A stretch of DNA of 64,000 nucleotides from positions 5,016,001-5,080,000 of the forward strand of contig NZ_CP022655.2 in assembly GCF_002243345.2 (NCBI RefSeq). The letters run 5' to 3'. The stretch is from Paenibacillus sp. RUD330. GTDB taxonomy: Bacteria; Bacillota; Bacilli; Paenibacillales; Paenibacillaceae. The notes beneath the pieces are model-generated. The model was not told the DNA's origin and made no database searches. It was given only the letters and a program-made list of their open reading frames with translations. Below are positions 1 to 64,000 of this stretch, piece after piece. Every line of letters starts with the position of its first letter. The stretch's first letter is position 1. Position numbers and translations under genes: made by a program.

Positions 1-381
1 TGCCTGCTGCTGCAGGGACATGTTGCCCGCTATTTTCTTCCAGGATTCTCTCAATTCGGTCAGATGAGCGACGACTTCCAACGCTTGCTTTGGATCCTTG
101 CCGATATTGGCTTGAATCAGCTGATGGAGCATATATTCATAGATATGAACCAGCTGGCTCGAAAGGGGATAATCGAAGTTCAGGGAAGCGATCAGCTCAT
201 GCAAAATCGCCTCTGCTTTGCAGAAACAATTGTTGGCGAGTTCGTAATTGCGCTGCTCGACTCCCATGATTCCCTGCTTGGTGAACCGAATGGCCCCATC
301 ATAGAGCATGAGCACAAGCTGAATCGGCGTGGCGGTCTGGGCTGATAATTGCTGATATTTCTGGTAGGGAGACTGTATCAT
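1..381 (-). CDS. fliS: Flagellin export chaperone FliS (3' end outside window)
   Basis: FliS is a cytosolic chaperone that binds the C-terminal part of new flagellin and keeps it unfolded until export. The frame opens at ATG 381, seven bases after an AGGAGTG ribosome-binding site, and stays open to base 1, giving 127 codons, close to the usual full length. The N-terminal part has the family pattern of a YQ-rich start (YQKYQQ) followed by LVLMLYDGAIRF. It follows fliD by 15 bases and ends the flaG-fliD-fliS series, the Bacillus order. Only the last few residues and the stop are missing. Confidence 0.93.
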   Translation of the reverse strand, partial: MIQSPYQKYQQLSAQTATPIQLVLMLYDGAIRFTKQGIMGVEQRNYELANNCFCKAEAILHELIASLNFDYPLSSQLVHIYEYMLHQLIQANIGKDPKQALEVVAHLTELRESWKKIAGNMSLQQQA

Positions 382-396
382 ACCAGGTCACTCCTT

Positions 397-1917
397 TTAT
401 TGGCTTCCAAAGGCTCCCGACTGGGAACTGTAGCGGTTGATCGCCGTTTCCATCGCGGTAAACTGTTTATAGTAACGATTCTCCTTGTTGAGCAGAAGGC
501 GGTTCATGTCGCTGATTCGGGTATCGAGAGTACGAAGCTGTTCGCCTAGCATCGAATTGGCCATGAAGGTTCCATTTTTGTCTGTGCTGTACGACGAGGT
601 TCCCGCTTTCTCGGATAGCTGCTGGAGAGACTTCATCACGGTACTGCTCAATCGTTCAAAAATTCCCCATTTGGGATCGACGGATTTAGACAGTTTGTTA
701 GGATCGGTATCCGGTAAAGGACTGGAATCCTTGCTGGTGAACAAGGCTATGACCTGTTCCGGATTTTTTTCGATTGCCGCTCTCAGCTGCTGCTCGTCTT
801 GAATTTTAAGCTTGCCGTATTCCGACCATTGTCCGGTCACGATGCCGAGCGATTGAACCGTTTTGATGGCATCGTCGCCCGTCCCTGTCGTTACGGTAGA
901 TACAAGCGCGGTTCTCATATCCGTAACCATCGAGCTCAGGATGGAATCGTTTTTGAGCAAGCCGCTCTTGGCTTTGGATTCCCAGAGAGTAACCTCGCTC
1001 TCCTTCATATCCGCCTTTTGTTCCTCTGTCAGTGGAGCATACGTGCGGTACCGTTGTTCATTGAGCTTGGTATTGACCTGATCGAGCAAAGAGTTGTAGT
1101 CGCTTATGAATGACTTGATCGTGTTGACGATAGAATCCGTGTCCAGCTTCGACGATACGGTGCTCGCACCGGCGCTGCCTGTCTCCGCCTTTAGTTGAAG
1201 GTTGAACCCGTTCACGCTGACATAATTGCTGGCTGATTTCATTGAAATCCCATTGACGGTGTAGGCGGCATCGAGGCCATTCGCAGGCGCTTGGGTGCTT
1301 CCCGCTTTCAATAAGCTTGGCGCATTGATAGACAGCTCGTTCTGACCGGTCGCATTGCTCCGGATGGACAGTTCCCCTCCGGCTCCAATCATGAGCGTCG
1401 CATTCAATTCTTTATTGGAATTGATTCGAGCCACAACATCGCTTACGAGCTCATCCGGTTGAAAAGTGAATTTATACTCTTTCCCGCCTGAAGTGATGCT
1501 GATTTCGTTGCTATTGGAACCGGAATTATTCAGATCGCTCATGGTCGTATCCGCCTTGACCGATGTTGCCCCTGTCTGTCCCAAAAGAGAAGCAGAGGTG
1601 GCCAGGTTCTGAACCGTCACGCTTAAGGAGCCGGAAGCTCCGCTGCTGGTGGACGTTACCGACACGGCAGCTGTATTGCCCGTCACCTCGGAGACTTTGG
1701 CGCTGAGGGAATTCAGCGTGTTGTACTTGGAGAGCTTGTTGTTACGGAAGTCCACCAGAGAGGTGCTGATATCCCGGTACTGCTCCTGCTGCCATGTAAT
1801 CGACGTCTGGCTCTGCTTGAGCTTGTCTAGCTTGGCTCGCTCCGCCTTCATCATCTGCTTTACCATGGCATCGATATCGAGTCCGGAATTGAATCCGGAT
1901 ATGCGCATGCTGGTCAC
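397..1917 (-). CDS. fliD: Flagellar filament cap protein FliD (HAP2)
   Basis: FliD caps the growing filament and folds incoming flagellin at the tip. The 506-residue product has the typical N-terminus (RISGFNSGLDIDAMV) followed by a coiled-coil stretch to about residue 60. Its C-terminal half contains the FliD_C region (VNGFNLQLKAETG, then a helical segment rich in K, N and Q), and the last 40 residues are again helical. The start is GTG at 1917, eight bases after AGAGGGGG; an in-frame ATG lies three codons in. It lies between flaG and fliS with short gaps, so the three are probably co-transcribed. Confidence 0.95.
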   Translation of the reverse strand: MTSMRISGFNSGLDIDAMVKQMMKAERAKLDKLKQSQTSITWQQEQYRDISTSLVDFRNNKLSKYNTLNSLSAKVSEVTGNTAAVSVTSTSSGASGSLSVTVQNLATSASLLGQTGATSVKADTTMSDLNNSGSNSNEISITSGGKEYKFTFQPDELVSDVVARINSNKELNATLMIGAGGELSIRSNATGQNELSINAPSLLKAGSTQAPANGLDAAYTVNGISMKSASNYVSVNGFNLQLKAETGSAGASTVSSKLDTDSIVNTIKSFISDYNSLLDQVNTKLNEQRYRTYAPLTEEQKADMKESEVTLWESKAKSGLLKNDSILSSMVTDMRTALVSTVTTGTGDDAIKTVQSLGIVTGQWSEYGKLKIQDEQQLRAAIEKNPEQVIALFTSKDSSPLPDTDPNKLSKSVDPKWGIFERLSSTVMKSLQQLSEKAGTSSYSTDKNGTFMANSMLGEQLRTLDTRISDMNRLLLNKENRYYKQFTAMETAINRYSSQSGAFGSQ

Positions 1918-1944
1918 GATTGGTTCCCCCTCTGACGGATAGGT

Positions 1945-2334
1945 TTAGATTCGGTGGTCGATCAGCAATCCGGCTACTTCCATCAGCTTGGCTGCGACGT
2001 CCAATGTTTTTTCCGGAGGCACTTCCCGGATGATCTCATTCGTTTCTTTATTGATCACTTTGATCATGATGGCATTCGTTTCCTTGTGGACGGAAAACTC
2101 CACAGTCGTGTGGGGGCCCTCCATCGCTTTGATGGCACGATCCACCGCCTTGATCTTCTGCTCGTCCGAGATGCTTGGATGGGCTCCTCTAAGCTCTGCG
2201 AGCCTAAGCGCGTCTGTCGTATTGATGACTTGGGTCTTGCTGATTCCGTGCCTGGCAGCCTCTGCCGGCATCGCCGGAACCGGTGGCAGCTGCTTGGTGT
2301 TCATGGACGAAAGATTGGATACGTTCATGGACAT
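1945..2334 (-). CDS. flaG: Flagellar protein FlaG
   Basis: FlaG is a small protein found next to fliD in many bacteria and linked to filament length. The 129 residues show the usual layout: a variable N-terminus, then a conserved C-terminal part (TVEFSVHKETNAIMIKV, then NETNEIIREVPPEKTLD) that resembles the FlaG family. I chose ATG 2334 because GGAGGG lies seven bases upstream. The same frame is open to 2562, but that part overlaps the glycosyltransferase gene and has no ribosome-binding site. A SigD-like -10 lies just upstream. Confidence 0.9.
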   Translation of the reverse strand: MSMNVSNLSSMNTKQLPPVPAMPAEAARHGISKTQVINTTDALRLAELRGAHPSISDEQKIKAVDRAIKAMEGPHTTVEFSVHKETNAIMIKVINKETNEIIREVPPEKTLDVAAKLMEVAGLLIDHRI

Positions 2335-2366
2335 CGACGTTCCCTCCGATTGTTTGACTATAGTTT

Positions 2367-2374
2367 TTATCGGT
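2367..2374 (-). promoter_or_regulatory. Possible SigD -10 element upstream of flaG
   Basis: On the minus strand the bases read ACCGATAA, one change from the SigD -10 consensus GCCGATAA/T, 33 bases before the flaG start. I see no good TAAA -35 at the right spacing, so this is weak evidence by itself. Confidence 0.35.
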
Positions 2375-2401
2375 TTAATCGCAAGAAGTTGTGAGAGTTT
2401 C

Positions 2402-3478
2402 CTACCGGTTAAGGCCATCGAGCCTCGCTTGCGCCTTTTCATTGCCGTGACGGGCGCTCTCGCGGTAGGCCTCTGCAGCTTTGCCGGCTTGTCCCGACAA
2501 TTCATAATATAAGCCCAGGTTGAACTGCGCCGCGTCCGTACCTGTCCCCTTGACGCTGTCATAACGATCGCTGTCGCCTATGGCTATTGCCTTCAAGTAG
2601 GAATGTTCGATCCGGGGCAGCAGGTGGACACGAGTGGAAGGCTCCGCCATTATGTAGTCCATATAAAAAATTCCGCATGCAAAGTAATAATCGGGAAATT
2701 GGCTCGTATATTCATGGGACTGATTGACCAATTCCATTCCCCGGTCCAAGTCTCCAAGACCTATAAGGGCGTACAAATAATGCACGACTACATTGGGAGC
2801 ATACGGTTCCCGGCCATGGAGCCGTCCCAGCGACTCCTTCAAATACCGGGATGCTTCCGCATAATTTTTGATGCCGTAATACTCCTTGCCCAATTGATAA
2901 GCGTAATAGGATTTGCTTGTGCCCTCCGCTTCATATTCCATGAGCAGCAGGGGGATGTTTCTTGAGGATTTATCCGTCCCTTTGTATCCGTCATGGTTTA
3001 CGAGGAGAGGAATGTTGCGGCGGGGCGCATCGGATTGGGCCTGCTCATGAATTCTGCCTGCATATCGAACGTCTCCGGGAAGCAGTCTGGACACCCAGCC
3101 GCCGGCTTGGCTGTTCTCCCCTTCGCCATTCACGAAATCGCTGTCGATTCGGATGCGGCCTATCTGTCCGGCATTCTCCATGAATTTCCTGATCTCTTCC
3201 CAATCTGCAGATACCACGTACTCATCCGCATCCAAAATCAGCTTCCATTCGGCAGACGACCGACTGAGAGCATAGTTCCGCGCTTCCGCAAAGCTGTCTC
3301 CCCATTGAAAATCGAACACATCGGCTCCAAAGTCCTGCGCGATCTGCTTGGTTCTGTCGATCGAGCCGGTATCCACGACAATGATCTCATCGACATGGGA
3401 ACGAACGCTTTCGAGACAGCGTCCCAGCGTAGCCTCTCCGTTTTTGACGATCATAACCAATGCCAACTGCTTTCTCAT
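2402..3478 (-). CDS. Family 2 glycosyltransferase with TPR-like C-terminus, possible flagellin glycosyltransferase
   Basis: The 358-residue protein begins with a GT-A fold of family 2: the nucleotide-binding start (LALVMIVKNGEATLGRCL), the VDTGSIDRT segment and the LDADEYV metal-binding motif near residue 85. From about residue 190 the sequence turns into helical repeats (YYAYQLGKEYY, FNLGLYYELSGQAGKAAEAY) that look like TPRs. No membrane segment or signal peptide is visible, so it should act in the cytosol. It lies directly downstream of two flagellin genes and upstream of flaG, which suggests that it adds sugar to flagellin; this is inferred from position only. Start ATG 3478 follows GAGGA by about six bases. 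Confidence 0.82.
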   Translation of the reverse strand: MRKQLALVMIVKNGEATLGRCLESVRSHVDEIIVVDTGSIDRTKQIAQDFGADVFDFQWGDSFAEARNYALSRSSAEWKLILDADEYVVSADWEEIRKFMENAGQIGRIRIDSDFVNGEGENSQAGGWVSRLLPGDVRYAGRIHEQAQSDAPRRNIPLLVNHDGYKGTDKSSRNIPLLLMEYEAEGTSKSYYAYQLGKEYYGIKNYAEASRYLKESLGRLHGREPYAPNVVVHYLYALIGLGDLDRGMELVNQSHEYTSQFPDYYFACGIFYMDYIMAEPSTRVHLLPRIEHSYLKAIAIGDSDRYDSVKGTGTDAAQFNLGLYYELSGQAGKAAEAYRESARHGNEKAQARLDGLNR

Positions 3479-3500
3479 GCCATTCCATTCCTCGCTCTAT

Positions 3501-3534
3501 AAAAATAAAAGGACCTTAGATGAAATCCAAGGTC
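3501..3534 (-). terminator. Intrinsic terminator after the left hag copy
   Basis: A near-perfect 11-bp stem (GGACCTTAGAT against ATCCAAGGTCC, GAA loop, one mismatch) is followed on the minus strand by a T-rich run. It sits between the flagellin stop and the glycosyltransferase start. Confidence 0.85.
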
Positions 3535-3563
3535 CTCGGGTGATGCTGTTGGATAAAAAACGA

Positions 3564-4331
3564 TTAACGGAGCAGGGACAGTACGCCTTGCGGAGCCGAG
3601 TTGGCTTGCGCCAGCATCGATTGCGATGCTTGAAGAAGGATGTTGTTCTTCGTGAGAGCAACCATTTCCTTCGCCATGTCCGTATCGCGGATGCGGGACT
3701 CGGAAGCCGTCAGGTTTTCCGTTGTCGTTCCCAGGTTGTTGGACGTGTACTCCAGACGGTTTTGAACCGCGCCAAGCTTGCCGCGTTCCGTTGCTACAGC
3801 GGAGATCGCATCGTTGATGCTCGAGAGCGTGGAAGCGGAAGTCAGAGCGTTGAAGCTGCCCGTCGACACGGAGGAGATCGTGATCAGCGTGCCTTTGTCG
3901 TCCGTAACGATGCCGGCGCCGGCCGTGATGCTCTTGCCGTTGAACGTCGTGTTCGTCAGGATGTTGCTGATTTGGGAAGACAGGGCCGTCATTTCTTCGC
4001 CGATGTTGGCCGTATCAGCGGATTGGTACGTGCCGTTGTCTTTTTGGATCTTCAGTTCCTTCATGCGAGTCAGCATGGCGGAAACTTCGTTCAGAGCGCC
4101 CTCAGCCGTTTGCACGAAGGAGATGCCGTCTTGCGTGTTGCGTTGAGCTTGCTCGAGGCCGCGGATCTGGCCGCGCATGTTCTCGGAAATGGAAAGGCCG
4201 GCAGCGTCGTCGGCAGCGCGGTTGATGCGCAGGCCGGAGGAGAGTTTCTCCATGTTTTTGCTGGCAGCCGTTTGGTTCAGGCCCATGTTGCGATGCGTGT
4301 TGACTGCGGAAATATTGTGGTTGATAATCAT
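3564..4331 (-). CDS. hag: Flagellin, left copy
   Basis: Flagellin is the filament subunit. The 255 residues hold little more than the conserved N-terminal and C-terminal helical regions: the start IINHNISAVNTHRN, the SSGLRINRAADDAAGL motif and the end SMLAQANSAPQGVLSLLR. The variable centre is very short. It differs from the right copy at about 11 residues by my count, all in two patches (residues 94-108 and 156-170). Start ATG 4331 follows GGGAGG. Its own SigD-like promoter, CsrA-site leader and terminator flank it, so it should be expressed independently of the right copy. Confidence 0.97.
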   Translation of the reverse strand: MIINHNISAVNTHRNMGLNQTAASKNMEKLSSGLRINRAADDAAGLSISENMRGQIRGLEQAQRNTQDGISFVQTAEGALNEVSAMLTRMKELKIQKDNGTYQSADTANIGEEMTALSSQISNILTNTTFNGKSITAGAGIVTDDKGTLITISSVSTGSFNALTSASTLSSINDAISAVATERGKLGAVQNRLEYTSNNLGTTTENLTASESRIRDTDMAKEMVALTKNNILLQASQSMLAQANSAPQGVLSLLR

Positions 4332-4364
4332 GATTCATTTCCTCCCTGAGTATAAAGAATAATC

Positions 4365-4378
4365 CCACATCCTTGTGG
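4365..4378 (-). promoter_or_regulatory. CsrA-binding hairpin in the left hag leader
   Basis: The minus strand reads CCACA-AGGA-TGTGG, a 5-bp stem presenting AGGA in the loop. It contains ACAAGGATGT, which matches the core of the known high-affinity CsrA consensus (ACARGGAUGU). A second GGA lies in the ribosome-binding site (4341-4348), as expected for a two-site CsrA-repressed leader. Confidence 0.75.
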
Positions 4379-4423
4379 TAAAGCCGTTATCAGGTCGGCC
4401 GCCCTTTAACTGCTCTAAAGAAT

Positions 4424-4451
4424 ATATCGGGGAGGAAACCGTCATTGTTTA
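4424..4451 (-). promoter_or_regulatory. SigD-type promoter of the left hag copy
   Basis: On the minus strand TAAA (4451-4448) is followed after 16 bases by CCCGATAT (4431-4424), seven of eight bases of the SigD -10. The TAAA lies at the relict csrA stop. The arrangement is the same as at 5552-5579. Confidence 0.75.
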
Positions 4452-4535
4452 TAGCTTTTTTTGATAAAATCAAGGCTTGAATCAGATTCTTCAAATCCTC
4501 CGTAGAGAACGGAGCTGTGAATCGTTTCGCGTTGC
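4449..4535 (-). pseudogene. Relict 3' end of csrA at the duplication scar
   Basis: Read on the minus strand this piece encodes STEDLKNLIQALILSKK, clearly related to the end of the intact CsrA (SMDDLKSQIQALNLSKKL), with a small frameshift near the stop. The RNA-binding part of CsrA is absent and no start or ribosome-binding site is present, so it is a leftover. It is also where the left hag promoter sits, which may be why it was kept. Confidence 0.8.
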
Positions 4536-4564
4536 AGGAGCGATATTCAGTTAAGGCGCAGCGT

Positions 4565-4607
4565 TGCCCGTTCCTGATCATATCTTCAATGCCAATCGCC
4601 TTCTCAT
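4565..4607 (-). pseudogene. Relict 5' end of the glycosyltransferase gene
   Basis: From ATG 4607 the minus strand reads MRRRLALKI and then a stop. The nucleotides match the start of the glycosyltransferase gene (MRKQLALVMIVKNG) at exactly the 1129-base offset. Homology fades at about 4565, next to the csrA relict. It marks the old junction of the tandem duplication. Confidence 0.75.
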
Positions 4608-4630
4608 GCTGTTCATATTTCTCTGTTTAT

Positions 4631-4664
4631 ACAACAAAAGGACCTTGGATGAAATCCAAGGTCC
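4631..4664 (-). terminator. Intrinsic terminator after the right hag copy
   Basis: A perfect 11-bp stem (GGACCTTGGAT / ATCCAAGGTCC with a GAA loop) is followed on the minus strand by TTTTGTTG. It should stop transcription of the right hag before the left copy. Confidence 0.88.
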
Positions 4665-4692
4665 TCGGATAAGGCTGTAAGATAAGAAAAGA

Positions 4693-5460
4693 TTAACGAA
4701 GCAGGGACAGAACGCCTTGCGGAGCCGAGTTGGCTTGAGCCAGCATCGATTGCGAAGCTTGAAGAAGGATGTTGTTCTTCGTGAGAGCAACCATTTCCTT
4801 CGCCATGTCCGTATCGCGGATGCGGGACTCGGAAGCCGTCAGGTTTTCCGTTGTCGTTCCCAAGTTGTTGGACGTGTACTCCAGACGGTTTTGAACGGCG
4901 CCCAGCTTGCCGCGTTCCGTTGCTACGGCGGAGATCGCATCGTTGATGCTTGTGAGCGTGGATCCGGAGGTCAGACCGCCGAAACTGGTAGTGGTCACGG
5001 AGGAAATCGTAATCAGCGTGCCTTTGTCGTCCGTAACGATGCCGGCGCCGGCTGTGATGCTCTTGCCGTTGAACGTCGTGTTCGTCAGGATGTTGCTGAT
5101 TTGGGAAGACAGAGCCGTCATTTCTTCGCCGATGTTGTCCTTGTCAGCCGTTTGGTACGTGCCGTTTTCCTTTTGGATGTTCAGTTCCTTCATGCGCGTC
5201 AGCATGGCGGAAACTTCGTTCAGAGCGCCCTCAGCCGTTTGCACGAAGGAGATGCCGTCTTGCGTGTTGCGTTGAGCTTGCTCGAGGCCGCGGATCTGGC
5301 CGCGCATGTTCTCGGAAATGGAAAGGCCGGCAGCGTCGTCGGCAGCGCGGTTGATGCGCAGGCCGGAGGAGAGTTTCTCCATGTTTTTGCTGGCAGCCGT
5401 TTGGTTCAGGCCCATGTTGCGGTGCGTGTTGACCGCGGAAATATTGTGGTTGATAATCAT
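4693..5460 (-). CDS. hag: Flagellin, right copy (next to csrA)
   Basis: A second 255-residue flagellin, identical to the left copy in residues 1-93 and 171-255 and in most of the centre. It has N, E, T, K and D in place of K, D, S, T and A in the 94-108 patch, and a Thr/Gly-richer 156-170 patch. It lies in the normal Bacillus position directly after csrA, so it probably represents the original locus. Start ATG 5460 follows GGGAGG inside the CsrA-site leader. Either or both copies may build the filament; nothing in the sequence says which dominates. Confidence 0.97.
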   Translation of the reverse strand: MIINHNISAVNTHRNMGLNQTAASKNMEKLSSGLRINRAADDAAGLSISENMRGQIRGLEQAQRNTQDGISFVQTAEGALNEVSAMLTRMKELNIQKENGTYQTADKDNIGEEMTALSSQISNILTNTTFNGKSITAGAGIVTDDKGTLITISSVTTTSFGGLTSGSTLTSINDAISAVATERGKLGAVQNRLEYTSNNLGTTTENLTASESRIRDTDMAKEMVALTKNNILLQASQSMLAQANSAPQGVLSLLR

Positions 5461-5492
5461 GATTCATTTCCTCCCTGAGTATAAAGAATGTC

Positions 5493-5506
5493 CCACATCC
5501 TTGTGG
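5493..5506 (-). promoter_or_regulatory. CsrA-binding hairpin in the right hag leader
   Basis: The CCACA-AGGA-TGTGG hairpin is identical to that of the left copy, about 32 bases before the start codon. Further upstream in this leader AGCAGTTA and TAACTGCT form an extra 8-bp stem, which has one mismatch in the left copy. Confidence 0.75.
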
Positions 5507-5551
5507 TAAAGCAGTTATCAGGTCGGCCGCCCTTTAACTGCTCTAAAGAAT

Positions 5552-5579
5552 ATATCGGGGAGGAAAGCGTCATTGTTTA
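5552..5579 (-). promoter_or_regulatory. SigD-type promoter of the right hag copy
   Basis: Minus strand: TAAA (5579-5576, overlapping the csrA stop codon), a 16-base spacer, then CCCGATAT (5559-5552). It predicts a leader of about 85 nt that contains the CsrA hairpin. Confidence 0.78.
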
Positions 5580-5822
5580 TAGCTTTTTAGATAAATTTAA
5601 AGCTTGAATCTGACTCTTCAAGTCATCCATAGAAACGGACCGCTGAACCGATTCGCGGTTGGAATCCTCAATTGCGACATAGAGCTCCTTCCTAAGGATC
5701 GTGACATCCTTGGGGGCTGAGATGCCGAGCCGAATTCCGTCGGAGGTCACTTCCAGGACGCTGAGCTCGATGTCATGGCCGATCAGAATGGACTCGCCTT
5801 TTTTGCGGCTGAGTACGAGCAT
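5577..5822 (-). CDS. csrA: Translational regulator CsrA
   Basis: CsrA is a dimeric RNA-binding protein; in Bacillus it blocks translation of hag mRNA and is held off by FliW. The 81 residues start with the conserved LVLSRKKGESILIG strand and include DGIRLGISAPKDVTILRKELY, the RNA-contact core. A C-terminal tail follows, as in other Bacillus-type CsrA proteins. Its ATG overlaps the fliW stop (TGATG), so the two are translationally coupled. hag lies directly downstream with two GGA sites in its leader, the expected target. Confidence 0.96.
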   Translation of the reverse strand: MLVLSRKKGESILIGHDIELSVLEVTSDGIRLGISAPKDVTILRKELYVAIEDSNRESVQRSVSMDDLKSQIQALNLSKKL

Positions 5823-6274
5823 CAGGCTTCTCCCTCCGTTCCAGCGGTTGTGACGGGAGCTTGCAGACGATGTCGAGTCGTATACCCCGTCCCTTCCAAA
5901 ATGATCTGTGCTCCCTTGCGGGCGGCCGCGTTCAAGATTACGGGAGCCACGAGGTTGATCGTGGCCTGTTCCAGCGAGCCCTGGATACTCACAATATTCA
6001 GTACGCGGACATCCTCGATCGCCGCGATGGCCAGCTCCTGCTCCGTCTGCTCGGGAAGATTGAACTCGTAATCCGGATAAAAGGAAAAGGGATCGACCGC
6101 GACGAAAGCAAGGCTGCCTTCCTCGATGGACTGCAGATAGTAGAACGGGCTGTCCTCCACATCGATCAAAGTAAAGCTTCTATAATCCGCAAAACCGGGA
6201 ATGCCGTGAGGGAATGTATACACCTCGTTGTCCCGGAACTCCAATTGCCCGAAACGGGTCGTTTCAATCAGCAT
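5822..6274 (-). CDS. fliW: Flagellar assembly factor FliW
   Basis: FliW binds either flagellin or CsrA and so links free flagellin level to hag translation. The 150 residues show the family's features: ETTRFGQLEF, FPHGIPGFADYRSF, YLQSIEEGSLAFVAVDPFSFYPDY and VLNIVSI. I prefer ATG 6274, eight bases after AGGGAG. The frame is open to a GTG at 6283, but that codon adjoins the ribosome-binding site. Overlap with csrA by one base implies coupled translation. Confidence 0.94.
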   Translation of the reverse strand: MLIETTRFGQLEFRDNEVYTFPHGIPGFADYRSFTLIDVEDSPFYYLQSIEEGSLAFVAVDPFSFYPDYEFNLPEQTEQELAIAAIEDVRVLNIVSIQGSLEQATINLVAPVILNAAARKGAQIILEGTGYTTRHRLQAPVTTAGTEGEA

Positions 6275-6389
6275 TTCAATCACTCCCTGGTCTGCTTGAT
6301 CTGTGGAAAAGAAGAAGAAAAGAATAGAAGTTTAAGATCAGAGATTAATCAGAGATCATAAATTTGAAACTAGAAGATTAAAAAACAAG

Positions 6390-6439
6390 AAAAAGAAACA
6401 AAGAGCAACAAAATCGTTATTCCGATTTTATCGCTCTTT
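6390..6439 (-). terminator. Terminator between yviE and fliW
   Basis: Complementary arms AAAGAGC/GCTCTTT and AAAATCG/CGATTTT form a long hairpin. The minus strand is T-rich after it, consistent with the end of the yvyF-to-yviE operon. Bases 6275-6389 between this and fliW are AT-rich and should hold the fliW-csrA promoter; I could not pick a clear one. Confidence 0.7.
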
Positions 6440-6509
6440 TGCAATCGTTGGCAAAGATTAATTCGGTTCAGAGTGCCCGATGTCTTTTTTTGACTCGTCC
6501 AGCACAGCT

Positions 6510-7082
6510 TCAAGCCATCAGCTCCACTTGCGGAGGAGGAATGATGGTGACCGTTGGATATTGAGCCACCGCAACGTTCACTTTGGCAGGCTGGTAGTCC
6601 ACCTCCGGCTTATGCGTCTGGACGTCGATGTTGACCTTCCAAGGCTGGATCTCGATATCCGGCGGCCGGACGTCGATCTGAATCCGGGTGTTGAAAATGG
6701 ATGCCTCTCCGTACACCGGAAGAGGGCTTCTCTCCCGGAACGCTTCCGCAGCCGCCATATCCGGAATCGGGTTCTCCTTAGCGGACAAGTCCGATACCTG
6801 CCGCCACTTCTGAATCGTCCGGATGGCGTGCTGCTGAGCATATTGGCCCGACTGGGAATAGATGCGCTGCGTGAACGCCTCCGGCTTGCCGCCGGTAATG
6901 GCGTTCCAGGTGTCCGTCTGGTCGATGCTGAGCACAGGCCGATAGGATTGAGCTTCCATCGGAGGCCTGGACGTCTCGATCTGGACGTCCGCTCTCCGCT
7001 GCCTGATATCAACCTGCGCGCGCAGGCTCTGGATATCGAGCTTGATCGGCTGCTGCTGGATCTGGATCTGCGGCAGCCGCAT
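6510..7082 (-). CDS. yviE: YviE-like protein of the flgL-fliW interval (DUF6470)
   Basis: The 190-residue protein has no signal peptide or membrane segment. It is built from short stretches alternating hydrophobic and charged residues rich in I, Q, V and D (PQIQIQQQPIKLDIQ, IQIDVRPPDIEIQPWKVNID). That composition and its place between flgL and fliW match Bacillus YviE. Its function is unknown to me. The start lies one base after the flgL stop, so it is co-translated with flgL. A terminator follows. Confidence 0.85.
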   Translation of the reverse strand: MRLPQIQIQQQPIKLDIQSLRAQVDIRQRRADVQIETSRPPMEAQSYRPVLSIDQTDTWNAITGGKPEAFTQRIYSQSGQYAQQHAIRTIQKWRQVSDLSAKENPIPDMAAAEAFRERSPLPVYGEASIFNTRIQIDVRPPDIEIQPWKVNIDVQTHKPEVDYQPAKVNVAVAQYPTVTIIPPPQVELMA

Positions 7083-7083
7083 C

Positions 7084-7992
7084 CTAGTTCAGGAAGTTGA
7101 CGAGAGAAGGCATGATGATCTTGGCGCCGACCGACAGGGAAGCCTGATACACGTTCTGGCTGACGGTTGAATCCAGGAACAGCTTCTCGACGTCGGCATC
7201 CTCGGTTTTGGACTGGAGAGCCGTCAGGCTGATGTTCATATCCTTCAGCCGGTTGTCCATCAGCTCCGCCCGATTCGTCCGGGCGCCGTTCTCCGCGCGT
7301 GCCGATATGATTTTGTTCATCCGGCTTTTGATCGTATCGAGCTCGCCGCCGATGGCGCCGTAGTTCGAGGTGGAAAGGGCGGCCGAAAGACGATCGAAGA
7401 CGGAAAAGACGTTGTCCGTCGAGCCTGCGGCATCTGCCGCTCCAAATACGTCCGAAGCCTTCAGGTTCACGTTGAGCGTGATCGATTCGCTGATCGCGTA
7501 GGTCACGTCTCCGCCGTCGGCAGCGACTCCTTTGGCATCCGCTCCGGCCGGGAACGGCTTCTGGTCGAAGCGCTGGCCGCCGAAAACATATTTGCCGTTG
7601 AAGCTGCTGTTGGCGATATCCGTCATCTGGTTTTTGAGCTCGGCGATTTCCTTGTTGATGGCGTCGAGCGAGTCCTGCGTGTTCGTCCCGGTCGATGCCT
7701 GGGTGGCAAGGCTCGTCACGCGCTGCAGAATCTGCGTCGCCTGATCGAGCTGGGTATCGTTGAAGTCCAGCCAGGATTGGGCGGAAGCGACATTGCTCTG
7801 ATACTGGGCATTGCCTGCCAGATCGCTGCGGTAACGAAGGCCGTAGGTGATTCCATTGGGATCGTCGGAAGCCTTGTTGATTTTGCGGCCGGTGGATATC
7901 TGGTCCTGCTGCGTCGACATTTTGCTCAGGTTCGTGTTCAGGTTGCTCATCAGCTGGGCATGCATCATGCCCTGGGTCACTCTAAGCGCCAT
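7084..7992 (-). CDS. flgL: Hook-filament junction protein FlgL (HAP3)
   Basis: FlgL joins FlgK to the first flagellin ring. The 302 residues show the flagellin-like N-terminus (ALRVTQGMMHAQLMSNL, then ISTGRKINKASDDPNG) and the C-terminal helix (LDSTVSQNVYQASLSVGAKI). Length is normal for the family. ATG 7992 has AAGGAG ten bases upstream. It follows flgK by 20 bases and is followed at once by yviE. Confidence 0.96.
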   Translation of the reverse strand: MALRVTQGMMHAQLMSNLNTNLSKMSTQQDQISTGRKINKASDDPNGITYGLRYRSDLAGNAQYQSNVASAQSWLDFNDTQLDQATQILQRVTSLATQASTGTNTQDSLDAINKEIAELKNQMTDIANSSFNGKYVFGGQRFDQKPFPAGADAKGVAADGGDVTYAISESITLNVNLKASDVFGAADAAGSTDNVFSVFDRLSAALSTSNYGAIGGELDTIKSRMNKIISARAENGARTNRAELMDNRLKDMNISLTALQSKTEDADVEKLFLDSTVSQNVYQASLSVGAKIIMPSLVNFLN

Positions 7993-8012
7993 TTCCGTTC
8001 ATCTCCTTAACG

Positions 8013-9554
8013 TCAGCGGCCGACCTGTCCGGTGCCGTTGATCAGCTTCTCGAGCAGCTCGTCCATCGCCGTCATGAAGCGGGCGGCCGCGTTGTATGCA
8101 TTTTGGAATTTGATCATATCGGACATTTCCTCGTCTGTTGAAACGCCGCTGACGGATTGCCTGCTGCTGTCCGCCTGATCGACCATCGCGGTCGAGTTGC
8201 TGTACTTACGCTGCGCTTCCTGGGATTGGACGCCGAGCAGACCGACGATGGAATTGTAATAGCTGCCGACCGTCGCCGAGGAGACGGAGCCTCCGGAGGA
8301 GGTGAGATCGATCGTGAACGCCTTGTCCTTGGCCTCGCCCATCAGCAGCGCCAGCGTGTTGTTGCCTTTGATGACGGTGGTGACGCCGGCCGCGTCCGTG
8401 GAAGTGCGCATGGAGCTGGCGATCTTGTTGGGATCGGAATTGATGGCGGGATTCAGCCGGATGCTGGCTGCCGTGATGCCTGTCGAACCGCCGGCCGTGT
8501 CGAAGGTAAAGAAATCAAGCCCCGCCGTCGCAGGCTCCTCCAGCGTATAGCCGAGCTTGTGCAAGCCGTTGATTCCTTTGACGGTCATGACCGTATCGTC
8601 TGCCAGAGGGACTGTCGTTCCCGGCAGGACGGAGCCCTTCGGCACGGTAACCTGGAATTCCCCGTTGGCCAGCGTATTCGCCAGAACGTCCAGCTGCGTC
8701 TGCAGCCCTTTGACGTTGGCGTCGCGCGCCTTGAACGTGCCGAAAATCTCGCCGCCCTGGAGGTCGCCCGCTTGGTAGGAAGCCTCCAGCCCCGCTCCGG
8801 TAAGCACCGAGCTGACGGTTCCCGCGACGAGATTGGCGCCGCCCATGGCGATGGAGTACCCGTCGGCCGTCTCGGCCACGTTGACGTTGACCAGCTTGGA
8901 AAGCTGGTCGGTGAGCAGGTCCCGCTTGTCCCGCAGGTCGTTGGCTTGGTCGCCCATGCCTTCCATGCGCTTGATCTGGCCGTTCAGATCTGCGATCGAG
9001 GACAGGATGGAAGTCGCCTGCTGCGCCTTCGTATCCGCGCTGTTCGTCAGGTCGCCGCTGAGATCGGTCAGCTGCTTGCTGAGCTGGTTGAACGAATCGG
9101 TCAGCGCGATCGCGTTCTGCTTGACGATCTGGCGATTCGTGATGTTGCCCGGATCCTTGCTGAGATCGGACCAGGAGGACCAGAACTTCTCGACCAGAGT
9201 ACGCAATCCCGTGTCGGACGGTTCGTTGACGATCTTCTCCAGCTTGTCCAGCGTCTCCGCCTGGATCTGCCAGCTGCCCTGGGCCTGGGTTTCGCCCCGG
9301 AACTGATCATCCAGGAAGCTCGTGCGCAGCCGGGTGATCGTGGATGCCTCGACACCGGTGCCGAGCTGTCCGGCAGCGGTCGAGTGGAAGAACCCGAAGG
9401 GCTCCATCGGCGTCGCCGCCGACATGTTCACGCGCTGGCGCGTATAACCTGCCGTATTGGCGTTGGATATGTTGTGGCCTACCGTGTTGAGAGCCGTCTG
9501 CTGCGTGAACAGGCTTCTCTTGGCCGTTTCGATTCCGTGAAAAGTGGAAGCCAT
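8013..9554 (-). CDS. flgK: Hook-filament junction protein FlgK (HAP1)
   Basis: FlgK sits on the hook end and supports FlgL and the filament. The 513-residue product has the rod/hook N-terminal motif (ALNTVGHNISNANTAGYTRQRV) and the matching C-terminal helix (DEEMSDMIKFQNAYNAAARF). An Ala/Asp/Thr-rich surface domain lies between. ATG 9554 follows GGAGG. It is the fourth gene of the yvyF-flgM-flgN-flgK-flgL series. Confidence 0.96.
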   Translation of the reverse strand: MASTFHGIETAKRSLFTQQTALNTVGHNISNANTAGYTRQRVNMSAATPMEPFGFFHSTAAGQLGTGVEASTITRLRTSFLDDQFRGETQAQGSWQIQAETLDKLEKIVNEPSDTGLRTLVEKFWSSWSDLSKDPGNITNRQIVKQNAIALTDSFNQLSKQLTDLSGDLTNSADTKAQQATSILSSIADLNGQIKRMEGMGDQANDLRDKRDLLTDQLSKLVNVNVAETADGYSIAMGGANLVAGTVSSVLTGAGLEASYQAGDLQGGEIFGTFKARDANVKGLQTQLDVLANTLANGEFQVTVPKGSVLPGTTVPLADDTVMTVKGINGLHKLGYTLEEPATAGLDFFTFDTAGGSTGITAASIRLNPAINSDPNKIASSMRTSTDAAGVTTVIKGNNTLALLMGEAKDKAFTIDLTSSGGSVSSATVGSYYNSIVGLLGVQSQEAQRKYSNSTAMVDQADSSRQSVSGVSTDEEMSDMIKFQNAYNAAARFMTAMDELLEKLINGTGQVGR

Positions 9555-9569
9555 AAGGGCTGTCCTCCT

Positions 9570-10067
9570 CTAGCCTTTTCTGTCGAACATGCCTGCCTTG
9601 GCGTAACCGCCCGGGCCTGCCTGCGGATGGATATAGGTATAGTCGTCGTGAGGCTGGTCGCTGGCAAGCTCAAGGGAAAACTCGACGAATTCAAGGGACT
9701 GCCGCAAAAGCTGCTGGTTATGCTCATTCTTCATTCTCAGCCGCTCCAGCTTGCCGCTCAGCTCCTGCTGGATCTCCGTCAGCCTCTGCTTGTCCTCCGG
9801 CTGGCTGACCGTCCGGATGAGGTCGGCGAGCTTGCCGCTGCGCAGCCGGAGCTGCAGCTTGGAAAAATGGATGTTCACCTGCGTCATCCTGCGCTCCTCC
9901 AGCTCCCCGGCCGTCTTCACCAGCTTGCGTTCTTTCATCAGGAGCGCATTCAGGACATCCAAATCGCCCTTCACGAGCGCGGGGGTCTTATGGTCGGCGA
10001 GCTCGATCATCTGAGAATAAAGAGCATCCTGCTGCTCCAGCGTATCGATAATCGCTTCTATCGGCAT
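9570..10067 (-). CDS. flgN: FlgN-type chaperone for FlgK/FlgL
   Basis: This 165-residue, all-helical, charged protein (IEAIIDTLEQQDALYSQMIEL start, long coiled stretch to about residue 130) fits FlgN/YvyG, the export chaperone for the two junction proteins. Identification rests on size, helical character and position between flgM and flgK. The C-terminal 25 residues are Pro/Gly/Tyr-rich and probably disordered. ATG 10067 follows GAGGAG. Confidence 0.88.
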   Translation of the reverse strand: MPIEAIIDTLEQQDALYSQMIELADHKTPALVKGDLDVLNALLMKERKLVKTAGELEERRMTQVNIHFSKLQLRLRSGKLADLIRTVSQPEDKQRLTEIQQELSGKLERLRMKNEHNQQLLRQSLEFVEFSLELASDQPHDDYTYIHPQAGPGGYAKAGMFDRKG

Positions 10068-10080
10068 GATGCTTCGCTCC

Positions 10081-10350
10081 TCAAGAATTCAAATGATCCC
10101 ATAGCTTGTCGGCGATCTTGCGGGCGTCTACGCGGTAATTGCCGGAAGCCACTTCGTTCTTCAGCTCCTGGATGCGCTGCTTGCGCTCGGCGCTTTCCGG
10201 CTGGCGGCTGGCTAGCATTTCCTTGGCCTCCTCGGAAATTTCCACTTGGTCGGTCTTGCGGGGACGGGCGGTTTCCTGCACCCGGTTCTCGGCGCCTGTC
10301 TTCTGATAGGCGCTGACAGGAAGGATCCTGCCGGTTTCATTTATTTTCAT
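10081..10350 (-). CDS. flgM: Anti-sigma-D factor FlgM
   Basis: FlgM binds and blocks the flagellar sigma factor SigD until the hook is complete. The 89 residues show a short basic N-terminus (MKINETGRILPVSAY) and the conserved sigma-binding C-terminal half (VEISEEAKEMLAS, then RIQELKNEVASGNYRVD and ARKIADKL). I chose ATG 10350 because GAGGTG lies seven bases before it; an ATG two codons upstream abuts that site. A perfect SigD -10 octamer lies about 53 bases upstream, which would give the usual negative feedback. Confidence 0.93.
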   Translation of the reverse strand: MKINETGRILPVSAYQKTGAENRVQETARPRKTDQVEISEEAKEMLASRQPESAERKQRIQELKNEVASGNYRVDARKIADKLWDHLNS

Positions 10351-10402
10351 TGCCATTCACCTCGTTATTGGGCTTTCTGATCGGCCTTGGCTTCTACACG
10401 TA

Positions 10403-10410
10403 TTATCGGC
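10403..10410 (-). promoter_or_regulatory. SigD -10 element upstream of flgM
   Basis: The minus strand reads GCCGATAA, a perfect match to the SigD -10. The -35 region at 15 bases reads TCAG, a poor match to TAAA. A SigA-like TTGACA-N16-TATTCA also lies further upstream in the same gap (10411-10494). Confidence 0.5.
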
Positions 10411-10494
10411 CTGCCCAAAAGCTTTCTGAATAGAGCGGTCGGACTAATTGTCAAGTCCTATATTTATCGTATAAACAAGAAATTCATACCGTAC

Positions 10495-10908
10495 TCAAGT
10501 ACGATCTTTGCCCAGATTCTTGCTCTGATAGGCCCTTAAGGCCGAGGTGTTGCGGAGCGATTCCTCTTCGGCCGACTTCATTCGACGCACGTCGTTCTTG
10601 AGACGTACCCGGCAGGACTCGCACATATGGTCTTCGCGGATCAAAATTCCGCAGGATTCGCACGGATAACTCAAGTTAGGGGAATCAACCAGCGAAATGC
10701 GGCCTTCCTTGATGAACTTCGTGATCTGCCGGATGCTGACGCCGGTCATGTCGGAAAGCTCGTTGATGGCCGTGCCCCGGTTCTTGCGGAGATAATCGGA
10801 GCAGAGCTCGTATTCGCGATCGATATCCCGGATGCACTGGGGACAGACGTCTCGGAAGTTTTTGGCGAACAGCCTGCCGCAGCGCGGGCAATTGTCGAGA
10901 TTGTTCAT
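10495..10908 (-). CDS. yvyF: Flagellar-operon zinc-ribbon protein YvyF
   Basis: The product has two cysteine pairs near the N-terminus (CPRCGRLF and CPQCIRD) and a second set after residue 80 (CESCGILI and CESCR), suggesting two zinc ribbons. A helix-turn-helix-like middle (TAINELSDMTGVSIRQITKFI) lies between them. This fits YvyF, the first gene of the flgM operon in Bacillus; a DNA- or RNA-binding role is likely but not proven. I use ATG 10908; a TTG at 10920 is possible but sits one base after the ribosome-binding sequence. Confidence 0.87.
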   Translation of the reverse strand: MNNLDNCPRCGRLFAKNFRDVCPQCIRDIDREYELCSDYLRKNRGTAINELSDMTGVSIRQITKFIKEGRISLVDSPNLSYPCESCGILIREDHMCESCRVRLKNDVRRMKSAEEESLRNTSALRAYQSKNLGKDRT

Positions 10909-10953
10909 CGGATGGGCCAAGCCCCTTTCATGATACCAGACTGTATAGTTCTA

Positions 10954-10961
10954 TTATCGGC
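10954..10961 (-). promoter_or_regulatory. SigD -10 element upstream of yvyF
   Basis: GCCGATAA on the minus strand, 45 bases before the yvyF start. The -35 at 15 bases is CCAA, so the match rests on the -10. A GC-rich hairpin at 11038-11065 without a T-run lies between this and comFC. Confidence 0.45.
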
Positions 10962-11093
10962 GGGGAGACCGTCACATTGGAGTCCAGGATTGCAGGAATG
11001 TATTGGGAATTGCATGGGCTGAAGACATGCCGAACAGCTCCGCCGCCTCTGGAAGGCGGGGAGCGACAGCACAAGAATAGAAATAGGACGCTC

Positions 11094-12044
11094 TCAAGCC
11101 CTCGCCCAAGCAAGGGAGCGGATGTCGAGCGGCACAGGCGAAGCCGCATGCAGCGCGTGGGCGCAGCCGTCGAGCGTCCCTCCCGTCGTATAAATATCAT
11201 CCACGATGAGAAGGCTCAGCGGCTGGACGGCAGAGATCGGAGCGCCCGGCAGCGCGGCGCGGCTTAGCGCGGCTGCCTGCAGGAGGACATTCGTTTCCGC
11301 TGAGGCCGCGAACAAGGACTCGGAAGCCTGCAGACGCTCGCTCCGGGATTTGGAGCTCATCTTGCCCCTTTCCTCCTGGCGCCGGAGCAGGCCTGCTACG
11401 GGCAAGGACGCATGAAGTCCCAGCTGATGCGCCAGCCGCTCCGCCTGATTGAAGCCGCGCTCGCGCAGCCGTTCCGGGCTGACCGGCACATACGTAATCA
11501 AATCAAAGGCCGGGCGAGAGCGGCCTTGCCCTGTCCTCATGCCAAGGGCATCCCAGGCCAGCTGCTCGTAAGCGGGCAGCAGCATGGCGCCGAGCAGGGG
11601 GAGCAGCGCCTCGTCTCCCTTGTATTTGTATCTCGCGAGAAGCTCCTTCATGAAAGGATCATAGCGGACGGAGCTCCGGTTGCGAAGCAGCCCCCCGTTC
11701 GTCCGTCTCCGGCAATCTCCGCACTGTTCCGGGCGGCCGCACACCGGACAGGCCGGCTTTCGGATCCAGGGAATGCCTGCCTTGCATGGCCGGCATAGGG
11801 AATCCTGCCAGGCTCTCGGGAATGCATCCGGAGGCAGGGATGTCGTCGCATAGATGCCCTGGGAATTGGGAGCTCCCGGCCGGTGGGGCTTGCCGCACAT
11901 GATGCAGCGCGCCGGCGCCGGCGAGAGAAGGTCCAGAAGGCGGCGCAGCAGCGGGAATAAGAAGGGCGGCTTCTCTCCTCCCGGCAGGAATGGACCTGTA
12001 CTCCCTGTCGTTCCCGTGACGGGGCGATTGTGCTGCGCCATCAT
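11094..12044 (-). CDS. comFC: Competence protein ComFC (phosphoribosyltransferase-like)
   Basis: ComFC works with ComFA in taking up DNA during transformation. The 316 residues carry N-terminal zinc-binding cysteines (CIMCG, CRPC, then CPVCGRPEQCGDC). A type I phosphoribosyltransferase domain follows, with the PRPP motif LLIVDDIYTTGGTLDG near the C-terminus and the family segment YKYKGDEAL. ATG 12044 overlaps the comFA stop (ATGA), so translation is coupled. The frame extends a further nine codons upstream, but inside comFA. Confidence 0.93.
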   Translation of the reverse strand: MMAQHNRPVTGTTGSTGPFLPGGEKPPFLFPLLRRLLDLLSPAPARCIMCGKPHRPGAPNSQGIYATTSLPPDAFPRAWQDSLCRPCKAGIPWIRKPACPVCGRPEQCGDCRRRTNGGLLRNRSSVRYDPFMKELLARYKYKGDEALLPLLGAMLLPAYEQLAWDALGMRTGQGRSRPAFDLITYVPVSPERLRERGFNQAERLAHQLGLHASLPVAGLLRRQEERGKMSSKSRSERLQASESLFAASAETNVLLQAAALSRAALPGAPISAVQPLSLLIVDDIYTTGGTLDGCAHALHAASPVPLDIRSLAWARA

Positions 12045-14164
12045 GATCGGCTCTCCGGCTCCGGCTGGCAAGCCGAGCCCGGCCTTCCGGGAGCTCCGCT
12101 GCCGGCCAGGCGGTTCATCGAATGGATTTGACGGATAGCGCCCGCCTGCGAACCCGTGTATTCCGGCGCCGCGAAATACACCCTGCCTCCGGGGTCATCC
12201 GCCGACCTGCCTGCTCTCCCAGCGATCTGCACCAGCGATGCTTCTCCGAAAATGCGGTCATTGGCGTCCAGGACGAAAACGTCGCTCTTTGGAACCGTCA
12301 CTCCCCTCTCGAGAATAGTCGTGGTGACCAGCAGACGGATGGCTCGTTCGCGGAACCGCAGCACCTTGTCGCCGCGTTCGGGATCCCCGGAATGGGTGCC
12401 CGCCACCTCCGTACCGGGAAACCAGGCAGCAAAGCGGGCTGTCAGGGGCTCCACCTGGCGGATTCGGCTGACGAATACGAAGATCTGGGCATCCCTCGCC
12501 AGCGAAATCCGGATGGCCTTCGCCAGGCTGCGGGGAAGGCTTCCCGCTTCGATCAGACGCGCCGCTGGCGGGCAGGCAAGACGCTGGGGAACCGGCAGCG
12601 CATGGCCGTGGTAGCGGACCGGGACTTTGGCATGCGGCAGCCGCCCGCATAGGGCGAGCCGCCGCAGAGTCCTGCCTGGAGTCGCCGTCAGCAGGATGAC
12701 CGGCGCCCCGCGGCGGCAGACGGCGGCGGCGGCGCGGGCCAGCAGCGGATCGCCCGCATAGGGAAAGGCGTCGATCTCGTCCACGACCACCAGATCGAAA
12801 GCTTCCCGGAAGCGGAGCAGCTGATGCGTCGTCGCCAGCGTGATGGAGCCGCTCTCCCAGCGCTGGGAGCTTCCTCCGTAGAGGGCGACGACCTGCTGAT
12901 CCGGGAAGGCGCGGCGGACGCGGGGCGCCAGCTCCAGGACGACATCCCGGCGCGGCGCCGCCACGAGCACACGGCCTCCCCTGGAAAGCACCGACTCCAG
13001 CAGCGGAAACACCATCTCCGTCTTGCCTGCCCCGGTCACGGCCCAGATCAGAAATGCCGGAAGGGGAGAGGCCGATCTGCAAAAGCGGGAACGGAAAGCT
13101 CCGGCCAAATCGAACAGCGGGGCTTGAACCTTTGCCATCATGGAACTCCTTCGGCTTCGCTCGGCATGTGCCTGTAGCCCCGCTGCCGAATCGCCCGAAC
13201 GAGTGTCCAGGGAGACAGCTGCGATGACGGATGGCGGGAATAATGCCGCTGCCGGCGTTGCGGAGTGATTCGAGCCGGGCAGAGCCGGCCGCTCGATGAA
13301 CTGCAGCGCGGCGGACGCGGCGGCGCTCTGGGCGGGGCTCAGCCGCCAGCGCCGCAGCCTGTCCGCCGCCGGCGGCAATGTCTGCGGCGGGACGGGAGCT
13401 GCCGCCCGCCGGTTAGGCTGCGGCATGCCCAGCACGAGCAGCCCGCATTGACGGCTGCGGCCCATGGCGAGGCATGCCTCGCAGTAGGCGCAGCTGCGGC
13501 GTCCGCACGACGCGCATTCCGCGCGCCGCAGCTGCGCCTTGCCGCTGCCGCAGCGCCGGCAGCGGAGGGCGGCGAAGCCGCCGGGCCGCCCGCGCCCTGC
13601 CAGGGCGGCAACGGCGCTGCCGAGGCGCAGCCGGCCAAGCAGCGCCGCCAGCTGCAGCGCGGCGTCGCAGCTGCCGGCGGCTCCCGCGGCGCCGAGCAGC
13701 GCATGCGTCTCGCCGCGAAGCAGCGCGCGGCCCTGCAGCGCGGCTGCGGCTGCGCAGGCCGCGCGCGCCAGCTCGGCCGCTCCGCCCGGCGCTGCAGCCG
13801 GAGCGGCGGGCCAGTCCGCCTCCCAGCGGACTGTCTGCCGCCGGGGAGCCTGCTCCTTCTCTCCGCGCTGGCCTTCCGCTTCGGCCGCGCATCTTGCCAG
13901 CGTCTCCTCCGCCTGTCGCGAGCCGATGCTCCCCAAGCCGGCTTCTTCCCACAGCTCCGCCGCCCGGACGGCCGTATCCAGCGGAAGCATGCCGCATGCC
14001 AGCACTTCCTCGGCACCAGGAAGATCATCCTCTCCAGCAGCGCTGCAAGCCTCCTTCCTCCACTTCGCGTTCAGCAACCACAGCCGGTCGATCTCCGGAA
14101 CGATGGTCAAACCCGCCTGCCAATTCCCCGATGGCGATCGGCTGATATATACTGCTGCCTCCAT
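12041..14164 (-). CDS. comFA: Competence ATP-dependent helicase/translocase ComFA
   Basis: ComFA is a DEAD-box-like ATPase on the inner face of the membrane that helps pull single-stranded DNA into the cell. The 707 residues contain a four-cysteine zinc region (CRRCGSGK, CASCGRRSCAYC), Walker A (AVTGAGKTEM), a DEAD-like Walker B (VVVDEIDAFPYAG), motif III (LLTATPGR) and motif VI (QIAGRAGRS). The N-terminal 200 residues are very Ala/Arg-rich. I chose ATG 14164, eight bases after GGGAGG. The frame is open for 36 more codons, but that part spans a terminator hairpin. Confidence 0.94.
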   Translation of the reverse strand: MEAAVYISRSPSGNWQAGLTIVPEIDRLWLLNAKWRKEACSAAGEDDLPGAEEVLACGMLPLDTAVRAAELWEEAGLGSIGSRQAEETLARCAAEAEGQRGEKEQAPRRQTVRWEADWPAAPAAAPGGAAELARAACAAAAALQGRALLRGETHALLGAAGAAGSCDAALQLAALLGRLRLGSAVAALAGRGRPGGFAALRCRRCGSGKAQLRRAECASCGRRSCAYCEACLAMGRSRQCGLLVLGMPQPNRRAAAPVPPQTLPPAADRLRRWRLSPAQSAAASAALQFIERPALPGSNHSATPAAALFPPSVIAAVSLDTRSGDSAAGLQAHAERSRRSSMMAKVQAPLFDLAGAFRSRFCRSASPLPAFLIWAVTGAGKTEMVFPLLESVLSRGGRVLVAAPRRDVVLELAPRVRRAFPDQQVVALYGGSSQRWESGSITLATTHQLLRFREAFDLVVVDEIDAFPYAGDPLLARAAAAVCRRGAPVILLTATPGRTLRRLALCGRLPHAKVPVRYHGHALPVPQRLACPPAARLIEAGSLPRSLAKAIRISLARDAQIFVFVSRIRQVEPLTARFAAWFPGTEVAGTHSGDPERGDKVLRFRERAIRLLVTTTILERGVTVPKSDVFVLDANDRIFGEASLVQIAGRAGRSADDPGGRVYFAAPEYTGSQAGAIRQIHSMNRLAGSGAPGRPGSACQPEPESRS

Positions 14165-14211
14165 CTGCTCATCCTCCCTCACGGAACCGCAGGCCCGCGG
14201 CAGGAGGACGC

Positions 14212-14254
14212 AAAAAAAGCACACTCCTGCGGCTCGCCGCCGACGGGTGTGCTT
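14212..14254 (-). terminator. Terminator between the GT2-like gene and comFA
   Basis: AAGCACAC/GTGTGCTT arms with a GC-rich inner stem are followed on the minus strand by a run of seven T. It lies about 100 bases after the upstream gene and 50 bases before comFA, so it could end that gene or attenuate comFA. Confidence 0.7.
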
Positions 14255-14356
14255 CACCTGTTCCGCTCCCAAATAAATACAGCATTAGTATAACCGAGCT
14301 TGCGCCGCTTGGCTATGCCATCTTCATCGTCCCGACAGCGCAGGCTCCATTCCTTC

Positions 14357-15040
14357 TCAGAACGGCAGCTTGAACCAATCCTCGGGAAGATCCAGATCCA
14401 CCAGCACAGGCTGATCCTGCTCCCTCACGATTCCATGGCTGCGCAGGCTCCATAACAGCCTATCGCGCCCGCCTTTACCGGAGTCCCCGAGGGATTGCCG
14501 CTTCGAGGAGTCCGCAGCCCCGCCGCTTTCCGTCCAAACCGCCCCAAGCTCGCCGGCGTCGCTTCCCGTCCAATCCCCTCCAAGGTCATCCGCTTCGCTT
14601 CCCGTCCATGCCGCTCCAGGCTCGCCAGCTTCACTTCCGGTCCAACCCGCTCCAAGCTCACTCGCTTCTCTTTTGACAATTTCCATCCGGCTGCTCGCCG
14701 AATCGGCTTCCGGCTGTTCTTCCGTTCTCTCATGCATGACCCCGCTGTCCATGTCGGAAACGGTCACCAGACGAATCCCGTCTCCGAAGCGCGTAGCGAT
14801 AAAGGCGGTATCGTCTGTCGAGCCTCGATCCCACACGGTGATCCGGACGGACGTCCCTGTCAGCTTGGAAAACCGGTGAAGCGAACGGATGCATCCTTCC
14901 AGTCGCAATTCATCGTTCCGGGTCATCAGAATGTAATGCTTATCGGCACGGGGAACCTTGGCCATGACGTAAGAAGCCATATGAACCGCTGCCGCCGCAA
15001 CGCCGTAACAACCAATGACGCCGAGCAAAATATCTATCAT
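14357..15040 (-). CDS. GT2-like membrane-tethered protein with a 4x12-residue repeat
   Basis: The 227-residue product starts with a hydrophobic segment (residues 3-26). It then has a stretch that resembles the first half of a family 2 glycosyltransferase (YILMTRNDELRLEGCIRSL, then VWDRGSTDDTAFIA). From about residue 130 four copies of a 12-residue unit follow (pattern S-E/D-A-x-x-L-G-x-x-W-T-G), then a conserved-looking end (VLVDLDLPEDWFKLPF). I see no DxD metal site in GT order and the domain is short, so catalysis is doubtful. It lies upstream of comFA but is separated by a terminator. Function unknown. Confidence 0.7.
   Translation of the reverse strand: MIDILLGVIGCYGVAAAAVHMASYVMAKVPRADKHYILMTRNDELRLEGCIRSLHRFSKLTGTSVRITVWDRGSTDDTAFIATRFGDGIRLVTVSDMDSGVMHERTEEQPEADSASSRMEIVKREASELGAGWTGSEAGEPGAAWTGSEADDLGGDWTGSDAGELGAVWTESGGAADSSKRQSLGDSGKGGRDRLLWSLRSHGIVREQDQPVLVDLDLPEDWFKLPF
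14525..14668 (-). repeat. Four tandem 36-bp repeats inside the GT2-like gene
   Basis: Four 36-base units run without a gap and keep the reading frame, encoding four 12-residue repeats ending in WTG or WTE. The units differ at several positions, so the array is not brand new. Confidence 0.9.
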
Positions 15041-15410
15041 GGACCGCTTCTCCTCTCACGCGGCATGGAATCCCTCGAACCGGCCGGCCTAGCATCATTT
15101 CGATGGCCGCACCCGCGGAACGGCTCAAGGGGGTATGCCGTGACGGATACTGTACCATATGCCTTTTTCGCTCTGGGCGTTACGGCGGCCGGCATGCATT
15201 TGCGATAAAAAAGGAACTCGTGAGACTATGCGGGTCGAGTTCATTCTACTTAGCAGAGGGATAAGCATATTCGTCCCTAATAACGGGAGTATGTTCTGCA
15301 TGACGGGTTTATGGATATATTCCTCCGCCTGCAAAGCGAATAAGCCAAAACCCCCGGAGAGACATCTCCGGGGGTTTTGGCTTATTATGTACCGTCCAGG
15401 CTTCGCAGGC
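15041..15410. other. Intergenic region between degU and the GT2-like gene
   Basis: I see no convincing gene in these 370 bases. A GAACTCG/CGAGTTC hairpin at about 15214-15242 is followed on the minus strand by TTTTTT and may be a leader terminator for the GT2-like gene. The degU-side palindrome at 15339-15386 is listed separately. Confidence 0.5.
15339..15386 (-). terminator. 22-bp perfect palindrome downstream of degU
   Basis: Two 22-base arms, perfect inverted repeats with a GACA/TGTC loop, begin 24 bases after the degU stop. The stem itself supplies TTTT on both strands, so it can end transcription in both directions. Confidence 0.8.
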
Positions 15411-16139
15411 TTAGAGAGTCACCCATCCGTATTTGATGGAGTTGATGACAGCCTGGGTGCGATCGTCCACTTCCATCTTCTGCAGAATGCTGGATACATG
15501 GTTTTTGACCGTCTTTTCGCTGATGAACAGGAATTCGCCGATCATCTTGTTGCTCTTGCCCTCCGCCATGAGGCGCAGCACTTCCGCTTCGCGCCGCGTA
15601 AGCGGATTGTTCTCGCCGGCGACGAACTTCACGCCCGTCTCGCGGCTTGCCGCCGCTCCGGAGTTCGCGCCCATCTCATCGAGGTAAGTCATGCGGCGCA
15701 GCTGGTTGATCAGCTTGCCCGTCACCTTGGGATGGATGTAAGCGTGTCCCTGCACCACCGAACGGATCGCATTGATCAGCGACTCCGCCTCCATGTCCTT
15801 CAGAAGATAACCCGACGCGCCCTTGCGCAGAGTTTCGAACACGTAGCTCTCATCGTCATGAAGAGAGAGGATGATGACCTTGATATGCGGAAACATGTCC
15901 CGGAGCCGCTCCGTTGCCACAACCCCGTTCTCGATCGGCATATTGATGTCCATAAGCACGACTTCCGGCTGGTGTTGATTGCAGAACTCCAGAACCTGAA
16001 TTCCGTCGCTGCATTCCCCGATCACTTCCAGGTCCTCTTCCATGTTCAGGATGCGCTTCAAGCCTTCCCGGAAAAGCTGGTGATCGTCGGCAATCAGCAA
16101 TTTGATCTTGCGCTTGCCTCCTGCTGCCTTCAGGTCCAT
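15411..16139 (-). CDS. degU: Response regulator DegU
   Basis: DegU is the NarL/LuxR-family regulator paired with DegS; in Bacillus it controls exoenzymes, competence and motility. The 242 residues have a receiver domain ([11 protein letters not shown], phospho-acceptor Asp64 in VVLMDINMP, Lys in the ILSLHDDES region) and a C-terminal LuxR helix-turn-helix ([19 protein letters not shown], then [13 protein letters not shown]). It follows degS after eight bases, so both are in one operon. AAAGGAG lies 11 bases before the ATG. Confidence 0.96.
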
Positions 16140-16147
16140 ACGCTTTG

Positions 16148-17317
16148 TTACTCCTTTCTTTGATCCACGCCTGTAGGGATATGAATCGTAATCCTGGTGC
16201 CTTGGCCGCTGGCGGACTCAAGCTCCATTCTTCCCTCAAGTAGCTCCACTCGCTCCCGCATTCCCATAAGTCCGAAATGCTGGTTGATCTTGGCCCTCGA
16301 TTGAATCAACTCCGTGTCGAATCCGCTCCCGTTGTCCTGTACCGAAATTTTCACCATTTGCGACTGATAGGTCAGCTCCAGCGAGACGAAGCTCGCGCTC
16401 GCGTGCTTCAGCGCATTCGTGAACGCCTCTTGGACCAAGCGGTAGATGCCTGCCTCCATGGCGGAGGGAAGCCGGATTTCGCGGCCGATTGTCTCGAACA
16501 CCGTATGAATTCGCGTTTTTTCCTCAAAATCCTGCACATACTTACGCAAAGTGGGAACAAGTCCTAAATCATCTAATGCCATAGGTCGCAAATTGAATAT
16601 TATCTTCCGGATTTCTTCCAATCCAGAGCGTACCTGTGCCTTTAAGTCTATTAATTCGTGCTGGACCATTTGGAATTCCTGCTTGGCGAGCATTCTTTCT
16701 GCAATTTCCGTCCTAAGCACTAGATTGGCGAGCGACTGCGCTGGACCGTCGTGGATTTCGCGCGCGATCCGCTTGCGCTCCTCCTCCTCCTGGGCCAAAA
16801 TGATCTTGAGGCCGATCAGCTGGCGGTTTTTGGCCGACTCCAGAATGCGTGTCACCTGCGTCAAATCTCCGGCAAGGTATTCGAGCACGACATTGATCTG
16901 CGAATGGATCGTCTCCGCTCTCTCCACCGAATTCTCGACGTTCTTGACCCGCTTCTGCAGATCGTCCCTGCGCGCCTTGAGATAGGTCTCCTTCTCGCGG
17001 AAGACCATCAGCTCCAGCTGCAGGCTGGTAGCCTTCTCATAGGCGTTCTTGATGTCTTCTTCCTTATAGCGAACGAAATCCCGGCTTACCTCCGTAAGCC
17101 GAATACGCGCAAGGCGGTACTCCATTTCCAGCTTGTCGACCTTGTCGATCGTCTGGATCGTTTCCTGGAGCACCTGATTCAGCTCCTGTTCGAGCGTGAC
17201 CAGTTCCTTGCGCGCGGATTCGCAGATCTCATAGATTTGGTATTTGCTTTCTTCCATGACTTGAATCGCGTTTTTGATAACGCGGTCGATGTCCACAATC
17301 CGGTGATCCACAGTCAT
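16148..17317 (-). CDS. degS: Cytosolic sensor histidine kinase DegS
   Basis: DegS phosphorylates DegU. It has no membrane segment: the first 180 residues are a long coiled-coil sensor (DegS domain), followed by the HisKA_3 motif RIAREIHDGPAQS. With the ATG at 17317 the phospho-accepting His is residue 189, as in Bacillus subtilis DegS, which supports this start. The ATPase part follows (GSGFDTELI, HFGLMGMRERVELLEG). A TTG at 17368 would add 17 residues but has no ribosome-binding site. Confidence 0.96.
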   Translation of the reverse strand: MTVDHRIVDIDRVIKNAIQVMEESKYQIYEICESARKELVTLEQELNQVLQETIQTIDKVDKLEMEYRLARIRLTEVSRDFVRYKEEDIKNAYEKATSLQLELMVFREKETYLKARRDDLQKRVKNVENSVERAETIHSQINVVLEYLAGDLTQVTRILESAKNRQLIGLKIILAQEEEERKRIAREIHDGPAQSLANLVLRTEIAERMLAKQEFQMVQHELIDLKAQVRSGLEEIRKIIFNLRPMALDDLGLVPTLRKYVQDFEEKTRIHTVFETIGREIRLPSAMEAGIYRLVQEAFTNALKHASASFVSLELTYQSQMVKISVQDNGSGFDTELIQSRAKINQHFGLMGMRERVELLEGRMELESASGQGTRITIHIPTGVDQRKE

Positions 17318-17417
17318 CACGGCTGCCTTTCTGATGCTGGAGATTCCTGCCGCTCCATTCGTTTTCAAGCCGCACGGTCCGCCGCCAACCGGCGGCAGCG
17401 GACAAATGCGAGGAAAC

Positions 17418-17453
17418 GAGAAGAAGGTATCTGTGAAAGATACCTTCCTTCTC
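17418..17453 (-). terminator. Probable terminator of the phosphodiester glycosidase gene
   Basis: Arms around GGTATCT/AGATACC extend into AGAAG/CTTCT, giving a stem of 15 or more bp. The minus strand then reads CGTTTCC, a weak T-run. It lies between the glycosidase stop and degS. Confidence 0.6.
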
Positions 17454-17513
17454 TACAATATGAAAGGGACAGGTCCCCTCTATCATACCACAGCAGGCGT
17501 GCTCAGATTTGTA

Positions 17514-20273
17514 TCATTCGACGGTAATCCTTTTGGTTGTTCCGTCCCATTTTACCGTTAGGCCCATCTGCTCAGATACGAGGCGGATAGGGACTAAAGT
17601 CCTGCCATTCTGTTCGATCGGCGCGGTATCAGCGGACAATCGCTTGCCGTTCGAGACGAGTTCCTTGCTGCCGATGACCATTTCCAGCAGCTGGCCTCCC
17701 CGCAGCACGGATACGCGTTTTGCGGCCGCTTCGTAGTTCACCGTGCTGCCGAGCGAGCTGGCGACAAAGCGGAGCGGCAAATATGTGGTGCCGCCCTTGA
17801 TATAAGGAGCGGAGTCCAGAGCGGTCGTTTTGCCGTCCACCATGGCGGTCTTGCTGCCGGCTTTCATCTCGATCCTGACGGAGGCCGGAGCCGGCAAGGC
17901 CGCAGGGGAATCCACCTTCACGTTGTCGAAAGCCATCTGTCCGCTTGCGGCGCGCTCGTCGGCGCCTTCCTTCAGGCTCGCGATATACAGACGCGTCAGC
18001 TTGACCGGATATTTGACGGCTTTTCCGGAGTCGGCGAGGTTGACCTTCAACGTTCTCCAGCCGCTCCAGTCGACCGTTTTGGCCAGCGTGAGCAGATGGG
18101 TCGCTCCTGCGGCATCCGTCAGCTCCGCCCTCGCCCAGTTGAGGCTCGCGTCTCCATAAACGTCGACGCTGATGCCCGAAGGCGTGCCTGCGATCGGAAC
18201 GCCGCCGCTGCCCATCATCGCGTACGCGGCTCTCGTATCCGTCGTGCCTGCGGAGAAATCATAGGACAAGGACAGCGCGTTGGTCGCATTGGAGGCATCC
18301 AGTCCGCTCAGGAGGGACGTGCTGCCGGTGACGCCTGCCGTCGAGGAGAACGAGGCTGCCGGAGAAGCCGCATCGAAGTCGGCGACTACGCTGCTGCCGC
18401 CGCTCTTCGCGAATGGAAGCACGGCGGAGAAACCGTCGTAGCGGGCGATTGCGTATCCGATGGCCGCCCCGTCGGCGACGGACTGCACGGTCAGCTTCTC
18501 GCCGTTGCGGGCTGCCGTAAGCCCTTGGAATTCCCACTTCACGGATTCCGGCGGAACGGTGTACTGCTGCCCGCTGCGCAGCGTAGCCGTCACAGGCACG
18601 GATACCGTCGTGCCGGCTTCAAGCGAGGCCTGGGCGCTGCCGATGCTCATAGCGGCGATGTCGTCCGCTCCAACCACCGTCACGGGAAGCGTATCCTCAG
18701 CCGAGCCGGACTTCACGGTGATGCTGCCTTGTCCCGCCTTCGTCGGGGTGAATGCATTGCCGTTCCAGCTGCCGCCGATTTTGGACGAGCTCCATTTGGC
18801 GCTGAGGCCGCCCGGCTCCATCGGGTTGTAGTACTGATCGTAGGCTTTCAGCGAATAGGTGCCGGACTGGCCCAGGAAGAGCACTCCGGAGCCGCTTGCC
18901 TTGATGCCCTTGATCGCGCCTTGAGGAGCGATGCTGAAGACGCCGAGCCCGTTGGACACCTGCCGCATCGTCGTGCCGTACTCCGTCGGATGGGCAAGCT
19001 GCAGGCCGAAGTCGCCGAGCGGACGCGCGACCATCGTCGTCGAGCCGCCGCCGTCCAGGTTGACCCCTTTGTAGACGCCGATGCTGACCATGGCCTGCTG
19101 GAGCTCCGCAAGCGTCAAGCCGGAGCTGCTGCCGTTCGTCTCCGACGTGATGATGAAGACGGATTTGGCATCGGAGGAATATCCGACCGCCGTGCGGGAG
19201 CGCGCGGTAGTGCCGCTGATCGACGAGACGCTTCGCGAGAACGTCGCCGCCTTGCCGCCGTCCACGAGAATCGTATGCCCGCCGACCATCATCTCGAAGC
19301 TGGCCGGATCGGCTTGCTGCTGGGTCGTCAGGGACTGAAGGGAGTAGTTCGCATTCACGGCCGTACCCGGCTGCAGGTGATCGCGCACGAATGCGGCCGC
19401 CTTGCCATGCGCCCGCAAAATATATCCGTCAGCCGGCGGCTTGGAGGAGAAGGCGGCGCCCTCCGATAGCTGCTGCACGACTCCGTTCTGGACGAGCACC
19501 TCCGTAGGCGTCGCATAGCTCGCTCCAGCCGGGCGGTCCGCATCCATCCAGGCGCTCGTATACATGAACAGCGAATCGGAATGGGAATTCGTCTTGGCCG
19601 GATATTCCGTCGTGTAGGAGGACTGGTTGAGTCCCGCCAGCGTGAACGCGGAGCCGTCGGCGGCTGTGACGCTTCCTTGGAACTGGTAGCGGTCGATGAC
19701 CGGCTTCTTGTCCTTCGTGACGCCGAACATGTACATGCCCGTCAGCTGCATCGGGCTCGTCAGCAGGCTGCCGCCGAGAATCTCCGCGCCCATCGGAGCG
19801 CCGTCCGTGGAAGAGGTCTGGAAATAATCGGCGTTGACGCCGGCAACGGCGCCGGAATTTTTGGCCATGCTCATGACGCTGCCGCGGTCGGTGACGACGC
19901 CCTGCGTATTGTTGATGGCGTTCAGCTTGACGTACGGATTCGTCAGATCGACCTTGATGACGTGGATATTGGCCTGCACGGCCTTGCCGCTGCGCGTGCC
20001 CTTCCACAAATAGTCGATGCGCTGGGCGCCGGCGGTGACCATCTCCTGGTTCGTGACCGTCAGCTTCGGAGCGCTTTCGGCCGCATGGGCGACGGATGGA
20101 GACAGGATGGACGGAGCGCCCGGCAGCGCAGGCGCAAGCGCCAGCAGCGGCTGCACGATGAGGGCGGCGCCGAGCACGGTAACGAGCACCCTGCGGCCGC
20201 CGAGCGGGCGAGGATGCTTATATGTAGGGGCCGAAGGGGCGTGGACTGCCGTGTGGTTCTTTTCATTGGACAT
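17514..20273 (-). CDS. Exported phosphodiester glycosidase-family protein with C-terminal stalk domain
   Basis: The 919-residue protein has a basic N-terminus and a hydrophobic segment (about residues 28-55) ending in AHAAE, a signal peptide. Residues 60-420 match the NAGPA/phosphodiester glycosidase fold: VNADYFQTSSTDGAPMG, TAVGYSSDAKSVF and GVNLDGGGSTTMVARP. Related enzymes cleave sugar phosphodiesters such as capped GlcNAc-1-phosphate; the substrate here is unknown. Ig-like and carbohydrate-binding-like segments follow, and the last 110 residues are a copper amine oxidase N-like domain (GTTYLPLRFVASSLG and GRTLVPIRLVSEQMG, two halves). ATG 20273 has TAGGAGAG upstream at long spacing. The target may be a wall polymer. 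Confidence 0.85.
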   Translation of the reverse strand: MSNEKNHTAVHAPSAPTYKHPRPLGGRRVLVTVLGAALIVQPLLALAPALPGAPSILSPSVAHAAESAPKLTVTNQEMVTAGAQRIDYLWKGTRSGKAVQANIHVIKVDLTNPYVKLNAINNTQGVVTDRGSVMSMAKNSGAVAGVNADYFQTSSTDGAPMGAEILGGSLLTSPMQLTGMYMFGVTKDKKPVIDRYQFQGSVTAADGSAFTLAGLNQSSYTTEYPAKTNSHSDSLFMYTSAWMDADRPAGASYATPTEVLVQNGVVQQLSEGAAFSSKPPADGYILRAHGKAAAFVRDHLQPGTAVNANYSLQSLTTQQQADPASFEMMVGGHTILVDGGKAATFSRSVSSISGTTARSRTAVGYSSDAKSVFIITSETNGSSSGLTLAELQQAMVSIGVYKGVNLDGGGSTTMVARPLGDFGLQLAHPTEYGTTMRQVSNGLGVFSIAPQGAIKGIKASGSGVLFLGQSGTYSLKAYDQYYNPMEPGGLSAKWSSSKIGGSWNGNAFTPTKAGQGSITVKSGSAEDTLPVTVVGADDIAAMSIGSAQASLEAGTTVSVPVTATLRSGQQYTVPPESVKWEFQGLTAARNGEKLTVQSVADGAAIGYAIARYDGFSAVLPFAKSGGSSVVADFDAASPAASFSSTAGVTGSTSLLSGLDASNATNALSLSYDFSAGTTDTRAAYAMMGSGGVPIAGTPSGISVDVYGDASLNWARAELTDAAGATHLLTLAKTVDWSGWRTLKVNLADSGKAVKYPVKLTRLYIASLKEGADERAASGQMAFDNVKVDSPAALPAPASVRIEMKAGSKTAMVDGKTTALDSAPYIKGGTTYLPLRFVASSLGSTVNYEAAAKRVSVLRGGQLLEMVIGSKELVSNGKRLSADTAPIEQNGRTLVPIRLVSEQMGLTVKWDGTTKRITVE

Positions 20274-20500
20274 AAAGATTGCAACTCTCCTATCTGGATG
20301 GCACTCGTTTTGCGAGTCTGAAACTCTGTCATTACGAATGAATAGACTTCCAGAATGGAAAAAAGTTACGACCAAAGAGGGTCTGATAGAATAGTCCTTT
20401 CAGCCTTTCGACAATGATTGACTTTTTCTATGTTAATAATCTCTTAGAATGGAAGGAAGGACCTGTCGCGTCCGCCCTGCGGTCAGGAATCTTTGCCCGA

Positions 20501-20529
20501 AAAAAAGGACCATGCCCGCCGGCATGGCC
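20501..20529 (-). terminator. Terminator of the ECF sigma factor gene
   Basis: GGCCATGCC/GGCATGGTCC stem with a GC-rich loop and seven T on the minus strand, just after the sigma-factor stop. The gap 20274-20500 shows no gene; it includes one Spo0A-box-like heptamer at 20407-20413. Confidence 0.85.
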
Positions 20530-20533
20530 CCAT

Positions 20534-21460
20534 TCATGCATTCAATCGATGTTGGATCGACTCCAGCTTCTCCGGATTCGTAAGGAGATAAAGCTCCTTC
20601 AGATGCTCCATCCTCTCATCGGGCTTGAAGCACAGCACGGCATGAAGCCTGTCGTCCTCCCAGAACAGCGCCTGCAGCTCTCCGTTCAGCTCCAGCAGCG
20701 TCGTTCTCGTCCGCCGGAGCTTCTGGAAGGTTTTGGGCGATGCGGTAAAGGCATGGACCCGCTTCGCTCCGACAATCGGATTCAGGGCGGAGCGAACGAT
20801 GCCTCCGCCATCGGTGACCATCACCGCATCCGCGGCCAGCAGCTCCCGAAGCTCATCCACCTGATGCCGCTCGAACGCAAACAGGAACCGCTCCAGCAAA
20901 GCCTTCCTCCTGTCTTTTGACCTGTCGTCCTGCATCCTCCAATACGCTGCCGGAAGAGGCGCTCCTTCCCCAAGCTGCAGCTTCCTGCGCGCGCGGCTTC
21001 CAAGCTGCCGGCAGGCCGCCTCGCTTTTGCCCAGCCATTCGCCGATGGAGCGGTAATCGTATTGATAGGCCTCGTGCATGACGAACACCGCGCGCTCGGC
21101 CGGCAGCAGCTTCTCCATCAGCACCATATACGCATAACCCAGCGCCTCGCGGCTTTCGGCGAGCTGCTCCGGTCCGTTTTCGTCCGGCTGCAAGGGCAGC
21201 GGCTCGGGCAGCCACTGCCCGACGTACTGCTCCCTTTTGCGGCGTGCCGACTTCAGCATGTTCAGGCTTCGGTTGACTGCGGCTCGCGTCAAGTACGCTT
21301 TTGGATGATCCGGCTGCGGGATGCCGTCCCCTTGTAGCTCGGCGAACAAGTCCTGCACAACATCCTCGGCATCCGCCGCAGAGCCCAGCATCCGGTATGC
21401 GATGGCGAACACATATCCTTTCCACGACCGGTACAGCGTCTCCGCGGCGGAGCCGGTCAT
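20534..21460 (-). CDS. ECF41-type RNA polymerase sigma factor with SnoaL-like C-terminal domain
   Basis: The 308-residue protein has sigma region 2 (YRMLGSAADAEDVVQDLF) and region 4 (LLPAERAVFVMHEAYQYDYRSIGEWL). Between them is the WLPEPL motif typical of the ECF41 group. After residue 185 comes a SnoaL-like domain (FLFAFERHQVDELRELLAADAVMVTDGGG) in place of a separate anti-sigma factor. ATG 21460 overlaps the stop of the decarboxylase gene (ATGA), so translation is coupled; earlier in-frame codons lie inside that gene. The pairing with a carboxymuconolactone decarboxylase-like protein is the standard ECF41 context. Confidence 0.92.
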   Translation of the reverse strand: MTGSAAETLYRSWKGYVFAIAYRMLGSAADAEDVVQDLFAELQGDGIPQPDHPKAYLTRAAVNRSLNMLKSARRKREQYVGQWLPEPLPLQPDENGPEQLAESREALGYAYMVLMEKLLPAERAVFVMHEAYQYDYRSIGEWLGKSEAACRQLGSRARRKLQLGEGAPLPAAYWRMQDDRSKDRRKALLERFLFAFERHQVDELRELLAADAVMVTDGGGIVRSALNPIVGAKRVHAFTASPKTFQKLRRTRTTLLELNGELQALFWEDDRLHAVLCFKPDERMEHLKELYLLTNPEKLESIQHRLNA

Positions 21461-21900
21461 GAGAAGCAGCCCGGGAACATGCCGGTGGCGATGGAGATCC
21501 GATTCCACCCGCTGATGGCGTTGACGACCAGAATCAGATCCATGAACTGCTTCTCGTCGAAGTGCCTCCTCGCTTCCTCATAGACCTCCTCCGGAATGCC
21601 TTTCACGGAAACGACCGCCGCATGCTCAGCCAGCCTCAACGCCGCCCTCTCCGCATCCGAGAAGCATGGTGCGTCATGCCAGACGCTGATCAGCGGCATC
21701 CGATCGTTCTGCCCCCCCAGCTTAAGAAGGTCCCGGACATGCATATCGATGCAGAACGCGCAGCCGTTGATCTGGGAGACACGGATTTTGACCAGCTCCT
21801 TGAGGACAGGGTCGAGGCTCTTCCCGGATGCTTTCTCCAAGGCAGCCATAGCCTGGTAGGCTTCGGGCACGGATTTGTAGTAGTTCATGCGCAGCTTCAT
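21457..21900 (-). CDS. Carboxymuconolactone decarboxylase/AhpD-family protein
   Basis: The 147-residue protein carries the AhpD-like redox motif CAFCIDMH (Cys47, Cys50, His54 with the ATG at 21900) and the helical CMD fold around it (VLKELVKIRVSQING, ISGWNRISIATG). Such proteins are small disulfide-using antioxidants or decarboxylases; the substrate is not evident. It is the first gene of a two-gene unit with the ECF41 sigma factor. AAAGGAGG lies ten bases before this ATG; a TTG two codons upstream is possible. Confidence 0.9.
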   Translation of the reverse strand: MKLRMNYYKSVPEAYQAMAALEKASGKSLDPVLKELVKIRVSQINGCAFCIDMHVRDLLKLGGQNDRMPLISVWHDAPCFSDAERAALRLAEHAAVVSVKGIPEEVYEEARRHFDEKQFMDLILVVNAISGWNRISIATGMFPGCFS

Positions 21901-21936
21901 GTTCAATCTTCCTCCTTTTGTTGACTCCTTACTGAA

Positions 21937-21963
21937 GACAATAGGAAAGGACGGAATGTGACA
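21937..21963 (-). promoter_or_regulatory. Candidate ECF41 autoregulatory promoter
   Basis: Minus strand: TGTCACA (21963-21957), 16 bases, then TGTC (21940-21937), upstream of the decarboxylase-sigma pair. ECF41 promoters as I recall them have TGTCACA at -35 and CGTC at -10, so only the first -10 base differs. Confidence 0.65.
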
Positions 21964-22026
21964 GAGATGAAAAAAAGAAGCCGCCCGGCCGCATCCAAGA
22001 TGCCGGCAAGACAGCTCCCGTTCTAC

Positions 22027-25000
22027 CTACACGTCGATCATGCCGAGGTACAGCAGCATCCTCTTCAGCATGACGGCCGCCTCTGCGCGGGTCGCCTGAC
22101 CCAGCGGAGCGAACTCGGTGGCGGTCTGGCCGTTCGCGATGCCCGCAAAAACGGCTTTGGCCGCAAACGGCTGCGCCCAGGCGCTGATTTTGCCCTTATC
22201 CTTGAATTTCGCCAAATAAGAAGCATTATCCTTCGCCGGAATGATTTTCATCTCGGAGGCTTCGATGGCGCGAACCATCATTGCCGCCATCTCCTGGCGG
22301 GAGATGGCCGCATTCGGCCGGAACTGCCCGCCGCTTCCCTGCACGATTCCGGCCGCAGAAGCCGCTCCGATATAAGAAGCGGTCGCCGATCCGGACGCTA
22401 TGTCGCTATAGGCCGAAGCCGCGGCGCGGTCGCCTTTGAGGCCAAGGGCCCTTGCGATGTACTCCGCGAATTCCGCCCTGGTGATGTCGGCTTTGGGCAT
22501 GAAGGAATTGGCGCTTCTGCCTCTGACGATCGATTTGGATGCCAGAGCGACAATATCGTTCTTCGCCCAATGTCCGTTCACGTCGCTCAGCACGGGCGTG
22601 CCTCTCACGACGACGAAGACGCCGCCGGACTTATGCTTGAACGTCACAGACAGCCCGCTGATCCGGGTCGGCACGTAGCTGAGCATGGCCGTCTCATCGT
22701 CGAGGAACACCGTGGAGGCGGATGCCGGCACCAGGCTTGATGGCGTCAGCAAGGTCGTGGAGGCATAACGGCTGAGACCGCTCAGCTTCTTCCGGTCGGC
22801 CGACGTCGCCGATGTCCCGATGACCGATATGTCGACTCCGATGACGCTGGAGGCTGCCTGCAGGCCGCCCTTGGTGACCGCGTTCTGCAAGCTCCCCGCC
22901 AGGGTCGCCGGATTGTCGTCGATCGAGAGCATGAGATAGCCGGTAGGACCTCCTGCATTGAGCAGGGAGGCCGTTTTGGCGAAATCGATTCCTTGGAGAG
23001 GAATCACCGTGGAAACGCCATTGTACTGAAGCTCGAAGGAGGCTGTCGCCGAAGCGGCGAGCACCTGCTGCAGAGCCAGGATCGGCAAGGCGACCATGCC
23101 TGCCTTTTGGCCGTCCGGCACCTTGAAGAAGACTTTATCCGTACCCGAACTGCGGGCTTTCTGGTAAGCGAGAATCAGGTTGTCGCTCAGAACCGAATAA
23201 CGGCTGGCCGCCCTTCCGGCCGGGGATACATCCTGATTGACCATAACATCCGTCAACGTCAGCTGGCCGGCGGATGCCGGCTGCGAGCCGGGCGAGGAGC
23301 CTCCTTGCTGGCCTGTAGCATTGGTTGCGGATGCCAACAAAAGCGAGGCGGCGCTGTCCCCTCCTATCTGTCTGAGCGGGTTGTAGGTCGGAGGCGTGTA
23401 GGTCACGGTCACAGCCTGTCCCGAAGCCACCGCGCGGCTCAGCTTCAGAATGACCGAGGAACCGGCAATGCCGACGCTGTTGACAGGAACGAGCACGCCG
23501 TCCGCACGAATGGAATATTGGCTTGGAGCCGGTGCGGATGCCGGATCCAGAACTCCGGAGTATACGAGCGTCAGCGTATCTCCGTCCGCCATGCCGGAAA
23601 GATAGGTCGGAGTCGTGCTGGCCGTGAACATCGATGCCGGCACGCCGCTGAACGAGTCCGCTTCGTTTCCGGCCAGATCCGCCAAGGCTGGACTGCCCTT
23701 GGAATAGCTGACGGCAAGGCCGACGGATGCGTTCAGGCTGCCGCTCAGCTTGAGCGTCACCTTGCTGCCTTCGACGCTTACTCCTGCAACTCCGATGGAA
23801 GAAGTCCCGTTCATGACGGTGAAGCGGCTGGATGAAGGCACCTTGGCCGTATGGAGGCCTTCGTTGTAATTCAGCGTAACGGCATTTCCTCCCGCGATGA
23901 TGCTGCTGAGCACCGGCTTCGTCGTATCGAGCATGTTCTGAACATAATAAGTGCTGAATGCCCCAAGCGGATTGCCCGCTTGGTCCACGACGGGAGCGGT
24001 GCCAGGGGAGTAGTTGACGTATGCGCTCCCCCCGCTCGTGGACGGACTGCTCAAGCGAAGCAGAAGGGTCGAGCCCGACGCCGTCGCCTCCGTCAGCTGG
24101 ACATAGGAGCCGTTGACGTAAAGGCCGAACTGGGACAAGGCTCCGGCCTGCAAGGCCTGCACCGGCTTGCTGAGCTGGAGGGTGACGTAGCTTCCATTCA
24201 GGACGCCGCCCGTCACCTTGGGCAGCGAGGAAGCCGCGTCGTATTGGATTTCCTTGCCGGTAAAGCCCGACGCGCGGACACCCGACAAGCTGCGGAGCGC
24301 GGGCATGCCTTCTCCCGGAACCGAATAAGAAACCGTTATTTTCTGGCCGCTGAGCACCGGAGACCGCAAAATAAGCGTTGCCGTGCTGCCGCTCACTTCG
24401 ACTCCTGCCAGTTCGCGGGCCGCAGGCGAATCGTTGACGGTGACATAGAAGCTTGCCGGGTAAGGAACCGAACCGCTGTCCAGCTCCATGCTGAAAATCA
24501 GCTGAATCCTGGTCGAGCTGGCTGCTGCCAAGCTGCTAAGCGAAGGCGTGCCGCTGCCGCTCGCCATCGTCGTGAACTTCCACTGGTATTCGTTCAGAAT
24601 GCCGCTGAAGCCGTTGCCGGCCAAGTCGGTCACGCTGTTCACGCCGAGCTCCACATACAGCTGCGTCGCACCTGGCAGCGCCGCATCCGGTTTGATCAGA
24701 AGCGCATTGGCGTTATCCGGCGCGATGGAAAGAGAAGCCGGGTAAGTCTGAGTGGAGCTGCCGCTCCGGTGAAGCAAGGCTTTGGCGCCCGGCGCCAGCC
24801 GGATGGCTTCGTTGAATACGAGTCTAAGCGGCGAGACCGTCGATACGGACGCCGCTCCGCTCACCGGAAGCATGGATACGATGGAAGGCGGCGTCGAATC
24901 CCTATTGACCGTGAACGGCCAAGCGCCGCTTCCGCTCATTCCCGCAAATCGGTTGCCGCTCTCGTCCAGGAAGGCCTGATTGCCGATCTCGACATAATAT

Positions 25001-26376
25001 TGGGTTCCTTCGGAAAAGAGGATGCCCGGATTGATCGTGATGACGTTGCTTCCGAACCCGGACAGCAGTTCCGAAGTAACCGGGATCGTAGCCGCTGCCG
25101 AGCCGCTTCCCGCATTCCTAATCGTCACATAACCGGTTCCCGGGAACACGTTCTTGTCGAATGTAATCCGCAGCTTGCCGTCCAGCGCCCCGAGAACGCC
25201 TCCAGCGGCCGGCTCCAGCTTGGCCATGGCAGGCGGCTGCCCTGCAGACGGACGGGTCGTGAACGTCCATTCCGCCGCGCTGCCGATGCCTGCGAACAGC
25301 ATGTCTCCGCTGCGGAAGGCTCCCGGATCGACAAGCACATAATATGCCGTGCTGCCAGCCAGCTGTCTGTCCAGACCTGTCTCGACCGTACCGTCCTGCT
25401 TGTATGTCATTCCCGATGTGTTCAAGCTTGTGACGGTGACGTTGTCCGCGACGCGTTTCACGGTCACGAACTTCGGCGCATTCGGCGTGCTTCCTGACGT
25501 CACCGTCTTGTCGAACTTCAGTCTCAAGCCCGTATCCAGCGCAACGCCTGCGGCTCCTGCCGAAGGCTGCTTCTCCAAGATGCCGACCGGAGAGCTTCCC
25601 GTCGTGAAGCTCCACGAGTAGGCTGGACTCTTGTTGCCTGCGGCATCCTGCACCCAGCCTGCGGGAACATCGATCCTGTATTCTTGCCCGGGAACGAGGA
25701 CGGAAGGGGGAACGATCGTCAGCGACTGGCTGCCGCCGCCCGTGACGGATGGGGACACAGCGCTGACGGACAAGGCATCGCCTGTCGTCCGGTTGACCAG
25801 CTGCAGCGAGCCTTCCGATGGAAAGACGATTTCCCCGTAGTTCAGCTGCAGGGCAGAGAATACCGGCACGCTTCCGCCTTGCGGGGCTGCGGCCGCAACG
25901 TCGGGCGGAATGGTGTCCGGCTCCGCCGCGCTGAAGTTCCATTCCGAGGCGCTCGAGATCCCAGCGAAAGGAGCTCCGTTCGACGCATTCGAAAATACCC
26001 CTGCATCCAGCAGCACATAGTAGGATTCGCCTGAAGCGAACGGCTTATCCGGCTGGATCGAAACCCGGGTTCCCTCCACCTGGACTCTTCCGTCGTCTGC
26101 GGCGAACCTCGCCCATTCCGTGTTGTCGGATACTTTGCGGATGCTGATGCCCGCACTGCCGCTTCCCTTCACGACCGCCTCGTCGAAGGTCATCAGCAAC
26201 CTCGAGTTGGCGGGCACCCGTACCGCGTCGTCCGCCGGCAGCTTGGCCGACAGCAGCGGCCCTCCCGCCGCGGCAGCGGCTTGCCTCAGCCATCCGCCTG
26301 CAGGCAGGCAGGCATTCGCAAGCATGAGCAAGGCCGCTGCGCCAATCATGATCGTTCTGCTTTTTCTTCCAGCCAA
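22027..26376 (-). CDS. Large SLH-anchored surface protein with SbsA-type Ig-like repeats
   Basis: The 1449-residue exported protein begins with a signal peptide (hydrophobic residues 8-36). Residues 45-600 hold about five Big_5/SbsA-like Ig units, each with a core like LRLTFDKNV...YYVEIG...AWPFT and linked by DTTPP-type turns. Residues 610-1000 hold further Ig-like strands of the type found in S-layer proteins (ISVSYSPG, VDQAGNPLG). The last 180 residues are three SLH domains with binding motifs TRAE, SRQE and TRAE. It should sit on the wall through pyruvylated polymer made by the nearby tagA/csaB products. The start is TTG 26376, nine bases after GGGAG. Confidence 0.88.
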   Translation of the reverse strand: MAGRKSRTIMIGAAALLMLANACLPAGGWLRQAAAAAGGPLLSAKLPADDAVRVPANSRLLMTFDEAVVKGSGSAGISIRKVSDNTEWARFAADDGRVQVEGTRVSIQPDKPFASGESYYVLLDAGVFSNASNGAPFAGISSASEWNFSAAEPDTIPPDVAAAAPQGGSVPVFSALQLNYGEIVFPSEGSLQLVNRTTGDALSVSAVSPSVTGGGSQSLTIVPPSVLVPGQEYRIDVPAGWVQDAAGNKSPAYSWSFTTGSSPVGILEKQPSAGAAGVALDTGLRLKFDKTVTSGSTPNAPKFVTVKRVADNVTVTSLNTSGMTYKQDGTVETGLDRQLAGSTAYYVLVDPGAFRSGDMLFAGIGSAAEWTFTTRPSAGQPPAMAKLEPAAGGVLGALDGKLRITFDKNVFPGTGYVTIRNAGSGSAAATIPVTSELLSGFGSNVITINPGILFSEGTQYYVEIGNQAFLDESGNRFAGMSGSGAWPFTVNRDSTPPSIVSMLPVSGAASVSTVSPLRLVFNEAIRLAPGAKALLHRSGSSTQTYPASLSIAPDNANALLIKPDAALPGATQLYVELGVNSVTDLAGNGFSGILNEYQWKFTTMASGSGTPSLSSLAAASSTRIQLIFSMELDSGSVPYPASFYVTVNDSPAARELAGVEVSGSTATLILRSPVLSGQKITVSYSVPGEGMPALRSLSGVRASGFTGKEIQYDAASSLPKVTGGVLNGSYVTLQLSKPVQALQAGALSQFGLYVNGSYVQLTEATASGSTLLLRLSSPSTSGGSAYVNYSPGTAPVVDQAGNPLGAFSTYYVQNMLDTTKPVLSSIIAGGNAVTLNYNEGLHTAKVPSSSRFTVMNGTSSIGVAGVSVEGSKVTLKLSGSLNASVGLAVSYSKGSPALADLAGNEADSFSGVPASMFTASTTPTYLSGMADGDTLTLVYSGVLDPASAPAPSQYSIRADGVLVPVNSVGIAGSSVILKLSRAVASGQAVTVTYTPPTYNPLRQIGGDSAASLLLASATNATGQQGGSSPGSQPASAGQLTLTDVMVNQDVSPAGRAASRYSVLSDNLILAYQKARSSGTDKVFFKVPDGQKAGMVALPILALQQVLAASATASFELQYNGVSTVIPLQGIDFAKTASLLNAGGPTGYLMLSIDDNPATLAGSLQNAVTKGGLQAASSVIGVDISVIGTSATSADRKKLSGLSRYASTTLLTPSSLVPASASTVFLDDETAMLSYVPTRISGLSVTFKHKSGGVFVVVRGTPVLSDVNGHWAKNDIVALASKSIVRGRSANSFMPKADITRAEFAEYIARALGLKGDRAAASAYSDIASGSATASYIGAASAAGIVQGSGGQFRPNAAISRQEMAAMMVRAIEASEMKIIPAKDNASYLAKFKDKGKISAWAQPFAAKAVFAGIANGQTATEFAPLGQATRAEAAVMLKRMLLYLGMIDV

Positions 26377-26554
26377 CTGAATTCACTCCCCGATTTGTAA
26401 CCCATTGTAGTTACTTTGTCGGTATCCAAATAAGGAATGTTTAGAATTCGCTGGAAGTTGGCATCCTATGGGCAGCCTTCATCTATGTCCGTGTTCCGGT
26501 TCCTAAGCGGCTCAAGCAGGTTGCGCATCAAGTACGGAACGATAACTTGAACGC

Positions 26555-26585
26555 AAAAAACCTCCGCTCAGGCTGAGCGGAGGTT
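26555..26585 (-). terminator. Terminator of metK
   Basis: A 12-bp perfect stem (AACCTCCGCTCA/TGAGCGGAGGTT) ends in TTTTTT on the minus strand, 13 bases after the metK stop. Confidence 0.93.
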
Positions 26586-26597
26586 GTCGGAAACATG

Positions 26598-27803
26598 CTA
26601 TACGAGTGCGGCTTCCTGCTGAAGCAGAGCGGCTTTGTCCACGCGCTCCCAAGGCAGGTCGATGTCCGTACGGCCGAAGTGGCCGTATGCAGCCGTTTTT
26701 CCGTAGATCGGACGGCGCAGGTCCAGCATCTTGATGATGCCTGCAGGACGAAGGTCGAAGTTGGAGCGGATCAGCTCGACGAGCTTTTCCTCTTCCACCT
26801 TGCCGGTGCCGTACGTGTCCACGTTGATGGAGACCGGATTGGCTACGCCGATAGCGTAGGCCAGCTGGATCTCGCATTTGTCGGCCAGGCCGGCTGCAAC
26901 GATGTTCTTCGCCACGTAACGGGCCGCGTATGCCGCGGAACGGTCGACTTTCGTCGGATCCTTGCCCGAGAACGCGCCGCCGCCATGGCGGGCGTAGCCG
27001 CCGTAGGTGTCGACGATGATTTTGCGGCCGGTGAGGCCGGCATCGCCTTGAGGTCCGCCGATGACGAAGCGGCCCGTCGGGTTGATGAAATATTTCGTGT
27101 CTCCATCGATCAGCTCCTGAGGAACGACCGGAGCGATGACATGCTCGCGGATATCCTTCTGGATCTGCTCAAGGGAGATCGCTTCGTCATGCTGGGTCGA
27201 GACAACGATCGTGTCTACGCGGACTGGCTTGCCGTCCTGGTATTCGATCGTTACTTGCGTTTTGCCGTCCGGACGAAGGTATTCCAGCGTGCCGTTCTTG
27301 CGAACTTCCGCCAGGCGGCGGGCAATGCGGTGGGACAGCGCGATCGGAAGCGGCATCAGCTCAGGCGTTTCGTTCGTTGCAAAACCGAACATGAGGCCTT
27401 GGTCGCCTGCTCCGATGTCTTCGTTTTCTTGCTGGATGTCCTTGCCTTCGCGGGTTTCGATCGCGGCGTTGACGCCTTGGGCGATATCGGCCGACTGCTC
27501 GTTGAGAGAAGTCAGAACCGCGCAGGTGCTGGAGTCAAAGCCGAACTTGGCGCGCGTATATCCAATTTCCTTGATGGTGCGGCGCGCGATTGCGGAGATA
27601 TCCACGTAGTCTGCACGGCTGCTGATCTCGCCGATAACGAGCACAAGGCCCGTCGCTACGGATACTTCACAGGCAACGCGGGCATAGGGATCCACTTCAA
27701 GGAAAGCGTCGAGAACTGCGTCAGAAATCTGGTCGCATATTTTATCGGGATGGCCTTCCGTTACGGATTCCGAAGTAAACAGGTGTCTTCCTTTAAGGGA
27801 CAA
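26598..27803 (-). CDS. metK: S-adenosylmethionine synthetase MetK
   Basis: MetK makes S-adenosylmethionine from methionine and ATP. The 401 residues show the strong family motifs: [20 protein letters not shown] at the N-terminus, [12 protein letters not shown] (ATP site) and [19 protein letters not shown]. Length is normal. I chose TTG 27803 because AGGAGG lies nine bases upstream and the product then begins [11 protein letters not shown], like other MetK proteins. The frame is open to 27858, but that part runs through a leader hairpin. Regulation by the leader is discussed in the findings. Confidence 0.97.
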
Positions 27804-27900
27804 GCTGATCGACCTCCTAGAACCATATAATGAGAAAAGTCCTGAACAAAAAATCAACCTTTTCCCATTGGAAAAGGTCGTTAGACAACTCTTCTAGGAC
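27804..27900 (-). promoter_or_regulatory. metK leader with terminator hairpin and RBS-masking repeat
   Basis: The roughly 95-nt leader has a 9-bp hairpin (ACCTTTTCC/GGAAAAGGT, 27857-27878) followed by six T, which should act as an intrinsic terminator before metK. TCCTAGAA at its 5' end (27899-27892) is perfectly complementary to TTCTAGGA (27822-27815), which covers part of the AGGAGG ribosome-binding site. I see no SAM-I core. This looks like a regulated leader of an unassigned type. Confidence 0.55.
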
Positions 27901-27903
27901 ACT

Positions 27904-27932
27904 ATAATAGCGGAACTGTCGCATAGTGTCAA
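27904..27932 (-). promoter_or_regulatory. SigA promoter of metK
   Basis: Minus strand TTGACA (27932-27927), a 17-base spacer and TATTAT (27909-27904): a near-consensus vegetative promoter. It predicts a transcript start at about 27895-27900, about 95 bases before the TTG start. Confidence 0.85.
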
Positions 27933-27992
27933 TGGACGGCAATCCTTGGTAGTTTTTGGAGAATCTCCTTTGGACCGCGTCGCCATGCGATT

Positions 27993-28262
27993 TTAGAGTC
28001 CGTAGAGGGATTGCTCGGCCTTGGCGACGAGACGCTTCGTAATCTCGCCTCCCACCGATCCCGCCTGGCGCGTTGCCAGGGAAGACCAATGCACCGTCGG
28101 CTGCGAGCTGTGCCCGGCCTCGCCGAGCTCTCCGGCGAATTCTGTATCTCCCGCTCCGGGAGCCGGAACGGAGTACAAGCCAAGCTCTCCGGCAATTTCG
28201 TATTTCATCTGATTGAGGATCTCCTTGCTTGCAGGCACGACAACGCGGTTGGATCTAGCCAT
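27993..28262 (-). CDS. Alpha/beta-type small acid-soluble spore protein
   Basis: This 89-residue protein matches alpha/beta SASPs, which coat spore DNA and protect it from UV and heat. Visible motifs are NQMKYEIAGELGL near the N-terminus, the germination-protease-type GEAG/EFAGELG region and VGGEITKRLVAKAEQSL at the C-terminus. A GAGDTEFAGELGEAG insert makes the middle a little longer than usual. ATG 28262 follows GGAGGTG. It should be made in the forespore late in sporulation. I could not identify a clear SigG promoter. Confidence 0.93.
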   Translation of the reverse strand: MARSNRVVVPASKEILNQMKYEIAGELGLYSVPAPGAGDTEFAGELGEAGHSSQPTVHWSSLATRQAGSVGGEITKRLVAKAEQSLYGL

Positions 28263-28580
28263 GATCTAAGCACCTCCAGTAGAATTGGATAAGGATGTGC
28301 CTATAGAATGCCTCCGGCCCGGAGGCGCTAAGCTTCGAACATATTGTCACTGGGGGAAAAAAATAACTATTCGCGATAGTTCGCAAATAGTTAAGGAGAC
28401 TTGGATATCCATGGATTCGGATTGGATTTCATTTCTATGGATTTTCTATAAGCAGCCATTTGTTTAATTGAATTCAAATTAGTCGGCTAGCCACCTTAGG
28501 GGCCATCCTCCTAATCGCCTATTAAGCCATTATGCCATTACGCCATTAAGCCATTCCGCCATTACGCATTTTTATAGGAT
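28263..28580. other. Intergenic region with inverted and tandem repeats
   Basis: No gene is convincing here. A GC-rich CCTCCGG/CCGGAGG hairpin sits at about 28311-28325. An AACTATT/AATAGTT inverted repeat sits near 28370. An array of 8-bp repeats lies at the far end (listed separately). The 60-codon plus-strand frame at 28285-28467 lacks a good ribosome-binding site and codon character. Confidence 0.5.
28524..28563. repeat. Five tandem 8-bp repeats (NNGCCATT)
   Basis: The units AAGCCATT, ATGCCATT, ACGCCATT, AAGCCATT and CCGCCATT run head to tail, with decayed units on both sides. They lie just after the stop of the Pro/Thr-linker protein gene and are not coding. Confidence 0.85.
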
Positions 28581-29240
28581 CTACGGCTGCATCTTGATTT
28601 CATAACTGCCTTTGACCATGACCGTCAGCCCTGTCTTCATGCCGGGTGCGCTCGAAACGCCTCTTCCTCCCCGTGGAAACAGGATCAAATGGTTTTGCGG
28701 CACAGCAGCCCCCGACTTGATGTCGATGCCGTCCGTTACGTCCGCGATGCCGTTGCTGTCCGGGCTGTAGGCGACCGCTTTGCCTGCCCGCACCACCACT
28801 TCCGCTCCATCGGCGGCGATCAGCGTTTTGCCTACCGGCACGTTGATGACCTTGATTCCGCCATCATCCTCCGAGCCGCCATCCGAGCCGCCTCCGCTTG
28901 GTTTCGCCGTCGGCTTCGGCGTCGTTGTCGCCGTGGGAGTTGCTGTCGGGGTAGGAGTAGGGGTCGGCGTTGCCGTAGGTGTGCTCCCACCCGAACCGCC
29001 AGTGCCGAACCCCAGCTCGGCCAGTCTTTGGTCGACATAACTTTTCGTTACGACCGGATCTTCAGCCGTACCGGGAACCACTGCGGCAGAAGAACCGGCG
29101 GCGCCGGTCGATGCGGCCGCGGATGCATCTCCTCCGAGTGAGTTGGCCAAGGTCGTCCAGTGCGTCCCCGTCCATACGCCGGCCGCAAGCGTCAAGGTCA
29201 GCGTTGTCCACTTCAAGCCTTTTGTCCCTTTGTTGCCCAT
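28581..29240 (-). CDS. Exported protein with Pro/Thr linker, unknown function
   Basis: The 219-residue protein has a basic start and a hydrophobic segment (residues 9-30) that is a signal peptide or anchor. A low-complexity Ala/Ser/Gly part follows, then a linker of alternating P and T (about 30 residues near the middle), then a Gly/Ser/Asp stretch. The C-terminal 80 residues are a compact beta-rich domain (VINVPVGKTLIAADGAEVVV, then HLILFPRGGRG). I do not recognise the domain. ATG 29240 follows AAGGAGA; an ATG seven codons upstream is possible. It lies beside S-layer genes, so a surface role is plausible. Confidence 0.72.
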   Translation of the reverse strand: MGNKGTKGLKWTTLTLTLAAGVWTGTHWTTLANSLGGDASAAASTGAAGSSAAVVPGTAEDPVVTKSYVDQRLAELGFGTGGSGGSTPTATPTPTPTPTATPTATTTPKPTAKPSGGGSDGGSEDDGGIKVINVPVGKTLIAADGAEVVVRAGKAVAYSPDSNGIADVTDGIDIKSGAAVPQNHLILFPRGGRGVSSAPGMKTGLTVMVKGSYEIKMQP

Positions 29241-29370
29241 GCCTGTTCTGTCTCCTTCCATCTCTTCTCTTTATATGTAGTCGTTCGTCTTCATGCAAGA
29301 CCCCTTCAATAATCTACCACTCTACTATAATTCGATTCCATTGTCTATCATTCGACTCTGGCCGAACAGT

Positions 29371-29405
29371 AGAAAGCCGCGCCGGCTAGAAGTGCCGGCG
29401 CGGCT
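29371..29405 (-). terminator. Terminator of the 857-residue exported protein gene
   Basis: A 12-bp GC-rich perfect stem (AGCCGCGCCGGC and its complement), followed on the minus strand by TTTCT, 11 bases past the stop codon. Confidence 0.8.
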
Positions 29406-29416
29406 AGAATCGACGT

Positions 29417-31990
29417 TTACTTATCAATCAGGAACCAGGAATACTGCTTGGATGCAATGAGTATTTTTGAATCTTGGAAGACGTCATAGATATTAAGCTT
29501 GTATTTGCTGTTGGTTTGAATTTTAGACTGGATCTCCGGATCGCTGAACAGGATATTGAAGTCCAGGTCGCTTCCTTCCTTCAATACATCGTCCTGCGAG
29601 CCTTGAACGCCAACCCCGAGCTGATACGTCTTGCTGAGAGCCAGCTTGCCGGCATCTTGATTGACAACCTCGACGACGAGCTTATGCGTGCCCGCTACCG
29701 CCTCGTATTGGGAATCCCTCAGAAGCGAGTAGTTCGTCTGCAGCTTTAATCCATCAATCGCATAAGCATCTTTTACATTATAGAACAGTCCAATTTTTGA
29801 AAGAGACAGCATATAGGCGCCGATTCTAAGCTGCTTAAGATCGGTCGTGGCGACATCAGTCACCGATCCGGCTAGCGAATAGGCGGCCGGACGGACGATG
29901 ATGCCGCTTGCCGTTTCGCTGCCGGTTGAGCTGCCTCCCGATCCGGTCGAGCTACCTCCAGTCGATCCGCTTCCATCCCCGCTGGCAGGAGGAGGAGTCG
30001 AGGTTGCAGCGGAAATAGCTTCCCCAAGCACAAGCTGATAGTCCGTGACTTCAAAGGATCTTGGCAGCGTTGCCCAAGCCGCAATCAGCGCCTTGCCTTC
30101 CGGACTGATCCGCTCCTTCAGCTCGGAAAACTGAACGGGTACAGAGGAGCCGTTCCTGTCAATCAGATATGCGCCAAGCTTGGCGATCTGGGAAGCACGG
30201 GCTTCTTTGTTGACGGCTTCAATCTCCAAGTAGAACGTTTGGCTGCTTTCTAATTTATAGATAGCCGCACGTTTGACGTTGATCGAGGCTTTCTTTCCGG
30301 AAGCGCTGATTTCATACGGCGTATCCACATTGCCTACCGGAACTTCAGACAGCTGCTGCCCCGTGAACTGATAGAGCATCTTGCCAGGTTTGTCGGCCAC
30401 AGGTTCCGTGCTGACGAAGGAAATTTGCTGAATGGCGGTGCTATAAGGTATTTCCGTATATACAACCGCTTCATAAGAAGCGCCTGGTGCGAGCGTGACC
30501 GTCTGATCAAGGGTTACGGCTTTCTGCTCGGCTCCTACCTTAACCCCATTGATCATGAAGTAACCGCCCAGCGCCGGCACTTGCTTGGTAAGGCTTGAAG
30601 TGTTGGATATGCTCAGCTTCGCCATCAACACATCCTGATCTTGAGTCGGCATGCGGTTGATGCTCTTCAATTGAATGCTGTAATCATGATAACTGAACGC
30701 AGATCCGAGACCGCCTTCCTGAGAAGCCGTTTCCAAGGAGTAGGAACCGACCACATACGATTTCTCCTTCTCCGTCGCGGCCGATTTCATGAGAAGCTGA
30801 GAACCGGCGATGCTTGCACCAGCAGGAACCGTTCCGCCAAGACTGAGCGTTTTGGCAACGCCGGGAAGAAGTGAAGCATTTTCCTCCTTCGTATACGTCA
30901 ATGCGTAGCTTGTCCCTTTGTCAGTCAGCAGGAAAAAGTCGTAAGCGCCCGATGCTGCGGCAGTTCCGGAATTGGTCATGCTGAACTCGAGCGACAGGCT
31001 CTGACCGTTCGTATCCTGGTTCACGAATACTTGGCCGGTCTTCGTGCTGACCGGCTGGCCATCCATGTAAACGGTGCGAGGCTGTCCTGCAACGGAAGGA
31101 GCCTGGGTCTTCAACGCCGGCAAGCTGAAAATTCCCGCGGGCAGCTTGACCTTGCTCGCCTCGTCATTGAGAGAAAGGACGATCGAAAGAGGCTTGCTGA
31201 CAACAGCTGCCGGAACCGTTGAACGCAAAGTGATGATTTTTCTCTCCTGAGGTTGTATAGTCATGGCTTCGAGTCCAGGAGAGGACACGTTGTACACGGA
31301 CATGCTTTCGGTCTGGAGATTGAAGTTCATCTTGGACAGATCGATAACCTGTTGGCCTACATTCTCGAGCAGATAGTTGATTGTGACGTAACCGCTGTCC
31401 TTGTCCTTTGTAATGAAAGCTTGCTTGACCGCACCTTTGAGTTTTCCACTGCCGTACAGCATCACGCCTGGCTGGTAGGCCGCCACCTTGTCGGTCGCCT
31501 GTGCCGGATATGAGATGGATCCAAGAACTCTTTCGTAATTGGCAGCCGAGAAGTCCCATTTCACAATCTGAAAGGAAAGATCGTTCAGCTTGGAAGCCGA
31601 ATCGACTATGGCGTAATAGGTTATGTATTGAGTTGTATTGGCCGGAACCGATACTTTCTCCTTGTCTCCTTCAATGACCGTTGCTTTGAAGGATTTGCCC
31701 GATTTGCTCTTCACCTTCACCCAATAGTCCATCAGATCCAGGGATTTGGAGCTCCCGTTTGTTATCGCGACCGTATATGCGAGCACTTTGCCTTTATCCT
31801 GCATGAGGAAGTGAGCATCCCGTACGCTCAAGTAGCTGTTTCCTCCAAGCGCTACGGATTGTCCGGCCAGAGTTGCCGTCTTCGCTGCCGCATCCACTCG
31901 AGGAATTGATAGCAAAGGTCCGTTTCCTTGCATAAGCAGCCCTGCAGCTGTCAAGCTGATTGCCCCTCGGATCCACCATTTCGATTGCAC
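29417..31990 (-). CDS. Large exported multi-module protein, unknown function
   Basis: The 857-residue product starts with a signal peptide (basic MQSKWWIRG, hydrophobic to about 30, VDAAA cleavage region). It then has about five or six related beta-rich modules of 100-120 residues. Each includes a segment like VLAYTVAITNGSSKSLDL or LMAKLSISNTSSLTKQVP and a later line such as SVPANTTQYITYYAIV or TLAPGASYEAVVYTEI. This resembles proteins that modulate or decorate envelopes, but I cannot name a family. A Gly/Ser linker lies near residue 690. No SLH domain is present. GTG 31990 follows GGGAGG. It is immediately downstream of the main S-layer gene. Confidence 0.8.
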   Translation of the reverse strand: MQSKWWIRGAISLTAAGLLMQGNGPLLSIPRVDAAAKTATLAGQSVALGGNSYLSVRDAHFLMQDKGKVLAYTVAITNGSSKSLDLMDYWVKVKSKSGKSFKATVIEGDKEKVSVPANTTQYITYYAIVDSASKLNDLSFQIVKWDFSAANYERVLGSISYPAQATDKVAAYQPGVMLYGSGKLKGAVKQAFITKDKDSGYVTINYLLENVGQQVIDLSKMNFNLQTESMSVYNVSSPGLEAMTIQPQERKIITLRSTVPAAVVSKPLSIVLSLNDEASKVKLPAGIFSLPALKTQAPSVAGQPRTVYMDGQPVSTKTGQVFVNQDTNGQSLSLEFSMTNSGTAAASGAYDFFLLTDKGTSYALTYTKEENASLLPGVAKTLSLGGTVPAGASIAGSQLLMKSAATEKEKSYVVGSYSLETASQEGGLGSAFSYHDYSIQLKSINRMPTQDQDVLMAKLSISNTSSLTKQVPALGGYFMINGVKVGAEQKAVTLDQTVTLAPGASYEAVVYTEIPYSTAIQQISFVSTEPVADKPGKMLYQFTGQQLSEVPVGNVDTPYEISASGKKASINVKRAAIYKLESSQTFYLEIEAVNKEARASQIAKLGAYLIDRNGSSVPVQFSELKERISPEGKALIAAWATLPRSFEVTDYQLVLGEAISAATSTPPPASGDGSGSTGGSSTGSGGSSTGSETASGIIVRPAAYSLAGSVTDVATTDLKQLRIGAYMLSLSKIGLFYNVKDAYAIDGLKLQTNYSLLRDSQYEAVAGTHKLVVEVVNQDAGKLALSKTYQLGVGVQGSQDDVLKEGSDLDFNILFSDPEIQSKIQTNSKYKLNIYDVFQDSKILIASKQYSWFLIDK

Positions 31991-32085
31991 CAGTCTATTC
32001 CTCCCATTTCCATATAGTAGTTTAGACGCCTTGAGTCATGTGTTTGTTTCATGAGAAATCCACTTTTTTCATCGCCAGTCCCGTA

Positions 32086-32130
32086 ATTAAAAAAGCAATG
32101 ATGCAAATCCGGACGGATTTGCATCATTGC
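32086..32130 (-). terminator. Second intrinsic terminator after the S-layer gene
   Basis: A 16-bp perfect stem (GCAATGATGCAAATCC and its complement, 4-base loop) with TTTTTT after it on the minus strand. Confidence 0.9.
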
Positions 32131-32134
32131 GAGT

Positions 32135-32169
32135 TAAAAAAAAGCCAGACAGGGATAACCCTGCCTGAC
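32135..32169 (-). terminator. First intrinsic terminator after the S-layer gene
   Basis: Stem of about 11 bp (GTCAGGCAGGG with CCCTGTCTGGC, TTAT loop, one mismatch), followed by seven T on the minus strand. It lies directly after the stop of the S-layer gene and in tandem with the next hairpin. Confidence 0.9.
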
Positions 32170-32191
32170 TTTTTTCCGAGCTTCATTTCGA

Positions 32192-34996
32192 TTAGTTAAC
32201 CGAGATGATCGTCGTAGCTACGAGGCCGTTGGAAGTGATGTAAGTCAGCGTTGCTTGACCTACAGCTACTTTCGTGATAGCGCCAGCCGTCGTTACTTTG
32301 AAGATTTTGTCGTTGCTGGAGTAGAATTTGCCGTTGCCGTTGATTACAACTCCGTATTGGTCTTTAACAACCGGTTGTGGAGCTGTAGCCGCTGCATCGT
32401 ACTCAGCATCGTCGAAGGCAACCGTAGCTGCGATCGGAGCGTCTTCGGATACTGTTACTTCTTGTTTGGCGACTTCAGTGCCGTTCAGGAAGGCAGTGAT
32501 CGTGGACTTGCCGGCTTTAACGCCTTGGAATTTGTTCGAAGCAACACGTGCCAGGATGGATGGCGTGGAGCTCGTGATTTCAAGGGCGTCGCCTTTGTCT
32601 TTCAGGACAACTTGTGCGCCGCTAGCCGTTTTACCGATCAGCGTAGCCGATTTTTGGTAGCTTGCAGCCGATGCGCCGGAAGCGTATGCCGTTCCGCCGT
32701 ATACCGTGCCTACAGCGTCGATTTCATACGTTTTGATCGCGTCGGATTCAACCACGGATACGGAGAAGACGTAAGGAGCTGCGTCTTTAACCGGGGAAGT
32801 GATGCGAACTTGAGCGGATCCGGCTTTGACAGCCGTCAGAACGCCAGTGTCGCTCAGAGTTACGACGCCGTTGCTAGCGTTAACCAGCTCAAGGCCGTAA
32901 GTGCCTTCCGTTGCCGTGAACGTACGTCCGTATTGGTCAACCAGGACGATGTTCTCAGCTTTGACGCCTTTGGATGCGCCGAGTTCAAGCGTCGTAGGCA
33001 GCTTTTGGATGCCGTTGACAGCAACCGTCGTTTTTGCTTTGTTGACGGTGATGCTCAGCGTGTTAGGCAGTCCGCCTGGAGTCGTAGGACGCGTGATGAT
33101 GTAGCCAGCGCCTTCGGTGTTGGATTTAAATTTGAAGACCAGTTCGCCTTTAGCGTTGACGCGCGGATATCCCGTTTCCAGGCCCGGAGTAACGCTGAAG
33201 TCCAGTTGGCTAACTTTCAGAGCCGTTCCTTTGATTTCGTTGCCGTACGTATCGGCAGCAACGAACGGGAAGGCAACTTCTTCGCCAGCGACGATCAGCT
33301 TGTTAGGCTGGCCGAGCTCGATGGATTTAACGACTGCAGCGCCGTTAACCGTCAGGCTGAGGGAAGCGCTAGCGCCAGCTTTGGTCATGTTCGTAACCGT
33401 GATGAATACTGTGCCTTCTTTTTTAGCCGTGAACGTGATCACGCCGTCCGTATCAACGTTGAATGCGTCGATGATGGACAGATCGCTAACGAAGAAGAGC
33501 AGGCCGTTGATGTCGATGCTTTTGTTTCCAGTCGTAGCGCCGAAGCTGTAGTTGCCAGCTTTGAGCTTAACCGTTTTGCCTTCAGCGTCTTTCAGCGTCA
33601 GAGGCAGAACGAGACCTTCGTCGCCAGCGGATACGCGGGCTTGGTCTTTCAGTGGAGCTACTTGGCCGAGAACTACGGAAGTAGCCGTGCTGCCCGTCGT
33701 TACTTTCAGGACTTTGTTGACTGTCAGTCCTGCAGCCGGGTAAACAGCGGATACGGATACGGAATCACCCTCGAGGGAGATAGGACCGTTCGTCAGCGTG
33801 TCGCCGTTTTTGATTTCGTTCTTAACGTTGATGGCGCCGCCGTTCACTTTCAGGCTCGTTCCGCGGGTCGTGTTGACAGCGGTAACGATGTACGTGCTGG
33901 AAGCAACCGTGATTTCCTCTTTGAACTGGTTGTAGACTTTAACGCCTGCGTCTACGTTATCGCCCAGTTGAAGAGCCGTGTTCGTGATGTCGATCGAGGA
34001 CGCTACTGCTGCTACGATCTTGACAGGGAACGAAGCATCCGTGCCTTTAACCGTCAGCGTGTAGTCGCCTGCTGGCAGGTAAGCCGCGGACAGAACAGCG
34101 GATTTGCTGTCGTCTGCGTATTTAGCCGTTACAGGGAACGTCGACAGGTTGGATTTCAGCGTGTAGCCGCCTTCCATGTACGTTTGCTCCGTAGCGGACA
34201 GAGCGCGGCTGAATTTAACCGTGATCGATTTAGCGCCCGTTTGAGCTGCTTCAGTAGCTTTAACAGCTTGAAGCGTTACTTCTACGGAGTAAGTTTTGCC
34301 GTTGTACGTAACGTCTACTTTCGTTGCTTGACCAGCTACGAGCGCAGTCGTCAGAGCTTGTTTTACCACTTGGCCGTCGGAGAAAGTAACCTCGATGTTC
34401 TTCTCGTCGACAGCAACAGCGGATTTAACGGAAACAGCGGATGCGTTGGAAAGATCATAAGCTGCTTCGAATACTTGGCCGCGGGTAGCTGCTACTTTGT
34501 AAGAAGCTTGTTGGTCGATCAGACCAGCTTCGATAGCTGCTGCCACGTAGCCTTTTGCCCATGCGCTAACGGCGCCGGATACGGCAGCGTCGGCTTTAGG
34601 AGTCAGGCCAGCGGATTCAACGATGATTTTAGCAACTTGCTCAACCGTTACGTTTTGCGTAGGGCCGAACAGGTTGTTGCCGAGACCGTTGACGATGCCG
34701 GCTTTCGTTACAGCGCCGATGTAGCCTTTAGCCCAGTAGTTGGCAGCTACGTCTTTGTATTTCGAGGAAGCAGCGTCTTCGCCAAGGCCTTGAAGCAGCG
34801 CTACGACTTTGGAAATCTCAGCACGCGTGATGTTTTTGTCGAGGCCAGCGGAACCGCCTGGGTAGCCTTCAACGATACCTGCTGCTTTGAGTGCGTCGAA
34901 CTTCTGTTGCGTCGTCAGTTCAGCCGCGAATGCGGAGCTTGCGAATACGGAAGTTACGAGTGCGCCTGTAACGACCAGAGATAAACTTTTCTTCAT
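32192..34996 (-). CDS. Probable main S-layer protein with three N-terminal SLH domains
   Basis: The 934-residue product has a clear signal peptide (MKKSLSLVVTGALVTS start, cleavage after AFA). Three SLH domains span about residues 27-190; their binding motifs read TRAE, TVEQ and TRGQ, so only the first is canonical. The rest is a chain of Ig-like/Big_2 beta domains. The gene is visibly lower in GC than its neighbours and uses a narrow codon set (GCT, AAC, ACG, GTT), and two tandem terminators follow it; both fit very high expression. Start ATG 34996 is conventional, but ATG 35074 has a stronger ribosome-binding site and would add 26 residues. A long leader lies upstream. Confidence 0.93.
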   Translation of the reverse strand: MKKSLSLVVTGALVTSVFASSAFAAELTTQQKFDALKAAGIVEGYPGGSAGLDKNITRAEISKVVALLQGLGEDAASSKYKDVAANYWAKGYIGAVTKAGIVNGLGNNLFGPTQNVTVEQVAKIIVESAGLTPKADAAVSGAVSAWAKGYVAAAIEAGLIDQQASYKVAATRGQVFEAAYDLSNASAVSVKSAVAVDEKNIEVTFSDGQVVKQALTTALVAGQATKVDVTYNGKTYSVEVTLQAVKATEAAQTGAKSITVKFSRALSATEQTYMEGGYTLKSNLSTFPVTAKYADDSKSAVLSAAYLPAGDYTLTVKGTDASFPVKIVAAVASSIDITNTALQLGDNVDAGVKVYNQFKEEITVASSTYIVTAVNTTRGTSLKVNGGAINVKNEIKNGDTLTNGPISLEGDSVSVSAVYPAAGLTVNKVLKVTTGSTATSVVLGQVAPLKDQARVSAGDEGLVLPLTLKDAEGKTVKLKAGNYSFGATTGNKSIDINGLLFFVSDLSIIDAFNVDTDGVITFTAKKEGTVFITVTNMTKAGASASLSLTVNGAAVVKSIELGQPNKLIVAGEEVAFPFVAADTYGNEIKGTALKVSQLDFSVTPGLETGYPRVNAKGELVFKFKSNTEGAGYIITRPTTPGGLPNTLSITVNKAKTTVAVNGIQKLPTTLELGASKGVKAENIVLVDQYGRTFTATEGTYGLELVNASNGVVTLSDTGVLTAVKAGSAQVRITSPVKDAAPYVFSVSVVESDAIKTYEIDAVGTVYGGTAYASGASAASYQKSATLIGKTASGAQVVLKDKGDALEITSSTPSILARVASNKFQGVKAGKSTITAFLNGTEVAKQEVTVSEDAPIAATVAFDDAEYDAAATAPQPVVKDQYGVVINGNGKFYSSNDKIFKVTTAGAITKVAVGQATLTYITSNGLVATTIISVN

Positions 34997-35614
34997 AACC
35001 TTTTGTTCTCCTCCTCTAACTTGCTTAAGTAAATGAGAGTGTTCTGTGGAACTATGAGTGCTCTTCTTACTCATCTGTTGTGTCACCCCCTTCCCAGAGT
35101 GTGGGAGCCATATAATATAGAAAAAGGTCTGCTTCATGTATAGACACGTGTAGGAACATGCCGCAGAAACTCGTAAAAACAAGTAGAAAAAAATGGAAAG
35201 CTGTCAAACCACTAAATCATTATACAATGGCCTGATAGAACCAGTAAAGAGAAACATGTGAATATGTTTCCATATCAATAGAAACCATTCGGCCTTGGAG
35301 ATATCCAGCATCCCCGCATCGATCCAGGTTTCAAGCCTTTGCTCTTTGCGACTCCAGATACTTAAACGCAGGGCTTTCGCAAAAGTTGCGACTTCCGGAA
35401 TTTTTTTTGAAAATAACCTTGTCTTGCTGCTATGTATTGCCTTTGTTCGTAGGTTTTGGCTGCAAGCCTAGTATAACTTGGATAACCGCTCCTCGTCGAC
35501 TCGAAACTTTTTCCATCTCTCGATTTTTGTCGATTCCGGATAAGTCTGTCATTTTTGACAGAAGTGCCTGGAAAATCCACATTTCCAGGCACATTCCATT
35601 CTTTTGAATGAGGA
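34997..35614 (-). promoter_or_regulatory. Leader and promoter region of the S-layer gene
   Basis: This region has an in-frame upstream ATG (35074) with AAGGGGGTG nine bases before it. Promoter-like boxes include TATAAT (35224-35219, weak -35 TTTACT at 18 bases) and a TTGACA at about 35201-35206 without a good -10. The mRNA leader would be well over 100 nt, as is common for S-layer genes. I see no other gene; the part above about 35290 is AT-rich with hairpins near 35565-35593. Confidence 0.5.
35565..35593 (-). terminator. Hairpin after the 1350-residue SLH protein gene
   Basis: GTGCCTGGAAA/TTTCCAGGCAC stem with a 7-base loop. The T-run on the minus strand is weak and a second small hairpin (TCTGTCA/TGACAGA) follows. 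Probable terminator. Confidence 0.6.
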
Positions 35615-38600
35615 TTAATTGATTTTCGGAAGCCGTTTCAGGCTGACCAGCACTTTGCCCAGAATAATGGAGGAATCGGAACGAAGCAGGTTCGCTTGCG
35701 GTTCGAATACGCTGCCTTTCTTCGGATCGCTGGAATCGACCGGCGAGCCCTGGATATAGCCTTTCTGGTAAATAGCCAGAACCGAAGCGCGGGCGTAGTA
35801 ATCGATCTTGCCGTAATCCTTGAAAGCCTTTTGGAGCGCCTTCTCGATTTTTGCCGGATCCGTCTCCAGCTTGAGCTTGAGCGCGCGGGCGAGAATAACC
35901 GAGGCATCCTCGCGCGTCAGGTTGCCCGTAGGCTCGAACACCTTCGGAGCCTTGCCGCGGATGTAGCCTTCGTTGAAGGCCGTTTCGATGTAGCGGTAAT
36001 CCCACAGCGCCGTGCTCTCGACTCCCACGTCATTGAAGAGCCGCTTGCTTGGATCGGTATTGTAGTTGAGGCGGATGGACATCGCCTTCACCATCATCGT
36101 CGCGAATTCGCCGCGCGAAGTGTACAGGCTCGCGCCGAACTCGTCGTTGCCGGCGGCATTGATGAAGCCTTTGGCATACATCGCTTCCATATAGTTTCGT
36201 GCATACGGATGGGACGTGACGTCCAGATAGGAATATTTCATCTGTCCGACCACGTAGTAGCCGAACTCCGAGAACGGCACGGTTACCGTGTGCTTCTTGG
36301 TGTCGACGACGCCGCCGAGGTTCACCCATTCCGGCTTCTTCGGATCGAAGTGGAAGACCGTAATGAACGTGCCGTTGGCGTCAACAATGTTGGAATCATA
36401 ACTCAGCGTCAGCGTCGCTTCCTTGGATGTGACCAGCTCGCGGTTCGCAGGACGGTCCGTGTAGGAAGGCACGTCGGCGGTCGGATACTGGTACGGATCG
36501 ATGCCATACTTAAGAGGATCATAGACGTTGTCGGTCTGCGGATTGTCCGCAAGTCCCGCATCGATCCAGAACACCTTGCCCGCTTTGTTGAAGTTGGGGG
36601 AGAAGGTATTGTCGAACATGTTGCCCAGGCTCTCCAGAATCAGATCGAAGTTGGCCGGAGCCTGCTCGAATTCATGCCGATCGATGACGCCGTCGGATGG
36701 ATTGGCGATGCCGAACAGCAGGCGATGCCCGGTGAACACTTGGTTCTTGAGCTTCTCCGGCACGTTGTAGTCGCGGCGGATGAGCGTCGTCGACTTAGGG
36801 AAGGCAAGCGTCAGTTCGCCTTCGAATACTTTGTGGGAGCTCTTCATTTCTTCCATGTAACCGGCGCCCGGAATATTGGTCGGAGCATAAGTCACCACGA
36901 TCGTATCGCTGGTCGTATCGTTGTCGTTGGCGATCGTGAACTTGAGCTTGTTCTCGCCAGCCTTGAGTCCGGATACCATGACCCGATAGGCGGTCGTATA
37001 ATCGATGGTGCCGTCATTGTCGGCGTCGTAGGCGATCTTTTCAGCGACCTGCTTGCCTACCGTGACGGTCTTGGCATTAGGAGCGTCGATGACGATCTCC
37101 ACGTAGTTCTGGTTGACGATGCGCTTGGACGTGAGCGGACGCAGAATCTTGTACGGCAGAGCCGTAGGATCCACCTCCAGGCGGTAGCTGGCGCGAGCGC
37201 CGGCTTCGCCGTTGTTGTAGACATAGAAGTTGTAAACGCTCGATGTGCCGTCCTTGCTGAGATATTGATCGGTCAGAACCCATGAGAGGCTCTGCGTCTT
37301 CAAGTCATAGGTGACGGTAAGCTTCGGCTGCTTGTCCCCTTGCTTGTCGATGGCCCCGATCGTCTTGTTTTCGTTCAGGACGCTCACCGTCTGCTGGTCC
37401 TTCGGCAATGCCGCATCGTTGACGACACGCAGCTCGTTGCTGAGAGTCCAGACAATCGGCTTGGACAGCGTGCTGCCGTCGATCTTCAAAATATAGTTGG
37501 AGCTGGTGTTGTCTTTAACAATGTTTTCAAGATTGCTTTGGGCTTCGTAGATCGTTGTCCCCAAATCGATAAAGTCAAAGGTGCCGTAAATGTTCATGTA
37601 CGGTTCCTTGGTCGTGTAGACGCTGCCTTGCTTGGGGAAATTGGGATCATTCGCAAGCGGCGAAACCAATTCGCTGCTGTATGGATAGATGCTGTCCGGA
37701 GAGTAAGGAATCTTCGGCAAATTGATTTGTCTCAATAAAATGGTGATGGAATTCTCATAGTTGTTTTTGCCGCCCTTGTATACGAAGCGAAGCGTGAACG
37801 CCCCTCCCGCCTTCATAACGGATGCGGCTGTCGCGATGCCCTTTTCGGTCGCAGCGAAGTTGTTGTCGCTAGCATTTTTGGCAATTTCGATTGGCGTATT
37901 GTTGATGTACAGGAACATCGTTTGGGCTTTGCCGTCAACCGGGCTGTAGCGTATCTCCGACATGTCGTTCAGATTGCTCAACGTCGCATCGAAATTTTTC
38001 AGCTTATTCTGGATGATGTCGTTCAATTGGGTAGACTTGGTCGTGTCATAGGGAATATCCATTGTATCGTAGATGCTGGAGTATTGAAGGAACGGTCCAA
38101 AAAGCATATTGAAGGTGACCGAGCCGGCGTCGTTGTCGCCCAGCTTGAAGAACAGCGTCTGAGTGCCTTCGAAAGGCAGCTTCTTCACCTCGAGCACGAT
38201 GCGGGTAAAGGTTTTGTTCACTCCGCCGATCGTGCGGGTAACCGTGGAGGTATCGACGATATTCAAGTCTGCGGTGTTGATTGTGCCGCTTTTCCCATTG
38301 ATATCAAGCACCTTATTGATCGTCAAGGGTTCCTGCGAGTAGTTGCCGATCAGCAATTCCATGGCGACAGGAGTGTCGTACAGGCTCGCTCCCGAGAGCG
38401 GCTTGCTCGCGAGGTTGAGGTCGGCCGTCGTTTTATAACCCGGAATATAGTTGAATTCGCTGATGAACGGAGCTCCGGCATCCCGAAGCGTGAACTTCAG
38501 GTTGTAGACGCCCTGCGTCTCTCCCGCCACCGTATTCATGGCTTCCAGATTGAGATTGTAGGCTCGGTCGAACAAGTATGCATCGGACTTCAGCTTGTCC

Positions 38601-39667
38601 AGGCCGATGCTGAAGGTATAAATGTAGAAGGCATCTTCCGGAGAATAAGAGTCCTTCGTTACCGTAGGAGTGGCATCAAATCCGCCTGCAGGAAGCTTCG
38701 CTCCGTCCAGACTCGGAAAAATCTTGATTGCTTCCGATGGGTTCGGATTGGGAACGGTTTTGCCGTCCACGATCTTTTTGTTGTTCGGAACGATGAGCGT
38801 ACCTGTAAGGGTAGCTTTCGGAAGGTCTGCTTTGGCTATGGAGAAGTTCGGAGAATACTCCAATGCCGCGCTGCTGATGCCATCGTTCAGGTTGACGTCG
38901 TAGAACGTCACATCACCGTTGTAGAAAGCGATCTCGCGTGTCGTCTCGATCGTCTGGTTGTTGTTGGTCACCTTGATGGTAGCCAGGTTCTTTCCTTTTT
39001 TGATCGTCAAAGGAGAGATCGTGAATTCGTAATTGTTGGAGGCCGACACATTATAAGTCCGGCTGGAGCCGTTGACCTCGATCGTCACTTTGGATGCATT
39101 GGGCGCGTTGCCCGTAATCGCGATGTCAGCGGAAGTTCTGCCGCGCGAAGCGCCGGATTGAACGACGGTCGTTCCGTTCTCTTTCATCGGGAACGTGCTG
39201 CCATCCAAGCGGGCGGTGAGATTATAGAAGACCGGACCGTCATGGTACATGACATAGATCGACGTCGAGACCTCGGCGCCGCCCTGGAGGCCTTTGAATG
39301 TAATCCGGTTCAGCCCGGAATAGAGCTGCACGTTGTTCACCGTAAGGTTGTAGCCGGACAGGTAGATGCCGCCCTTCACCCCTTCGGTCTTGGCGCCCGT
39401 TTCATCGTCCGTCGGGTCGTCGGTGCCTTTGAAGTTGACGACTTGAATGACGCTGTACGTAATGCTGGAAGGATCGATGTTGCTGATCGAGCCTTCAAGG
39501 CTGATCTTGCCGTTCGTCGTGATGCGGGGGCTTTTGGGACTGCTGCTTTCCTTGGCAAACGTGAAGTACCCCGTCGCGGCGGCGCTGGCCGTCTGCGCGG
39601 GAAGAGCCGGCATCAGCTGCAGGACCAGGGCCAGCAGCAGGAACATTGCGCTGAATCGTTTTAACAC
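35615..39667 (-). CDS. Very large SLH-anchored surface protein
   Basis: The 1350-residue protein has a signal peptide (hydrophobic residues 5-24, ending around QTASAAA), then about 1100 residues of beta-rich Ig-like modules with many Asn and Asp. The last 190 residues are three SLH domains; their motifs read SRGE, TRED and LRSD, all altered from the usual TRAE. The GTG start at 39667 follows GGAGG at six bases. It is the first exported protein downstream of the tagO-csaB wall-polymer genes. It could be a second structural S-layer protein or an adhesin; I do not recognise a catalytic domain. Confidence 0.88.
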   Translation of the reverse strand: MLKRFSAMFLLLALVLQLMPALPAQTASAAATGYFTFAKESSSPKSPRITTNGKISLEGSISNIDPSSITYSVIQVVNFKGTDDPTDDETGAKTEGVKGGIYLSGYNLTVNNVQLYSGLNRITFKGLQGGAEVSTSIYVMYHDGPVFYNLTARLDGSTFPMKENGTTVVQSGASRGRTSADIAITGNAPNASKVTIEVNGSSRTYNVSASNNYEFTISPLTIKKGKNLATIKVTNNNQTIETTREIAFYNGDVTFYDVNLNDGISSAALEYSPNFSIAKADLPKATLTGTLIVPNNKKIVDGKTVPNPNPSEAIKIFPSLDGAKLPAGGFDATPTVTKDSYSPEDAFYIYTFSIGLDKLKSDAYLFDRAYNLNLEAMNTVAGETQGVYNLKFTLRDAGAPFISEFNYIPGYKTTADLNLASKPLSGASLYDTPVAMELLIGNYSQEPLTINKVLDINGKSGTINTADLNIVDTSTVTRTIGGVNKTFTRIVLEVKKLPFEGTQTLFFKLGDNDAGSVTFNMLFGPFLQYSSIYDTMDIPYDTTKSTQLNDIIQNKLKNFDATLSNLNDMSEIRYSPVDGKAQTMFLYINNTPIEIAKNASDNNFAATEKGIATAASVMKAGGAFTLRFVYKGGKNNYENSITILLRQINLPKIPYSPDSIYPYSSELVSPLANDPNFPKQGSVYTTKEPYMNIYGTFDFIDLGTTIYEAQSNLENIVKDNTSSNYILKIDGSTLSKPIVWTLSNELRVVNDAALPKDQQTVSVLNENKTIGAIDKQGDKQPKLTVTYDLKTQSLSWVLTDQYLSKDGTSSVYNFYVYNNGEAGARASYRLEVDPTALPYKILRPLTSKRIVNQNYVEIVIDAPNAKTVTVGKQVAEKIAYDADNDGTIDYTTAYRVMVSGLKAGENKLKFTIANDNDTTSDTIVVTYAPTNIPGAGYMEEMKSSHKVFEGELTLAFPKSTTLIRRDYNVPEKLKNQVFTGHRLLFGIANPSDGVIDRHEFEQAPANFDLILESLGNMFDNTFSPNFNKAGKVFWIDAGLADNPQTDNVYDPLKYGIDPYQYPTADVPSYTDRPANRELVTSKEATLTLSYDSNIVDANGTFITVFHFDPKKPEWVNLGGVVDTKKHTVTVPFSEFGYYVVGQMKYSYLDVTSHPYARNYMEAMYAKGFINAAGNDEFGASLYTSRGEFATMMVKAMSIRLNYNTDPSKRLFNDVGVESTALWDYRYIETAFNEGYIRGKAPKVFEPTGNLTREDASVILARALKLKLETDPAKIEKALQKAFKDYGKIDYYARASVLAIYQKGYIQGSPVDSSDPKKGSVFEPQANLLRSDSSIILGKVLVSLKRLPKIN

Positions 39668-39794
39668 GGGAAGCCTCCTCCATACTCTTTCGGTGTTAGT
39701 TGGTGTAGGTTGTTTATCGGAAGAAAGCTGGTAAATTGTTAGGATATTGAGCCCTGGCAGGAAAGTATTATTATAATGTAGATAAATTTTTGGT

Positions 39795-39837
39795 AAATAA
39801 AAAAAGAGCTTCTCCTTCCGGAGAAGGACAAGCTCTT
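39795..39837 (-). terminator. Terminator of tagO
   Basis: AGAGCT/AGCTCT outer arms and CCTTC/GAAGG inner arms, followed by at least seven T on the minus strand, 15 bases after the tagO stop. Confidence 0.88.
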
Positions 39838-39851
39838 TGATGGCGGAGTCT

Positions 39852-40985
39852 TTATTTGCCGCGCTCGTGATGCGGCTTCATGCGCATGCGCGCCAGCAGG
39901 TTCAGCAGCGGCCGCTTCGTCTTGTCGACGATGCCGATGAGCTCGGCGCCGATCTGCATCGCGAACACCAGCAGGCTGATGACGACGAAGGTGACCCAGT
40001 TGGCTGCGTGGGACTGCACCACGATGGACTGCACGATCGCGCAGGCGCCGAAGAAAGCCGCTACGCCGTAAATGATCAATACCGTTTTGCGGTGGCTGAA
40101 GCCGAGCTCCCGCAGGCAGTGATGCAGATGCCCCTTGTCGGGAGCGAAGATCGGCCGCTTGTTGACCCAGCGGCGGATGATGGCGAAGAACGTGTCCGCC
40201 ATCGGCACCCCGATGATCAGGAGCGGCGTTACGAAGGATACGATCGTGACTTGCTTGAAGCCGATCATGGACAGCGTCGCCAGGCTGAAGCCGAGGAACA
40301 GCGAGCCGGAGTCGCCCATGAATATTTTAGCCGGATGGAAGTTGAACACCAGGAAGCCCAGGATGCCTCCGAGCAGCAGGCTGCTCATCAGGATGATCGG
40401 CTCGAAGCCGAGGAAGCAGGCCATGATGAGGATCGTGCCGATCGCGATGCCCGACACTCCCGCCGCCAGACCGTCGAGGCCGTCGATCAGGTTGATCGCA
40501 TTGGTCACGCCGACGATCCAGAAGATCGTCAGCGGGATGCTGAGCCAGGAGGAGATCTCCTGCATGTCCTGGCCGAACGGAATGTTCAGCAGGTCGATCT
40601 TCACGTCGAAGCCGAAGACGACGACGCAAGCCGCCACGAGCTGGAACATCAGCTTCACCTTGGCCGACAGCTCGAACCGGTCGTCGAGAGCGCCGGTCAG
40701 CACGATGATCGTGCCGCCCGCCAGCATCGCGCGGATCAGATTCGTATCGTAGGCGCTCAGCAGCCCTTCCGGAATGAACGGAAGCAGCAGGAAGAACGAA
40801 CCGATAAAGGCGAGATAGATCGCCAGGCCTCCCAGCCGCGGCATGATGCGCGTATGGACCTTGCGGGCATTCGGCTTGTCGATGGCGCCGATCTTGAACG
40901 CGAAGCGCTTGACGAGCGGCGTCAGCGAGACGGCCAGGATCAGAGCGACTGCGAAACCGACGATATAAGTCATTGTGGCATTCAC
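39852..40985 (-). CDS. tagO: Undecaprenyl-phosphate GlcNAc-1-phosphate transferase TagO
   Basis: TagO starts wall teichoic acid or secondary wall polymer synthesis by moving GlcNAc-1-phosphate from UDP-GlcNAc to undecaprenyl phosphate. The 377 residues have about eleven membrane segments and the MraY/WecA motifs KPNARKVHTR, NLIDGLDGLAAG and GHLHHCLREL. GTG 40985 follows GGGGAG. Position beside tagA and csaB suggests that it feeds the polymer that anchors the SLH proteins encoded downstream. Confidence 0.94.
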   Translation of the reverse strand: MNATMTYIVGFAVALILAVSLTPLVKRFAFKIGAIDKPNARKVHTRIMPRLGGLAIYLAFIGSFFLLLPFIPEGLLSAYDTNLIRAMLAGGTIIVLTGALDDRFELSAKVKLMFQLVAACVVVFGFDVKIDLLNIPFGQDMQEISSWLSIPLTIFWIVGVTNAINLIDGLDGLAAGVSGIAIGTILIMACFLGFEPIILMSSLLLGGILGFLVFNFHPAKIFMGDSGSLFLGFSLATLSMIGFKQVTIVSFVTPLLIIGVPMADTFFAIIRRWVNKRPIFAPDKGHLHHCLRELGFSHRKTVLIIYGVAAFFGACAIVQSIVVQSHAANWVTFVVISLLVFAMQIGAELIGIVDKTKRPLLNLLARMRMKPHHERGK

Positions 40986-41096
40986 TGGAAATTCAACTCC
41001 CCTTCATTACACCGGAATGAATTATAACCCGTTCGAAAAAGAAACTCCAACCCCAATATCAGGGCATTTCGCGCAAATTACGGCGAATTGACGCTT

Positions 41097-41990
41097 CTAG
41101 TAAGGTTTTGTCACCTTTTCCTTCTCCCGAATCACTCTCAGAGCGAATTGCGGCAGAACGAGCATTCTCCGGAACCGCGAAGGCTGCTGCAGAAGGCGGT
41201 AAAACCATTCCAGGCGCAGCTTCTGCATGAATACCGGAGCTCTCTTCAAACGGCCGGCGATAATATCGAAGCTTCCTCCGACTCCCATGATGAGAGGCAC
41301 TCCAAGCTCCTGCTTGTAGCGGGCGATCCAAGGCTCCTGCGTAGAGGCGGAACGGGCCACGTACAGCATATCCGGAGAAACCGCCCTGATCCGGGCGATG
41401 ACCTCGGCGTCCTCCTGCTCCCCGAAATAGCCATGATGCGTTCCCGCGATGGTCACGCCCGGGTATTGCGCCTTCAGGCGCGCTGCGGCCTCATCGATGA
41501 CTTCCTGCGTCGTGCCGAGCAGATAGGCGGACCAGCCGCGCTCCTCGCCTTCCAGGAACAGGCGGCGCATCAGATCGAAGCCCGGCACCCTTTCCCGGAC
41601 CGGCTGCCCCACGTACCCGGCGGCCCAGACGACGCCCGCGCCGTCCGGAACGACAAGCTCGGCTTCCCGCAGCATCCGGTGGAAGGCGGGATCCTCGAGC
41701 CCCATCATGACCATGATGGGATTCGCCGTGACGACCTGGCAAGGCTGCCCTCTTTCAATAACGTTCGTAAGATACTCCACGGTTTCGTCCATACCCATGC
41801 GGGAAAAAGGAACGCCGTAAATCGAAACCTTCGGAACGGTCCGCGCCTCCAGCCAGGCGGAAGCCTCGGAAGCGTCCCCGATCGCGTCCGCCAATGCTTC
41901 GGCGGCATCTTCCGGCGCATTCGCGGCCTCGGCCGCTTGCTTGGACGGGTCTATAAAGTCTTTTGTAGTCGACATGGGTCGAACGGTCAC
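41097..41990 (-). CDS. tagA: WecG/TagA-family glycosyltransferase
   Basis: TagA adds ManNAc to GlcNAc-pyrophosphoryl-undecaprenol, the second step of the wall polymer. The 297-residue protein has a variable Ala/Glu-rich N-terminus (about 45 residues). The GT26 domain then shows GVPFSRMGMDETV, VTANPIMVMM, VPDGAGVVWA and PGVTIAGTHHGYF. The GTG at 41990 overlaps the csaB stop (GTGA), giving coupled translation; ATG 41975 is an alternative. In Paenibacillus alvei a TagA-type enzyme builds the SLH ligand backbone. Confidence 0.92.
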   Translation of the reverse strand: MTVRPMSTTKDFIDPSKQAAEAANAPEDAAEALADAIGDASEASAWLEARTVPKVSIYGVPFSRMGMDETVEYLTNVIERGQPCQVVTANPIMVMMGLEDPAFHRMLREAELVVPDGAGVVWAAGYVGQPVRERVPGFDLMRRLFLEGEERGWSAYLLGTTQEVIDEAAARLKAQYPGVTIAGTHHGYFGEQEDAEVIARIRAVSPDMLYVARSASTQEPWIARYKQELGVPLIMGVGGSFDIIAGRLKRAPVFMQKLRLEWFYRLLQQPSRFRRMLVLPQFALRVIREKEKVTKPY

Positions 41991-43147
41991 CTCTTCGTTT
42001 CCTGACGCAGGTACTGGACAATATGTTGCGCCGGCTTGCGGGCCTCCTGCTGGAGCTTGTCGATCGCAGCCGCCTTCTCCGCTCTCCAGCCGTCTCCGCC
42101 ATCCAGAAGCCGCTCGGCGGCATCCGCGAAGGCGGCGGCGTCCATGGCTTCCGTCGTGGCGATCGGGCCATCGCCGAGGCGGGCCAGAAACTGGTCGATT
42201 TTCGGATCATAGCTCAGGCCGAGCATCGGCACACGGCGGCCGGCCGCGTAGATGAGCGCGTGCAGGCGCATGCCGAGCAGCATGTCGCAGCGGCTGACCT
42301 CCAGCAGCATCGCCTGGGGGTCGTCGCCCGGGGCGGCGAGCTCGGCGGAGCTGCCGGCGCCGAGCGTCCCGAGCCGTTCCATGACCTGGCGGGATGCCTC
42401 CGCATCCGCCGGGGTGTGGAACGGGAGGAAGCGCAGGCGCACGGGCCGGCGCCGCGCAAGCTCCGCCAGCGCCTCCGCCGCGCGGTCCAGGTCGGCTCCG
42501 TCCTTGCGCCAATGGCGCAAGGATACGCCGACGACCGGCGCGCCGGCCGCCGCGGCGGAGCCGCCGCCTGCCGCTGCCTGCGAGCCTTGCGGCAGCGGCA
42601 GGCCCATGACCGGATCGGGCACGACATCGATCCGCTCATGCGGCACGCCCATCCGCGACAGCAGCGCCGCGGATTCGTCGTCGCGCACGGATACGTACGC
42701 GCTGCGGGCCATCACATGCCGGATGAGGCCGTCCATCCGGCGGTTCAGCACAGGGCCGATGCCCTGCGCGTAGATGAACACCGGCTTGCCGAGCAGCTGG
42801 GCCAGCTTGATGATTCCCGTATAGTAGGGAATCGTCTTGCCGCCCGTCACGTCCTGCAGCAGGCTGCCGCCGCCGCTGATGAGGCCGTCGCAGCCGGCGA
42901 TGACCCTCAGCAGCTCAAGCGGCTTCATGCGATGCGCCGCCTTGACGCCGTACATCTCCGCCGTCCACGCCGGGTCTCCGGAGAGCACGACAGGATCGAT
43001 TTCCACGCCCTGGGCTTCTCCCTCGGCGCGAAGGGCGAGCAGGATCGACTTCAGAACCGCTTCGTCGCCGCTGTTGCGGAAGCCGTAATAGCCGGAGATG
43101 ACGATCTTCTTGCGGATCGGGGAGACAGAACCTGCGGTGTCAGCCAT
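41987..43147 (-). CDS. csaB: Polysaccharide pyruvyl transferase CsaB
   Basis: CsaB adds a pyruvate ketal to ManNAc in the secondary wall polymer, which makes the ligand recognised by SLH domains. The 386 residues show the family motifs GYYGFRNSGDEAVL, LISGGGSLLQD and VRDDESAAL, and a C-terminal conserved LHALIYAAG. It overlaps both neighbours: eight bases with the DUF5693 gene and four with tagA. Three SLH proteins are encoded within 21 kb, which makes the role coherent. GGGAGAG lies eight bases before ATG 43147. Confidence 0.95.
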   Translation of the reverse strand: MADTAGSVSPIRKKIVISGYYGFRNSGDEAVLKSILLALRAEGEAQGVEIDPVVLSGDPAWTAEMYGVKAAHRMKPLELLRVIAGCDGLISGGGSLLQDVTGGKTIPYYTGIIKLAQLLGKPVFIYAQGIGPVLNRRMDGLIRHVMARSAYVSVRDDESAALLSRMGVPHERIDVVPDPVMGLPLPQGSQAAAGGGSAAAAGAPVVGVSLRHWRKDGADLDRAAEALAELARRRPVRLRFLPFHTPADAEASRQVMERLGTLGAGSSAELAAPGDDPQAMLLEVSRCDMLLGMRLHALIYAAGRRVPMLGLSYDPKIDQFLARLGDGPIATTEAMDAAAFADAAERLLDGGDGWRAEKAAAIDKLQQEARKPAQHIVQYLRQETKR

Positions 43148-45287
43148 TGGCAGCTCTCTCCCGCGGCCAGAATTTCCGTACGAGCCATTCCCCGATCTGC
43201 CATACGGCGATCAGGATCAGGCCGATGACGACTCCGATGCCGAGCCCCAGCAGGATGCGGATCAAGGAAATGTGGATCGGCGTATGGATGTGCGCGAACG
43301 TGTCGACCATGGACAGCTGGCCCATGGAACCTACAATTAGCAATACCCAGGCGGCGCGGTAGCGAAGCGCCAGGAACAATCCCAGCAGCATGAGCGGATG
43401 CGCGAGGAGGAACTCCTTCGTGCGCGGACGAACGCCGAACGTCGTCTCCAGCACGTTGCGGAACATCAGCTCCAGCGACGAAGCCGTTCCGGAATTGCCC
43501 GTGCGCGACAGATAGTACAGCCCGGCAGCGCCGATGACGGCGACCGCGACGCACCACAGAATCGTGATTTGCAGCCCGAGCACCCGCCGCAGGCTGAGCC
43601 AGGCCGACTGGCCCGTGAACAGGAACAGGTAGACGGCGGTCAAGCCGATCGGCGCCAGATGGAGCAGGCTTACGCCGCGGAACTGCTCCAGCACGAGGCT
43701 GTAAGTCATGCTGTTGAGCAGCCCGATCACGATCGGGATGGCCAGCATGCTGATCAGCGAGGCGACGGCCAGAATGCTCAGCGCCATCGTCAGGCGCCGG
43801 CCGGCCGAGAGGCCGCGGAACACCCAGCGGGTGCCGGCTTGTCCGAGCCCTCCCAGCATGCCGCTCCAAGGCGACAGCTGGAACGAGCGGTCCGCGCCTT
43901 CGCCGGCCGCGGAAGCCCAATCGCCTCCGACCGGCCGCCGCTGCCCTTCCGTATGGGAGCGGATCCGGTTGATCGCCCAGATCATCGCCAGCGTCGGAGC
44001 GCTGATTGCGGCGCCGAGCGCCAATCCCTGCTCCATGAGAGAGCTGTTCAGGACATACAGCCCGGCGCTGCCGGCGAGGCCGAGCAGGAAGGCGATCAAG
44101 GCCAGGCCGTTGAAGAAGGCTCCGGCAAGCAGCGCGATCAGGCTGACCGCCCCGAGGGCGACGACCGCTTTGAGCGCCTTCATCCAGCTTGGATAGGAAC
44201 GCTCGAACGCATGGGCTTCGCCGGAAGGGAACCCGAACGAATCCAGCTTGGCGATCGCTCCGTCCGGCCCGTCAAGCGACTTGTAGAGATTGTCCATCGG
44301 ATCCGTGACCGTCCCTTTTTCCAGGTTGGCGGAAGGAGCCGCGTTGAGGTAGAACATGCGGATGTTGCGGTCTTTGGCCGCAAGCAGGAAGCGGTCGGCG
44401 ATGACGTCCGGCTTCAGGGCGGCGGCGTCTTTGTCCGAGAGGGAATAAAGCCGCGTAACGTTATAGTGCGTCAGATAGGCCAGCGTATTCAGGCCCGACT
44501 GGGGTTTTTTGAGATTTTCGATGGCGGTGATGCCGATTCCGTACTCATTGAGCTTCTGGGCAAAATGAGTCAACGACTTGGCGGCCGCCTGATCGGCGAA
44601 GCCGGTGACCGCTGCGCCGTCGAACAGGATGCGGGTGACGCCGAGGCTCTTGAATCCGGCAAGCAGCGCATCCACGCGCTCCGGATCGTAAGGAATCCGG
44701 TCCGACAGACGCGGCAGCAGGCGGAAGCCGGCGTCATGCAGCTCCGTCAGCGCGAGCGGATCGGGAGCCATCGACTTCAGCACCGCTCCGGCCATCGGCG
44801 TCTCCAGCACGAGGCCGCGCTTGCCTTCTAGCTCCCACGGGCGCACGGCGATGCCGTCGCTTGTGAAGCGTTCGGTGATCATCGGCTCCAGAGCCGCCTG
44901 CTCCCTGGCTCCTTCAAACAGCAGGTACGTGTAGTTCTGCCCGGCAGGCGATGGCTTGCCCTGCAGCAGCGCCGCTTCCGCCTCGCTGTACAAGCCCAGC
45001 CTTCCCGCGTTCTCCAGCTCGTCCAGCCGGCTCTCGAACACCGAAAGCGTGCCGACGCCATGCGACTTCAGCTTTTGAAGCTCGCTCTTGATATAGTCGA
45101 CCGGACGGCTTTGATAGGACGCCACCAGCACGAGATCCGAATAATCGAACACGTACTCGACCTGCTTGGAGGTCTTTTCCATCTGCCACCGGTTAGCCCC
45201 GATGGGAATTGCCGCGATGACGCCGATCAGCGCCAGCACCCACATGATCCTGCGGGCCGCGCGGTTCCACTGCTGCCACTTCAACAC
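43140..45287 (-). CDS. DUF5693-family membrane protein, partner of csaB
   Basis: The 715-residue protein has one N-terminal membrane segment (residues 14-32), a large exported domain (to about 370; ESRLDELENAGRLGLYSEAEA, RILFDGAAVTGFADQAAAKS) and about ten membrane segments in the C-terminal half. This fits DUF5693, a family of unknown function that often sits before csaB. It might take part in exporting or modifying the polymer; this is inferred from context only. GTG 45287 has AAGGGG about 11 bases upstream. Its stop lies inside csaB. Confidence 0.82.
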   Translation of the reverse strand: MLKWQQWNRAARRIMWVLALIGVIAAIPIGANRWQMEKTSKQVEYVFDYSDLVLVASYQSRPVDYIKSELQKLKSHGVGTLSVFESRLDELENAGRLGLYSEAEAALLQGKPSPAGQNYTYLLFEGAREQAALEPMITERFTSDGIAVRPWELEGKRGLVLETPMAGAVLKSMAPDPLALTELHDAGFRLLPRLSDRIPYDPERVDALLAGFKSLGVTRILFDGAAVTGFADQAAAKSLTHFAQKLNEYGIGITAIENLKKPQSGLNTLAYLTHYNVTRLYSLSDKDAAALKPDVIADRFLLAAKDRNIRMFYLNAAPSANLEKGTVTDPMDNLYKSLDGPDGAIAKLDSFGFPSGEAHAFERSYPSWMKALKAVVALGAVSLIALLAGAFFNGLALIAFLLGLAGSAGLYVLNSSLMEQGLALGAAISAPTLAMIWAINRIRSHTEGQRRPVGGDWASAAGEGADRSFQLSPWSGMLGGLGQAGTRWVFRGLSAGRRLTMALSILAVASLISMLAIPIVIGLLNSMTYSLVLEQFRGVSLLHLAPIGLTAVYLFLFTGQSAWLSLRRVLGLQITILWCVAVAVIGAAGLYYLSRTGNSGTASSLELMFRNVLETTFGVRPRTKEFLLAHPLMLLGLFLALRYRAAWVLLIVGSMGQLSMVDTFAHIHTPIHISLIRILLGLGIGVVIGLILIAVWQIGEWLVRKFWPRERAANG

Positions 45288-45328
45288 GTTCCAGTTCGCC
45301 CCTTATCCACTCATACTTGAAAAGCCGG

Positions 45329-45357
45329 GCAGGGCGGGTAGACATCACCCGCCCTGC
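45329..45357 (-). terminator. Probable terminator of pgcA
   Basis: GCAGGGCGGGT/ACCCGCCCTGC stem (11 bp) followed on the minus strand by a weak GGCTTTTC tail, between pgcA and the DUF5693 gene. Confidence 0.6.
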
Positions 45358-45481
45358 GGCCCTTCACTGAACTTCCGAGCCGGCGCCTTGCGGTGCGCGG
45401 CTCCCGGCTCACTTCTATGCTCGGTGCGGTTGGTTGTCGATCCCGCTCCGCTATCCCTGACCCTGCCGTTGAACGTTCGGG

Positions 45482-47191
45482 TCAGGCCATGTCGTCCACG
45501 CGCTGCATGACGGAGCCGCGCAGCGCGTTCAGCGCTTTCTCCGCAGACTGCAGGGAATCCCCGCGGACCGCGAAGTAAACCTTGATCTTGGGCTCCGTGC
45601 CGGATGGCCTAAGCGTGAACCAGGAGCCGTCCTCAAGAATGTACTTCAGCACGTTCTCCTGCGGCAGGCCGTCCAGTCCGAGGCTGTAATCGAGAACCTG
45701 CGACACCTTGATGCCGCCGGCTTCCGTCGGAGCTTCCGAACGGAAGCTGTCCATGATGGCCCCGATCTTCTGGACGCCGTCCAGTCCCTTGAGCGTACGG
45801 GACTCCAGCCCCTCCAGATAATAGCCGTACTCGCCGTACAGCTCCAGCAGCACGTCATACAGCGTCTTGCCCTGCTGCTTGTAGAAGGCAGCCGCTTCGG
45901 CGATCAGCATCGCCGCCACGACGGCATCCTTGTCCCTGGCGTAGGTGCCCGTCAGGTACCCGTAGCTTTCCTCGTAGCCGAACAGGAACGTATGCGAGCC
46001 CGTCCGTTCGAATTCGGTCATTTTCTCGCCGATGTATTTGAAGCCGGTCAGCGTGTTGATGACCTCTGCGCCGTTGGCCTTGGCGATGTCCGCGCCCATC
46101 TCGCTCGTCACGATCGTCTTGATGACGGCCCCGTTCGCAGGCAGCCCGCCTCTTTCGCGCAGCTGGCTGAGCACATAATGGACCATGATCGCGCCGGACT
46201 GGTTGCCGGAGAGAACGACGTATTCGCCTTCGTTGTTCTTCACGACCGCGCCCATCCGGTCGGCGTCAGGATCGGTGCCGATGATGATGTCAGCGCCTTG
46301 CTCCTGCGCCTGCTTGATCGCCAGCGCGAACGCCTCGCGCTCCTCCGGATTCGGACTCTTCACCGTGCTGAAGCAGCCGTCCGGCTGCTCCTGCGACGGC
46401 ACGACGGCGACCGACTCGATGCCGATCTCCTTGAGCGCGCCGCGGACCGGATGGTTGCCGCTTCCGTGCAGAGGCGTATAGATCACCTTGATGTCGCGTC
46501 CCGCGCCGCGCTTGAGCAGGTCGCGGTTCAGGCTCTGCGCCGCCACGGCCTCGATGAAGTCCCGGTCCGCATCCTCGCCGAGCCACACGAGCAGCCCTTG
46601 CCGCTCCGCCTCTTCGCGGGCCATGCGCTTGATCTCGCCGAAGCTCGCCACCTTCTGGATCGCCGCGATCGCCTGCTCGGCCTCATGCGGCACGAGCTGG
46701 CAGCCTTCCGGGCCGTACGCCTTGTAGCCGTTGTACTCCGGCGGATTGTGGCTGGCCGTGATGACGACGCCGCCGCTCGCTCCCAGCGCGCGCACCGCGA
46801 AGCTCAGCTGCGGGGTCGGGCGCAGCGAAGGGAACAAGTACGTCTTGATGCCGTTGCCGGCCAGGACGAGCGCCGCCTCCAGCGTGAATTCCGGTGAGTT
46901 GTTGCGGGAATCGTGCGCGATCACGACCGAAGGCTTGTCCGTCTGACCAAGCAGCCAGTTCGCCAGTCCCTGCGTCGCCTTGCCTACCGTATAGGCGTTG
47001 AGGCGGTTCGTGCCGGCTCCCATGACGCCGCGGAGACCGCCGGTGCCGAATTCGAGATCACGATAGAACCGGTCGGTAATCTCCTTTTCGTCCCCCGCGA
47101 TTCCCCTCAGCTCTTCTTTGGTCGCCTCGTCGATCGTCGGATCCTCGAGCCAGGACTGATAGCGTTGTTGCGCAAGTTTCGTTACGGACAT
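45482..47191 (-). CDS. pgcA: Phosphoglucomutase/phosphomannomutase PgcA
   Basis: PgcA interconverts glucose-6-phosphate and glucose-1-phosphate, supplying UDP-sugars for wall polymers. The 569 residues have the alpha-phosphohexomutase features in order: substrate loop VIAHDSRNNSPEF, the phosphoserine loop TASHNPPEYNGYK, the metal loop GTDPDADRMG and the phosphate-binding LRPSGTEPKIKVYF. ATG 47191 has GGGAG about ten bases upstream; a longer frame to 47227 lacks a better site. Its position before the wall-polymer genes fits a precursor-supply role. Confidence 0.94.
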   Translation of the reverse strand: MSVTKLAQQRYQSWLEDPTIDEATKEELRGIAGDEKEITDRFYRDLEFGTGGLRGVMGAGTNRLNAYTVGKATQGLANWLLGQTDKPSVVIAHDSRNNSPEFTLEAALVLAGNGIKTYLFPSLRPTPQLSFAVRALGASGGVVITASHNPPEYNGYKAYGPEGCQLVPHEAEQAIAAIQKVASFGEIKRMAREEAERQGLLVWLGEDADRDFIEAVAAQSLNRDLLKRGAGRDIKVIYTPLHGSGNHPVRGALKEIGIESVAVVPSQEQPDGCFSTVKSPNPEEREAFALAIKQAQEQGADIIIGTDPDADRMGAVVKNNEGEYVVLSGNQSGAIMVHYVLSQLRERGGLPANGAVIKTIVTSEMGADIAKANGAEVINTLTGFKYIGEKMTEFERTGSHTFLFGYEESYGYLTGTYARDKDAVVAAMLIAEAAAFYKQQGKTLYDVLLELYGEYGYYLEGLESRTLKGLDGVQKIGAIMDSFRSEAPTEAGGIKVSQVLDYSLGLDGLPQENVLKYILEDGSWFTLRPSGTEPKIKVYFAVRGDSLQSAEKALNALRGSVMQRVDDMA

Positions 47192-47319
47192 GGACTCATC
47201 TCTCCCTTGAACTCTGCGTGATCTCATTTAATAAAGCAGGCCCGGTCCGAACATCTTCGTTTTGATGACGAATTCGGGCTCGATTTTGTTTTGGCCATTT
47301 GCTTTTCAGCGATAGAAGC

Positions 47320-47751
47320 CTACTTCGGATCCGTAAGCGCGAACATGATCTCGCCTTCGGCCACGACCTTGTCCCCGACCTTGGCGGTCGCCTGGCCTTT
47401 GCCGATGATGCCTTTCAGCCGGGTGATGGTCACCTCAAGCGTCAGCGTATCTCCCGGCACGACCTGGCCGCGGAAGCGGAATCCGTCGATGCCGGCGAGC
47501 ATGCCGATCTTGCCCCGGTTCGCCTCGACCTTGAGGATGGCGACCGCGCCTACCTGGGCCAGCGCCTCGACGATCAAAACGCCCGGCATGACGGGGAATC
47601 CCGGGAAATGCCCGGCGAAGAAAGGCTCGTTCATCGTGACGTTCTTGAGTCCGACGGCCCGCACGCCTTCCTCGAGCTCAACTATGCGGTCGATCAGCAG
47701 AAACGGCTGCCTGTGAGGAATGATCTCCATGATTTCATTGATATCCAGCAA
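47320..47751 (-). CDS. fabZ: 3-hydroxyacyl-ACP dehydratase FabZ
   Basis: FabZ dehydrates beta-hydroxyacyl-ACP in fatty acid elongation. With TTG at 47751 as start the product is 143 residues and begins [21 protein letters not shown], like other FabZ proteins; GAAGGGG lies seven bases before this TTG. The active-site His and Glu sit in [20 protein letters not shown]. The frame is open to 47811 without a good start. In Bacillus subtilis fabZ (ywpB) also lies next to flhP-flhO-mbl. Confidence 0.95.
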
Positions 47752-48108
47752 AAAAATACCCCTTCCGCGGGCGAAAGCGCCCTTGTTCGTCAATCGCCGA
47801 CCGGGCTGCATGGAACCGGGGCCGGCGGGCTACACTATGCATGTCCTGAGCGAGCCTGCAGGTCGCAAAGGTTGAGATAGGAGGACAGGAAGCGGACCGA
47901 AGAGCCGCCGACTGTCCTTTTTATTGCGCGTAAAAAGGGGCGAAACTCCTCTTTCTGCCGCTAGATGCCTATGTATATCTTCGTTATTATACCTCCGCAG
48001 TGCCAAAAAAAAAACCGCCGCCCTTCCTATTTTCCACCATTTGCCTACATATTTCGCATCGATATGCCGTTAAAGGAACTATCATGGTTTGCAAAGGAGT
48101 GTCTTTCG
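47752..48108. other. Divergent region between fabZ and the plus-strand Ig-like gene
   Basis: No gene is convincing here. On the plus strand AGGACAG/CTGTCCT arms (47882-47918) enclose a GC-rich stem and are followed by TTTTTATTG, an intrinsic-terminator-like structure upstream of the Ig-like gene. A second short stem CCTTTTTA/TAAAAAGG lies just after. I found no clear consensus promoter for either direction. Confidence 0.5.
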
Positions 48109-50268
48109 TTGTCCTACCGCGTTACCATTCGTCCGCTGCTGTCCCTGCTGCTCGCGGCTGTCCTGGCGCTTGCGCTGCTCGCGCCTGCCGCGCATGCCGA
48201 AGATACGGTCACCTCGGTCAAGCTGACCGAAGGCTCCAAGCTTTCCCTCACCTACGGGGACGATCCATACGCGCTCGCGCTGTGGGCGTCCTACTCGGGC
48301 TCTTCCGCGACCAAGGATGTCAGCGCCTCGGCCGTATGGTCGACCTCCAGCTCATCCGTCCTGAAGGTCACGGGAGGCGTACTGACGCCCGTAGCGGCCG
48401 GAACCGCGACGATCACCGGCAAGTACAGCGGCTATTCCGCAGCGATCTCCGTTACGGTCACCTATCCTTATGCCAAGCTCCAGCTTCTGGCGGAGGACGG
48501 CAGCGCCGCTCCATCCACCTTGAAGGCACAGCTCGGGGACGACCTGACCTTCGGCGTTGTCGGCAAAAACGGCAATGAATCCAAGGATCTCGCCGACGAA
48601 GCCGTCTGGAGCAGCTCCAACACGGCGGCCGCAACGGTCGAGGACGGCAAGGTCACCCTCGTCGCGGCAGGCACATCCGTCATCAAGGCTTCCTACCGAG
48701 GCGTGTCCGCCTCCATTACGTTAACCGTGTCTTCCCCTTATCAATCCATCACGCTGTCGCCAAATTCTCTCCTTGATCTCACGGCAGGCGACGAGGCCAA
48801 ATCCTTGACCGCGACAGCTTCGCCGGCAGGCGGCGGCACGCCGGTCGATGTGACCGACGATGCTTCCTGGACGACCTCGTCGGCAGCTGTAGCCAAAGTG
48901 GACAAAGGCGTCGTGACGCCTGTCGGTCCCGGAACCGCGACAATCACCGCTTCCCTCTACGGATCCTCGGCCACCGTCAGCGTCGTCGTGCGCGCTGCCC
49001 ACGAAGCGCTGAAGCTGAGCGCCACGGCGGAGCTGAACCTGCTGCTCTCCGACAGTCCGCTTCAAGTAACCGCGTCGGCGCTCGATCCCAACAAGGAGCC
49101 GGCCGATGTGACGAAGAGCGCCGAATGGAGCTCCAGCGACGTCTTCACCGCTACCGTCGCTGACGGACTCGTCACGCCGAAGGCGGCCGGATCCTCCATC
49201 ATCAAGGTGGAATACAAGGGCCTCTCCAGAACGTTGAACGTCACCGTCTATCCGACCATCCTTTCGATCGAGACCGGCTCCGAACCGCTGACAAGCATTA
49301 CGGGCGACAGCGGCAAGCTGCCGACGGTCACCGGCAAGACGCTGGACGACTCCACGATCGCTGTCGACAAGCTCGTCAGCTGGACATCCGGCGATACCGA
49401 CATCATTGAAATCAAGGATGGCAAATGGTCCGCCAAAAAAGCCGGCAAAGCCGTCCTGAAGGCTGCGGTCGGCGGCCTCTCGGCGGAAGTGGAAATGGTC
49501 GTGGGCCTGAAGCCGCTGGCGCTTCTGCCCGAGCAGCAGACGATCAGCCTCGTCATCGGCAAGGACACTCCGATCCCGTCTCTGAACGTGACGTATACGG
49601 ATGGAACGGAAGAGGACGTCACGGCCAAGGCCGAATGGAAAACGACCGGCAGCTCCCTGCTTGTCAAAGGAACGACGCTGCGCGGACTGACCGCTGCGCG
49701 TACGTCGCTGACCGCCTCGTACCAAGGCAAGACCGTCTCGCTGCCTGTCGTGATCGAAGAAGAGCTGACCAAGCTCGCGGTGGAGGAATCCTCGCTCGTG
49801 CTGAATCCCGGCAAAAGCAAAACCGTCAAAGTCACCGGCACGTTCAAAAGCGGCACGACAAGCTCGCTCGCCTCGAAAATGACCTGGACCGTCGACAATG
49901 ACGATATCGCAAGCATCAAAGGCAGCTCCGCCAAGGGCCTCAAGCTCGGAACGGCCAAGCTCACCGGAACGTACCAAGGCAAGAGCATTACCGTCACGAT
50001 CGCCGTCAAGCCGAAGCTGAAGAGCCTCGTCCTGTCGGACAAAACCTTGCAGCTTGCTCCCGGAGCTTCCGCGCCGCTGAAGCTCAAGGCGTTCTACGAC
50101 AACGGCACGCAGGCGGAAGTCACCGCGTCGGCTGTCTGGACCTCCAGCAAGGAAGCCGCGGCGACCGTTTCCGCAGGCGGAGCCGTGACCGCCACAGCCA
50201 AAGGAACGGCTACGATCAAGGCCGCTTTTGAAGGCAAAACCGTAAGCGTAAGGGTCACCGTGAAATAA
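48109..50268 (+). CDS. Exported protein of eight bacterial Ig-like (Big_2) repeats
   Basis: This is the only plus-strand gene. The 719-residue product has a signal peptide (LLAAVLALALLAPAAHA) and then eight units of about 85 residues. Each has the Big_2 signature: a loop like VWSTSSSSVLKVTGG followed by VTPVAAGTATITGKY and a closing strand ISVTV. No SLH, sortase or enzyme domain is visible. The start is TTG 48109: AAAGGAGTG lies seven bases before it; frames further upstream lack this. It interrupts an otherwise Bacillus-like gene order and may have been inserted. A role as surface or matrix protein is likely. Confidence 0.88.
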   Translation: MSYRVTIRPLLSLLLAAVLALALLAPAAHAEDTVTSVKLTEGSKLSLTYGDDPYALALWASYSGSSATKDVSASAVWSTSSSSVLKVTGGVLTPVAAGTATITGKYSGYSAAISVTVTYPYAKLQLLAEDGSAAPSTLKAQLGDDLTFGVVGKNGNESKDLADEAVWSSSNTAAATVEDGKVTLVAAGTSVIKASYRGVSASITLTVSSPYQSITLSPNSLLDLTAGDEAKSLTATASPAGGGTPVDVTDDASWTTSSAAVAKVDKGVVTPVGPGTATITASLYGSSATVSVVVRAAHEALKLSATAELNLLLSDSPLQVTASALDPNKEPADVTKSAEWSSSDVFTATVADGLVTPKAAGSSIIKVEYKGLSRTLNVTVYPTILSIETGSEPLTSITGDSGKLPTVTGKTLDDSTIAVDKLVSWTSGDTDIIEIKDGKWSAKKAGKAVLKAAVGGLSAEVEMVVGLKPLALLPEQQTISLVIGKDTPIPSLNVTYTDGTEEDVTAKAEWKTTGSSLLVKGTTLRGLTAARTSLTASYQGKTVSLPVVIEEELTKLAVEESSLVLNPGKSKTVKVTGTFKSGTTSSLASKMTWTVDNDDIASIKGSSAKGLKLGTAKLTGTYQGKSITVTIAVKPKLKSLVLSDKTLQLAPGASAPLKLKAFYDNGTQAEVTASAVWTSSKEAAATVSAGGAVTATAKGTATIKAAFEGKTVSVRVTVK

Positions 50269-50280
50269 AGCCGCATATGC

Positions 50281-50324
50281 AAAAGCCGGAGCGAAGGCGC
50301 AATGCCTTTGCTCCGGCTTTTTTT
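50281..50324 (+). terminator. Bidirectional terminator after the Ig-like gene
   Basis: AAAGCCGGAGC/GCTCCGGCTTT stem with a GAAGGC/GCCTTT inner part and seven T on the plus strand. The minus strand also has TTTTG after the stem, so it can serve the EpuA-like gene too. Confidence 0.9.
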
Positions 50325-50384
50325 GCCGTGGACTTGAATCGGTGGCCACAAAAAAAACCGACCCCCGAAGGAGGCCGGATACAT

Positions 50385-50744
50385 CTAGGAATCCGCGAAG
50401 ATAAGGTCGTAAATATGCTTGTAGACGCCAAAGTCGAATGCATCGTCCATGCTTCCCTTGCCCAGGACGACGAAGCCCAGATAAAGGCCGCCTGTCAGCG
50501 CGCCGACGAACAGCGCCAGCACGATGACCTTGCGGGCGAACCACCATGCGGTGAACCGGCTGCGCCGCTTCGGCTTGGCCTTGGCTTTGGTCTTGGCTGC
50601 TGCCGGAGCGTCCGGCGAAGATGGTTCTGCCTCCCGGTCCCGCGGAGCTTGGCTGTCGCTCGGCCGGAAATTCTCTGCCGGACGGGACGCCGCCCCGCCT
50701 CCCGACATTCGGGTGTGGGATTCATTCTGCACCATGGTCATCAT
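50385..50744 (-). CDS. EpuA-like small membrane protein ('RNA polymerase beta-like')
   Basis: The 119-residue protein has a hydrophilic, disordered N-terminal half rich in Ala, Pro, Arg and Lys (KTKAKAKPKRRSR), one membrane segment (VIVLALFVGALTGGLYLGFV) and a short outer end (LGKGSMDDAFDFGVYKHIYD). This layout is that of the EpuA family, which databases often call 'DNA-directed RNA polymerase subunit beta' although it is not a polymerase core subunit. ATG 50744 follows GGAGG at six bases. It lies after flhP. Confidence 0.8.
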   Translation of the reverse strand: MMTMVQNESHTRMSGGGAASRPAENFRPSDSQAPRDREAEPSSPDAPAAAKTKAKAKPKRRSRFTAWWFARKVIVLALFVGALTGGLYLGFVVLGKGSMDDAFDFGVYKHIYDLIFADS

Positions 50745-50825
50745 CCTATTCCTCCGGAAGAGAAGCCTTCCGTAATCTATTGCGCGGCAGATTCCCACCG
50801 CGCCGCAGCATGGAGGAACAGGAAT

Positions 50826-51653
50826 CTAGCCGCGCATGTTGTTGGCCATGCCCAGCATCGAATCGGCGGAGGTCAGCGCCCTGGCGCTCAACTGATAAGC
50901 CCTCTGCACGTTCAGAAGCTCGGTCATCTCATCCACGACGTTGACGTTGGATTGCTCGACATACCCTTGGCGGACAGCGATTCCGCTGTCGGGACCGGCT
51001 GCGGCGGCGGTCAGCACGTCGCCGGCCGCAAGTCCGTCCGGGACGACAAACAGGTTGTCCTCCACCGGAGTGAGCAGCTCGGGACGAGCAGGAGATGCAA
51101 GGCTCAGCTGCCCGAGATTCTCGCGGGTTCCGTCTGCATGCACGCCTTCCACGACGCCTTCGCCGCTGATCTGCAGCGTGACGCCGGCTGGAACGACGAT
51201 CGGTCCAGGCTGGCCTGCGCCTCCCCGAGTGCCGAGAACAGGATACCCCGCTTCTGTCGCCAGTATCGTATCACCGTTGCCTCTCACCGTCAACTGGAAG
51301 GCGCCGCTGCGGGTATAGGCCGTTTTGCCGTCAGCCGCCACCTGGAAGAGCGCATTTCCTTCGATCGCCAGATCCGTAGCGGTGCCGGTCTCCTTGAGCG
51401 AGCCTTGGGTCATGTCTGGTCCGAGCTGCAGGAAACGGGCGCCCCAGCCCTGGTTGTAGCCCATCGGTCCGATGCGGCCGTCCTTGCGGAACGCCTCGGG
51501 CTGCTGCTTGGCGTTCGTGAGCAGATCCTCGAACGTGCCTTGCTTGCGTTTATAGCCTGCCGTATTCACGTTGGCGATATTCTCGGCCAGCAGGTCAAGC
51601 CGCTGCTGCAGAGCGTTCATCGTTACCGACGCATTGATTATCGATCCGTTCAT
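50826..51653 (-). CDS. flhP: Flagellar hook-basal body protein FlhP (FlgG-like)
   Basis: FlhP is a rod protein, similar to FlgG. The 275 residues start with the rod/hook motif (NALQQRLDLLAENIANVNTAGYKRKQG) and end with the matching C-terminal helix (YVEQSNVNVVDEMTELLNVQ, then RAYQLSARALTSADSM). A surface domain with GNALFQVAADGKTAYTRSG lies in the middle. GAGGAGG precedes ATG 51653. It follows flhO by 13 bases; both belong to one unit. Confidence 0.95.
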   Translation of the reverse strand: MNGSIINASVTMNALQQRLDLLAENIANVNTAGYKRKQGTFEDLLTNAKQQPEAFRKDGRIGPMGYNQGWGARFLQLGPDMTQGSLKETGTATDLAIEGNALFQVAADGKTAYTRSGAFQLTVRGNGDTILATEAGYPVLGTRGGAGQPGPIVVPAGVTLQISGEGVVEGVHADGTRENLGQLSLASPARPELLTPVEDNLFVVPDGLAAGDVLTAAAAGPDSGIAVRQGYVEQSNVNVVDEMTELLNVQRAYQLSARALTSADSMLGMANNMRG

Positions 51654-51666
51654 CTGCCGTTCCTCC

Positions 51667-52527
51667 TCACACCTTGCCGACTTCGTTGACGGCCTTCTCC
51701 AGGCTCTTGTCGTAATACTGGACGACCTTCTGATTCGCCTCGTAGGCTCTCAGGGCGCCCATCATATCCACCATCGCCTGGGTGGCATCGACGTTGGACC
51801 GCTCCGTATATCCCTGACGGACTTCCACTCCGTCCGCCGCCGTCGCCGGAGCCGCGCCGCCCTGCCCGTCAAGACGGAACTTGCCGTCTCCTTCGCGGAC
51901 CAGGTCCTGGACGCGGTCGACTCTCGTAACCAGCAGCGATCTGCCTGTAGCCGCGCCGTCGGCATCCGTGAAATCGTAGGCGCCGTTCAGCTTCAGCGAA
52001 TCCATGGAGGTACCGGCCGGGAACGTCACCGGGCGGTTGTTCTTGCCGAGAACGGCCGAGCCGTCCGCCGTGAGCAGGGAGCCGTCCGCCGCCAGGTGGA
52101 ATTGTCCGCCTCTCGTGTAGCGGGTCTGTCCGTCCGCGTCCTGCACGGTGAAGTAGGCCTGCGGCCTGTACGTCACCGTTCCGTCTTGCGCGACGGATTT
52201 GCCGGAAGCGTCGAACACGGTGCCCGGGACCTCGATATTGGAGGCGATGGCGAAGTCGGATGCCCGATCCGTCTTGTTGAGGTCGCCCTGCACCTGCAGC
52301 GCGATGCTCTCCTCTGCCAGCACTCCGGTGCTGAGGCGTCCGATCCGGCGCGAAGGCTCATCGTTCTTGCCGGTCATGGACAGCAGCATGTCCGGAAAGG
52401 AGCGGTTCAGCGCATTGCTCTGCTTGTATCCCGTCGTATTGAGATTGGCGATATTCGTCGTTACCGTGTCATGCACGCGCTGCTGGGCTACCATGCCTGC
52501 CGCTGCCGTGTACAATCCTCTGAGCAT
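51667..52527 (-). CDS. flhO: Flagellar hook-basal body protein FlhO (FlgF/FlgG-like)
   Basis: FlhO is the partner rod protein. The 286 residues have the N-terminal motif LYTAAAGMVAQQRVHDTVTTN followed by ANLNTTGYKQ, and the C-terminal RQGYTERSNVDATQAMVDMM. AAGGGGAG lies six bases before the ATG at 52527. A perfect SigD -10 octamer is 55 bases upstream, matching SigD control of flhOP in Bacillus subtilis. It lies between mbl and flhP, as in Bacillus. Confidence 0.95.
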   Translation of the reverse strand: MLRGLYTAAAGMVAQQRVHDTVTTNIANLNTTGYKQSNALNRSFPDMLLSMTGKNDEPSRRIGRLSTGVLAEESIALQVQGDLNKTDRASDFAIASNIEVPGTVFDASGKSVAQDGTVTYRPQAYFTVQDADGQTRYTRGGQFHLAADGSLLTADGSAVLGKNNRPVTFPAGTSMDSLKLNGAYDFTDADGAATGRSLLVTRVDRVQDLVREGDGKFRLDGQGGAAPATAADGVEVRQGYTERSNVDATQAMVDMMGALRAYEANQKVVQYYDKSLEKAVNEVGKV

Positions 52528-52582
52528 CCGGTTCTCCCCTTGCCTGTATGATGAAAGATGAAAGGATGAAAGTCTTATTGTT

Positions 52583-52590
52583 ATATCGGC
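52583..52590 (-). promoter_or_regulatory. SigD -10 element upstream of flhO
   Basis: GCCGATAT on the minus strand is a perfect SigD -10. The -35 at 15 bases reads TCAT, weak. It lies between the palindrome at 52613-52669 and flhO. Confidence 0.55.
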
Positions 52591-52612
52591 AGCAGCCGCC
52601 CATCCATGAAGA

Positions 52613-52669
52613 GCGGCCCGCCCTTCGCGCTCCGCAGCTCCGGGAGGAGCGGCTCGCGAGGGGCGGGCC
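52613..52669 (-). terminator. Long GC-rich palindrome between mbl and flhO
   Basis: GGCCCGCCC/GGGCGGGCC arms with further GC-rich pairing (CTCCGCAGCTCC against GGAGCGGC) make a stem of over 20 bp. No T-run follows, so intrinsic termination is uncertain; it may instead slow decay or pause transcription after mbl. Confidence 0.5.
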
Positions 52670-52684
52670 TTCGGTCGCCGGACT

Positions 52685-53689
52685 CTAGAAGCGCGCCTTC
52701 TTGCGCGACATCCGGTCCAGATGGTCCAGCATGAATCCGGTGCCTTTCACGACGCAGTGCATCGGGTCTTCCGCGACGAGCACCGGCACCTTGAGCTCAT
52801 CTGCCATGAGCAGATCCAGCCCGTCCAGCAGGGCGCCTCCGCCGGTCAGAATGACGCCGCGGTCGATGATGTCCGCAGACAATTCGGGAGGCGTGCGCTC
52901 CAGCACGGACTTGGCGGCAGCTACGATGGAGGCGACGGAATCGTGCAGCGCTTCCCGGACCTCCTCCGAGTGGATGGAGATGGTCTGCGGAAGCCCTGTT
53001 ACCATATCGCGGCCCCGGATGTCGATGGCCTCGTTGCGTCCGCCTGCGTATACCGATCCGATGCGCATCTTGATGCTCTCGCTTGTCCGTTCTCCGACCA
53101 GAAGCTTGTACTTCGCCTTGATGTAGCGGGCAATATCGGAATCGAACGTATCGCCGGCCACCTTGATCGAGGAAGAAGTCACGATGTCGCCCATGGACAG
53201 GACGGCCACATCCGTCGTGCCCCCGCCGATATCGACGACCATGTTGCCGCTGGGCTGATAAATGTCCATGCCGGCTCCGATCGCGGCCGCCTTGGGTTCT
53301 TCTTCCATATAGACCTCTTTGGCTCCGCAGCGCTCGGCCGCTTCCCGGATCGCCTTCTGCTCCACCGACGTGATGTTGGTAGGGGCGCAAATGAGAATAC
53401 GCGGACGGCTGTACCAGCTCCGTCCGCCGATGCGGTCAATGAAAGCCTTGAGCATCATTTCCGTAATTTCGAAGTCCGCGATGACTCCATCCCGAAGCGG
53501 GCGGATGGCGACGATATTCCCAGGTGTCCTGCCGACCATCCGGTACGCCTCGTCCCCGACGGCCAGCACCCGCTTGGTGCCGGTTTCAACGGCGACTACG
53601 GACGGCTCGTCGAGCACGACGCCTCTGCCTTTTACATGAATGGACACGTTGGCGGTGCCCAGATCGATTCCGATATCCTTGCTCAGCAT
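52685..53689 (-). CDS. mbl: MreB-like actin homologue Mbl
   Basis: Mbl forms membrane-bound filaments that guide lateral wall synthesis. The 334 residues have the actin-fold phosphate loops IGIDLGTANVSIHV and VVDIGGGTTDVAVLSMG, and the adenosine loop ILTGGGALLDGLD. Length matches MreB-family proteins. Position between spoIIID and flhO identifies it as Mbl and not MreB. ATG 53689 has GGGGA about ten bases upstream. Confidence 0.95.
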   Translation of the reverse strand: MLSKDIGIDLGTANVSIHVKGRGVVLDEPSVVAVETGTKRVLAVGDEAYRMVGRTPGNIVAIRPLRDGVIADFEITEMMLKAFIDRIGGRSWYSRPRILICAPTNITSVEQKAIREAAERCGAKEVYMEEEPKAAAIGAGMDIYQPSGNMVVDIGGGTTDVAVLSMGDIVTSSSIKVAGDTFDSDIARYIKAKYKLLVGERTSESIKMRIGSVYAGGRNEAIDIRGRDMVTGLPQTISIHSEEVREALHDSVASIVAAAKSVLERTPPELSADIIDRGVILTGGGALLDGLDLLMADELKVPVLVAEDPMHCVVKGTGFMLDHLDRMSRKKARF

Positions 53690-53789
53690 ACGTCCGAAGT
53701 CCCCTAACGAATAATGTGGAAGTTCATACCCCCATTATTCGCTAATAACCTCGTTTTTCCTCTGATTTTGTCAAAAAATTTTACCAAAA

Positions 53790-53812
53790 GGCCTCCCGTG
53801 AAAGGGGAGGCC
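53790..53812 (-). terminator. Terminator of spoIIID
   Basis: GGCCTCCC/GGGAGGCC stem, a 7-base loop and TTTTGG followed by more T on the minus strand, 15 bases past the spoIIID stop. Confidence 0.85.
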
Positions 53813-53827
53813 GGAATGCGGCCGTTT

Positions 53828-54112
53828 TTACCGTTTTCCTGCGGCCAGCACCTCGCGGCGCTTGGTGCTTTTCTTGTACTTGATCTTCGTCGCCTCGCCG
53901 CCCCGGAGATGGCGGATGGACTTGTGGTACTCCAGGATGTGCTTCACTTGATCGGCCAGATCGGGATTGATTTCCGGCAGCCGCTCGGTGAGATCCTTGT
54001 GCACCGTGCTCTTCGATACCCCGAACTCCTTGGCGATCGTGCGCACCGTATGCTTGGTCTCCACGATGCACCGGCCAATCTTGATGGTCCGCTCTTTGAT
54101 GTAATCGTGCAC
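53828..54112 (-). CDS. spoIIID: Sporulation transcription factor SpoIIID
   Basis: SpoIIID is a mother-cell DNA-binding regulator that acts between SigE and SigK. The 94 residues match it strongly: the helix-turn-helix TVRTIAKEFGVSKSTVHKDL and a basic C-terminal tail (KYKKSTKRREVLAAGKR). The start is GTG 54112, seven bases after GGAGG. A SigE-like promoter lies 36 bases upstream. A terminator separates it from mbl. Confidence 0.97.
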   Translation of the reverse strand: MHDYIKERTIKIGRCIVETKHTVRTIAKEFGVSKSTVHKDLTERLPEINPDLADQVKHILEYHKSIRHLRGGEATKIKYKKSTKRREVLAAGKR

Positions 54113-54147
54113 GTTCCCGCCTCCCTAACTCGTTTTAAGATTGGTAC

Positions 54148-54175
54148 ATTATATGAGAGGGGCGGGTAGATATTC
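54148..54175 (-). promoter_or_regulatory. SigE-type promoter of spoIIID
   Basis: Minus strand GAATATC (54175-54169), a 13-base spacer, then CATATAAT (54155-54148). The SigE consensus is about KMATATT and CATACAAT/CT, so one base differs in each element. Confidence 0.7.
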
Positions 54176-54344
54176 TTTGTGGCCAAGCACTAGGTACTAA
54201 ATCCGTCCAATTTGTTCGCAAATGGCCTCCCGGCGGACAGCCCGGGCCGTGCAAGCAGTCCCGGCATCGACATGGCGGAGATGGCTTGGGCAAAGGATCG
54301 GCGGAGAAAAACTCGATGCCGAAGCCGTCTTTTTTTCATCCAAG

Positions 54345-54378
54345 CAAAAAAATCCCCGAAGCCGAGGCTTCAGGGATC
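54345..54378 (-). terminator. Terminator of spoIIQ
   Basis: ATCCCTGAAGCC/GGCTTCGGGGAT stem with one mismatch, followed by seven T on the minus strand, 10 bases past the spoIIQ stop. Confidence 0.87.
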
Positions 54379-54387
54379 GGGAACGGC

Positions 54388-55161
54388 TTATTCGGAATCG
54401 TCGCTCGATGCGGCGCTGCTGTCCTGGCTGGCCGCCGGAGCGAGCGCGGGCAGGACCGAATTCGGATTGACATGCTCGTTGTTCTTGAGGAGCGCGAAGT
54501 GCAGGTGTACGCCCAGATCTTTCTGCAGCTCGTTCTTGCCTGCCTTGCCGATCACCGTGCTTTGCTTGACGTCGTCGCCTTGCTTGACCGTCACACCCGT
54601 CAGGCTCTGGTAGACCGAGACGTATCCGCCCGAGTGGGTGATCTCCACGACCGTGCCGTTGGTCGGCTGATCCTGCACCAGCGTCACTTTGCCGCTCAGC
54701 ACCGCCTGCACGTCGAACGGCTGGTCGTCGCTGCGGGCCAGGTCGATGCCGGTATTGGCGGAGAACGTGTTGCCCTGCTCGACCATCGCGGCGTCCTGCT
54801 CGGCAGGAGTGGCGGCAGCATCGAAGTAGCCGCGCTTCACCGTGACGTCAGCCGTGCTGGCTACCGGCCATTTCGCCGTCTCGCCAGGCACCGGCTTCAC
54901 TGTCACCGGCTCCGGCTGCTGCTCTCCGCCTTGCGCCACTGCGGTCGTATCGGGAGTCTCGGTAGTCGAAGTCTTCTTGTCGTCTCCCTGATAGAGCCAC
55001 ATGACGGTTACGATGATTGCTGCCGCGGCGACGAACAGTGCCGGAGAGATCCACTTGCGCGACAGGGTCTTCTTGTAGGCTGAAGATGGAGCGGAGTTTC
55101 TTCCTCCCAGATTTGGTTTAGGAGGCTCTTGCTTTTGGTTTTTTTGATCTTGTTCATTCAT
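54388..55161 (-). CDS. spoIIQ: Stage II sporulation protein SpoIIQ (LytM/M23 fold)
   Basis: SpoIIQ is a forespore membrane protein that binds SpoIIIAH across the engulfment septum. The 257 residues have a basic N-terminus, one membrane segment (residues 36-55), a Thr/Gln-rich stalk and an M23 domain from about residue 110. The first zinc-ligand site reads NTGID instead of HxGxD, while HLHF is kept, so it is probably inactive as an endopeptidase, like the Bacillus subtilis protein. ATG 55161 follows GAGGTGA. A SigF-like promoter lies just upstream. Confidence 0.92.
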   Translation of the reverse strand: MNEQDQKNQKQEPPKPNLGGRNSAPSSAYKKTLSRKWISPALFVAAAAIIVTVMWLYQGDDKKTSTTETPDTTAVAQGGEQQPEPVTVKPVPGETAKWPVASTADVTVKRGYFDAAATPAEQDAAMVEQGNTFSANTGIDLARSDDQPFDVQAVLSGKVTLVQDQPTNGTVVEITHSGGYVSVYQSLTGVTVKQGDDVKQSTVIGKAGKNELQKDLGVHLHFALLKNNEHVNPNSVLPALAPAASQDSSAASSDDSE

Positions 55162-55181
55162 TTTCTATCACCTCACTAGCC

Positions 55182-55209
55182 ATTGTTGCCGGATCAGCTA
55201 GGTTTATAC
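55182..55209 (-). promoter_or_regulatory. SigF-type promoter of spoIIQ
   Basis: Minus strand GTATA (55209-55205), 14 bases, then GGCAACAAT (55190-55182), about 21 bases before the spoIIQ ATG. This fits the GTATA / GGNNANAAT-type pattern of SigF; spoIIQ is SigF-dependent in Bacillus subtilis. Confidence 0.6.
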
Positions 55210-55253
55210 GTAGGGCGATAGAGAATTTGCGAGGAGGGAGGAAGATGGGCTTC

Positions 55254-56591
55254 CTAGCTGCTCATGCGGGGGAGATCGTTCTCCCTCACGACCGCGGTTC
55301 CGGTATAGTAGTGGGACAGAATCTGATAGGCGGTGCTGCCCTTCTTCGCCATGCCGTCCGCGCCCCACTGGCTCATCCCGACTCCGTGGCCGTAGCCATA
55401 AGTCGTGATCTCGATATTTTTGCCGCTGATCTTCCAGGTGAACTGAGAGGATGCCAGTCCCAGCTTCTCCCGGGCCTCGCGGCCTGTGAACGTGGCGTCT
55501 CCCGCTGCCAGCTCGCGTATTCTTCTGCCGTCCGTCGTATCGAGCACCCGCAAGCTGCGAGCCGGCGTGCTGCCGCTTAGGCCGAGCTTCTGGTAGAAGG
55601 ACGCCAGCGGCATCGTCGTCGTCTCCTTATATTCCGGAGACAGGGACTTGTCCCACGGGCTGGCCACGCTGCGGAGATAGGGAAGGCTGGCATCCCAGTA
55701 ATCCTCTGAATTTTCGGTATACCCGTTGCTGGTGGAAAAGAACAGGGCCTGAATCGGACTTCCCTGATAGGTGACGATTTCCCCTCTCGTCCCTTGGACG
55801 GCTTCGTTCAGCTTCGTCAGATTCGCCTCCCGCTCCTTGCCGCTCCAGCGGGCAAGCAGCTGCTTCATCGGGATGTACACCTGATGTGCGGTCGTGTCCG
55901 TGACATCCGCCCCCTTCACCGGCATGCCGCTGACGTCGCCGGAAGCGAGCCTCCGGACGATATACGTGCGGGCGGCGATCGCCTGCGCCTTGAGCGCTTC
56001 CGGCTCGAAGGAGATCGGCATCTCGCCGGCGATGACACCGCGGATATAGGTCTCCATCGGCACCTTCTCTATGCGCTTCTCCTTCGTCACATAGACGCGC
56101 ACCTGGGTCAGATCCAGCGCCGTCAGCTTCTTCGGCCCGGTAGAAGGCCGCGGCGCCGATCCCTGCGTTCCGGCCGGAGCCCCGCCGCCGGGGGCGACTC
56201 CCGTTGGCTGTCCCCCATCGGCCGGCCCGCCAGCCCCGCCGGCCGCTTCTACGGCGGTTCCGGATGCTTGTCCCCCATCGGCCGCCCCCGCAGCTCCGCC
56301 GGCCGCTTCGTTGGCGTCTGCCTGCCCGGCCTGCCGGGCGGCAGCGCTGCCGCCCGGCAGCTCCACGCCGGTTGCTTCCGGCCCCGGAATCAAGGCTTGC
56401 TCTTGCTGCCGGGCATTCGTCCCGCCATCCTGCGACTTGGCGACGATAAATCCCGGAATCAGGATCGCGGCCGCCGTAAGGACGCTTACCGAAGCCAGCG
56501 CCATTGCCGACATCCCCTGACGTTCCGCTCCGCCTCCGAAAGGCTTCCCTCGCAAACTCGTCTTCCTTGTTCCTGTCGCGCGCTTTTTCAT
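55254..56591 (-). CDS. spoIID: Stage II sporulation protein SpoIID (lytic transglycosylase)
   Basis: SpoIID cuts septal peptidoglycan during engulfment. The 445 residues have a basic N-terminus, a membrane segment (MALASVSVLTAAAILIPGFI), a long Gly/Ala/Gln-rich linker (about 90 residues, longer than in Bacillus) and the SpoIID domain. That domain has VIAGEMPISFEPEALKAQAI with its conserved Glu, then STSNGYTENSEDYW and YGHGVGMSQWGADGMA. I use ATG 56591; a GTG at 56639 would add 16 residues but has a poorer ribosome-binding site. It lies between spoIIQ and the two-component genes. Confidence 0.93.
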   Translation of the reverse strand: MKKRATGTRKTSLRGKPFGGGAERQGMSAMALASVSVLTAAAILIPGFIVAKSQDGGTNARQQEQALIPGPEATGVELPGGSAAARQAGQADANEAAGGAAGAADGGQASGTAVEAAGGAGGPADGGQPTGVAPGGGAPAGTQGSAPRPSTGPKKLTALDLTQVRVYVTKEKRIEKVPMETYIRGVIAGEMPISFEPEALKAQAIAARTYIVRRLASGDVSGMPVKGADVTDTTAHQVYIPMKQLLARWSGKEREANLTKLNEAVQGTRGEIVTYQGSPIQALFFSTSNGYTENSEDYWDASLPYLRSVASPWDKSLSPEYKETTTMPLASFYQKLGLSGSTPARSLRVLDTTDGRRIRELAAGDATFTGREAREKLGLASSQFTWKISGKNIEITTYGYGHGVGMSQWGADGMAKKGSTAYQILSHYYTGTAVVRENDLPRMSS

Positions 56592-56721
56592 CTTCGACGA
56601 ATTCCCTCCTCTATTTCTCTGCCAAGGCAAATGCTTCACGACCCGTCTCTAAAGACTATGAGCCGAGAAACATAGAATAGAACCGCCGATAGGCCGCTTG
56701 AGAGAGGTGCCGCGAGAAACG

Positions 56722-56750
56722 AAAAAAGCGATGCCGGATGGCATCGCTGC
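56722..56750 (-). terminator. Terminator after the histidine kinase operon
   Basis: AGCGATGCC/GGCATCGCT stem with a 4-base loop and TTTTTT on the minus strand, downstream of the kinase stop. The remaining gap to spoIID shows no gene. Confidence 0.88.
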
Positions 56751-56870
56751 TGAAAGACCCGCCGTGGGGCCGAGCCTGGCGGCCCTTGAACATGCCGGCA
56801 TGCAGCCGGCCGATCAGGCTTCCAGGCAAACAGATTGCGGAATGTCCTGCGCTCCAGCCGGCTCCAGGCT

Positions 56871-58388
56871 TCAGTCCTGCGGCTCGGCGGCCGCCGCTTC
56901 GGCTCCGCCTCCGCCAGCCGAACGCTGGAGGCAGAAGGAAAAGGAGCTGCCCCGGCCCTGCTCGCTGCGGACCGCGATGCGGGAGCCGTGCGCATCCAGG
57001 ATATGCTTGACGATCGACAGCCCGATGCCCGTGCCGCCGCGCCCGGAACGGGCTTCATCCGTCTTGTAGAACCGCTCCCAGATGCGCTCCGTCTCCTCTG
57101 GCGACATGCCGATGCCTTCATCCCTTACCGTCAGGCAGGCTTGCTCCTCCTGCGCGTCCAGCGTTACATAGACAGTCGATCCTTTCGGCGAGAACGCCAT
57201 GGCGTTCTGGATCAGATTGACCATCACCTGCTCCAGACGGTGGGCGTCGCCTACGACCATCACCTTGCCGCTGCCGGCGGCAAGCCCGTCGCCGGCTCCC
57301 TCCCCGCTCCACTCCGGAGCCTGACCAGGCTCCGAGTCGACCCGGCCCTTGATCTCGTACCGGACTCCATGATGCCGGAAGGTGGATTCCATCCGCGCCA
57401 GCAGCAGCCTCACCGTCTCGGCCAGATCGAACTCCGCGGGCTGCACGTCGAACTGTCCGGACTCGATCTTGGACATGTCGAGCAGATCGTTCACGAGCTT
57501 CATCAGCCGGACGGTCTGCTCCTGGGTGATCTGCAAATAGCGGTCCGCCTTCTCCCCCGGTATCGTTCCGTCCAGAATCGCCTCCACATAACCATGGATG
57601 GATGTCAGCGGAGAGCGGAGATCATGGGAGACGTTGGCGAGAAAGTCGCGGCGGGTCTGTTCCAGCGCGCCGAGGTCTTCCGCCATGCGGTTGAGCGAGC
57701 CCGCCAATCGGCCGAGCTCGTCGGGAGAGGAATCGCGGATTGGCGTCTCAAAGTCTCCCTTGGCGAAGCGCTCCGCGCCGAGGCTCATGCGGCGGATCCG
57801 CGTCGTCATGTAGCGGGAGAACAGCCAGGAGAATACCGCCGATACGGCCAGCGCGACGGCGATGGCCAGCCAGCTCAGATTCTGCCAGCGGCGGAAGTCC
57901 CGCTGAAAGCCGGTCGAGAGCGAGACGACATAGCGGTCGATCGACGGCACGTACTGGGAGCTCACGATCCATTTGCCGGACTCGTTCTCGATCATCTGGG
58001 AGCGGAACTGGCCGCTGGAGCCGATATTGGCCTCGCTGATGATGGACTTGATCTCGCTGCCTGGCAAGGGCACGTCCCCGACCTGCATGTAGCGGCCGCT
58101 GCTGTCGATGACGAGAATGCTCTTCATCTGCGGAGGCACGACGACCTTGAGCGCCGTGCTGACCATGCTCTCGGTCCATCTCTCGGATGCGGCCGTCTCC
58201 AGCAGCTTGACCGTCCGCCGCAGCTCCGCCCCTTCCATGCCCTGCTGCCGGTCGAACATGTCGCGCCGGACGAGCTGCGTCGAAACCAGGTTGTAGACGA
58301 GGAACGTCACGCCGAGGATAGAGAGCGAGATAATCAGCACCTTGGCGAATATCGTATTGAGCCCGAGCCTTGCGGCCAGACGCCTCAT
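56871..58388 (-). CDS. Membrane sensor histidine kinase
   Basis: The 505-residue kinase has two membrane segments (residues 13-35 and 171-192) with an extracellular sensor of about 135 residues between. A HAMP domain (193-245), the HisKA box FLANVSHDLRSPL (His255) and a HATPase domain (VNLIQNAMAFS, RDEGIGMSPEE, GRGGTGIGLSIVKHI) follow. The last 20 residues are Ala/Glu-rich. Its ATG overlaps the regulator stop (ATGA). The signal is unknown; the genes upstream suggest a substrate of the ABC exporter or envelope stress. Confidence 0.92.
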   Translation of the reverse strand: MRRLAARLGLNTIFAKVLIISLSILGVTFLVYNLVSTQLVRRDMFDRQQGMEGAELRRTVKLLETAASERWTESMVSTALKVVVPPQMKSILVIDSSGRYMQVGDVPLPGSEIKSIISEANIGSSGQFRSQMIENESGKWIVSSQYVPSIDRYVVSLSTGFQRDFRRWQNLSWLAIAVALAVSAVFSWLFSRYMTTRIRRMSLGAERFAKGDFETPIRDSSPDELGRLAGSLNRMAEDLGALEQTRRDFLANVSHDLRSPLTSIHGYVEAILDGTIPGEKADRYLQITQEQTVRLMKLVNDLLDMSKIESGQFDVQPAEFDLAETVRLLLARMESTFRHHGVRYEIKGRVDSEPGQAPEWSGEGAGDGLAAGSGKVMVVGDAHRLEQVMVNLIQNAMAFSPKGSTVYVTLDAQEEQACLTVRDEGIGMSPEETERIWERFYKTDEARSGRGGTGIGLSIVKHILDAHGSRIAVRSEQGRGSSFSFCLQRSAGGGGAEAAAAEPQD

Positions 58389-59065
58389 GGCTGGACCTCG
58401 AACTTATAGCCGACGCCGCGCACGGTGGCGATGCGCCAGGACCGATGCTCGCCGATCTTGTCCCGGATGCGCTTGATGTGCACGTCGACCGTATTGGAAT
58501 CGCCGAAATAATCCATGCCCCAGATCTGCTGGAGCAGCTCCTCGCGGGTGAACACCTTGCCCGGCCGGGAAGCCATGCAGTAGAGCAGCTCGACCTCCTT
58601 CGGAGCGCTGCCCACATCCCGCCCTCGCACCGTCACGCGGTATTCGTTCACGTCGACGACGAGATCCGGGAAGGCCGCCTGCTCCTTGTACAAGGTCGGA
58701 TGCGTCCGCTTCAGGACGGCCCGGATCCGGGCCAGCAGCTCCTTCGGATCGAACGGCTTGACGAGGTAATCGTCCGCTCCCATGGAAAAGCCCTTCAGCT
58801 TGTCGTAGCCGTCCCCTTTGCCGGTCAGGAAAATGATCGGCACCGTGCTGGTCTGCCGGATTTCCTCGCATACGCTCCAGCCGTCGCGGCCCGGCATCAT
58901 GATATCCAGGACGACGAGATCGGGAATCTGCTCGTAGAACTTCCTGAGCCCGGCTGCGCCGTCGCCCGCCGTCGCGTACTGGAAGCCGTACCGCTGCAAG
59001 TACAGCTCCAGCAGGTCGCTGATCAGGGAATCGTCTTCTATGATCAAGATATAAGGCATTTTCAT
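58385..59065 (-). CDS. OmpR/PhoB-family response regulator
   Basis: The 226-residue regulator has a receiver domain (LIIEDDSLISD, phospho-acceptor Asp54 in VVLDIMMPGRDG, Lys in FLTGKGD) and a winged-helix DNA-binding domain (EVELLYCMASRPGKVFTREE, then SNTVDVHIKRIRDKIG). I chose ATG 59065, seven bases after GGAGG; the frame is open to 59110 without a site. It is 51 bases after the permease and overlaps the kinase start, so it belongs to the same unit and may regulate the exporter genes. Confidence 0.93.
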   Translation of the reverse strand: MKMPYILIIEDDSLISDLLELYLQRYGFQYATAGDGAAGLRKFYEQIPDLVVLDIMMPGRDGWSVCEEIRQTSTVPIIFLTGKGDGYDKLKGFSMGADDYLVKPFDPKELLARIRAVLKRTHPTLYKEQAAFPDLVVDVNEYRVTVRGRDVGSAPKEVELLYCMASRPGKVFTREELLQQIWGMDYFGDSNTVDVHIKRIRDKIGEHRSWRIATVRGVGYKFEVQP

Positions 59066-59116
59066 CTGGCTACCTCCGAGAGCGGGATCGGACTGTCTAT
59101 CCGTTGTCAATAGAAA

Positions 59117-60301
59117 TCAATCATGCCGGAGCGCGTCCACCGGCCGCAGCGATGCGGCTTTGTTGGCCGGGAACAGCCCGAACACCACTCCGACCGCCGC
59201 CGAGAACAGAAACGCGTAGAGGACGACCTGGAGCTCGATCTGCGTCGCGGTAGCGAAGTAGGCCGTCATGATCAGACAGGCTCCGTAAGCGCAGGCGATG
59301 CCGAGCAGCCCTCCGAGGCTGCTGATGGCTGCCGCTTCGACGAGGAACTGGAACAGCACGTCGCGCCGCTTGGCGCCGAGAGACTTGCGGATGCCGATCT
59401 CCCTCGTCCGCTCGGTGACGGATACGAGCATGATATTCATGATGCCGATGCCTCCGACGACGAGCGAGATGCAGGCGACTCCAGCCATCATCGTGGACAT
59501 CGTCTTCGACACGGAGGTGACCGTCTCCTTCAGATCCTCCTGATTCGTCACGCGGTAGGCGTTCGTATTGCCGCGGAAGATTCCGGTCAGCTTCGTCTCC
59601 AGCTGCGCGGCCACGGCGCTCATCTGGTCCACCGCGGCGACCTTGAGGGAGACGGTGCGGACACCGGCCGACTGGAACATGCGCTGCGCCGTCGTTATCG
59701 GAATGATGATCTTCTCGTCGTTGGAGCCCGTCAGGGAAGTGCCCTTGGGCTCCAGCAGGCCCACGACCTTGTACTTCACCCCATTGAGCAGGATCGTCTC
59801 GCCGACCGGGCTGACTCCAGCTCCGAACAGCTCCTCCGAGGTGTCGACCCCGAGCAGGGCGACCTTGTTGTACGCCGTCAGGTCGACAGGGGCAATGAAA
59901 CGCCCGCTCTGGGGATGAAAGTTCTGCACATCCTCATAATCGGGAGTGACGCCCTCGACCGTCACCGCGGACTCGGTCTGCTTGCTGCCGTAGCGGGCCG
60001 TCACGCTGCCGCTGACGGTCGGAGACAAGCCTTCGATGCCGCTGACGCCGTCGCCGAGCGTCTCGGCTTGCGGCAACGAGAGCGTCGTGTCGCTCCCCCT
60101 TCCGGTGATGTTGACCGACAGCATGTTGGTGCCGAGCCCCTTGAGCTGGCTGCTCACCTCGTTCGCCGAGCCCTGGCCCATCGCCACGAGCGCGATGACC
60201 GTCGCGACGCCGATCAGAATGCCGAGCATGGACAGCACGGTGCGCAGCTTGTTAGCCAGTATGCTCTTCCAGGCCATGCGAATTCCTTGCGAAAGCTTCA
60301 C
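59117..60301 (-). CDS. MacB-type ABC transporter permease
   Basis: The 394 residues show one N-terminal membrane segment (LRTVLSMLGILIGVATVIALV), a periplasmic-core-like domain (about 45-270; GVTPDYEDVQNFHPQSGRF) and three C-terminal segments in an FtsX domain (GIGIMNIMLVSVTERTREIG, then IRKSLGAKRRDVL). This is the layout of MacB permeases. GTG 60301 follows AAAGGGGGG and overlaps the ATPase gene by 50 bases. It probably exports or senses a peptide or other amphiphile with the adaptor and ATPase. Confidence 0.92.
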   Translation of the reverse strand: MKLSQGIRMAWKSILANKLRTVLSMLGILIGVATVIALVAMGQGSANEVSSQLKGLGTNMLSVNITGRGSDTTLSLPQAETLGDGVSGIEGLSPTVSGSVTARYGSKQTESAVTVEGVTPDYEDVQNFHPQSGRFIAPVDLTAYNKVALLGVDTSEELFGAGVSPVGETILLNGVKYKVVGLLEPKGTSLTGSNDEKIIIPITTAQRMFQSAGVRTVSLKVAAVDQMSAVAAQLETKLTGIFRGNTNAYRVTNQEDLKETVTSVSKTMSTMMAGVACISLVVGGIGIMNIMLVSVTERTREIGIRKSLGAKRRDVLFQFLVEAAAISSLGGLLGIACAYGACLIMTAYFATATQIELQVVLYAFLFSAAVGVVFGLFPANKAASLRPVDALRHD

Positions 60302-61079
60302 GTCCGTCCCCCCTTTCCTCGCTCAGCAGTCCGTCCTTCATGAACACGGTCCGCTTCGCCCTGGCGGCCACATCGAGATCATGCGTGATGAGGACGATCG
60401 TATGCCCCTGGGAGTTGAGCTGCTCCATGAGGCCGAGCACATCCGCTCCCGTCTTCGTATCCAGCGCTCCCGTAGGCTCGTCGGCAAGCAGGATCGGCGG
60501 CTCGCCCGCCAGCGCCCGGGCGATCGCGACCCGCTGCATCTGGCCTCCGGACAGCTGGTTCGGCCGGTGATGCATCCGGTCCTGCAGGCCCACCTTGGCC
60601 AGCGCCGTCTCCGCCGCAGCCTTCCTCTCCTTCGCGGCGAGCCCGCGATAGACGAGCGGCAGCTCGACGTTCTCGAACGCGCTGAGGCGCGGGAGGAGAT
60701 GGAAGCTTTGGAAGATGAAGCCGATCTTGCGGTTGCGCACCTCCGCCAGCCGGTTGTCCGACAAGCCCTTCACCTCGATGCCGTCCAGCCTGTAGCTGCC
60801 GGAGGTCGGCGTATCGAGGCAACCGATCATGTTCATGAGCGTGGACTTGCCGGAGCCGGACGGGCCGATGATGGCGACGAAATCTCCGCGGGGAATGTGC
60901 AGATCCACTCCATTCAGGATCTGCACTTCCTCTCCGGCCATCCGATAGGATTTCCGGACGTCGCGGATCGACAGGAGCGCCTCTTCATGCCGTTCGTGCA
61001 AAGCGGCCTCGGCTCTGATGCCGTCGCCTGTCCGCTCCTCCAAGGCTGCGTCTCCGGCCTTCCGTTTGCCCCGCTTCAT
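60252..61079 (-). CDS. MacB/LolD-type ABC transporter ATP-binding protein
   Basis: The 275-residue ATPase has a charged N-terminal extension of about 38 residues, then Walker A (GPSGSGKSTLMN), the Q-loop region (IGFIFQSFHLLPRL), signature (LSGGQMQRVAIARAL), Walker B (ILLADEPTGALD) and the H-loop (LITHDLD). The FQSFHLLPRLSAFENV pattern is typical of the MacB/LolD group. Its ATG overlaps the adaptor stop (ATGA), and its 3' end overlaps the permease start. Confidence 0.95.
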   Translation of the reverse strand: MKRGKRKAGDAALEERTGDGIRAEAALHERHEEALLSIRDVRKSYRMAGEEVQILNGVDLHIPRGDFVAIIGPSGSGKSTLMNMIGCLDTPTSGSYRLDGIEVKGLSDNRLAEVRNRKIGFIFQSFHLLPRLSAFENVELPLVYRGLAAKERKAAAETALAKVGLQDRMHHRPNQLSGGQMQRVAIARALAGEPPILLADEPTGALDTKTGADVLGLMEQLNSQGHTIVLITHDLDVAARAKRTVFMKDGLLSEERGDGREAFARNSHGLEEHTG

Positions 61080-62500
61080 CGGGTTCCCCCTCCTCCGGTA
61101 CGGGTCGTCGAGCCGGCTCCGCCCATATTGCCGCCGAAGCCGCCCGTTCCCATTCCGCCTCCGAAGCCGCCCGCTCCCATTCCGCCGAACTCGCGGGCCC
61201 GGGTCGTGCTGCTCTGGCCGGTGGAACCTCCGACCGTGCCGGTCGGCAGCGCGATCAGCACCGTATCGCCTGCGGACAGTCCCGACTTGATCTGCACGTA
61301 CGTATCATTGGCAAGCCCGGTCGTCACTTCCTTCAGCTGGCCGCCCAGCGTCATCCGGCTCATCCGGGATTCGGAGCCGGCTCCGGTTCCGGCGGCTCCT
61401 GCTCCAGCACCGGCTCCAGCGCCCTGCCCGGCGCCTTCCGCCGCCCATTGGCCGCCGGAGCCGTTCCTTCCGCCTCCTCCGGACTGGCCGGCTCCGCCTT
61501 GGCGGTCAGCGCCGGACTGGCCGCCCGGAACGCTGCCGGCGCCTTGCCCGCCTTCGGTTCCCGCACCGACCGCCGCTGCCCCTTCCGTTCCTTGAGGCAC
61601 GCGCACATAGGATTTACCGCCGAAGGTCACCACCGCATCGACCGGGACCAGGACGGCATTTTCAGCCGATTCCGTCACAATCTCGGCCGAGCCGGACATT
61701 CCGGCCAGCACGCCGGCCGCCTCCGTCATGGACAGCGTGACCGGGTACGTAGCGACTCCATTGCTGCTCACGCCTTCTTTGGCAATGGAAGTGATTTTGC
61801 CCGTGAAGGTTTTATCGGTCAGGGCATTGAGCGTAATTTCGGCGGTTTGTCCGATCTTCAGCTTCGGAACATCCAGCTCGTCCGCGTTCACCGCGAAGGT
61901 CAGCTGCGAGTAATCCGTAATGACAGCCGCATCTGCGCCGGCATTCGTGTTGTCCCCTGCCGTCAGCGTTACGGCCGTGACGGTTCCGCCGATCGGCGCC
62001 TTGATATCATGGTTCTCGGCGTCCGCTTTCTGCAGATCGGCGATCTCGTTCTCCGTCTGCTGCAGGCTCAGCCTGGCCGAGTCGAGATCGAGCTTCGTCT
62101 GCGCCTGCTTCGATTCGTCGCTTTCGCTCCAGTACTGCTCCTTCAGGTTCTGGATCTGCAGCTCCTGCTTCTGCTTGTCCAGCTGCTTCTGCCGGATCTG
62201 CATCGAATTATCGACCGTCTCGAACTGAGCCAGCACTTGTCCTTTCTTCACGACGTCGCCGGCCGAGACCAGCACTTTGCTGACTGTCCCCTGATAGCCG
62301 GCTTTCACGGTCGCCGTATCGGCCGCGGCTACCGTTCCCGTCCCCGACACCTTCACTTCCAGATTGCCCTGCGAGGCTTGCACGCTGCGGGCTTCCGCAG
62401 CGGATGCCGTGCCTTCGGTCCCTTTCGACTGCAGGAAGTAATATACCGCTCCGCCGCCGGCAATGACCATGAATCCCAATATGAGCAGCCACTTTCTCAT
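61076..62500 (-). CDS. Membrane-fusion (HlyD/MacA-like) adaptor protein
   Basis: The 474-residue protein has an N-terminal membrane anchor (WLLILGFMVIAGGGAVYYFL). It then shows the biotinyl-lipoyl halves and coiled coil typical of adaptors (ATVKAGYQGTVSKVLVSAG, then VLAQFE; helix to about residue 155; DIKAPIGGTVTAVTLTAG) and beta-barrel parts (LTFAVNADELDVPKLKIGQ). A Gly/Ala-rich insert of about 85 residues (roughly 320-400) and a Gly/Met-rich tail are unusual. It is the first gene of the five-gene unit. The start ATG 62500 fits the family N-terminus. Confidence 0.92.
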   Translation of the reverse strand: MRKWLLILGFMVIAGGGAVYYFLQSKGTEGTASAAEARSVQASQGNLEVKVSGTGTVAAADTATVKAGYQGTVSKVLVSAGDVVKKGQVLAQFETVDNSMQIRQKQLDKQKQELQIQNLKEQYWSESDESKQAQTKLDLDSARLSLQQTENEIADLQKADAENHDIKAPIGGTVTAVTLTAGDNTNAGADAAVITDYSQLTFAVNADELDVPKLKIGQTAEITLNALTDKTFTGKITSIAKEGVSSNGVATYPVTLSMTEAAGVLAGMSGSAEIVTESAENAVLVPVDAVVTFGGKSYVRVPQGTEGAAAVGAGTEGGQGAGSVPGGQSGADRQGGAGQSGGGGRNGSGGQWAAEGAGQGAGAGAGAGAAGTGAGSESRMSRMTLGGQLKEVTTGLANDTYVQIKSGLSAGDTVLIALPTGTVGGSTGQSSTTRAREFGGMGAGGFGGGMGTGGFGGNMGGAGSTTRTGGGGTR

Positions 62501-62621
62501 TGTTCCCCTCGCCTCTCCTCCGGATCATTTTCCATCCGAATCGTAGCATTCCAGAATGAACCCAGAATGAACGTCTTCTCGAGGCAGGCAAGAGGCCAAT
62601 CCCTTCAGCATCGCCGCAACT

Positions 62622-62650
62622 AAAAAAAAGAGCCCCGATAGCCGGCGCTC
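62622..62650 (-). terminator. Terminator of murA
   Basis: GAGC/GCTC and CCG/CGG arms form a hairpin that ends in a run of eight T on the minus strand, about 60 bases past the murA stop. Confidence 0.78.
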
Positions 62651-62713
62651 CACTCCCTGTCTCTATGAGGGACGGCTGCTGAGGCAAGCCCTCCCGATGT
62701 TGCCGATTGAATC

Positions 62714-64000
62714 TCAGGCCATGGACGCCTCGACGTCCTCGACCTTAACCTGCCGCTTGCTGCTGTAGCTGTCCTCGTCCTCGGATGCGGCGGCGGCTGC
62801 CACCTGGACCTCTTCGACTTCACGCTCCGCGGCCTTGCGGATGGAAGCGAGCACGACCGGCTCCAGCACTTCCTCGGCGGCTTCTTCCTCCGACGTCCGG
62901 TAGATGTCGGCGCCCAAAGCGGCGAGCTTGCCGGCGATGTCCACATAGCCGCGGTCCACATGGTGCAGTCCGCCGACTTCGGTCTCTCCGTCGGCTACGA
63001 GGCCGGCGCAGATCAACGCAGCTCCGGCGCGAAGGTCCGTCGCCGTCACTTTGGCGCCCGACAGCGGCACTCCGCCCGTGATGATGGCCGTACGGCCGTC
63101 CACTTTGATGCTGGCGTTCATCTTGCGGAACTCCTCCACATGCATGAAGCGGTTCTCGAACACCGTCTCGGTCACGACGGAAGTGCCTTCCGTGACAAGC
63201 AGCAGAGCCATCATCTGGGACTGCACATCGGTCGGGAAGCCCGGATGGGGCAGCGTTTTGATGTCGGCGCCCTTCAGCGGACGGTCCGCACGGACGCGGA
63301 TGCCGTTGTCCTCTTCGATGATCTGGACGCCCATCTCCTGCAGCTTGGCGATCACGGGTCCGAGGTGGTCGCCGATGGCGCCTTCCACGAATACGTTGCC
63401 TCCGGTGATCGCGCCGGCGATCAGGAATGTGCCCGCTTCGATGCGATCGGGAATGACCGTATGCTGGGCGCCGGTCAGCTTCTCGACGCCTTCGATCCGG
63501 ATGACCCCCGTGCCGGCTCCGCGGATGCGGGCTCCCATGGCGTTGAGGTAGTTCGCGAGATCGACGATCTCAGGCTCTTTGGCCGCGTTCTCAAGGGTAG
63601 TCGTTCCTTCGGCGAGCGCTGCGGCCGCGATGATGTTCTCCGTCGCGCCTACGCTGGCGACGTCCAAGTAGATCTTCGCGCCTTTGAGACGGCCCGGGGC
63701 GACGGCTTCGATGAAGCCTTGACCCATCGTGATCTCGGCGCCCATCGCCTCGAATCCCTTGAGATGCTGCTCGATCGGGCGGGTGCCGATGGCGCAGCCT
63801 CCCGGAAGGGAGATGCGAACACGGCCCAGGCGGGCAAGCAGCGGACCCATGACTTGGATCGATGCCCGCATCTTGCTGACCCATTCGTAAGGAGCCTCGT
63901 AGGATGTCAGGTTCTCCGCCGAGATCGTCATGGTTTCGCCGGATAGGTCAAGCTTGGCTCCGAGCGTCTCCAGCAGCTGGCGAATGATCAGGACGTCATC
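62714..64000 (-). CDS. murA: UDP-GlcNAc 1-carboxyvinyltransferase MurA (5' end outside window), with extra C-terminal tail
   Basis: MurA makes the first committed step of peptidoglycan synthesis. The visible 428 codons start inside the gene; about 45 N-terminal residues lie beyond base 64000. The catalytic cysteine is in [15 protein letters not shown], and [15 protein letters not shown] and [20 protein letters not shown] are also typical. MurA normally ends at about this last segment, but here about 59 more acidic, Ala/Glu-rich residues follow ([25 protein letters not shown]). In Bacillus murAA lies near spoIID, as here, apart from the inserted ABC-kinase operon. Confidence 0.94.

Follow-up and report, generated by a model that had tools for sequence, protein, structure and literature searches.

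Comparison of flagellin leaders shows that each of the two flagellin genes of Paenibacillus sp. RUD330 is preceded by a stem-loop whose arms covary and whose apical loop has conserved its self-complementarity, and the two genes themselves are the outcome of a head-to-tail duplication that left a readable scar between them. We consider it quite likely that the locus as a whole reflects one duplication at about the time of the split from the sister genome G004, selection on the two copies, and a loop that would act in RNA, most probably through pairing between the loops of two mRNAs. In our view the leader element outweighs the duplication in importance: self-complementarity that survives sequence change in the flagellin leaders of many families would offer a natural setting in which to test whether bacterial mRNAs pair with each other, and the element belongs to the well-studied CsrA-FliW-Hag circuit. 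The duplication, for its part, clearly illustrates the way in which a flagellin array begins.

The tandem duplication and its scar

The locus lies in a window of 64,000 nt (the whole stretch of DNA that was analysed; GCF_002243345.2, contig NZ_CP022655.2, 5,016,001-5,080,000), in which all positions below are counted. The gene order on the minus strand is fliW-csrA-hagA-scar-hagB-glycosyltransferase-fliD, with the following features.

5822..6283, minus: fliW (Pfam FliW, 4e-39)
5577..5822, minus: csrA, intact, donor of the csrA half of the scar (Pfam CsrA, 1.5e-23)
5552..5579, minus: hagA sigma-D-like promoter, TAAA-N16-CCCGATAT (pattern match and genus-wide alignment)
5508..5544, minus: predicted 5' stem-loop of the hagA leader, apical loop self-complementary (folding, alignment)
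5523..5530, minus: hagA apical loop GCGGCCGA, palindrome CGGCCG
5493..5506, minus: predicted CsrA-type hairpin of the hagA leader, CCACAAGGATGTGG (folding)
4693..5460, minus: hagA, flagellin of 255 aa (Flagellin_N 9.8e-42, Flagellin_C 1.2e-28)
4640..4666, minus: predicted hagA terminator hairpin, approximate position (fold of 4634-4690, -20.7 kcal/mol, z -5.7)
4553..4608, minus: scar part 1, decayed start of the glycosyltransferase gene (42/49 aligned bases, 0/2000 shuffles)
4461..4537, minus: scar part 2, decayed csrA 3' end (58/71 aligned bases, 0/2000 shuffles)
4424..4451, minus: hagB sigma-D-like promoter (pattern match, alignment)
4380..4416, minus: predicted 5' stem-loop of the hagB leader (folding)
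4395..4402, minus: hagB apical loop GCGGCCGA
4365..4378, minus: predicted CsrA-type hairpin of the hagB leader (folding)
3564..4331, minus: hagB, flagellin of 255 aa (Flagellin_N 6e-41, Flagellin_C 1.3e-28)
3511..3537, minus: predicted hagB terminator hairpin, approximate position (fold of 3505-3561, -18.4 kcal/mol, z -4.9)
2402..3478, minus: family 2 glycosyltransferase, donor of the glycosyltransferase half of the scar (Glycos_transf_2, 3.5e-19)

Judged by these elements, each hag gene is a complete transcription unit with a promoter, which we call sigma-D-like after the sigma-D consensus, a leader, a flagellin ORF and a terminator hairpin. The TAAA of the hagA promoter overlaps the csrA stop codon, and the hagB promoter has been retained although the csrA remnant preceding it has decayed. 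In both leaders one GGA lies in the loop of a hairpin and another at the Shine-Dalgarno sequence, which makes the leaders candidates for control by CsrA.

The sequence-only reading of this DNA had proposed two tandem units of about 1.13 kb, separated by the decayed start of the glycosyltransferase gene joined to the decayed end of csrA, and both proposals hold. The repeats are in register at offsets of 1127-1129, and both remnants align significantly with their donors: the csrA remnant scores 82 against its own csrA, the best of 2000 mononucleotide shuffles reaching 38, and the glycosyltransferase remnant, the alignment of which contains 9 gap bases, scores 52, the best of 2000 such shuffles reaching 39. 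The csrA homology of the duplicated segment extends 85 nt into csrA, and the glycosyltransferase homology continues to about 4553, somewhat past the 4565 given earlier. The peptide MRRRLALKI-stop ends the minus-strand ORF 4578-4790, and DLKNLIQALILSKK is present in the minus-strand ORF 4390-4581. A complete scar was found in one of the eight genus genomes searched, namely that of RUD330; the search of G004 returned matches just at the intact csrA end and at one place in the prs gene, the latter dismissed as chance.

The parental order csrA-hag-glycosyltransferase, which had been read from the scar, exists unduplicated and with one hag in G004. Relatives with a single hag and the glycosyltransferase gene directly downstream occur both inside the genus, in three of the seven other genomes (G002, G004 and G006), and outside it (L098, L100, L101 and L102). 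That the duplication took place after this order arose, as had also been claimed, is thus true but says little about its date, since the order occurs beyond the genus. We conclude that about 1.13 kb of an ancestral single csrA-hag-glycosyltransferase locus was duplicated once, head to tail, and that the breakpoints lay within the csrA 3' end and within the beginning of the glycosyltransferase gene.

As an event the duplication is unremarkable, because several flagellin copies per genome are a frequent finding in the family (34 of 173 genomes). Tandem hag arrays of Paenibacillaceae share the arrangement of head-to-tail copies adjoining csrA, and most copies have a leader of their own; the RUD330 segment differs in entering csrA this far and in including the glycosyltransferase start, which left a readable scar of two genes. 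Among the other arrays examined, a set that left out L060, L065, L070, L072 and L079 and included L030 without a downstream test, the deepest incursions into csrA are those of L040 (24 nt) and L013 (4 nt), and the remaining ones with a measurable leader match end before csrA.

Age and similarity of the two copies

hagA and hagB are 96% identical. Counting of substitutions gave 24 synonymous and 13 nonsynonymous differences (dS 0.14, dN 0.023), and the 13 fall into codons 83-110 (five) and 153-180 (eight) with none in other segments, such that the two proteins differ only in two short middle stretches. Because the distance between the copies is close to that of either from the G004 hag (whole-gene dS 0.140 for hagA-hagB, 0.153 for hagA-G004 and 0.147 for hagB-G004), and because the Jukes-Cantor (JC) distances of the remnants (0.21 and 0.16) fit the dS of neighbouring genes (0.23-0.42), we infer that the duplication occurred at about the time the lineage split from G004.

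The near-identity of the coding parts had been taken to suggest gene conversion or selection. Selection appears to be enough for most of this similarity: it would keep promoter, leader, ORF and terminator, with the broken gene ends in between free to decay. Conversion is unnecessary, because single-copy orthologues show similarly near-identical ends and a variable middle. In codons 1-82, dS is 0.036 between hagA and hagB, 0.036 between hagA and the single hag of G004, and 0.074 between hagB and the latter; the leaders agree at 117/120 positions between the copies and at 116/118 and 114/118 with G004.

Concerted evolution would perceive the same locus differently, with copies much older than they appear and conversion keeping leader and gene ends alike while the middle and the scar drift. 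Consistent with it, the ends prefer the pairing of hagA with hagB by 7.8 log units and the middle prefers that of hagB with G004 by 5.2, a segment-wise switch of topology that was reached by 0/150 simulated alignments under each null, and the sites at which hagA equals hagB cluster (runs test, P 0.028 for these versus other sites and 0.09 with three classes). Such a mosaic is not predicted by one duplication and selection alone; AU tests nevertheless do not reject that account, and none of the alternatives is rejected at 0.05 (0.053-0.137). Moreover, comparison of hagA or hagB with the lone hag of G004 reveals the same slow change at the ends, and the scar remnants have diverged no further than roughly what would be expected had the duplication coincided with the split from G004. 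We consider concerted evolution rather unlikely on this balance, and favour one duplication followed by selection, to which partial gene conversion, a possible source of the weak mosaic signal, may have added some homogenisation of the gene ends. More generally, near-identical ends are no proof of conversion where single-copy orthologues evolve equally slowly.

The 5' stem-loop of flagellin leaders

The stem-loop stands between the promoter and the CsrA hairpin in each hag leader, with the apical loop G-CGGCCG-A; in the hagB stem one of the pairs present in hagA is broken (-12.1 vs -16.8 kcal/mol). Covariation was judged by folding each sequence with shuffled or swapped arms, because MAFFT misregisters covarying arms; RNAalifold and model R1, both derived from the MAFFT leader alignment, retained 3 pairs only. 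In 24 of 25 dereplicated leaders the native arms fold better than shuffled ones (p<=0.05), and the mean fold is -15.1 kcal/mol with a leader's own arms vs -8.6 with arms swapped between leaders. The palindrome is flanked in these 25 leaders by G (23), A (1) or T (1) on its 5' side and by A on its 3' side in every case. The element thereby combines traits of the DIS type, that is, an apical loop with six self-complementary nucleotides, a stem preserved by compensatory change, and purines beside the palindrome. RNAcofold yields an extended duplex, as any palindromic hairpin would.

The centre of GCGNNCGA is self-complementary in 55/55 dereplicated in-loop matches (GC 37, CG 16, AT 1, TA 1; an AT match of L099, lying outside the loop, is excluded), and in 25/78 control matches over the whole window. 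When the 199 leaders are taken together, the in-loop centre is palindromic in 79 of 81 matches; the two others (L249 and L250) apparently lie in coding sequence that precedes a second flagellin gene. A palindrome placed soon after the -10 element could perceivably be a DNA dyad for a dimeric regulator, as dimeric operators are usually palindromic. However, the long arms on either side covary although their sequence is not conserved, as in an RNA stem, and the centre varies among all four self-complementary dinucleotides, whereas an operator would be expected to tolerate others as well; single 1x1 mismatches in the stems, a small sample of 15, also favour G-U over A-C, though by no more than 8 to 2, a margin that counts against the RNA reading. 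We therefore regard a DNA site as improbable.

With respect to breadth, hairpins with a GC-rich palindromic loop were found in 46/80 flagellin leaders of other families vs 0/80 shuffled ones, spread over 15 of 24 further families, a count that, like all leader counts here, is inflated by relatedness (family f22 alone supplies 19 of the 46) and in which L217, L225 and L236 are considered doubtful. The remaining 34/80 fail this test; the loop is likewise absent from some flagellin leaders within Paenibacillaceae and from L260, one of two leaders of family f14. Only GC-rich palindromes were admitted because earlier counts contained AT-rich ones of the -10 region. These earlier counts were 45/118 leaders vs 6.6 expected, including a few such palindromes (L062, L070, L076) and one region set too far upstream (L040), or 21/74 vs 3.7 when leaders with the GGNCGGCCGA core are excluded; for other families the figure was 40/80 vs 4.6 expected, including AT-rich palindromes in L196, L198 and L204. 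In 59 genomes of the family, all 16 matches of model R1 with E<5e-4 sit immediately before a flagellin gene, which points to an element specific to flagellin; of 30 loci checked, 19 are upstream of flagellin and 11 elsewhere, all 11 with E above 0.001. A search of Rfam 15 with window positions 2400-6400 returned just two matches to Bp1_684, a Burkholderia sRNA family (E 0.085 and 1), which lie inside the hag genes and were rejected as falling under the gathering score, and 20 leaders from other families gave no match at E<=0.1.

Possible action of the stem-loop

We infer that the leader would operate as two RNA hairpins, one of the CsrA type and, preceding it, the stem-loop with the self-complementary GC-rich loop, which would act at the RNA level, most likely through loop-loop pairing of two flagellin mRNAs. 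As a tentative generalization, to which we give slightly less than even credence, hag mRNAs of many Bacilli may pair through this conserved 5' kissing loop, so tying CsrA control, the stability of the mRNA or its localisation to the abundance of flagellin mRNA. Stem-loops at the 5' end that stabilise mRNAs are known in Bacilli, and the present one, close to where the transcript presumably begins, might do no more than protect an abundant mRNA against ribonucleases, with the palindrome playing no part in pairing. A plain stabiliser, however, needs neither a conserved loop nor self-complementary centres in every dereplicated match, which makes this explanation unlikely.

Functional RNA oligomers are rarely observed in nature, according to the excerpted text of PMC7357161, and compared with the retroviral dimerisation initiation site treated there, the present element belongs to the bacterial mRNA of one gene, uses several palindromes, and its dimerisation is a prediction. 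The hag leader of Bacillus subtilis is bound by CsrA (Yakhnin 2007, as described in an excerpt of PMC7652899) and shares with ours the GGA hairpin, the second GGA over the Shine-Dalgarno sequence and the adjacent csrA and fliW; the additional palindromic-loop stem-loop before the CsrA hairpin goes unmentioned in that excerpt. The flaA leader of Campylobacter jejuni similarly provides flagellin mRNA hairpins that are bound by CsrA and kept by compensatory changes, but these are two GGA stem-loops, with no palindromic loop mentioned in the excerpted text of PMC4894983.

In RUD330, the possible pairs would be hagA-hagA, hagB-hagB or hagA-hagB. In a locus with three tandem hag genes (L021), copy 1 carries CGGCCG and copies 2 and 3 carry CGATCG, an arrangement that could make pairing specific to the copy.

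Tandem hag genes and the scar between them

The minus strand of the window carries fliW, csrA, hagA (4693-5460), hagB (3564-4331), a family 2 glycosyltransferase gene (GT) and fliD. The sequence-only reading had taken the two flagellin genes for a tandem duplication with a scar of two broken genes, and this is borne out by a repeat offset that stays constant at 1127-1129 and by csrA and GT remnants that each score above 2000/2000 shuffles. Alignment of the two units begins at the csrA 3' end, takes in leader, ORF and terminator, and ends at the GT start; the 361-nt hagA-hagB spacer contains, in gene order:

hagA terminator
decayed GT start (42/49 identical to the GT gene, 9 gap bases)
junction, ~4537-4553
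decayed csrA end (58/71 identical to csrA)
hagB promoter and leader

Decay of the csrA remnant halts at the csrA stop codon, which is the start of the TAAA of the sigma-D-like promoter. Among the eight genomes of the genus group, which include G005 (Paenibacillus pasadenensis DSM 19293) and G003 (P. herberti R33), the complete scar was found only in that of the window (G000). We regard duplication and scar as confirmed, and as ordinary.

The proposed parental order, csrA-hag-GT, likewise holds, as it occurs unduplicated in single-hag relatives inside and outside the genus. The nearest genome, G004 (protein identity: csrA 98%, fliW 93%, GT 93%, fliD 96%, hag 97%), has one hag in exactly this arrangement; GT lies directly downstream of a single hag in three of the seven other genus genomes (G002, G004, G006), and beyond the genus the single-hag order recurs at loci L098, L100, L101 and L102. 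No GT match was found directly downstream of hag in G001, G005 or G007; in G003, where hag is present twice, the GT match is partial, and the genome of L013 and L099 has two hags ahead of GT.

Flagellin matches (E<=1e-60) occur in 173/295 genomes of the family, 34 of these 173 having two or more and up to five, with copies head to tail in several. Tandem hags are listed for 20/87 scanned stretches, two of which (L014, L093) are one genome. The leader is mostly common to the copies of an array, and homology between copies usually stops short of csrA, the exceptions being the window (85 nt), L040 (24 nt) and L013 (4 nt). At L014 (P. herberti, 5001-5945), the second flagellin repeats its first 31 codons before a nearly full copy in one open frame, which is an intragenic partial duplication within an independent tandem pair.

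Age of the copies and possible conversion

Synonymous divergence (dS) between hag genes (hagA-hagB 0.140, hagA-G004 0.153, hagB-G004 0.147) is below that of the neighbour genes between G000 and G004 (csrA 0.377, GT 0.227, fliD 0.417, fliW 0.263), and the three hags would represent practically a three-way split. Between hagA and hagB, dS is 0.036 in codons 1-82, 0.264 in 83-110, 0.140 in 111-152, 0.369 in 153-180 and 0.132 in 181-255; all 13 amino-acid changes fall within codons 83-110 and 153-180, and the leaders are identical at 117/120 positions. Over the hag 3' UTR as far as the GT start, JC distance is 0.072 for hagB-G004 versus 0.202 for hagA-hagB. It had been suggested that coding parts so similar beside a drifting scar reflect gene conversion or selection. 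Conversion is not required for this contrast, because the hag ends are slow between orthologues too: in codons 1-82, dS is 0.036 for hagA-G004 and 0.074 for hagB-G004, and G005 and G001, in neither of which a second hag was found, differ by 0.198 there versus 1.29 in codons 153-180.

Conversion between the copies is nevertheless possible, as the variable sites form a mosaic (shared by hagA and hagB 12, hagA and G004 17, hagB and G004 16, all different 4). In the ends, grouping hagA with hagB has a likelihood advantage of 7.8 log units; in codons 83-180, hagB with G004 has one of 5.2. By the AU test, which is decisive in neither region, the disfavoured topologies have 0.053 and 0.056 in the ends and 0.137 in the middle, though 0/150 parametric simulations reached such a difference for each null. 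The same mosaic picture would also arise by exchange with a G004-like strain.

A palindromic-loop hairpin in the flagellin leader

In the leader alignment over the genus, AAGGGCGGCCGACCT is unexpectedly constant ahead of the CsrA-type hairpin; folding places it at the apex of a predicted stem-loop:

5508-5544, minus strand: hagA leader stem-loop (fold)
4380-4416, minus strand: hagB leader stem-loop (fold), one pair broken that is intact in hagA and G004

Fifty leaders have the core, 25 of which are left after dropping arms >75% alike. Arms fold better than shuffled arms in 24/25 (p<=0.05; Stouffer Z -16.3), and mean stem energy is -15.1 kcal/mol with a leader's own arms versus -8.6 with another's. 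The loop hexamer is CGGCCG in 23 leaders and CGATCG and CGTACG in one each, flanked by a 5' G in 23/25 and by a 3' A in 25/25. Arms that vary yet stay complementary, and an excess of G-U (8) over A-C (2) among 15 single mismatches, favour an RNA over a DNA element.

Across 149 dereplicated leaders, all 55 loops of the form GCG-NN-CGA have self-complementary centres (GC 37, CG 16, AT 1, TA 1), where chance pairing of the two columns at these base frequencies is ~54% and kinship cuts the independent cases to few switches (GC/CG in family f22, L191 vs others; CG in L262 of f11; AT in L021; TA in L032/L048). Self-complementary centres in the window at large number 25/78. Two neighbouring bases of one hairpin are unable to form a pair, so the constraint on the loop centre suggests two identical loops in contact, or else a DNA dyad. 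Some palindromes depart from the GCG-NN-CGA form: in L109 and L114, CGTACG is followed by G, and L071/L072 and L086 have different ones; L109 has lost the palindrome in one of four copies. L021 has three tandem hags (leaders before 2996, 3996 and 5001), with CGGCCG in the first copy and CGATCG in the other two, so palindromes differ between paralogues within one genome.

The core model matches 36/59 family genomes at E<=0.1, matches in sequences of its own alignment being by construction; absent from that alignment by locus id are G003, G004, G017, G026, G033, G036 and G057. All 16 matches with E<5e-4 are followed by a flagellin start after ~70 nt, as are 5 of the 16 weaker loci checked. Among one flagellin leader from each of 80 genomes, which represent 24 other families of the class, a hairpin with significant arms and a GC-rich palindromic loop hexamer occurs in 46 leaders and 15 families (19/20 in f22 alone), and in 0/80 after one mononucleotide shuffle per leader. 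We consider the stem-loop real as a comparative signal; its function is something we infer. It is new to Rfam; a search of an open-access library listed no paper in which a flagellin mRNA has a palindromic or kissing hairpin, and with that coverage its novelty is provisional.

A further match to the leader core, with one mismatch, lies outside the window at 715968-715984 of the same contig (G000, C1). In four leaders of family f16 (L206, L227, L215, L241), a hairpin contains a palindrome resembling GGCCGGCC, and the leader's downstream layout differs.
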